From Gammaproteobacteria bacterium (GTDB lineage: Bacteria > Pseudomonadota > Gammaproteobacteria > UBA6429 > Thiohalophilaceae), in NCBI GenBank assembly GCA_023135195.1, contig JAGLTQ010000110.1, positions 1 to 35,489 on the forward strand: a DNA stretch of 35,489 nucleotides, written 5' to 3'. Below the pieces are notes generated by a model. It was not told where the DNA came from, ran no database searches, and saw nothing but the letters and a program-made list of their open reading frames with translations. Shown one piece after another: positions 1-35,489 of this stretch; the first letter of the stretch is position 1, and each line of letters begins with the position of its first letter. A program made the position numbers and the translations under genes.

Positions 1-127
1 CATCGGCAATTGTTTTCTTACGTTCATCTAAAGCCGCAACTAGTGGTGGCCAGATAAACTTCATGCAAAACAGCACGAAGAATATGAACGTAATAGTTTG
101 TCCGATCAGAGTGAGGTTTATATTCAT
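1..127 (-). CDS. atpF: ATP synthase F0 subunit b, 5' part only
   Basis: The first 42 codons of the b subunit lie here; the rest runs off the left edge. The protein starts [20 protein letters not shown] and continues into FIWPPL and [11 protein letters not shown]. That is the usual b-subunit layout: one N-terminal membrane helix followed by the start of the charged stator helix that links F0 to F1. It lies 47 bp downstream of atpE in the same direction, as in the standard atpIBEFHAGDC operon. The gene is clear from sequence and context; only its length is unknown. Confidence 0.93.
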
Positions 128-174
128 TTATAAAAGCCTTACTTTAATATTTCGTTTCAGTAATTTTATGTTTC

Positions 175-426
<252 letters not shown>

Positions 427-464
427 CTAATAAATACTTAAAATTTAAATTGTTTAAAAATTGT

Positions 465-1391
<927 letters not shown>

Positions 1392-1405
1392 TTATAAACA
1401 AAACG

Positions 1406-1819
1406 TTACTTACGCCTTGTAATACCATAACTGCTACGACTAAACCAAAAAGCAAGTTGGGCAACAATAAAACCAGACAAAACGCCTGCGGGAGCCAATT
1501 TTAACCACCCTAAACCCAATGCTAATAAAACAATCACCATAACAAACCGTATTACGATGCCTTTAATTAATTCAACTGAATTTACTGAGTATTCAGAGGG
1601 CTTATTATCGACAGTTTGTGTAGCAATCTTTAGCCGCCAACCAAAATAACTAGTGCTGGCTATGATAACGGCACCGCCATACAGCGTTGCCAGAAAAAAC
1701 TCATGAGTTTTGACCAGGGAAAGTATCACCGCAGTGAGTACAACCAGGCCAACTTGAACCAATAAAATCTTACGTAAAGTGTGGGAAAATGCGTTATTTG
1801 TTACCGATTGCACCGTCAA
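1406..1819 (-). CDS. atpI: ATP synthase-associated protein AtpI
   Basis: A small membrane protein at the head of the atp operon. In the family it assists assembly of the c ring and is not part of the final enzyme. The sequence has about four hydrophobic segments, with the family-like stretch LYGGAVIIASTSYFGWRL in the second hairpin. The frame is open up to 1843, where only a TTG could start. A GGAGAG motif lies 8 nt before an in-frame TTG at 1819, and a GTG follows at 1813, so I give 1819; all three starts are possible. Assignment rests on position before atpB, hydrophobicity and the short motif. Confidence 0.85.
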   Translation of the reverse strand: MTVQSVTNNAFSHTLRKILLVQVGLVVLTAVILSLVKTHEFFLATLYGGAVIIASTSYFGWRLKIATQTVDNKPSEYSVNSVELIKGIVIRFVMVIVLLALGLGWLKLAPAGVLSGFIVAQLAFWFSRSSYGITRRK

Positions 1820-1880
1820 AATCAAGACTCTCCACACTAACAAATGTGCCTAATTTTTGCTCTATAGGCCCAAGGCGCGC

Positions 1881-1909
1881 AGTATAATCGAGGCTAGATT
1901 GGGGGTCAA
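1881..1909 (-). promoter_or_regulatory. Sigma-70 promoter of the atp operon
   Basis: Read on the minus strand, TTGACC (1909-1904) is followed by exactly 17 bases and then TATACT (1886-1881). This is a near-consensus vegetative promoter. It would start transcription near 1874, 30-60 nt before atpI. The rest of the 1844-2006 gap holds no gene. Confidence 0.75.
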
Positions 1910-2006
1910 TAATTACTTTAATAACCCAATAAATTAAGAAGGAATAGGGGGATATTGCATTAAAAGCTCTTTTCAGTAACAGCGCATAAATAACAAATTT
2001 ATTTCG

Positions 2007-3053
2007 TCATTTCTTTGTGCTCATTACCATAATTTCGATCCGGCGGTTTTTTGCTCGACCCTGCTGGGTATCATTTGATGCAATTGGTTTATTTGAGCCA
2101 TGCGCTCGCGCCTCAAGCTGGGATTCAGCAACATTATGTGCAGCGATATAATGTAATACTGTTAATGATCGTGCAGCAGATAATTCCCAGTTTGTTTTAT
2201 ATTTTTTAACCAGATCACCTTTGATCGAAATATTGTCGCTATAACCCTCAATAATAATTTTTATATCCTTATGCCTGGAAAGTGCGTTAGATAGTGTTCT
2301 TAAAATTGCTTTTCCCCTGGCACTAAGCTTACTTTTTCCTGATGAAAACAGGACGGTAGCTGCCAATGTTATTTTCACACCTTTGCTGTCTTGTTCTAAT
2401 TGAATTTGTTTTTGCTGGTTTAATGCTTTGAGTAACTTTTTGTATATAGGATTGCTACGCGGCTGATACTTAATCGTAAAAACCAGATCGTTTACCTTCT
2501 TGCCGTAAAATGTAATTGTGTTGTTGCGCTTAACCCAGTCACCTTTGCGGTTCGCTTCATAACTAATAATATTAAAATTATTTGGGAACACCCATGCATA
2601 AACCAGGTGTGAAAAAACATCTGGTTTATTCCATATACCAAAATGATTGTCCGGTGTTTTAGTTTTGCCATCCCAGTTGGTATAGGTATAAATACCATCA
2701 TTACTTATATTAAGCTCGGTATTATCTAACTTACCCTGGACTAATGTTGCATAACTGCCAGAAGCAATTTTCATCAAATCATAACTTGAGTGTGTTGCGT
2801 TATCCCATTTATGTTCATTAGGATAAAGATATAAAAAATCTTTTAAGTGTTGTTCAGATACTTTATTTTTTTCTTTTTTAAACCAGATATCATATGATTT
2901 ATGACTTGTTCGAGTCGTATCATAACGAACATAATGCACTCCATCTTCATTAAGAAAAATTATTTTTTCGCTGACGACAGGTGCTGCTATGGCCGTAGAT
3001 AAAAAACAAAAATAGAATAATATAAATTTTAATTTATTTACATTCAACATCAT
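2007..3053 (-). CDS. Exported protein with C-terminal OmpA/MotB peptidoglycan-binding domain
   Basis: The 348-residue protein begins with a signal peptide (LKFILFYFCFLSTAIAA), so it should be in the periplasm or outer membrane. Residues from about 230 to the end form an OmpA-like domain: LFSSGKSKLSARGKAIL, IIIEGYSDNIS, NWELSAARSLTVL and the closing AKNRRIEIMV are the usual conserved blocks that hold peptidoglycan. The first 200 residues, rich in Trp, Tyr and Asn, match nothing I recognise. The gene sits between parB and atpI, where gammaproteobacteria normally have no gene. An FNR-type palindrome lies about 90 bp upstream. Its function beyond cell-wall attachment is unknown. Confidence 0.8.
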   Translation of the reverse strand: MMLNVNKLKFILFYFCFLSTAIAAPVVSEKIIFLNEDGVHYVRYDTTRTSHKSYDIWFKKEKNKVSEQHLKDFLYLYPNEHKWDNATHSSYDLMKIASGSYATLVQGKLDNTELNISNDGIYTYTNWDGKTKTPDNHFGIWNKPDVFSHLVYAWVFPNNFNIISYEANRKGDWVKRNNTITFYGKKVNDLVFTIKYQPRSNPIYKKLLKALNQQKQIQLEQDSKGVKITLAATVLFSSGKSKLSARGKAILRTLSNALSRHKDIKIIIEGYSDNISIKGDLVKKYKTNWELSAARSLTVLHYIAAHNVAESQLEARAHGSNKPIASNDTQQGRAKNRRIEIMVMSTKK

Positions 3054-3136
3054 TTTTCCAAAAAATACATCGTTGAAATTTTTAATAAATAAAGGACTTT
3101 GACTTAAATTAATTCCGATATAAATTATTATCGTCT

Positions 3137-3150
3137 TTGATTTATATCAA
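3137..3150 (-). promoter_or_regulatory. FNR/ANR-type box upstream of the OmpA-domain gene
   Basis: The sequence TTGATTTATATCAA is a perfect match to the FNR/ANR consensus TTGAT-N4-ATCAA, a dyad bound by oxygen-sensing regulators of the CRP/FNR family. It lies in the 124-bp gap between parB and the OmpA-domain gene. Only the OmpA-domain gene is transcribed away from it, with its ATG about 90 bp downstream. No strong sigma-70 hexamers can be named nearby because the region is uniformly AT-rich, so activation or repression cannot be decided. Confidence 0.55.
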
Positions 3151-3177
3151 AGATATACTACGTTTAGATTTTCAAAT

Positions 3178-4074
3178 TTATTTGATGTGATTCAGGATGC
3201 CATCTAACTCATCAATACTATTATAATGGATCAGCATTTTACCTTTACCATTTGCTCCATGCTGAAAGATAACTTTTGCACCTAATTTTTCTGATAAGTC
3301 ATCTTGTAAACGACGGGTATCCGGATCTAAACCCGTTTTTTCTGCTTTATCACTTTCAGGTTTATTTAAACGACGCACGAGTTGCTCTGTTTCACGAACC
3401 GATAAACCTTTCTTTGCGACTTCACGTGCTGCTTGCATTTGTTTTGCAGCTTCCAAACCTAAAATTGCACGCGCATGGCCCATTTCGATTTGACCATCTT
3501 CCAACATGTGTCGAACATCAGTTTCTAACGTTAATAAACGTAATAGATTAGATACTGAAACACGCGAACGACCCACTGCATCAGCCGCTTCTTGATGGGT
3601 TAAACCAAACTCTTCTACTAAACGAACAAGTGCTTTTGCTTCTTCAATAGGATTAAGTTCCTGACGCTGAATATTTTCAATTAATGCCACCGCCATGGCT
3701 TCTTGATCGGTGATATCACGAACAATGGCAGGAATTTCATGTAACTCAGCAAGTTGCGCAGCACGCCAGCGACGTTCACCAGCAACAAGTTCATATTGAC
3801 CTGGCGTTGCTGATAATGGGCGAACGATAATCGGTTGCACCACACCTTGCGCTTTAATTGAATCTGCTAATTCTTGCAATGCATCCAGATTAAAATTCGT
3901 ACGCGGCTGATAACGACCGCGCTGAATGACATCTATTGCTAAATGTTGAAATTCTGAGGATAAAGAAACTGGTTGTTCTGTTAAAGCTGCTGGAGCAACA
4001 TCATCTTTTAAATGGCTGACACCTGAACCTAATAATGCTTCGAGTCCTTTACCTAATCCACGTTTTTTAGCCAT
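3178..4074 (-). CDS. parB: Chromosome-partitioning protein ParB
   Basis: ParB binds parS sites and, as a CTP-dependent clamp, spreads on DNA to mark the origin region for segregation by ParA. The 298 residues show the full family layout. The N-terminal GLGKGLEALLG tail is the ParA-interacting region. The CTP-binding boxes are GERRWRAA (99-106) and ENIQR (133-137). A helix-turn-helix lies at about 158-180 (LTHQEAADAVGRSRVSVSNLL), followed by a C-terminal dimerisation region. It lies 41 bp downstream of parA. Two perfect parS sites are in recF in this same window. Confidence 0.96.
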   Translation of the reverse strand: MAKKRGLGKGLEALLGSGVSHLKDDVAPAALTEQPVSLSSEFQHLAIDVIQRGRYQPRTNFNLDALQELADSIKAQGVVQPIIVRPLSATPGQYELVAGERRWRAAQLAELHEIPAIVRDITDQEAMAVALIENIQRQELNPIEEAKALVRLVEEFGLTHQEAADAVGRSRVSVSNLLRLLTLETDVRHMLEDGQIEMGHARAILGLEAAKQMQAAREVAKKGLSVRETEQLVRRLNKPESDKAEKTGLDPDTRRLQDDLSEKLGAKVIFQHGANGKGKMLIHYNSIDELDGILNHIK

Positions 4075-4115
4075 TAAAACTTCGCCTTAACCTATTACTA
4101 TTTATAAACACAAAT

Positions 4116-4919
4116 TTATGCACCTGCTGCACCTGATAATGTGGCATTTTCCTCGTTACGTAATATCTCACCCGCCAATGCTAAATAAGCGAGGGCACCA
4201 CGTGAAGATTTATCATAACTAATGACTGGAATACCATGACTAGGTGCTTCAGCTAAACGAACATTTCGTGGAATAACCGTACGATATACTTTCTTTGGAA
4301 AATGCAACAATAACTGGCCAGACACATCATTAGCCAGATTATTACGCGGGTCATACATAGTGCGAAGTAAACCTTCTATGTGTAACTCTGGATTTACTGT
4401 ACTGCGAATGCTTTCAACCGTTTCCATTAATGCAGATAAACCTTCTAACGCATAATATTCACATTGCATCGGGATCATCACAGAATTTGCGGCCACTAAC
4501 GCATTTAATGTCAACATATTCAATGAAGGAGGGCAGTCTATTAATATATAGTCATATTGTTCGCGAACATCTTCTAACGCATTACGCAGTTGGCGTTCAC
4601 GATTTGGCATGTCCATTAACGCAACTTCAGCCGCTGTTAAATCACTGTTGCCTGGTAAAACATCGTATTGAATGTCTTCATTCGATGCTCTTTTTACCAC
4701 TAATTCCGCTAAAGTCGTATCGCCTAATAAAAGATCACAAGTCGTAAATTCAGTATCATTCTTATCAATGCCGCTACCCATAGTAGCGTTACCTTGCGGA
4801 TCGAGATCAATTAACAAAACATTTTTGTTCGTTGCCGCTAATGATGCTGCTAAATTTATGCAAGTTGTCGTTTTACCTACGCCGCCTTTTTGATTTGCAA
4901 TGGCAATTATCTTGCTCAT
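4116..4919 (-). CDS. parA: Chromosome-partitioning ATPase ParA (Soj)
   Basis: A Walker-type ATPase that binds DNA non-specifically and moves ParB-parS complexes. The 267-residue protein starts with the deviant Walker A motif IANQKGGVGKTTTCINLA. It has the A-prime motif LLIDLDPQGNATMG and the Walker B region YDYILIDCPPSL. The length is that of chromosomal ParA rather than the longer plasmid form with an N-terminal helix-turn-helix. It sits between rsmG and parB with short gaps (39 and 41 bp), as in most gammaproteobacteria, and is probably cotranscribed with them. Confidence 0.96.
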   Translation of the reverse strand: MSKIIAIANQKGGVGKTTTCINLAASLAATNKNVLLIDLDPQGNATMGSGIDKNDTEFTTCDLLLGDTTLAELVVKRASNEDIQYDVLPGNSDLTAAEVALMDMPNRERQLRNALEDVREQYDYILIDCPPSLNMLTLNALVAANSVMIPMQCEYYALEGLSALMETVESIRSTVNPELHIEGLLRTMYDPRNNLANDVSGQLLLHFPKKVYRTVIPRNVRLAEAPSHGIPVISYDKSSRGALAYLALAGEILRNEENATLSGAAGA

Positions 4920-4958
4920 TCAGACCACTCCCTTATAAATGGTGGTTTATTACTTTAA

Positions 4959-5597
4959 TTAAGTTGTTTTTATTTCCAGTAAATGCCTTTCTTCTTCGAG
5001 ACCGGGCACCTTTATCACATGACTTTCTTTGATAGCATATTTTTCAGACATTTCATCAATTTCAGCAACAGGATTAGCCCCTTTCATCGCTAAAAATACT
5101 CCACCATTGGCCAATAGATGCGATGTTTGCTTCACCATCTCGCCAATTGCAGAATATGCACGGGTCGTAATGGTGTCAAAAAGCTCTGGAAACTGGAAAT
5201 TTTCTACTCTCGACTGTACCACATCTACGTTAGGTAACTCGAGCTCTGAAACAGCTTGAGTGACAAATCTTGTTTTTTTATTATTGCTATCAAGCAAGGT
5301 AAATTGTTTTTCTGGGAAGACAATTGCAAGTGGAATTCCAGGCAAACCGGCTCCAGTTCCAACATCTAAGATATGTTTTCCCCGAATATAAGGACATATA
5401 GACAAACTATCGAGTAAATGGCGTGTCACCATTTGTTCAGGTTTTCGCACTGCGGTGAGGTTATATGTTTTATTCCACTTATTTAATAATTCAACGTACT
5501 TTATTAATGTGTTTTGCTGCTTGTCATCAAGCGGCTGTGCCAAATTTAATTGGCGCAGCCCCTTTGACAATATTTCATTTAAATCTGACTGACTCAC
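4959..5597 (-). CDS. rsmG: 16S rRNA (guanine-527 N7)-methyltransferase RsmG
   Basis: This S-adenosylmethionine-dependent enzyme methylates N7 of G527 in 16S rRNA; loss gives low-level streptomycin resistance in other bacteria. The 212-residue protein has the binding loop HILDVGTGAGLPGIPLAI and the family's N-terminal YVELLNKWNKTYNLTAVR. The start is GTG, preceded by GAGG five bases upstream. It is 15 bp downstream of the DUF302 gene and 39 bp upstream of parA. Gene order and motifs agree, so the call is firm. Confidence 0.95.
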   Translation of the reverse strand: MSQSDLNEILSKGLRQLNLAQPLDDKQQNTLIKYVELLNKWNKTYNLTAVRKPEQMVTRHLLDSLSICPYIRGKHILDVGTGAGLPGIPLAIVFPEKQFTLLDSNNKKTRFVTQAVSELELPNVDVVQSRVENFQFPELFDTITTRAYSAIGEMVKQTSHLLANGGVFLAMKGANPVAEIDEMSEKYAIKESHVIKVPGLEEERHLLEIKTT

Positions 5598-5612
5598 AAA
5601 ACCTCTTCAATT

Positions 5613-6071
5613 TTATTTTTGACCGATCGCCACATTAGTTAATTTATTAAGCGCACCGGTCATTTTCTTCACAATGGCAGGGCGATTATCGATGCCATGA
5701 CGCTTTGCAATATACGTTGGATCATTATAGGTTAACCAAACTTGGCCTTTTTTGTCTTTCCAAGCCAGTGCTTTCATTGGCAAATCAATGCCAGCAGATT
5801 GATTACTGGTAAAAAAATGACTACCCATTTTTGGGTTGCCAAAAATTAATAGTTCAGTAGGGCGCAAAGGAATACCGGCTTTCCTGGCACCGGCATGATG
5901 GCTCCAACGTGTCACTATCGTAATCCCTTTTTTGCGCAATACATTTTCTAACCGATCTAATGTCACTTTCACGCTGAAAGGGCTCTTTTTATTAACTAAA
6001 CCTTTATCCGAGGCCATCGACATAGCAGGGATGAATGCAACTAAACTCAATAAAACTAATATATGCTTCAT
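5613..6071 (-). CDS. Exported DUF302 family protein
   Basis: The protein has 152 residues from the chosen ATG, which follows GGAG by six bases; an earlier in-frame ATG at 6095 would add eight charged residues before the signal peptide and is less likely. Residues 1-20 (MKHILVLLSLVAFIPAMSMA) look like a secretion signal. The mature part carries DUF302 hallmarks: the VTLDRLENVLRKKGITIVTRW opening, the LLIFGNPKMGSHFF block, the LPMKALAWKDKKGQVW block and YNDP. DUF302 proteins have a small alpha/beta fold of unknown biochemical role. The gene lies between mnmG and rsmG, an unusual insertion into a conserved order, and could share their transcript. Confidence 0.8.
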   Translation of the reverse strand: MKHILVLLSLVAFIPAMSMASDKGLVNKKSPFSVKVTLDRLENVLRKKGITIVTRWSHHAGARKAGIPLRPTELLIFGNPKMGSHFFTSNQSAGIDLPMKALAWKDKKGQVWLTYNDPTYIAKRHGIDNRPAIVKKMTGALNKLTNVAIGQK

Positions 6072-6177
6072 AAACTTCTCCTTTGTTTTTATCATTTATT
6101 GTTATTTCCATATGGTATGACTGTAATTATTCTATTTTATTCCCAAAATACACATTTAAATTTAATCTTTTATTGAA

Positions 6178-8094
6178 TTAAGCTTTTTTACGGCTTTTAT
6201 TAGCTCTCTTGTCATTACTTGAGCGACTTTGTTTCTTTAAAAACACCAAAAGCAATGAAATAGCAGCAGGGGTGACGCCTTGTACGCGAGAAGCCTGACC
6301 AATCGTCGTTGGTCTTATTTTTATGAGCTTTTCCTGAACCTCATTGGATAACCCCGAAACCACCGAATAATCAAAACTATCCGGGATTATTTTGTCATTA
6401 TTGCGCTGTAAACATTCTATTTCATCACGCTGACGCTCAATATAACCTGAATATTTGGCCTGAATCTCAACCTGCTCGGCAACAACAGGATCAACTTCAG
6501 GTTGATCTATCGTCGAGATACTCATTAGTAAGTCATAACTAACATCTGGCCGTCTTAATAAATCTTCGAGTCGTGCTTCACGAATTAATGGTTTATTAAA
6601 AACTCTTTCTTGTTCTTCAATGGATACTGTTTCTGGCCGCACAAAGACATCATGTAAACGTTGCTGTTCTGCAACGATTGCGTCTCGTTTTGCTTCGAAA
6701 TGCGCCCATCGTTCATCATTGACTAATCCCAGCTCTCGTCCTTTTTCTGTTAATCGCAGATCCGCATTGTCTTCTCGTAACATCAAGCGATATTCCGCCC
6801 GCGAGGTGAACATTCGATAAGGCTCTTGAGTACCCATCGTGATTAAATCGTCAATCAACACACCAATGTAGGCTTCATCTCGACGTGGCGTCCAGGATTC
6901 TTTGCCTTGAACTTTTAACGCGGCATTCATTCCTGCTATGAGTCCTTGTGCAGCCGCTTCTTCATATCCGGTTGTACCGTTAATTTGGCCAGCAAAAAAT
7001 AAGCTTTCTACATATTTTGTTTCCAACGAGGGCTTTAATTCCTGTGGATCAAAATAATCATACTCAATGGCATAACCTGGTCGCATAATAAACGCATTTT
7101 CAAAACCCTTAATTGAGCGAACAAGCTCCAATTGAATATCGAAAGGTAGGCTGGTTGAAATACCATTTGGATATATTTCGTTTGTTGTTAGCCCCTCAGG
7201 CTCAACAAAGATCTGATGTGCAATTTTATCAGCAAATCGCACCACTTTATCTTCAATTGACGGACAATAGCGTGGACCAACGCCCTCTATCACACCACTG
7301 TACATGGGTGATCTATCCAGTCCACCACGAATTATCTCGTGTGTCTTTTCATTGGTATACGTGATGTAACAACTGATTTGATCGGGATGATCTTCTTGCT
7401 TGCCTAAAAATGAAAAAACAGGTGTTGGTGTATCACCCGGTTGTTTTTCCAGCACGCTAAAATCTATCGTTTTACCATCCACTCTTGGTGGCGTACCCGT
7501 TTTAAGGCGCTGCACGTTAAAGGGCAAAGCACGTAATCGGCGGGATAAGGCATTTGATGGAGGATCACCGGCTCGACCACCTTCAAAATTCGATTGCCCA
7601 ATATGAATCAAACCACCTAAAAAAGTGCCAACGGTCAAAACAACCGATTTGGCTTTAAATTTCAATCCCATTTGGGTGACGACACCCACAACCTCATCAT
7701 TCTCAACAATCAAATCATCAACAGCTTGCTGAAAAAGCATTAAATTTTCTGTGTTTTCCAATACTTCACGCACAGCTTGTTTATATAAAACACGATCAGC
7801 TTGCGCGCGTGTTGCCCTAACCGCAGGGCCTTTGCTAGCATTTAAAATTCTAAACTGAATACCAGATTTATCGATGGCCTGAGCCATTAATCCACCCAGG
7901 GCATCAATTTCTTTTACTAAATGTCCTTTGCCAATACCACCAATTGCCGGATTACAGCTCATTTGACCCAATGTTTCAATATTGTGCGTTAACAATAATG
8001 TTGAAACGCCCATGCGCGCCGCAGCTAATGCCGCTTCAGTTCCTGCGTGGCCGCCGCCAACAATAATCACATCAAATTGTTGTTGATAAAACAT
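6178..8094 (-). CDS. mnmG: tRNA U34 carboxymethylaminomethyl-modifying enzyme, FAD subunit
   Basis: MnmG (GidA) with MnmE places the cmnm5 group on uridine 34 of several tRNAs, using FAD and methylene-tetrahydrofolate. The N-terminus has the dinucleotide-binding motif [20 protein letters not shown]. It also shows [23 protein letters not shown] and the [15 protein letters not shown]-type block, and the C-terminal helical domain. I chose the ATG giving [15 protein letters not shown], which matches the E. coli start; an upstream TTG at 8121 adds nine residues. The resulting 638 residues are close to the family norm. Its partner mnmE is at 20417-21757. Confidence 0.96.
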
Positions 8095-8210
8095 GGGTTC
8101 TTGTACCTGTTGCTGGTTCAAATATTGGGGATGCTATTGTACGGACTGCTTAAAATTTATCCATATATCATTTTCAAACATTCACTTGTAGCATCTGCAA
8201 ATTGCAAAAT

Positions 8211-8226
8211 TGTGTTAAATATCACA
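8211..8226. promoter_or_regulatory. Candidate CRP/Vfr-type site in the mnmG-divergent gap
   Basis: TGTGTTAAATATCACA matches the CRP half-sites TGTGA-N6-TCACA at nine of ten positions. It lies in the 265-bp divergent gap (8095-8359), 134 bp before the 595-residue gene and about 117 bp before mnmG, so either could be its target. The rest of the gap is AT-rich with no gene and no promoter I can name with confidence. Confidence 0.35.
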
Positions 8227-8359
8227 CACATAGCTTGTGAACTATTCACTTTCAAGATTAATATTATCTATAAGGTAGAAAATTACTGTGTTAATAAAAA
8301 TATTACATACATTAAGTCAGCTCAAAACAGACCACTTTTAAAAATAATCAGGTATTACA

Positions 8360-10147
8360 GTGAGCACCCTCAACAACACAAGTACAACAACTAACACTCA
8401 GGATATATTTGATATCCGTCCTGCTGCTGTTAAAAAATGGGTTAAGCAACTTCCACTAGGCAGTACCGGTGAATCAAGCAAACAACTTTATCATGCGTTA
8501 AGACAAGTTAACCAACAACAAAATTCACTGGAACATCACTTAGAATTTTTAGAATTAATTTCACCTACACTTACATTACTTTATCCCAGGCTGTCGAAAT
8601 ATTTTACCGGTGTATCATTACCGTTAAACACTAAAACGCAAAATGTTATTCATATTACAACTTCTTTATTAACGGAAATTTTACTGGGTTACCAATCTAT
8701 TCTTCGCACATTAGTTACCACAAAACCCTTTGGCTGGAAAAAACCTTTTTCCCTTGCATTGCATCACACCTTTATTTTCTCTTCAAAAATTATAAGCACT
8801 AAACATCTTACCTATCAAGCAAACTCAAAAGGTATCTGGAATGAAATTTTTTGGTGTTATCAACAAGCCACACACTTAAAATTATTAAATAAATGTTTTC
8901 GTAACTGTACTGAAAAACCGGAAAAGACAGCTATCGAATATGAATTTAAAAAACTTTTATTATTGTCACTTCTTTCTGCAAATGATTTAGGTCAAAAAAA
9001 TATGCAAGAAGTGTATAGCTTAATGCCCTTATGGATAAAAAATTCTGATATTTTAATCAAAGAACCCGATGAAAAAGAAACCTGCTTTACACTAAATTTA
9101 TTGAGTGATGTTCCGCCATACCTCATTGGTACACGTAATGACAATACTCGACATACTGTTAATCGACACTATCTTTCAACCCATAAATTAAAAACAATAT
9201 TGTCAAAATATTTAAATGATATTAACGATGATAGTGCTATCAAATTAGGAAAAAATATTTTATCTAAAAAATCTATTCAATCATTATTAAAAACCTGGTC
9301 TCGTAATAACTTAAGAACCGAAGTCCGAAAAGAGGGGGTTGGATTTGTTGATATTATTACAGGTATTAGCGCAATTCATTTTGTCTTAAACAAACAAGAT
9401 CAACCTGCTCATGATGAAGCATCTACCGCTCTACCTGATGAAATTACTGATTTTGAATCTACTCTAACGATTACACCCATCAATCATAGCCCTAACTATG
9501 ACATGTTAAATCTCAATCACTTTTTAGCTAACTCCGATCAAGATGAGGATGTTTGGGAAAAGGTATATGAAAACAACATTAATGCACCACTTTCTGTCGC
9601 AAACTGGACAGAAAGTGGTATCTACAAGGTTTATAATTTTACTAAAAGTATTCATTTAGATTACAACAAAGATGGTTATCGTCTTAGTGTTAATGACAAA
9701 AAAGTTGATAGCCTTAAACATAATGAACTGATTGCTGTTCGTGAACATGCATTAGCACCCTGGACATTAGCACAAATTAAATGGTTACATTTTTCTGAAA
9801 AGGAAGATGTTCAATTTGGTTTACATATTTTAACGCGCCATGTTTTACCTATTCATATTCGTTATCATACCAATGGTACTTTATGTAAACCGCTACCTTG
9901 TTTATTGGGTCTTGATAAAAAAGAGCTCATGTTATTTGTTCCAACATTACCGACTAATCTTAAGGATAAAAAGCTTCAGCTTGAACATCAGAAACAACAT
10001 TCACATCTTCATTTAAAAAATAAAGTTTTAAGTACCCCGGCATTTGATATTTATGAAGTCTTAGAATCACATCACAATGAAACTTCTACTGCAGAAAAAA
10101 TTAAAACTACGACAAAAATAACAGACAATATCTGGGAAATTTTTTAA
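8360..10147 (+). CDS. Large cytoplasmic protein of uncertain function
   Basis: A 595-residue protein with no signal peptide and no convincing membrane helix. It starts with GTG, preceded by AGGT at a workable distance. The opening FDIRPAAVKKWVKQLPLGSTGESSKQLY and the later GIWNEIFWCYQQATHLKLL recall, from memory, a family of large gammaproteobacterial proteins labelled 'molecular chaperone' or PilZ-related. I do not see a clear PilZ RxxxR...DxSxxG signature, so a cyclic-di-GMP role is only a possibility. The middle (about 350-385) is a poorly conserved-looking acidic linker. It stands alone, divergent from mnmG, with a CRP-like box upstream. Codon use resembles its neighbours. Confidence 0.7.
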   Translation: MSTLNNTSTTTNTQDIFDIRPAAVKKWVKQLPLGSTGESSKQLYHALRQVNQQQNSLEHHLEFLELISPTLTLLYPRLSKYFTGVSLPLNTKTQNVIHITTSLLTEILLGYQSILRTLVTTKPFGWKKPFSLALHHTFIFSSKIISTKHLTYQANSKGIWNEIFWCYQQATHLKLLNKCFRNCTEKPEKTAIEYEFKKLLLLSLLSANDLGQKNMQEVYSLMPLWIKNSDILIKEPDEKETCFTLNLLSDVPPYLIGTRNDNTRHTVNRHYLSTHKLKTILSKYLNDINDDSAIKLGKNILSKKSIQSLLKTWSRNNLRTEVRKEGVGFVDIITGISAIHFVLNKQDQPAHDEASTALPDEITDFESTLTITPINHSPNYDMLNLNHFLANSDQDEDVWEKVYENNINAPLSVANWTESGIYKVYNFTKSIHLDYNKDGYRLSVNDKKVDSLKHNELIAVREHALAPWTLAQIKWLHFSEKEDVQFGLHILTRHVLPIHIRYHTNGTLCKPLPCLLGLDKKELMLFVPTLPTNLKDKKLQLEHQKQHSHLHLKNKVLSTPAFDIYEVLESHHNETSTAEKIKTTTKITDNIWEIF

Positions 10148-10176
10148 AAATAAAACACATCCATGTGCAAGAAGAT

Positions 10177-10398
10177 TTACACCAACTTTAAGTCATTTAT
10201 TCCTGATTTTGTTTTATTCATCTTAAAATGCTCCATATCTAATAGATACATTTTTAATCCAATTTCAGCTGATAATTTACTGAAATAAGGTCCTTGTTCA
10301 TCAAGCTCCCTTACAGAAAAAAACCATTCATTATCAACAGAATAAAACCGACCCGTGCGATAGGGGGATTCACGAGTATCTCCTGAACGCTTATTCAC
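10177..10398 (-). CDS. Small DUF6316-like protein
   Basis: A 73-residue protein whose core, SPYRTGRFYSVDNEWFFSVR then EQGPYFSKLSAEIGLKMYLLD, fits the DUF6316 pattern: an arginine-rich start, an aromatic 'W-F/Y-F' strand, a 'GPY/GPF' turn and a helix. No function is known to me. The only in-frame start is a GTG at 10398. A GGAGGA motif is 17 bases upstream, too far to be ideal, and an in-frame stop lies before it, so the start is weakly supported. It converges on the 595-residue gene and diverges from lexA. Confidence 0.6.
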   Translation of the reverse strand: MNKRSGDTRESPYRTGRFYSVDNEWFFSVRELDEQGPYFSKLSAEIGLKMYLLDMEHFKMNKTKSGINDLKLV

Positions 10399-10537
10399 TT
10401 TATTTCTATGTACACTCCTCCATTTACTATCCTTTAGATAATAGCGTTAACCTTGTAATTTCTCCTGTCAGATATAACTGAAAACTTTGTAGAATTTATC
10501 TTACAAAACTTAATTTAAAAAATATTCCAGCAAGCAG

Positions 10538-10592
10538 TTGAAAGTTCTCTTTTTGTACTCTATACTCAATTCAACGAGAACAATTAGAGAAC
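10538..10592 (+). promoter_or_regulatory. lexA promoter with GAAC-N7-GAAC candidate operator
   Basis: TTGAAA (10538-10543), 17 bases, then TATACT (10561-10566) make a near-ideal sigma-70 promoter. Three related hexamers surround it: GTTCTC at 10544-10549, directly after the -35, and GAGAAC at 10576-10581 and 10587-10592, downstream of the -10. The last two form GAAC-AATTAGA-GAAC (10578-10592), a direct repeat spaced by seven bases over the start of transcription and the ribosome site. No E. coli-type CTGT-N8-ACAG box is present. The layout fits LexA self-repression through a different operator. Confidence 0.6.
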
Positions 10593-10595
10593 AAA

Positions 10596-11192
10596 ATGCC
10601 AACACTACTTGAAAAACGCATCTTAAACTTTATACACGCTTTCATCGTCAAACATGGTCACAGTCCGACCTTGGTTGAAATAGGTAAAGCAATGGAAATA
10701 AGTTCGAAAGGGACTATTCACCGATATGTACAAAGTTTGCGAAACAAAGGAATGTTGGCAGCACCCGAGCGTGGCTGGCGTGGAATTCGTCTTGCTGATA
10801 ATGCATTGAGTAACTCCACTACCCTCCCATTGGTAGGACGAATTGCCGCTGGCCAACCTATTGAAGCTATACATGATCATGAAGAAATTAATTTAAGTGA
10901 AATGTTTGTCGGTAAAGATCGTTATGCCTTGCAAATAAAAGGCGACTCGATGATTGATATCGGCATTCTTGATGGCGATATTGTTGTGATTCAACCACAA
11001 AATACTGCTCAATTTGGTGATGTTGTGGTTGCTTTAATTGACGATCAAGAAGCAACATTAAAGCGATTTAAAAAACTAAAAGATGGAAGAATTGAATTAA
11101 GCCCGGAAAATCAGGATTTTGAGCCAATGATTTATGATGCTTCAAGAGTAAAAATTCAGGGCTTACTTGTAGGGCAGTTACGGAGTTATTAA
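10596..11192 (+). CDS. lexA: SOS repressor LexA with a non-E. coli DNA-binding domain
   Basis: The 198-residue protein has an N-terminal winged helix-turn-helix and a C-terminal S24 self-cleavage domain. The cleavage site is Ala85-Gly86 (RIAAGQP), the catalytic serine is Ser118 (KGDSMIDIGILDGD) and the lysine is Lys156 (ATLKRFKK), so RecA-stimulated autoproteolysis should work. The recognition region reads MEISSKGTIHRYVQSLRNKG (33-52) where E. coli LexA has RSPNAAEEHLKALARKG. That predicts a different operator, and the promoter lacks a CTGT-N8-ACAG box. It is monocistronic and converges on gyrB. A second LexA elsewhere in the genome is possible. Confidence 0.92.
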   Translation: MPTLLEKRILNFIHAFIVKHGHSPTLVEIGKAMEISSKGTIHRYVQSLRNKGMLAAPERGWRGIRLADNALSNSTTLPLVGRIAAGQPIEAIHDHEEINLSEMFVGKDRYALQIKGDSMIDIGILDGDIVVIQPQNTAQFGDVVVALIDDQEATLKRFKKLKDGRIELSPENQDFEPMIYDASRVKIQGLLVGQLRSY

Positions 11193-11196
11193 ATTG

Positions 11197-11280
11197 ACTA
11201 CAAAGGACGCGGAGTTTACAAATAAGTAATTATAACAATAAATTTAATTCTTACTTTGTGAGCCTCGCGTCCTTTGTAGT
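11197..11280. repeat. Long palindromic intergenic element between lexA and gyrB
   Basis: The left arm ACTACAAAGGACGCGGAG (11197-11214) pairs with the right arm CTCGCGTCCTTTGTAGT (11264-11280). The pairing continues imperfectly inward through TTACAAATAAG and CTTACTTTGTGAG. The fold lies exactly between the convergent stops of lexA and gyrB and could end transcription from both sides. It resembles the dispersed palindromes of the 'GGACGCGGAG' kind. A related but not identical element is at 20293-20400. Confidence 0.65.
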
Positions 11281-11307
11281 TATAAATATTATATATCTAA
11301 ACAGTTT

Positions 11308-14824
<3,517 letters not shown>

Positions 14825-14836
14825 AGAATTACGTCA

Positions 14837-15937
14837 TTATAGACGCATTGGCATAACAACATATTTACTATCAACATCATCTGAACCAAATAATAAACAG
14901 CTGTGATTAGAATCTGTTAGCTGCATAACAACTTCATCAGATTTAATAGTACTTAATGCATCAAGTAAATAGGCAACATTAAAGCCTATTTCAAACTCGT
15001 CACCAGAATAAGAAACTTCGATTATTTCTTCAGCTTCATCTTGTTCAGGATTATGAACCGTCGCTTTTAATTGATTTTCGCTTAATTCAAGACGCATGCC
15101 GCGATATTTTTCATTTGATAAAACAGAAGTACGGTGAAAAGCCTGATATAAATTATCACGTGCACTTTTAATTTCATTATCACATTTTTGCGGGATAACT
15201 TGTTGGTAATCAGGGAATTTTCCATCGATTAATTTAGAAGTGAATATAACGTCCGCAAAGTTAATTCGAATGTGGTTTTCACTTAAAGAAATTTTAATTT
15301 CTTCATCTGACTCTTCTAATAAACGAGAAATTTCATTGATGGCTTTTCGAGGAATAATAACTTGCCTGGTATCACCTGGATTTAAAGAAACTTGTGCCTG
15401 ACAAAAAGCCAGTCGATGACCGTCAGTTGCAACAGAAATAAGCTGATTTTCAGATAACTCAAACATTAATCCATTTAAATAATAACGAACATCTTGTTGT
15501 GCCATACAAAACTGAGTTTGATCGATTAGTTTTTTTAAGATTTTTTGAGAAATATTAAATTCGAATGGTGATATCAACGCATCAATACTTGGAAATTCTG
15601 AAGCAGACAATGTTGATAAAGTAAAACGACTTCTTCCTGATTTTAAAACAGCACGTTCTTGATCAATATGTATTTCAATATTTGAATTTTCTGGTAGTGC
15701 TTTACATATATCTAAAAGCTTACGAGCAGGTAAAGTCGTTTCACCCTCTTCGTTATTTTTAATATTGCATTTATTAATGATTTCTACTTCTAAATCAGTA
15801 CCCGTTAAAGATAATGTATTGTCTTTGACAGATATTAAAACGTTAGAAAGTATAGGAAGTGTTTGTCTACGCTCAATAACACTATTAACCATTTGTAAAG
15901 GGTTTAGTATTGCATCTCGTGAAATACTGATTTTCAT
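14837..15937 (-). CDS. dnaN: DNA polymerase III sliding clamp (beta subunit)
   Basis: DnaN is the ring-shaped processivity clamp for DNA polymerase III and the landing platform for many repair proteins. The 366-residue length is that of the three-domain bacterial clamp. It starts MKISISRDAILNPLQMVNSV and has the family blocks RRQTLPILSNVL, ATDGHRLAF and the C-terminal YVVMPMRL that closes the protein-binding pocket. It lies between the oriC-like gap and recF, and is probably cotranscribed with recF (12-bp gap). Confidence 0.97.
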   Translation of the reverse strand: MKISISRDAILNPLQMVNSVIERRQTLPILSNVLISVKDNTLSLTGTDLEVEIINKCNIKNNEEGETTLPARKLLDICKALPENSNIEIHIDQERAVLKSGRSRFTLSTLSASEFPSIDALISPFEFNISQKILKKLIDQTQFCMAQQDVRYYLNGLMFELSENQLISVATDGHRLAFCQAQVSLNPGDTRQVIIPRKAINEISRLLEESDEEIKISLSENHIRINFADVIFTSKLIDGKFPDYQQVIPQKCDNEIKSARDNLYQAFHRTSVLSNEKYRGMRLELSENQLKATVHNPEQDEAEEIIEVSYSGDEFEIGFNVAYLLDALSTIKSDEVVMQLTDSNHSCLLFGSDDVDSKYVVMPMRL

Positions 15938-15942
15938 ATGAA

Positions 15943-16146
15943 TCCTTATATATTATTAATATATATATTAAATTATTATTACTATTATTAGTAAAGGCAA
16001 AATCTGTGCACAACACCTTTTTTTCTTTAGTTATCAACAGGTTATATTAATGATAACACTGTGTATTAAAGCAATATAAGCACTTAGTATGTTGTGGATA
16101 ACATGTTAAGAAGTGCTTCTTTTATTTTTTCTAAAAGTTATCCACA
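15943..16146. other. oriC: Candidate replication origin (oriC) in the dnaA-dnaN gap
   Basis: The 220-bp gap has a dense set of DnaA boxes. TTATCCACA occurs exactly at 16138-16146 (plus) and 16093-16101 (minus). TTATCAACA is at 16031-16039, and weaker one-mismatch boxes lie at 16005-16013 and 16060-16068. An almost pure A/T tract at 15943-15992 (runs of TATTA and ATATAT) next to the boxes would serve as the unwinding element. No GATC occurs in the gap, so SeqA/Dam control as in E. coli is not supported. The dnaN promoter must also lie here. Confidence 0.75.
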
Positions 16147-16157
16147 GGATATACCCA

Positions 16158-17501
16158 TCATGTTGTTAGTGTTCTTAACAGGTTAGTAAAATCTTCTTTT
16201 ATCATTAATTCTTCTTCTTTTAATTCCGCTATTTTACGGCAAGCATGAATTACAGTTGTATGGTCACGCCCTCCAAAGGCATCTCCAATCTCTGGCAAAC
16301 TATGGTTTGTTAATTCTTTACATAGTGACATGGCCATTTGTCTTGGTCGTGCAATGGAACGGCTTCGTTTTTTTGATAATAAATCAGCTATACGAATTTT
16401 GTAATACTCAGCAACCATTTTTTGAATATTATCTATAGTAACTAATTTTGCTTGTAACGCTAATAAATCTCGTAAAGCCTCTTTTGCAAAATCTAAAGTT
16501 ATTGGTTTACCGGTAAAAGAAGAGTTTGCGATAACACGCCTTAATGCACCTTCAAGTTCGCGAATATTTGAAGGCAGGCGTTTAGCAATAAAAAAGGCCA
16601 CCTCATGAGGTAGCTCTATACCAGAGAGAGAAGCTTTACTTAAGAGTATAGCAACACGTGTTTCTAATTCCGGAGGTTCAATAGCGACCGGTAAGCCCCA
16701 GCCAAATCGTGATTTTAATCGATCTTCCAATCCATCAACTTCTTTTGGGTAACGATCGCAGGTCATAATTATTTGTTTTTGACCTTCTAATAAAGCATTA
16801 AAAGTGTGAAAAAATTCTTCTTGAGAACGCTCTTTTTTAGCAAAGAATTGAATGTCATCGATTAGCAATGCATCAACAGTTCGATAATAGGCTTTAAATT
16901 CATTTATCCGGTTATGTTGTAATGCTTTTACCATATCAGCAACAAATCGTTCTGAATGCAGATAAACCACGTTTGCATCAGGATTGTGTTTTATCAAATC
17001 GTTGCCAATTGCATGCATTAAGTGCGTTTTACCTAAACCAACACCACCATAAATGAGCATAGGGTTATAGCTTTCACCTGGATTAATAGAAACTTGCATA
17101 GCTGCCGCTCGAGCAAGTTGGTTTGAGTTACCTTGAACAAAATTATCAAATGTAAAGTTTGGGTTTAGTGTAGAGCTTCGTTTTGGTTTTACTGGCCTTG
17201 CAATACTTGAATTAAAATCCGGTCGTGAGGATTCACCTGCATTTTCAGTATCAGTAATTTTTTCACTGCCTATTTCAATAGAGACTAATGGTGGATTGTC
17301 AGCAAGAGAATCTAAGATAGTCTGAATTTGAGTTAAGAAGTGCTCACAAACCCAATCACGAACAAATTGGTTTGGTGCAAGTAATTGAATATCATTATTT
17401 CTAAAAACAACTTGTAGGGGGCGAATCCAGGTGCTGAATTGTTGCGCACTTAGATTGTTTTCAAGTTGTGAGAAACATTGATCCCAAATGGGTTGGGACA
17501 C
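16158..17501 (-). CDS. dnaA: Chromosomal replication initiator DnaA
   Basis: DnaA is the AAA+ initiator that binds DnaA boxes, melts the origin and loads helicase. The 447 residues follow the four-domain plan. An N-terminal helicase-interaction domain opens with [19 protein letters not shown], followed by a variable linker. The AAA+ core has Walker [17 protein letters not shown] and Walker [11 protein letters not shown]. The C-terminal DNA-binding domain carries the signature [16 protein letters not shown]. The start is GTG. It is divergent from rpmH and has DnaA boxes both upstream (17574) and downstream (oriC candidate). Confidence 0.98.
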
Positions 17502-17573
17502 AGCTTACCCCTAAAATATAATTGAAATATGATGGTTAAATTTGTGGGGAGAGTTTACCAGTAACAGGAAAAG

Positions 17574-17582
17574 TTATCCACA
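17574..17582 (+). promoter_or_regulatory. DnaA box in the dnaA-rpmH divergent gap
   Basis: A perfect TTATCCACA lies 73 bp upstream of the dnaA start. A single box here, against several in the dnaA-dnaN gap, fits DnaA autoregulation better than a second origin. The rest of the 17502-17782 gap holds the rpmH promoter and no gene. Confidence 0.65.
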
Positions 17583-17682
17583 GGCTGGATTAAGAAATAT
17601 GAGAAGAAAAGGTATGATCTCATTAGAGCAAGAAAATCTAACCAAATTAAACATTTAAGTCATGTACAAATATAGATTTTAG

Positions 17683-17711
17683 TTGACAGCGAAGCCATTG
17701 GGCAGTATTGT
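17683..17711 (+). promoter_or_regulatory. Sigma-70 promoter of the rpmH-rnpA operon
   Basis: TTGACA (17683-17688), a 17-base spacer and TATTGT (17706-17711) give a strong -35 and a fair -10. Transcription would start near 17718, about 65 nt before rpmH. Confidence 0.6.
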
Positions 17712-17782
17712 TCGCGCCTATTTTTTGAACAGTTATCAGGTCTTTTTTGGCTTGAAATTGAATATATTTAACGGTTATCGCT

Positions 17783-17917
17783 ATGAAAAGAACATTTCAA
17801 CCAAGTAATTTAAAACGCGCTCGTACACACGGTTTTCGTGCTCGCATGAGTACAACAGGTGGCCGTAAGGTTATCAATGCTCGTCGTGCTAAAGGCCGTA
17901 AACGCCTCGCTCCATAA
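17783..17917 (+). CDS. rpmH: 50S ribosomal protein L34
   Basis: A 44-residue, highly basic protein: it begins [20 protein letters not shown] and ends [10 protein letters not shown], the near-universal bacterial L34 sequence. It binds 23S rRNA in the large subunit. The position, divergent from dnaA and 18 bp before rnpA, is the classic one. It leads the rpmH-rnpA-yidD-yidC-mnmE cluster. Confidence 0.97.
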
Positions 17918-17935
17918 TCTGGTTTTCTTTCTCCA

Positions 17936-18304
17936 ATGTTAACTCGGTTAACCGGGCGTTTTGCTCGGCAGCAACGGTTAACCCAAGCGTCTGAGTTTAA
18001 AAGTGTATTTGCGAATCCTTGTGTGAAACAGGGTGATGCGAGTATGTTGTTGTTGGGGATTAAAAATGACAAAGATACTGCGCGTCTCGGTCTCGCAGTT
18101 GCAAAAAAGCAGTTGAAGCGTGCAGTTTCACGAAATCGCTTTAAACGTCTTACCCGAGAAAGCTTTCGTCATCATCTTGATATTATAAAAAACCTCGATA
18201 TTGTTGTAATTGCACGCGCTGGTGCAGAACGTAAAACAAACCGTGAATTACTCGATTTGTTATCTAAAAACTGGCATATCTTAAGTAAAAAATGCGAAAA
18301 ATAA
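17936..18304 (+). CDS. rnpA: Ribonuclease P protein component
   Basis: The protein subunit that helps the RNase P RNA trim the 5' ends of pre-tRNAs. The 122-residue protein is basic and has the RNase P signature [15 protein letters not shown], preceded by [16 protein letters not shown], the substrate- and RNA-contacting helix of the family. It lies 18 bp after rpmH, and its last codons overlap the start of yidD by 13 bp, which suggests translational coupling. Confidence 0.96.
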
Positions 18305-18540
18305 TCTCAGGTATAATTGGCTTATATCGCTATTTAATTAGCCCCATTTTAGGTCCAAGCTGTCGTTATATACCAACTTGCTCAGAATATTCGCAAGAAG
18401 CTGTTATGCGGTTTGGCGTAATAAAAGGTGGCTGGCTTGCAATTAAACGCATCTTAAGCTGTCACCCATGGGGTAACTCCGGTTATGATCCGGTACCGGA
18501 AAAACATGAGTGTTCACATAAAGAACATCATAAAGAATAA
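18292..18540 (+). CDS. yidD: Membrane protein insertion efficiency factor YidD
   Basis: An 82-residue protein with the whole YidD core: [40 protein letters not shown] and RILSCHPWG-x-GYDPVPE. The three conserved cysteines are present. YidD is membrane-associated through an amphipathic start and assists insertion of proteins by YidC. It overlaps rnpA by 13 bp and precedes yidC by 49 bp, the standard order. Confidence 0.96.
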
Positions 18541-18589
18541 ATACATTACTTTTAATTTAAGAACCTAACGATAAAAAGAAGTTTTAATT

Positions 18590-20290
18590 ATGGAACAACA
18601 ACGTTTATTTTTAACCATCGGTTTATTTTTTCTTTTATATCTAGCCTATGATGCGTGGCAATTAGAATTTGGGCCCAAACAACCTATAGTTATTACACAA
18701 ACTACAAATGGTGTCGGTCAGGCACAATCTGGAAATGTTCCATTAGGTGCAGATAACACATCATCTGCCGCAATCCCTCAATCAATAAGTTCAAATACAT
18801 CAGTGCCATCTGCAATAAGTGCTCCGGTGGCAAAAACAATACAACAAGCAGAGCGCATTAATGTTGAAACAGATGTGTTGCAATTAGAAATAGATTCTCG
18901 TGGTGGAGATGTTCGTATTGTTGATTTAGTTCAATATCCAGAAACCAGTAAAGACGATACAAAAGCATTTCGTTTAATGAGTGATGCCAGTAAGAATTTG
19001 TTTATCGCACAATCTGGTTTTGCCGGTAAACGAGAACTAAATAATGGAACCATTACTAAAGCGCCGAACCACAATAGTATATATAAAGTTGAAAAAACGT
19101 CTTATAAACTTGCAGATGGTCAGGATGTTTTAAGAGTGAACTTATTCTGGAACAGTCCAGAAAATGTTTTATTTATAAAAACATATGAATTCAAAAGAAA
19201 CAGCTATGAAATTAGTGTTTCACATAAAATAGAAAACCACAGTAATAGAATGTGGCGCGGTAATTTGTATCAACAGTTACAACGTAAAGATTATGAAGAT
19301 GAAAATCAGTCTTCATTCATTTATACCTATACTGGTGGTGTTATATACAGTCCTGAAGAAAAATATGAAAAAATTAATTTTTCTGATATGGAAGATGAAG
19401 ATTTAAAGCGTGATATCAAGAGTGGTTGGGCAGCCGTTATTCAACATTATTTTCTAGCTGCCTGGGTTCCTCCTGTAGATAGCCAGCAAAGTTATTTTAC
19501 TCGTGATTTAAATGAGTCTCGATATGCTATTGGTATGAAAGCAAGTAACGAAGTTCAAGTTGCTGGTGGGTCAAGTCAGGTACTTACTAATACATTATAT
19601 GTGGGGCCAAAGATTCAACAAGAGCTGGAAATAATTGCACCCGGTTTAGAATTAACGGTTGATTACGGTGTGCTTACTTTTATTGCAAAACCTATTTTCT
19701 GGTTATTAACGAAAATTCATAATTTTGTCAGTAACTGGGGTTGGTCAATTATTTTATTAACCATGCTGATTAAGTTGGTGTTTTATAAACTTTCAGAAGC
19801 AAGTTATAAATCAATGGCAAACATGCGTAAGGTTCAACCGCGTTTAGCTGCAATGAAAGAACGTTTTGGTGATGATCGTCAAAAGATGAATCAAGCCATG
19901 ATGAAAATGTACAAAGAAGAAAAAATTAATCCGCTCGGTGGTTGTTTGCCAATTCTTGTACAAATTCCCGTGTTCATTTCACTCTACTGGGTATTACTGG
20001 AAAGTGTTGAATTACGTCAGGCAGACTGGATTTTCTGGTTTACTGATTTATCGGCGAAAGATCCGTATTTTGTTTTACCTTTATTAATGGGTATTACAAT
20101 GTTCATTCAGCAAAAACTGAATCCTGCGCCGTTGGATCCAATGCAAGCAAAAATCATGTCGGCATTACCAATTGTATTTACAGTATTTTTTGCCTTCTTC
20201 CCATCAGGTTTGGTTTTATACTGGGTTGTAAATAATACATTATCGATTGCACAGCAATGGTATATCACGCGGATTGTTATAAAAGCTTAA
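18590..20290 (+). CDS. yidC: Membrane protein insertase YidC
   Basis: YidC inserts and folds inner-membrane proteins, alone (for example the ATP synthase c subunit) or with SecYEG. The 566-residue protein has an N-terminal anchor (LFLTIGLFFLLYLAYDAW), a Ser/Ala-rich linker, the large periplasmic domain and the conserved C-terminal five-helix core. In that core, SWGWSIILLTMLIKL-like and INPLGGCLPILVQIPVFISL stretches are plain. The start follows an AAAGAAG ribosome site. The length matches gammaproteobacterial YidC (about 540-570). Confidence 0.97.
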   Translation: MEQQRLFLTIGLFFLLYLAYDAWQLEFGPKQPIVITQTTNGVGQAQSGNVPLGADNTSSAAIPQSISSNTSVPSAISAPVAKTIQQAERINVETDVLQLEIDSRGGDVRIVDLVQYPETSKDDTKAFRLMSDASKNLFIAQSGFAGKRELNNGTITKAPNHNSIYKVEKTSYKLADGQDVLRVNLFWNSPENVLFIKTYEFKRNSYEISVSHKIENHSNRMWRGNLYQQLQRKDYEDENQSSFIYTYTGGVIYSPEEKYEKINFSDMEDEDLKRDIKSGWAAVIQHYFLAAWVPPVDSQQSYFTRDLNESRYAIGMKASNEVQVAGGSSQVLTNTLYVGPKIQQELEIIAPGLELTVDYGVLTFIAKPIFWLLTKIHNFVSNWGWSIILLTMLIKLVFYKLSEASYKSMANMRKVQPRLAAMKERFGDDRQKMNQAMMKMYKEEKINPLGGCLPILVQIPVFISLYWVLLESVELRQADWIFWFTDLSAKDPYFVLPLLMGITMFIQQKLNPAPLDPMQAKIMSALPIVFTVFFAFFPSGLVLYWVVNNTLSIAQQWYITRIVIKA

Positions 20291-20292
20291 AA

Positions 20293-20400
20293 ATATTTAC
20301 CGCGAAGACGCAGAGAACGCAAAGAAAACCTAAATTTAAAATTCCTATGTTTTGGTTTTTAAAACTTAGCGCTCTCTGCGTCTCCGCGGTGAAAAAATAT
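20293..20400. repeat. Long palindromic intergenic element between yidC and mnmE
   Basis: The left arm ACCGCGAAGACGCAGAGAAC (20299-20318) pairs with the right arm, whose outer part reads CTCTCTGCGTCTCCGCGGT (20372-20390), with A/T flanks that also pair. A second inner inverted pair, AAAACC and GGTTTT, lies near the centre. The 'CCGCGgAGACGCAGAG' theme is a widespread dispersed bacterial palindrome. It separates yidC from mnmE, which otherwise often lie close together. Confidence 0.7.
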
Positions 20401-20416
20401 TTAATTGGAATTCGTA

Positions 20417-21757
20417 ATGGATCAAACTACCGATACGATTGCAGCAATTGCCACACCTCCCGGACGGGGAGGTGTCGGTATAATCCGAATCTCAGGTCCT
20501 TTGGCTAAATCGATAGCTGAAAAAATATTAGGCAAAATACCCAAACCCCGTTTTGCTGATTACCTTCCTTTTTTAGATCAAAATAATGATGTCATTGATT
20601 CTGGCCTGGCACTCTATTTTGTCGCGCCTAATTCCTTTACCGGGGAAGATATTCTCGAATTGCAGGGCCACGGTGGTCCGGTTGTCATGGATTTGCTGTT
20701 ACAGCGTGTGATTAGTTTAGGCGCACGAATTGCTCAACCTGGTGAATTTTCTGAACGTGCTTTTCTGAATGATAAAGTGGATTTGGCCCAGGCCGAAGCA
20801 ATTGCCGATTTAATCGAAGCAGGTTCAGAACAAGCAGCAAAATCAGCTGTTAAATCACTACAAGGTGAGTTTTCTCGGTGGGTAGGTGAAAGTGTGGAAG
20901 CACTTACTCACTTAAGAATGTATGTGGAAGCGTCTATTGATTTTCCAGAAGAAGAAATTGATTTTTTGTCCGATGGCCATGTAACGACAAGTTTAGAAAA
21001 TATCCTCACTGAAATGGATAAAATTTTTGCTTCTGCTCAACAAGGTGTTTTGTTGCGTGATGGTATGCGCGTGGTTCTTATTGGCCAGCCCAATACGGGG
21101 AAATCGAGTTTATTAAATGCATTAGCAGGCCGAGATTCTGCGATTGTGACCCATATTGCGGGTACAACACGAGACGTGCTCCGCGAAGAAATTAATATTG
21201 ATGGCATGCCATTACATGTAATTGATACGGCGGGGTTACGTGAAAGTGATGATGTCGTCGAACAAGAAGGTATAAAGCGTACCTGGATTGAAATTGAACA
21301 AGCTGATCGAGCCCTTTTGCTGGTTGATGATAAAACAGGCATTACCGAAGAAGATGAGAAAATTCATCAAAAGTTGCCGGCGTCGTTGGAAGTGACCATA
21401 GTCCATAATAAAATCGATTTAACCAACAAGTCAGCATCAATAAATGAAAATGAAATTGCCCTTTCTGCAAAATCTGGTGAAGGTGTAGAGTTATTACGTG
21501 AGCACCTGAAAAAAATAATGGGGTACACTGGTTTAACCGAAGGGGTTTTCCTTGCTCGACGCCGCCACCTTGATGCCTTAATTCGCGCTAAAGAATTTGT
21601 TATCAATGGCCAAACTCAGTTACGAGAATCCAAAGCAGGTGAATTACTGGCTGAAGATCTTCGGCAAGCTCAGCAGGCTCTGGGTGAAATTACCGGTTTT
21701 GTAAGCAGTGATGAATTATTAGGTAAAATCTTTTCAAGTTTTTGTATTGGAAAGTGA
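20417..21757 (+). CDS. mnmE: tRNA U34 modification GTPase MnmE
   Basis: MnmE (TrmE) is the GTPase partner of MnmG in making cmnm5U34. The 446-residue protein starts [20 protein letters not shown], the typical folate-binding N-domain opening; a TTG four codons upstream is less likely. The G domain has [14 protein letters not shown] (G1), TTRD (G2), DTAG (G3, [10 protein letters not shown]) and NKID (G4). The protein ends in the invariant CIGK, whose cysteine is conserved in the family. It follows the palindrome after yidC. Confidence 0.97.
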
Positions 21758-21839
21758 TTTAAGCTAAATAACCTTAAAGATAGTTTAGATATATCTGATA
21801 GTCTTAAAACATATTAAAAATAATAACTGGAGTAATGGA

Positions 21840-22289
21840 ATGAAAGAATTTACACGTCGAGATTTATTAAAAGGGGCGGTTGTTGCAACTGCAGCAATGG
21901 CGACCGGAGCAAGTAGCTCGACATTTGGTGCGAGTCATGAGCATATGCATCATGGAAATCCAAATAGTGGTTTGGTTGATACAGCATTAGATTGTATTAA
22001 AACAGGACAGGCTTGTTTAGATCATTGTATTGATTTGTTTAAAATGGGTGATACATCGGTTGCAGATTGTGCAGATAAAGTCACTGAAATGTTAGCCATG
22101 TGTAATGCGTTATCACAAATGGCATCTTATCAGTCAAAACATTTAGCCGCAGTGGCAAAAGTATGTGCTGCAGTATGTAAGGATTGTAAAAAAGCCTGTG
22201 ATAAACATGCAGATAAGCATGAGGCTTGTAAAGCATGTGCAGAGTCTTGCGAAAAATGTATTAAGGCTTGTGAAAAGATAGCAGCATAG
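21840..22289 (+). CDS. Tat-exported four-helix-bundle copper-storage-like protein
   Basis: A 149-residue protein with a twin-arginine signal (TRRDLLKG followed by VVATAAMATGASSSTFGA). The mature part has 14 cysteines spaced along helices as CxxC and CxxxC (QACLDHC, KVCAAVCKDCKKACD, EACKACAESCEKCIKACE), plus an HMHHG stretch near the start. This is the pattern of Csp1, the four-helix bundle that stores many Cu(I) ions. Csp1 has 13 cysteines and is also Tat-exported; that is family knowledge. A TGGAG ribosome site precedes the ATG. The gene is alone, with a terminator after it. Copper storage is inferred, not shown. Confidence 0.85.
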   Translation: MKEFTRRDLLKGAVVATAAMATGASSSTFGASHEHMHHGNPNSGLVDTALDCIKTGQACLDHCIDLFKMGDTSVADCADKVTEMLAMCNALSQMASYQSKHLAAVAKVCAAVCKDCKKACDKHADKHEACKACAESCEKCIKACEKIAA

Positions 22290-22304
22290 TAAGTTTATTT
22301 ATAA

Positions 22305-22344
22305 AACCCAATCAGGCTTAGTTATAGTTTGATTGGGTTTTTTT
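22305..22344. terminator. Rho-independent terminator after the copper-storage gene
   Basis: The arms AACCCAATCA (22305-22314) and TGATTGGGTT (22330-22339) pair perfectly around a 15-base loop and are followed by a T run on the plus strand. It sits between convergent genes. Confidence 0.85.
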
Positions 22345-22348
22345 ATTA

Positions 22349-24364
22349 CTAAAATTCTTTAATGTTCTTTTTAAATAGCACTAATTGTTTTTCATCATAT
22401 TGTTGGTAACGTAACTGTTGATATAAAAGAGTAATTTGTTCAATGGCTAATTTTTGTTCGGGTAGTTTAACAATGGCTCGATAACAAAAATCATCAGCGC
22501 CTTCTGATAAAAATTTTGTTAACCCTCTTTTTTTCATTTTCTTAAGAAATTTAAAATATGTATTTTGAATGATGTTTTTTTGCTTAGCCTGATTAGAAAA
22601 AATAATAAAGGCAAGTAAAGCCGTCAATACACCTAATATACTGAATAGAAGTTGTGATAAACCTTGCCATGTAATTTCAGGTATACCAATCGCTGAAAAT
22701 AAAGATTTTTGTCGTTTATTATCATAACCCAATACCCATTGATTCCAGCGGTTATTTACTGCATCCCAGGCAAATCGCATTTGTTTTATTTGTTTTGATA
22801 ACCAGGATGATTTAAACAAATGAGAGGGGTTTTTAAGGTTAGAATTTAAACGTAAGGCATCATCTGTATTTTCTATATTACCCGGTGGAATAGCGGCTGT
22901 TGGGTCAACACGTACCCAGCCTATATTTTCTATATAAACTTCAGACCAGGCATGTGCATCTGATTGACGTAATGTCATGTAATTATCTATCGGGTTTATT
23001 TCACCACCTTGATAACCAGTAACAACACGAGCAGGTATTCCCGCTATACGCATTAAGACTGTAAAGCTGGATGCGTAATGTTCACAATAACCGCGTTTAG
23101 TATCAAATAAAAATTCATCAATCGGATTATTGTAAAGAAGGGGTGGTTGACGAGTATAATAAAAATCCTGGCTAGCAAAATAATTTAGAACATTGTTGAT
23201 GGTTTGTTGCGGCTTACTGACATCATTCAACTCTTGCATAAGTAAACGACTTTTAACTAAGCTGGCACCTTGTGCGTCAGGTAACTTAAGGTAACGAGTA
23301 AAAGATACTTTTGGATTATTGGGTAACTGATATTTTGTATAAGAAGAGATTTCATAGCGTTTTAGTTTTTGCACAGGCAAAATCGAGAGTACTTGCATAT
23401 CAGCAGATAATTGAGAATCTGCAGGCAATGTTGATGGGATATCTAAGGCAAACATCCAAAAATCATTATGTGGCTGTAGAGTAATTGAATATAGAGTTTT
23501 ATCACCTAAGCCAGTAAATTTAAATTGGCTTAAAGCAATACGTTCCTTTTCGGGTGCAGTCCAATTATAACCATCAAAATTCCACATTACAGGGCCACGC
23601 CAATAAAGTGTATTAGGTAATGGAATGGCAGAATTAAATTTCACACGAAAAGCAACGGAAGTATTGTTACTTAACTGGCTTATACGACCAGGCGACATTT
23701 TATCGGATAATCCAGTGGTGGCTGAAAAGGCATCTTCTGGCAAACCCCATAAAGGGCCATTAACACGTGGAAAAAGAATAAAAAGAACAATGGCAAAAGG
23801 AACTGCTTGTGAGAGCATTTTAAAAGCTAGTTTAAAATGTTGTTTTTCATTAGAACGAATTAAATTAAGCGGAATGGGTGTGATTTTATTAAGAGTTTTA
23901 TAATCATGTTGATAACTAATTAGGGCAGTAAATAAAAATATTAAAGCCAGCAACATGGTAAATGCGACAGGTATAGATTGGTTAAATAAGAAATTGATGA
24001 CAATAGAAAATAGTGCAAGATTAATAATAATAGAAACATCACGAAACGATTTAATTTCAAAAAGCTTTAAACACAATAAACCGAGCAGCATGGCTGAACC
24101 AGCATTTCGCCCAATAAGTGTGTGGTAACTAAAAACAATGCCGGTTAGAAGCATAATAGTAAGTAAAAAAAGAACGATTTTATTGGGTATTTTACAAAGT
24201 TGTAATTCATGACAGGCGCGCCATAAGATTAGTGCTGTTGTAACAATGCTCAACCACAAAGGAAGATGTAAAAAATGAGGTAAGAGAACAAGAAATAATC
24301 CGAGCAATAAAATTAGTGCAGCCGGCTGTACATTATGATTTTGTAATTTATTAAGTAAAATCAT
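22349..24364 (-). CDS. Membrane transglutaminase-like protein (TgpA type)
   Basis: A 671-residue protein with about six membrane helices in the first 200 residues, a large domain facing the periplasm and one helix near 575-600. The transglutaminase-like core has its triad: Cys427 (GYCEHYASS), His471 (SDAHAWSEVY) and Asp487 (VRVDPTAA). This architecture is that of TgpA of Pseudomonas and its relatives, whose substrate is unclear. The ATG directly follows the stop of the DUF58 gene with no gap, so the two are translationally coupled. It is the last gene of a moxR-DUF58-transglutaminase operon. Confidence 0.9.
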   Translation of the reverse strand: MILLNKLQNHNVQPAALILLLGLFLVLLPHFLHLPLWLSIVTTALILWRACHELQLCKIPNKIVLFLLTIMLLTGIVFSYHTLIGRNAGSAMLLGLLCLKLFEIKSFRDVSIIINLALFSIVINFLFNQSIPVAFTMLLALIFLFTALISYQHDYKTLNKITPIPLNLIRSNEKQHFKLAFKMLSQAVPFAIVLFILFPRVNGPLWGLPEDAFSATTGLSDKMSPGRISQLSNNTSVAFRVKFNSAIPLPNTLYWRGPVMWNFDGYNWTAPEKERIALSQFKFTGLGDKTLYSITLQPHNDFWMFALDIPSTLPADSQLSADMQVLSILPVQKLKRYEISSYTKYQLPNNPKVSFTRYLKLPDAQGASLVKSRLLMQELNDVSKPQQTINNVLNYFASQDFYYTRQPPLLYNNPIDEFLFDTKRGYCEHYASSFTVLMRIAGIPARVVTGYQGGEINPIDNYMTLRQSDAHAWSEVYIENIGWVRVDPTAAIPPGNIENTDDALRLNSNLKNPSHLFKSSWLSKQIKQMRFAWDAVNNRWNQWVLGYDNKRQKSLFSAIGIPEITWQGLSQLLFSILGVLTALLAFIIFSNQAKQKNIIQNTYFKFLKKMKKRGLTKFLSEGADDFCYRAIVKLPEQKLAIEQITLLYQQLRYQQYDEKQLVLFKKNIKEF

Positions 24365-25321
24365 TTATTCCATACCATATAAAGCAAGTTTCTTTAAACA
24401 AGCATCTAAATGATGTTTACTCGTATTCGGCTGAATGATTGAATTGGGTAAACGCAATCCGTAACTTAAATTGGCATCATCAGCAAGTAACACCCAGCGA
24501 GTCAGTTGTGAGAGTTTTGCTTCAGTTCCTGTAACGGTTGTGTCTGACCAATTAAGCCAAAGTTCATCGGATGTAGTTGAAGAGAATTCTTTGGTTTGTA
24601 AAGTATGGTGACGGGCAAAACTTTTCCAGTGAATATGTTGTAATGGATCGCCTTCAGCATAGGAGCGTAAACCTTTAAAATCATCTGTTCCTATTTCAAG
24701 TTGTTTTTTCCCTTCAGATAAACCGGTGCCTTTAATAGGTAAAATTGTGTTTGCAGAAGGCTTTGGATAAACCAATTGGCTTTGATCAAATTCAGTAATG
24801 GCCCAGGTACGAAATAAGCCAAAGGGAAAACGACTTTCGATATAAAAACGGGGTAAGGGAATAAGACCTCGTTGATCAAAGGTATGCTTAATAGTTAAGT
24901 TCGATAGACTATTTTCATGTAAATCAGCTGTTGTTGTTAACTGTTGGGGGGTGAAAGTCAGGATTGAAAAACGTGCCTGATGATTTAAGTTATTTACCTG
25001 AACAATAAAGTTGGCGTCTTGCTCGGCAAATACAGGTTTACAGATAGCGGGCCCAATACTGAGCTTTAATAAATTATTGTAAGTATGGAATATAGTAACA
25101 ACAGCAAGGCTGGCAAGTAAAAAAGTTAAAAAATATCCCAGGCTATTACTGTAGTTAATGGAGCCAAGTAGCATGATGAAAAGTAAAAGTGCAAAAATTA
25201 AACCATGTTTAGTCGGTAATATATATACGCGACGTTGTGTTAATAAATAAGGCGCTTGTTGCTTACCATCACCAACAAAAAAACGTTGTAAATTAAACCG
25301 GGTTTTAAAAGCAGAGAACAT
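24365..25321 (-). CDS. DUF58 family membrane-anchored protein
   Basis: A 318-residue protein with two adjacent membrane helices near residues 38-80 (HGLIFALLLFIMLLGSINYS and GYFLTFLLASLAVVTIF). The DUF58 core is LRSYAEGDPLQHIHWKSFAR near the C-terminal third. DUF58 proteins are partners of MoxR ATPases and often carry a von Willebrand-like fold; their cellular task is mostly unknown. The gene starts 3 bp after moxR and abuts the transglutaminase gene, so the three proteins probably act together at the membrane. Confidence 0.9.
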   Translation of the reverse strand: MFSAFKTRFNLQRFFVGDGKQQAPYLLTQRRVYILPTKHGLIFALLLFIMLLGSINYSNSLGYFLTFLLASLAVVTIFHTYNNLLKLSIGPAICKPVFAEQDANFIVQVNNLNHQARFSILTFTPQQLTTTADLHENSLSNLTIKHTFDQRGLIPLPRFYIESRFPFGLFRTWAITEFDQSQLVYPKPSANTILPIKGTGLSEGKKQLEIGTDDFKGLRSYAEGDPLQHIHWKSFARHHTLQTKEFSSTTSDELWLNWSDTTVTGTEAKLSQLTRWVLLADDANLSYGLRLPNSIIQPNTSKHHLDACLKKLALYGME

Positions 25322-25324
25322 AAA

Positions 25325-26245
25325 TCAGGGGATTGCAACATCTTGTAATAAAGCATCAATGGCCTGAGGAGCATCAGGATCAACAGGATGCAAACGGTGT
25401 CGAACCACGCTAGGCAAAACAGCTTGCACGTCTTCGGGAATAACATAATCGCGATCATTTAACATTGCCCATGCTTTACTCACATGCAGTAACGCTAAAC
25501 CGGCACGAGGGGATAAACCATATTCATAAAGACCAGATTCACGTGAGTAACTGATTAAGGCCTGTACATAATCAAGCAAAGCACCGGATGTAGTGATGTG
25601 TTGTACTTGAGCTTGCATGTCACTTAATTCATTTTCATTTAAACAGGGAGCTAAATTATTTAACGCGTCACGGCGATCATTGGCGATAAGTAATTGTCGT
25701 TCGGCCTTGGCATCAGGATAGCCCAATGAAATAGACATTAAAAAACGATCGAGCTGGGACTCCGGTAAAGGAAAGGTTCCAATTTGTTCTGATGGATTCT
25801 GTGTCGCAATAACAAAAAAGGGTTTAGGAAGTGTTCGAGTTTTACCATCCAGAGTCACTTGTTGTTCTTCCATGGCTTCGAGTAAGGCGCTTTGTGTTTT
25901 TGGCGTGGCGCGGTTAATTTCATCGGCTAATAGAACGTTATTGAAAATAGGGCCAGGGTGAAAAGTAAATTGATTTTCATTTTGCTCGTAAATGGAAATA
26001 CCCAGCACATCGGCTGGTAACATGTCGCTGGTAAATTGAATGCGGCTAAACTGTAATCCAAGTAATTGTGCGAAGGTGTGAGCCAGCGTAGTTTTTCCAA
26101 CACCGGGTAAATCTTCAATTAACAGGTGGCCTTTTGCGAGAATGCAGGTCAGCGCCAGGCGTAATTTATGTTCTTTTCCTAAAATGATGGTATTGGCAGA
26201 ATTAAAGATTTCTTTTAACTGGCTGCAGTGGCTTTTTATATTCAT
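25325..26245 (-). CDS. MoxR-type AAA+ ATPase
   Basis: A 306-residue AAA+ protein. Walker A is GVGKTT (48-53, in LIEDLPGVGKTTLAHTFAQ). Walker B is in NVLLADEINRATPKTQSALL, sensor I is in FFVIATQNPSEQIGTFPLPE, and a C-terminal lid follows. MoxR ATPases act as chaperone-like remodellers of VWA or DUF58 partners. It is the first gene of the three-gene operon, and the adjacent membrane genes are its likely clients. It is divergent from the COG4324 gene, with 79 bp between them that contain no clear promoter hexamers. Confidence 0.93.
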   Translation of the reverse strand: MNIKSHCSQLKEIFNSANTIILGKEHKLRLALTCILAKGHLLIEDLPGVGKTTLAHTFAQLLGLQFSRIQFTSDMLPADVLGISIYEQNENQFTFHPGPIFNNVLLADEINRATPKTQSALLEAMEEQQVTLDGKTRTLPKPFFVIATQNPSEQIGTFPLPESQLDRFLMSISLGYPDAKAERQLLIANDRRDALNNLAPCLNENELSDMQAQVQHITTSGALLDYVQALISYSRESGLYEYGLSPRAGLALLHVSKAWAMLNDRDYVIPEDVQAVLPSVVRHRLHPVDPDAPQAIDALLQDVAIP

Positions 26246-26324
26246 AGGCTCTTCTGGTTATTTACGATATTTAGTGTAGATTGGGAAGTTAAGACCCGTA
26301 ATTACATAAATTGTTCGAATTGAT

Positions 26325-27380
26325 ATGCTAAGACTTAAATTTATATTCCTTATATTCAGTGCCTTTACCGTATCAGCCTGCTCGTCTTTTGGCTATTACA
26401 TGGATCTCATGGCGGGCCATTCTGAGCTAATGGAACAAAGAAAACCGATAAAAGAATTGCTGGCAGAAAAAGAAACAAGGCCTAAATTACGACAATTACT
26501 GAAAACAAGCCAGGAAATACGTGATTTTGCCTCTATTGAGCTCGGTCTTCCAGAAAATGACAGTTATCGAATGTATGCTGATTTAAAGCGCCGCTATGCC
26601 GTATGGAATGTGATCGCTACGAAAGAGTTTTCTATTCAGCCTAGAAAATGGTGCTTTTTGTTTGTTGGTTGTTTGAGCTATCGAGGCTATTTTTCGAAAG
26701 AAGTGGCGACAGAATACGCTAATGAGCTGAAGAGCGAGGGTTATGACGTATATGTTGCCGGAGCAAATGCCTATTCAACGTTAGGCTGGTTTGATGATCC
26801 ACTATTGAACACGATGATGTATAAATCTGAAGCCAGTCGAGCAGGCATTATTTTTCATGAATTAGCGCATCAAGTTGTCTATATCGATGATGATTCTGCA
26901 TTTAATGAAGCGTTTGCCACAGCAGTTGAACAAGAAGGTATACGCCGCTGGTTAGTAAAGAATGGAGATGATGCTAGATATAATGAATATTTGCTTAATA
27001 AAAAGCGGGATACACAACTTAATCAGCTGCTTCAGGATACAAGAGATAGATTAAAGAAATTGTATCAATCTGTTGCGAGAGATGAAATTAAAAGACAAAC
27101 GAAAAAACAAATATTCATTTTAATGAAGAAAAAATATATTCAACTGAAAAAATCATGGGGCGGCTATAAAGCGTTTGATAAATGGATGAGTCAGGATTTT
27201 AATAATTCGCATTTGTTACTTATAGCAACATATCATGATTTAGTGCCAATGTTTAAAGCTATGTTAAGAAAAGAAAATTATAATTTGAAAAAATTCTATG
27301 TTGCGGTTGAAAAATTAGGCGCAAAGAATAAAGAAGAACGTAAAAGTGAATTAAAACAAATAGCAAAAGTTAAGTTATGA
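26325..27380 (+). CDS. Lipoprotein zinc peptidase, predicted aminopeptidase (COG4324)
   Basis: A 351-residue protein with a lipoprotein signal: FLIFSAFTVSAC with the lipidated Cys19. The zinc motif HELAHQ is at 178-183 and a second conserved acidic stretch, NEAFATAVE, at 194-202; together they fit a gluzincin-type metallopeptidase. The LPENDSYRMYADLKRRYAVWNVIA block and the overall length match the COG4324 'predicted aminopeptidase' family. Cleavage specificity is not known. Its TGA overlaps the ATG of the modA remnant (ATGA), so it once was or still is the first gene of the mod transcript. Confidence 0.88.
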   Translation: MLRLKFIFLIFSAFTVSACSSFGYYMDLMAGHSELMEQRKPIKELLAEKETRPKLRQLLKTSQEIRDFASIELGLPENDSYRMYADLKRRYAVWNVIATKEFSIQPRKWCFLFVGCLSYRGYFSKEVATEYANELKSEGYDVYVAGANAYSTLGWFDDPLLNTMMYKSEASRAGIIFHELAHQVVYIDDDSAFNEAFATAVEQEGIRRWLVKNGDDARYNEYLLNKKRDTQLNQLLQDTRDRLKKLYQSVARDEIKRQTKKQIFILMKKKYIQLKKSWGGYKAFDKWMSQDFNNSHLLLIATYHDLVPMFKAMLRKENYNLKKFYVAVEKLGAKNKEERKSELKQIAKVKL

Positions 27381-28095
27381 GAAATAAAATAGCTGTTTTT
27401 GTACTTCTATTATTTTTTCGCTATCAGTAAAAGCTGAAGAACTTCGTATTGCGGTTGCATCAAATTTTTATTCGACATTAAGTCTAATTAAGAATCAGTT
27501 TGAAGATGTTTATGATGATAAATTAATTATTATCAAAGGTTCAACAGGTAAGTTATATGCACAAATAAAGCATGGTGCGCCTTATGATGTTTATATGGCT
27601 GCGGATATAAAAAGGCCATATCTACTAGAGCAACAACAGTTAGTTTTAAAAAATAGTCGTTATATGTATGCAAGTGGTTAACTGGCGTAGTGGTCTAAAA
27701 AATATAAAGGTGATGTTTTAAAGCAATTAAAAAAAGGTGCATTTAATAAGCTGGCAATCACCAACCCTAAAACAGCACCATATGGTTTTGCTGCTAAGGA
27801 AGTTTTATCTAAAATGGAATTAGAAAATAAAGTAAAATCAAAAATGGTTTATGGAGAAAATATTGCACAAACATTCCAGTTTATTCAATCGGGCAGCGCA
27901 GACCTAGGCTTCGTGGCATTATCATATGTAAAGCAAACTAATCACCAATATTGGAAGGTACCTGAAAATATATACACCACTAAAACAACAAATGGTGATC
28001 TTAAAGAGGTCTAAGAAGAAAGAGCTGGCAATTAAATTTATGGATTTTATAAAAATATAAAAGAAATGATTAAGAATCAGGGTTACAGCATTTAA
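27377..28095 (+). pseudogene. modA: Decayed molybdate-binding protein gene
   Basis: Conceptual translation gives a ModA-like periplasmic protein (ELRIAVASNFYSTLSLIKNQ, IIIKGSTGKLYAQI, YDVYMAADIKRPYLLEQQQL, AITNPKTAPYGFAAKEVL, SADLGFVALSYV). It cannot be read through. A one-base loss in the T run at 27413-27418 separates the signal peptide from the body. Stops at 27679-27681 and 27688-27690 replace residues in the ASGxLAxWS motif. A stop or frameshift lies at about 28010, and another follows near 28050 before the C-terminal NQGYSI. The number and kind of lesions show loss, not a sequencing error. Confidence 0.9.
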
Positions 28096-28597
28096 TGCTG
28101 GGTTAATTCAATTAGACCCCATCATCGTCACATTAAAGCTGGCATTAGTGACGACATTTATTTTATTGATTATTGGCACACCATTAGCGTGGTGGCTTTC
28201 TAATACTCAAACGAAATACAAAACACCCATTGAAGCCGTTGTCGCATTACCCCTTGTTTTACCTCCTACCGTGTTAGGCTTTTATTTGCTGGTTGCATTA
28301 AGTCCAGAAGGTATTGTTGGTCAGCTTTGGTCTTATATTAGTGATGATCCATTAACATTCAGTTTTAGTGGTATTGTCATTGGTTCAGCAATATATTCCC
28401 TGCCTTTTAGTGTGGCCTTAATGATCGGTGGCAATATTCCAGGAATAACCCAGGTATTATCGATAACTATTTATGATCATGTTGAAGCTCTGGAATATTC
28501 TGCTGCGCATATTTATTCAGCCGCGTTACTGATTTTCTCGTTTGTCGTCTTGTTGATTGCTTATATGGCTAACCGCAAAGTAAATATTCGTTTATGA
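28095..28597 (+). pseudogene. modB: Molybdate permease gene with start frameshift and lost EAA loop
   Basis: The ATG overlapping the end of modA runs into a stop after three codons. The real frame (LIQLDPIIVTLKLALVTTF) begins one base out of register at 28103. From there 165 codons read on: WWLSNTQTKYKTPIEAVVAL, PLVLPPTVLGFYLLVAL and then IGSAIYSLPF. IYSLPF is joined directly to SVALMIGGNIPG near 28410. In intact ModB about 55-60 residues lie between those blocks, including the EAA loop that docks ModC and the GEFG segment. An in-frame deletion has removed them, so the channel cannot couple to the ATPase. Confidence 0.82.
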
Positions 28598-29671
28598 ATA
28601 TTCAATTTAATTATAAAAAGTCATTTGCTAACTTCGAATTAGATTGTGCTTTTTCAATACCAGCAGCAGGCGTAACGATACTGTTTGGTCCATCAGGTTG
28701 TGGTAAATCTACATTATTGAATTGTATTGCTGGTTTAGAAAAAAGCGATGCTGCTTACGCCAAAGTCGGCAATGTGATCTTTGATGATAAAGAAAAGAAT
28801 ATTCATTTACCCGCGTATCAACGTAAAGTGGGGTATGTATTTCAGGATAGTCGTTTATTCCCTCATATGAATGTTATTAACAAGTTGCTTTATGGATTTA
28901 AACGAGTAAAAAAATCAGAGCACGTTTTAGAAACAGAAGAAATTATAAAAAAGTTTGCGCTAGAAAAATTATTCGCTTTTTATCCACATCAACTTTCAGG
29001 TGGACAAAAACAACGAGTGGCATTAGCCAGAGCACTTTTATCAAAGCCCAGTATGTTGATTCTTGATGAACCATTATCTGCATTAGATTATGCATCGAAA
29101 CAAGAACTCTTGCCGTATCTGCAAACAATGTGTAAAGAATTTTCCATTCCTATTATTTATGTCAGTCATGATTTAAAAGAAATACTGCAGCTGGGCGATA
29201 GCATTGTCTTAATGGAAAATGGAAAATGGAAAAGTTATTGATAAAGGAGATTTAGTTGAACTTTGTGTAACGCAACCTTTATTAACGGAGCAGGAAGGAG
29301 CGAGCTTTATTCTTAAAGGCGAAGTATTAAAGGTAAATGAAGAAGAAAAAATATCAACCGTTAACTGTGAGGGATATGAACTGTATTTATCGGGAATGCT
29401 TTTAACAGAAAAACAACAAGCTCGCATTCTAGTGCATGCGAAAGATGTTAGTTTAACGTTGGATAAAGCAGAGCACAGTAGTATTTTAAATATATTACCG
29501 GTTGAAGTAAGTAAAATTCATGAAGAACAAAAGGGTAAACATGTCATTGAATGCTTATTAGGAAAAACAAAAATATTGTCAGTGATTAGTATCCGATCTT
29601 TGCATAAACTGAATATAAAACAGGGTTTGAGGTTGTTTGCACAATTTAAAGCAACGGCAATGGTGAAATAA
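28594..29671 (+). pseudogene. modC: Molybdate transport ATPase gene broken by a 7-bp repeat expansion
   Basis: The ATPase domain is intact in the first 208 or so codons: Walker A FGPSGCGKST, Q-loop VFQDSRLF, signature LSGGQKQR, Walker B LILDEPLSALD and H-loop YVSHD. The frame breaks at 29212-29232, where ATGGAAA is present three times; with two copies the protein reads IVLMENGKVIDKGDLVEL without a break. With three, translation stops at 29241. The remainder (frame of 29219-29671) encodes the molybdate-binding Mop domain (SSILNILPVEVSK). The intact length would be about 357 residues. The ATPase half could still be made, but its partners modA and modB are also lost. Confidence 0.85.
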
Positions 29672-29680
29672 TAAATCTTT

Positions 29681-30232
29681 ATGGAAATTGTTTTATTAAG
29701 ACACGGGAAACCTGAGATAGAATTAAAAGGAAATGTTAATGCTACAGAATTTAAACAGCTTGTAATTAAATATGAACAGTCAGGTATACAAGATTTTCCA
29801 CCTAATAACTTAAAGAATCGTTTTAAATTTCACTATGTTGTATGCAGTAATTTAGAACGCTCACTTCAATCAGCCAAAGTTCTTGGTTTTAAACAAATTC
29901 ATTCAACCGAAAGTCTTTTTGCCGAAACCAGTATTCCTCATTTTGATCAAACATTGTTTAAAGTTCCGGTCATGTTCTGGTTAATTGGCTTAAGGATAAT
30001 GTGGATCTTTGGATTTAATAAAAATGGGGAATCTTTTTCGCAAGCAAAACATCGAAGCAAACAAGCAGCGGAAAAATTGATGTTATTGTCACAAGAAAAT
30101 GAAAAAATTATTGTGGTTGGTCATGGCTTAATAAATATGTTGATTGGCAGACAGTTACAAATAAATGGATGGAATAGAAAACGAACAAAAGCTAAGAAAT
30201 ATTGGAAATTTATTTCGTATACTATTAATTGA
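29681..30232 (+). CDS. Histidine phosphatase superfamily protein
   Basis: A 183-residue protein with the phosphoglycerate-mutase-like catalytic set: LLRHGKP with His8, Arg60 (NLERS), Glu82 (LFAET) and a second histidine in VVGHGLIN (His148). The family removes phosphate from sugars, nucleotides or proteins through a phosphohistidine; the substrate cannot be told here. A hydrophobic stretch (VMFWLIGLRIMWIFGF, about 97-112) in the lid region is unusual and might bind membrane or a greasy ligand. It follows the modC remnant by 9 bp. Confidence 0.82.
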   Translation: MEIVLLRHGKPEIELKGNVNATEFKQLVIKYEQSGIQDFPPNNLKNRFKFHYVVCSNLERSLQSAKVLGFKQIHSTESLFAETSIPHFDQTLFKVPVMFWLIGLRIMWIFGFNKNGESFSQAKHRSKQAAEKLMLLSQENEKIIVVGHGLINMLIGRQLQINGWNRKRTKAKKYWKFISYTIN

Positions 30233-30285
30233 TTATGCAAGATTCTTAATATTCATTTTTCGCTATTCTCAACTATAGAAAGAAC

Positions 30286-30330
30286 GCACCAAATTGGGGC
30301 GATAATGCTTCATGGGCACCTTAATGGTGC
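30286..30330 (+). promoter_or_regulatory. Two NtrC-type enhancer sites upstream of glnN
   Basis: GCACCAAATTGGGGC (30286-30300) and GCACCTTAATGGTGC (30316-30330) match the NtrC dyad GCAC(C/T)-N5-GGTGC; the second is a perfect dyad, the first has one mismatch. Their centres are 30 bp apart, about three helix turns. They lie about 137 and 167 bp before the predicted sigma-54 start site, close to the arrangement before E. coli glnA. Confidence 0.75.
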
Positions 30331-30433
30331 GTTAACATATTGATAATAAGCACTTTATTATAGAAAATATTCTAACTTGCTGATTTATATAGAATATATA
30401 TTATTGAAATAGGCCTTAATTGAAATGAATCAG

Positions 30434-30449
30434 TGGCACAAATGTTGCT
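30434..30449 (+). promoter_or_regulatory. Sigma-54 promoter of glnN
   Basis: TGGCAC (30434-30439), five bases and TTGCT (30445-30449) match the sigma-54 consensus TGGCAC-N5-TTGCW with the invariant GG and GC correctly spaced. Transcription would begin near 30460, leaving a leader of about 120 nt. With the NtrC sites this explains the 347-bp gap at 30233-30579, which holds no gene. Confidence 0.8.
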
Positions 30450-30579
30450 CACTAGATAGGCAAAATGTTCAAAAAGACACTTTACTGCACAATAACGTAG
30501 TAAAATTGCCACATTAGAACAACCAAATTTATGAAGAATTTATTTTAAAACTTTGATTATAAGAAAGAAGGTATATGAA

Positions 30580-32751
30580 ATGAACGGAAATGCGTCCCGC
30601 TTAAAAGCGGTTGAAAATATCACCAAACAAGAAGCTAAGTCACTTGATAAAACAGAGTCTTTAGACGATATCTGGGCAATAGACGTTTTCAATTTAGCTA
30701 AAATGGAATCAACACTTTCTAAAGGTGCATTTGCAAGCATCAAACAGACGATTCAAACAGGTGATGCTTTAGATTTAGATACTGCTGAAGAAATTGCAGT
30801 AGCAATGAAAGATTGGGCATTAGCAAAAGGTGTTAAGTTTTTTTCACATATTTTCTATCCAATGACTAATGTAACCGCTGAAAAACATGATGCATTTATT
30901 GTAACGGATTTTGATGGTGAAGCGATTTCAAAATTTGATGGCGCTTTATTGATTAAAGGTGAACCAGATGGTTCATCATTCCCTAACGGTGGTATTCGTG
31001 AAACAAATGCAGCGCGTGGTTATACTGCATGGGATCCAAGTAGCCCTGCTTATGTTATGCATACAGAAAATGGTGCGACATTAATGATTCCATGTGTATT
31101 TGCATCATGGACGGGTGAAGCGTTAGATAAAAAGATTCCACTACTTCGATCTAATGCGGCAATGAACACAGCTGCACAAAAAGTTTTAAACTTAATGGGC
31201 GAAGGTGAAGTTGCTCCTTTAAATTCAAGTTGTGGTGCTGAGCAAGAATATTTCCTGGTTGATGAAACGTTCGCAAATGCGCGTCCAGACTTATTATTAG
31301 CAGGTCGTACTTTATTTGGTGCAGCACCAGCGAAAGGTCAGGAATTTGATGATCATTACTTCGGCGCTATTCCATTACGTGTACAAGTTTACATGCAAGA
31401 TGCAGAAGATCGTTTATATCGTTTAGGTATCCCAGCTAAAACACATCATAATGAAGTTGCTCCAGGCCAATTTGAAATTGCTCCTTATTTTGAAGCGGCA
31501 AACATTGCCGCCGATCACCAACAATTGTTAATGACGGTTTTACAAAACACAGCAAAAGAACATGGTTTTATTTGTTTAATGCATGAAAAACCATTTGCTG
31601 GAATTAATGGTTCAGGTAAGCACGTTAACTGGTCGGTAGGTAACTCAACACAAGGTAACTTACTTGATCCCGGTCATACTCCGGAAGAAAACTTAAATTT
31701 CTTATTATTCTGTGGTGCAGTTATTCGTGGTGTACATAAATACGGCCCTTTACTTCGTGCAGTAATCGCATCAGCAAGTAACGATCATCGTTTAGGTGCT
31801 AATGAAGCGCCACCAGCAATTCTTTCTGTTTACTTAGGTGCACAGTTAGAAAAAGTATTTGAAGATATCCAGGCAGGTAAATTAGCACCAACTGATGACG
31901 GTGGTGACATGGATTTAGGTTTATCACAAATCCTGAATTTCAAGCGTGATTCAGGTGATCGTAATAGAACATCTCCATTTGCTTTCACAGGTAATCGTTT
32001 TGAATTTCGTGCAGTAGGTTCTTCGCAATCTGTATCAGGACCATTAGTTGCGATGAATACAATGTTAGCGGATTCTCTGGAGTGGATTGCGGTTAAGCTT
32101 GAAGCAGCATTAAAGGATAATGATCGTACGGCAGCAGTTATTGTAGTACTAAAAGAGCTCATGTCATTACACGGTAACGTAGTATTTGGTGGTGATGGTT
32201 ATTCTTCTGAATGGCATGAAATGGCGGTTAAAGAACGTGGTTTGAAAAACTTGCCAACAACTGCTGATGCGCTTCCATACTTACAAGATGCAGAAATTGT
32301 TGAGCTCTTTAAAACAACGGGTGTGTTAACGCCAGTTGAATTAGAAAGTCGTTATGAAATTTATGCTGAGCAATATATTTTATCAATTGAAGTTGAAGCT
32401 AAGCTCGTTATTGATATGGCGAAGACTTTAATTTACCCGGCGGCAATTAGTTATCTTTCAAACCTTTCAGAAGCAGCGTCTGGTATGAAAGAAATGGGTG
32501 TTGATTTAGATAACAGTACAGCGACAATCGTTGCAGCAAGAGCAAATGCTATGATGGCAGCAGTGAATGAACTTATTGAAGCATCAGCGAAAGAAGATTT
32601 TGCTTCAACAAATGATCACATGCAATATTGTGCAAATGATATTCGTGCATTGATGGATAAAGTGCGTGATCATGCTGATACGCTTGAAGCTGAAGTAGCA
32701 GATAAATTATGGCCACTACCTAAGTATCAGGAAATGCTTTTCATTAAATAA
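30580..32751 (+). CDS. glnN: Glutamine synthetase type III
   Basis: The 723-residue protein is the long GSIII class, which makes glutamine from glutamate, ammonia and ATP. Length and motifs set it apart from the ~470-residue GSI: KFFSHIFYPMTNVTAEKHDAF, GSSFPNGGIRETNAARGYTAWDPSSPAY, NSSCGAEQEYFLVDE, HHNEVAPGQFEIAPYF, GINGSGKHVNWSVG and NRFEFRAVGSSQSV. I start at the ATG that follows AAGAAGG by eight bases; an in-frame TTG at 30553 has no such support. GSIII has no adenylylation loop, so control would rest on transcription. The upstream NtrC sites and sigma-54 promoter suit induction under nitrogen limitation. Codon use matches the window. Confidence 0.95.
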   Translation: MNGNASRLKAVENITKQEAKSLDKTESLDDIWAIDVFNLAKMESTLSKGAFASIKQTIQTGDALDLDTAEEIAVAMKDWALAKGVKFFSHIFYPMTNVTAEKHDAFIVTDFDGEAISKFDGALLIKGEPDGSSFPNGGIRETNAARGYTAWDPSSPAYVMHTENGATLMIPCVFASWTGEALDKKIPLLRSNAAMNTAAQKVLNLMGEGEVAPLNSSCGAEQEYFLVDETFANARPDLLLAGRTLFGAAPAKGQEFDDHYFGAIPLRVQVYMQDAEDRLYRLGIPAKTHHNEVAPGQFEIAPYFEAANIAADHQQLLMTVLQNTAKEHGFICLMHEKPFAGINGSGKHVNWSVGNSTQGNLLDPGHTPEENLNFLLFCGAVIRGVHKYGPLLRAVIASASNDHRLGANEAPPAILSVYLGAQLEKVFEDIQAGKLAPTDDGGDMDLGLSQILNFKRDSGDRNRTSPFAFTGNRFEFRAVGSSQSVSGPLVAMNTMLADSLEWIAVKLEAALKDNDRTAAVIVVLKELMSLHGNVVFGGDGYSSEWHEMAVKERGLKNLPTTADALPYLQDAEIVELFKTTGVLTPVELESRYEIYAEQYILSIEVEAKLVIDMAKTLIYPAAISYLSNLSEAASGMKEMGVDLDNSTATIVAARANAMMAAVNELIEASAKEDFASTNDHMQYCANDIRALMDKVRDHADTLEAEVADKLWPLPKYQEMLFIK

Positions 32752-32762
32752 AAAACTTGAAG

Positions 32763-32854
32763 GTCATTCTCGCGTACTTTTTACCCTTTGGGTACAAACG
32801 AGCGAGAATCTGGTTTTTAAGTTCTGGATTCGCTTAAAACATTACCGGAATGAC
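32763..32854. repeat. Degenerate GTCATTC/GAATGAC palindromic element
   Basis: The stretch is bounded by GTCATTC (32763-32769) and its complement GAATGAC (32848-32854). Inside, ATTCTCGC (32766-32773) pairs with GCGAGAAT (32802-32809), and TACCC pairs with GGGTA around a three-base loop (32782-32794). The two hairpins followed by CTGG...CTGGATTCG and ACCGGAATGAC recall the widely dispersed 'GTCATTCCCGC...GCGGGAATGAC' repeat in a worn form. It lies after glnN, before its terminator. Confidence 0.5.
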
Positions 32855-32882
32855 AATGTTCCAGGATTTAATTTAAGCAAAA

Positions 32883-32912
32883 AAAAGCCGGTGATATTTC
32901 ACCGGCTTTTTT
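32883..32912. terminator. Bidirectional terminator between glnN and the CHI-like gene
   Basis: AAAAGCCGGTGA and TCACCGGCTTTT form a perfect 12-bp stem with a four-base TATT loop, followed by T on both strands. It serves the convergent glnN and the downstream minus-strand gene. Confidence 0.9.
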
Positions 32913-32936
32913 ATATCTATAGAAATTAAAGTAGTT

Positions 32937-33533
32937 TTAACCGCTTCCTAACATTGCTTCTTTAAGATCCGAATCCGCAGGTTCATCACCTAACCAGATT
33001 TTTAGTAATGCGATAAAAAAGTCATCACCTTTAACAAGCCCTTTTGATTTTTCATTAAGAACAACATAGGTACCAGTATTTGGGATAAAGTTCAGGTTAA
33101 TAACATCACCTTTTTTTACAGCAACAAAAAGATTGTTAAACTGATTTATTTGATTTTTGAATTTTATGAGCTCATCTTTTGAAAGATTATTTTCAAAACC
33201 ATCATTCCATCCAGAGACGAGTTTTTCTTTACTGATTTCATCGTAAAGAAAGTGCATGCTAATTCGCTTTTCACCGGGTGCTTTAAAAACCTCTTTTGCG
33301 CCATGATATTTTATATATATCTCATTTGGCCGAAGTTGTTTTTTTTCTAAATATAAGGAGCCAATATAAATATCAAAAATAAATTTTGTTCGAATTCCAG
33401 CACCATTTAAAATAAGTTTGGCTGATTGGCTGGAGTGAGAAACAGTATCTGCTATTTCAATATCTGCAACTGTTTGAGCATGGACAGAGATTGAAAAAAT
33501 TGAGCTTAAAAGGGTGATGAAGAGTAGTTTCAT
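32937..33533 (-). CDS. Exported chalcone-isomerase-like protein
   Basis: A 198-residue protein with a signal peptide (LLFITLLSSIFSISVHAQ). The body has the chalcone-isomerase-like pattern: LILNGAGIRTKFIFDIYIGSLYL, then KRISMHFLYDEISKEKLVSGW, FNNLFVAVKKGDVINLNFIPNTGTYV and VKGDDFFIALLKIWLGDEPAD at the end. Bacterial members are periplasmic; they are named for their fold, and a true isomerase reaction is not known for most. It ends near the glnN terminator and is divergent from the alpha/beta hydrolase by about 96 bp. No partner is obvious. Confidence 0.83.
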   Translation of the reverse strand: MKLLFITLLSSIFSISVHAQTVADIEIADTVSHSSQSAKLILNGAGIRTKFIFDIYIGSLYLEKKQLRPNEIYIKYHGAKEVFKAPGEKRISMHFLYDEISKEKLVSGWNDGFENNLSKDELIKFKNQINQFNNLFVAVKKGDVINLNFIPNTGTYVVLNEKSKGLVKGDDFFIALLKIWLGDEPADSDLKEAMLGSG

Positions 33534-33629
33534 AGAGATATCCTTTATAATTTTTCATTGAGTATAGTATATTTTGCATGGTAATGTTTATGCTTGAAAA
33601 TAATCCGCAGTAAAAATGAGCGAAGTATT

Positions 33630-34403
33630 ATGAAGTTAGGTAAAAAAACAAAGATTGTACTAATGCTTATGATTGCTCTTTCGCTTATTACGTGTGCGTT
33701 GTTTGTCGATGTGAAAAAGCCGGTAGAATTGTTATGGGATAAAAACAGTAAAAAAACGGATAAATTAATCATTTTTTTCCCTGGTTTATATGACACGGCA
33801 GAAAAATTTAAAGATGAAGAGTTTTTTTCGATTGCGAGAAAAGCAGGAATAACAGCGGATATGGTTTCCGCTAATGTGAATATTTTTCATTTAGCAAAAG
33901 AAATGATGATTGAAAGGATAGAGATGGATGTATTTGAACCGGCAAAAATATCGGGTTATAAAAATATATGGCTGGTGGGAGTTTCGTTAGGCGGATTAAG
34001 TTCATTGCTGTTCAATATAAAGCATGAGCAAGATATTTGTGGTGTGGTGACATTAGCGCCTTACGTGGCAAATACACCTTTAATAGAAGATTTAAGTGAG
34101 GTAAAGGAAATAAAATATTGGCAGCCAGGCTCAGATGAAAACAAGCTTATGCTTGAGAGGAGGTTACAATCATTATGGATTTGGTTAAAAGATAAATCTT
34201 TAAACAATGACCTTAAGAATATTTATCTTGGCTATGGCAAACAAGATAGATATGTTGGGGCAATAAAATTTTTTGAAAAGATTTTAGATAAAAATCATGT
34301 AGTAACAGTTGAGGGTGGGCATACCTGGGTCACGGGGCAAAAAATATGGCAAAAACAACTATCAACACGATTAAAGACAGGTCTTTTACAGCCGTGTAAT
34401 TAA
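33630..34403 (+). CDS. Membrane-anchored alpha/beta hydrolase
   Basis: A 257-residue protein with an N-terminal hydrophobic segment (VLMLMIALSLITCALFV) that should anchor or export it. The catalytic triad is visible: Ser119 in GVSLGGLSS, Asp206 in GKQDRYVG and His231 in EGGHTW, with LIIFFPGLYDT as the strand leading to the oxyanion hole. The substrate is unknown. I chose the ATG at 33630; a TTG at 33594 would add twelve charged residues before the signal. A cysteine at 22 follows LIT, not a canonical lipobox. It converges on the CPXCG gene with 3 bp between stops. Confidence 0.82.
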   Translation: MKLGKKTKIVLMLMIALSLITCALFVDVKKPVELLWDKNSKKTDKLIIFFPGLYDTAEKFKDEEFFSIARKAGITADMVSANVNIFHLAKEMMIERIEMDVFEPAKISGYKNIWLVGVSLGGLSSLLFNIKHEQDICGVVTLAPYVANTPLIEDLSEVKEIKYWQPGSDENKLMLERRLQSLWIWLKDKSLNNDLKNIYLGYGKQDRYVGAIKFFEKILDKNHVVTVEGGHTWVTGQKIWQKQLSTRLKTGLLQPCN

Positions 34404-34406
34404 CGT

Positions 34407-34595
34407 TTATTCATTTTCACTTGCAATATGAATTTGAACGGTATCATTTTCTATTGAAATAAAGATGTTAATGGGCTGACAACAGACCTGGCAGTCTTCA
34501 ATGTATTTTTGCTCTAAAATAGAGCAATCAATAATGAGCTGTATTTCTTCACCACAGTAAGGACAATTCAGGTTATGAGTTTGAAGTAAATCCAT
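34407..34595 (-). CDS. CPXCG-motif zinc-ribbon protein
   Basis: A 62-residue protein with two CxxC knuckles: NCPYCGEEIQ near residue 11 and DCQVCCQPINIFI near residue 35. This is the small 'CPXCG motif-containing cysteine-rich protein' family, likely binding one zinc. No function is established in the family as I know it. It faces the hydrolase gene and has fbp upstream on the same strand, but the fbp terminator lies between, so it should have its own promoter. Confidence 0.85.
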   Translation of the reverse strand: MDLLQTHNLNCPYCGEEIQLIIDCSILEQKYIEDCQVCCQPINIFISIENDTVQIHIASENE

Positions 34596-34650
34596 TTAGT
34601 TATTTATTCTCTATATTTTTATATAATTTGAATCTGAAATACGTATCATA

Positions 34651-34684
34651 AAAAAGCCCTACTATAATAAATAGCAGGGCTTTT
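34651..34684 (-). terminator. Terminator after fbp
   Basis: The arms AAAAGCCCT and AGGGCTTTT pair, extended inside by CTAT and ATAG around a short A/T loop, with A and T runs at the ends. It ends fbp transcription on the minus strand and could act in both directions. Confidence 0.85.
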
Positions 34685-34712
34685 GAATTAAAACCAGTTA
34701 TTAAGGTTTTAA

Positions 34713-35489
34713 TTATGCAACAGCATCCATTTCTTTATGGTACGCAACAACACGTTCCACTTCATTTTTAGAACCTAAAATAACCGGTACACGTTGGTGT
34801 AAGGCTTTAGGTTTAATATCCATTACACGTTCACGACCTGTAGAACATGCACCACCGGCTTGTTCTACGATGAAAGCCATTGGGTTTGCTTCGTATAAAA
34901 GACGAAGTTTACCTTCGGTACCGTTAGCAACCATTTTTGAATCTAATGGGTACATGAAAATGCCACCACGAGTTAAAATGCGGTGTACTTCTGCAACCAT
35001 TGATGCAACCCAACACATGTTGAAGTCTTCACTACGTGCACCGGTTGACCCTGCTAAACATTCATCAACATAACGTTGTACTGGTTTTTCCCAGAAACGT
35101 GAGTTTGAAGAGTTTATTGCGAATTCGCGAGTATCTTCAGGAATGGTCATTGCAGGGTGAGTTAATACGAATTCACCGATATTTTGGTCTAATGTAAAAC
35201 CGTTAACGCCGTTACTGGTAGTTAGCACCATCATTGTAGATGGGCCGTATAAAGCGTAACCGGCACAAACCTGTTCAGTACCTTCTTGTAAGAAGTCTTC
35301 AGCCGTTGGGTTTTGACAATCACCTTTGCAACGAACGATTGAGAAAATAGTACCAACAGAGACGTTTACATCCATGTTTGAAGAGCCATCAAGAGGATCA
35401 AACGTTAGTAAGTACTTACCGCGAGGGTATTGCTTAGGGATATGGTAAATATCATCCATTTCTTCTGAAGCCATTGCAGCAAGGTGACC
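34713..35489 (-). CDS. fbp: Class I fructose-1,6-bisphosphatase, C-terminal part
   Basis: The frame is open to the right edge, so the start lies outside; 258 codons are seen. The enzyme removes the C1 phosphate of fructose 1,6-bisphosphate in gluconeogenesis and the Calvin cycle. The partial protein has the metal-binding [22 protein letters not shown] signature, preceded by [20 protein letters not shown]. Later come [33 protein letters not shown] and [19 protein letters not shown], all conserved in the class I family. Nothing here tells whether it serves gluconeogenesis only or CO2 fixation. Confidence 0.96.

Follow-up and report, generated by a model that had tools for sequence, protein, structure and literature searches.

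A candidate NtrC/sigma-54 control region in front of a type III glutamine synthetase gene in a gammaproteobacterium, and its spread in Proteobacteria

Nitrogen control in Proteobacteria is both transcriptional, through NtrBC, and posttranslational, through reversible adenylylation of type I glutamine synthetase (GSI) by GlnE. Escherichia coli glnA is the established paradigm of activation by NtrC and sigma-54 under nitrogen limitation. Type III glutamine synthetase (GSIII) was listed in a 2022 review for cyanobacteria, Bacteroides, and some protozoa (PMC9397018). Cyanobacterial GSIII, encoded by glnN, is a nitrogen starvation enzyme found beside GSI and controlled by NtcA (PMC6316151; for Synechococcus, PMC4923085), and GSIII is cited as the sole glutamine synthetase of Pseudanabaena PCC 6903 (Crespo 1998, cited in PMC6316151). 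A comparative genomic study of the proteobacterial NtrC regulon names glnA (GSI) as the core target, and the accessible text of that study does not mention GSIII as an NtrC target (PMC5343134). Full-text searches of freely readable papers found no description of NtrC/sigma-54 control of GSIII in Proteobacteria. The parts of the arrangement are known; their combination and its spread appear to be undescribed in the literature searched.

The window, i.e., the whole stretch of 35,489 bases that was analyzed, comes from a marine gammaproteobacterium and contains the following features within and in front of its GSIII gene.

30285-30301, no strand: putative distal NtrC dyad CGCACCAAATTGGGGCG, 17.3 bits, the second-best NtrC site of the window, center 30293 (-167)
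30315-30331, no strand: putative proximal NtrC dyad GGCACCTTAATGGTGCG, 17.6 bits, the best NtrC site of the window, center 30323 (-137)
30433-30449, + strand: putative sigma-54 -24/-12 promoter GTGGCACAAATGTTGCT, 17.5 bits, the best sigma-54 site of the window
30460-30579, + strand: predicted untranslated leader of 120 nt, its start near 30460 placed from the -12 element
30567-30571, + strand: ribosome-binding site GAAGG, read from the sequence, 8 nt ahead of the ATG and kept across the genus
30580-32751, + strand: glnN-type GSIII glutamine synthetase, 723 amino acids, PF12437 and PF18318 above cutoff, match to PDB 3o6x with an E value of 4e-178

The position weight matrices for sigma-54 and NtrC sites were built from the standard consensus, with approximate frequencies. 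E. coli K-12 glnA served as the positive control, and there the matrices placed the start at -73 from the ATG and the NtrC centers at -108 and -140, the known values. Over all 35,489 bases and both strands of the window, the runner-up scores were 12.9 bits for sigma-54 and 12.7 bits for NtrC. A sequence-only reading of this DNA had proposed a complete NtrC/sigma-54 control region before GSIII, and the scan bears it out, with the best sigma-54 site and the two best NtrC dyads of the window lying together and the dyads 30 bp apart, center to center. GTGGCACAAATGTTGCT conforms to TGGCAC-N5-TTGCW, CGCACCAAATTGGGGCG has a single mismatch, in its right half, and both predicted dyads fall within the 80 to 200 bp upstream of the start that were taken as the range for NtrC dyads. 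Dinucleotide shuffles of the whole window yielded 0.35 sigma-54 and 0.1 NtrC sites of at least 17 bits per window; because such sites are so rare in shuffles, the ordered set is not a product of chance, an origin that is also rejected by the control open reading frames (ORFs) and the conservation described below.

The proposed 120-nt leader and a start near 30460 agree with the position predicted from the -12 element. No Rfam family matched the leader at the gathering threshold and its length differs among relatives, and a riboswitch or known RNA was rejected. A sigma-70-like match (10 of 12) at 30332-30361 could provide basal transcription, though shuffled sequence yields matches of this kind at least as often. 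The third NtrC-like score of the window (12.7 bits) belongs to a palindrome, TGCTCTAAAATAGAGCA, at 34510-34526 between two gene ends, for which a terminator is a likelier reading than an NtrC site.

The gene encodes the long GSIII. Membership was defined by N- and C-terminal domains above their curated cutoffs in a subunit of ∼730 residues, and the 723-residue product scores 217.9 bits for PF12437 (cutoff, 25) and 120.3 bits for PF18318 (cutoff, 22.7) and matches the solved GSIII end to end (3o6x residues 22-729). GSI (TIGR00653) was rejected at 59.6 bits against a cutoff of 429, as was the “type III” GlnT-like ligase TIGR03105, a different family of the same name, at 51.1 bits against 469.6. 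The adenylylation motif LYDLP is absent from the window GSIII and present in the GSI of the same genome. The claim of the sequence-only reading that GSIII has no adenylylation control is a probable reading of that absence.

The genome (2.7 Mb, 232 contigs, 86% complete) encodes the proteins that such a promoter would need, and ntrC, ntrB, and rpoN, whose joint presence was the membership criterion, were all found. Canonical ntrC lies on contig C81 at 9934-11307 (743.6 bits; cutoff, 558.6), and its product is 67% identical to E. coli NtrC, with a matching helix-turn-helix. ntrB adjoins ntrC and is itself preceded by a like NtrC dyad, TGCACCATGTTGGTGCA; rpoN is on C219. A lack of ntrC or rpoN, which would have spoken against the control region, is thus rejected. 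The GSIII gene does not adjoin ntrBC in this genome.

The cis elements, the GSIII gene, ntrB, ntrC, rpoN, glnE, and GSI are present. The region is very probably an NtrC-dependent sigma-54 promoter that turns on a second, nonadenylylated glutamine synthetase when nitrogen is short, and, on the pattern of E. coli glnA, we infer NtrC binding, the start site, and the nitrogen response as follows. Under nitrogen limitation, NtrB would phosphorylate NtrC, whose oligomers would bind both dyads, loop to the RNA polymerase-sigma-54 waiting at 30433-30449, and open the promoter. Transcription would start near 30460 and proceed through the leader into GSIII. GSI, which has a like promoter in relatives, could be shut by GlnE adenylylation, and GSIII would add ammonium-assimilating capacity that, because it lacks the adenylylation motif, would be controlled mainly by transcription.

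The sequence-only reading hinted that the placing of GSIII under the nitrogen circuit is a peculiarity of this genome. This part is not supported, as the same region precedes GSIII in numerous genera of the Gammaproteobacteria and also in some proteobacteria outside that class. GSIII itself occurs in 11 of 369 sampled gammaproteobacterial genomes (∼3%), including that of the window. A scan of named genomes gave 80 GSIII loci, and the upstream regions of 73 proteobacterial GSIII genes were compared with those of 341 control ORFs from the same loci and with shuffles. Sigma-54 sites of at least 12 bits were upstream of 40 of the 73 GSIII genes, versus 9 of the 341 controls and 0.5 of 73 in shuffles, and sigma-54 and NtrC sites both reached 12 bits before 16 of 73 GSIII genes, 4 of 341 controls, and none of the shuffles. 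Six loci labeled Myxococcales, Deltaproteobacteria, or Actinobacteria had none of these sites upstream of GSIII. A rapid GSIII tree, whose deep forks are weak and whose outgroup is very distant, shows the sigma-54 box scattered through almost the entire proteobacterial part, and the simplest reading is that the box is old in this GSIII branch and was inherited with the gene. Because the same region recurs across so many genera, it probably traveled with, or predates, this branch.

In many lineages, the best NtrC sites that accompany a sigma-54 box have their centers clustered between about -128 and -150. No recognizable NtrC dyad was found nearby in 31 of the 71 GSIII upstream regions with a sigma-54 box of at least 8 bits, and these may depend on a different activator or on an enhancer farther away. 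That the window promoter, too, is a real sigma-54 promoter answering mainly to some other enhancer-binding protein, with little contribution from NtrC, would fit these dyad-free regions and the many NtrC-like proteins encoded by the genomes (72 among the matches listed for that of the window). It is nevertheless improbable, as no other NtrC site in the 35 kb scores as high as these two dyads, their spacing is that of glnA, and other lineages have NtrC sites at a like distance from the start.

Gene order offers an easy route by which GSIII could come under NtrC, namely, a place inside the glnA-ntrBC cluster. The order is glnA-GSIII-ntrB-ntrC in Psychromonas (loci L049, L055, L059, L066, and L072), where GSIII has its own sigma-54 box and no NtrC dyad within 1.2 kb. 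Several other genomes have the order GSIII-glnA, while L043 has GSIII followed by ntrB-ntrC without glnA and L047 has ntrB-ntrC-GSIII.

Two divergent GSIII genes each were seen in isolate BB4 and in UBA3090 (L045 and L079; L085 and L086), and neither a sigma-54 nor an NtrC site was visible at one of the BB4 copies. Acaryochloris plasmid pMB03 (L118) carries, next to an IS4 transposase, an unannotated GSIII in several pieces that has 65% identity to that of the window and is probably a broken gene.

Within the genus, GSIII was found in four of the eight genomes searched (G000, the genome of the window, and G001, G003, and G004) and in none of 29 other genomes sampled from the family. These four genomes and two additional relatives all retain the -24/-12 box; an alignment of the six shows no variation in TGGCA and TTGCT, while the DNA around them is poorly alignable. 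A recognizable proximal dyad is present in five of the six, including G003, G004, CSMAG_298, and SRR5242447. The exception is the close relative G001, which keeps the sigma-54 box and only degraded NtrC sites. At the distal position, G003 has a weaker site at -168 (12.2 bits) and others have GCACC half-sites. Leaders range from 37 to >200 nt in relatives.

These variations bear on the possibility that the promoter is a relic, with GSIII either transcribed by way of sigma-70 or barely expressed, and of little importance to a cell that has GSI. GSIII is missing from half of the genus and the G001 dyads are degraded, as such a reading would have it, but the window GSIII has an intact frame and is 90 to 96% identical to those of G003, G001, and G004, the -24/-12 box was kept while the flanking DNA changed, and some genomes appear to depend on GSIII alone (see below). 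A relic is therefore very unlikely.

The neighborhood of GSIII is alike in the window and G003, with mod genes, a phosphatase gene, a chalcone isomerase-like gene, and fbp; in G004, some of these genes are found close to GSIII but in a different order, and in G001 it follows modC and the contig ends within it. The neighbors of the window GSIII are 80 to 90% identical to the corresponding stretch of G003 and G001, which places the contig in the genus, and bin contamination was rejected. G001 lacks the phosphatase-like gene that separates modC from GSIII in the window (29681-30232), and its GSIII comes right after modC. The molybdate transport genes modABC (window 27450-29671) look decayed: the modA frame is broken, modB is short by ∼57 codons (∼170 bp missing at 28407 compared with G003 and G001), and modC is split by a frameshift near 29230, while modB and modC are intact in G003 and G001. 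The left part of the window (465-21757) carries genes typical of a chromosome origin (parAB, mnmG, gyrB, recF, dnaN, dnaA, yidC, and mnmE), and GSIII therefore lies ∼13 kb from dnaA.

Whether GSIII replaces or backs up GSI had been left open by the sequence-only reading, which called for a search of the genome for a separate GSI glnA, glnE, and ntrBC. All were found, glnA as its 3' end. The last 115 codons of glnA stand in frame at the end of C81, in the usual order glnA-ntrB-ntrC, and carry the adenylylation motif DLYDLPAEE. The missing part falls off the contig, and the GSI promoter is thus not readable in this assembly. glnE is intact on C88, and GSI glnA is present in all of G001 to G008. 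Because the glnA 3' end, glnE, and ntrBC are present, GSIII is a second glutamine synthetase that backs up GSI. Replacement of GSI in this genome, for which the truncated glnA of the assembly might be cited, is hardly credible when the fragment runs off a contig end in frame, with its adenylylation motif and ntrBC behind it, and when glnE is intact and GSI universal in G001 to G008.

In four genomes of the genus, the NtrC center before GSI glnA is at -137 or -138, and the offset before the window GSIII is -137. A sigma-54 promoter was seen before GSI glnA in G002, G004, G005, and G007, and none was found within 500 bases upstream of glnA in G003, whose GSIII promoter is intact. An NtrC-like dyad, CGTACTAAAATAGTGCG, is kept upstream of the G003 glnA (L025, 2250-2710), an observation from one metagenome bin.

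Replacement of GSI by GSIII seems to have happened, but in lineages other than that of the window. Among 55 GSIII-bearing genomes tabulated for GSI and glnE, 41 have both, none has GSI without glnE, 4 (all metagenome bins) keep glnE without a full GSI, and 10 have neither (L043, L060, L065, L068, L069, L075, L078, L090, L100, and L104). Three of these ten are isolates (Leucothrix arctica IMCC9719, Colwellia sp. E2M01, and Colwellia echini A3) and seven are metagenome bins; all ten keep canonical ntrC. Losses of GSI and glnE are strongly associated by raw count (Fisher P value of 3e-8) but not significantly so over the few phylogenetically independent pairs (P value of 0.25), and the fewest changes on the tree are five for glnE and nine for GSI. 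Several of the ten (L043, L060, L068, and L104) have clear NtrC dyads ahead of GSIII, and most Colwellia have only the sigma-54 box, without a clear dyad.

On a broader reading, to which we give about even chances, GSIII controlled by NtrC and sigma-54 would be an old proteobacterial module that has more than once allowed its hosts to do without GSI and GlnE. Several lineages (Leucothrix, Colwellia, some Thiotrichaceae, and others) would have been left with Ntr-controlled GSIII as the sole glutamine synthetase and without adenylylation control; the genus of the window would represent a stage with both enzymes, at which the GSI of G003 would already be without its sigma-54 promoter. Widespread GSIII under NtrC, together with genomes that have NtrC but neither GSI nor GlnE, provides natural experiments on the need for adenylylation.

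The closest described system is E. coli glnAp2, where a consensus sigma-54 promoter is likewise preceded by two NtrC dyads separated by about three turns of the helix and is served by an orthologous NtrC. The likeness to the E. coli glnA layout that had been noticed in the sequence holds for the architecture and not for the distances: the enzyme is GSIII rather than GSI, the dyads are ∼29 bp further upstream (-137/-167 versus -108/-140), and the leader is 47 nt longer (120 versus 73 nt). The proteobacterial NtrC regulon as described in the accessible text of PMC5343134 also has NtrC controlling a glutamine synthetase gene, there GSI and here, by prediction, GSIII. GSIII of Bacteroides fragilis (PDB 3o6x) belongs to the same enzyme family over its whole length; sequence and host are distant. 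Cyanobacterial glnN resembles the window GSIII in encoding a second glutamine synthetase beside GSI, induced by nitrogen starvation there and predicted to be so here, but it is controlled by NtcA, whereas the window GSIII would be controlled by NtrC and sigma-54.
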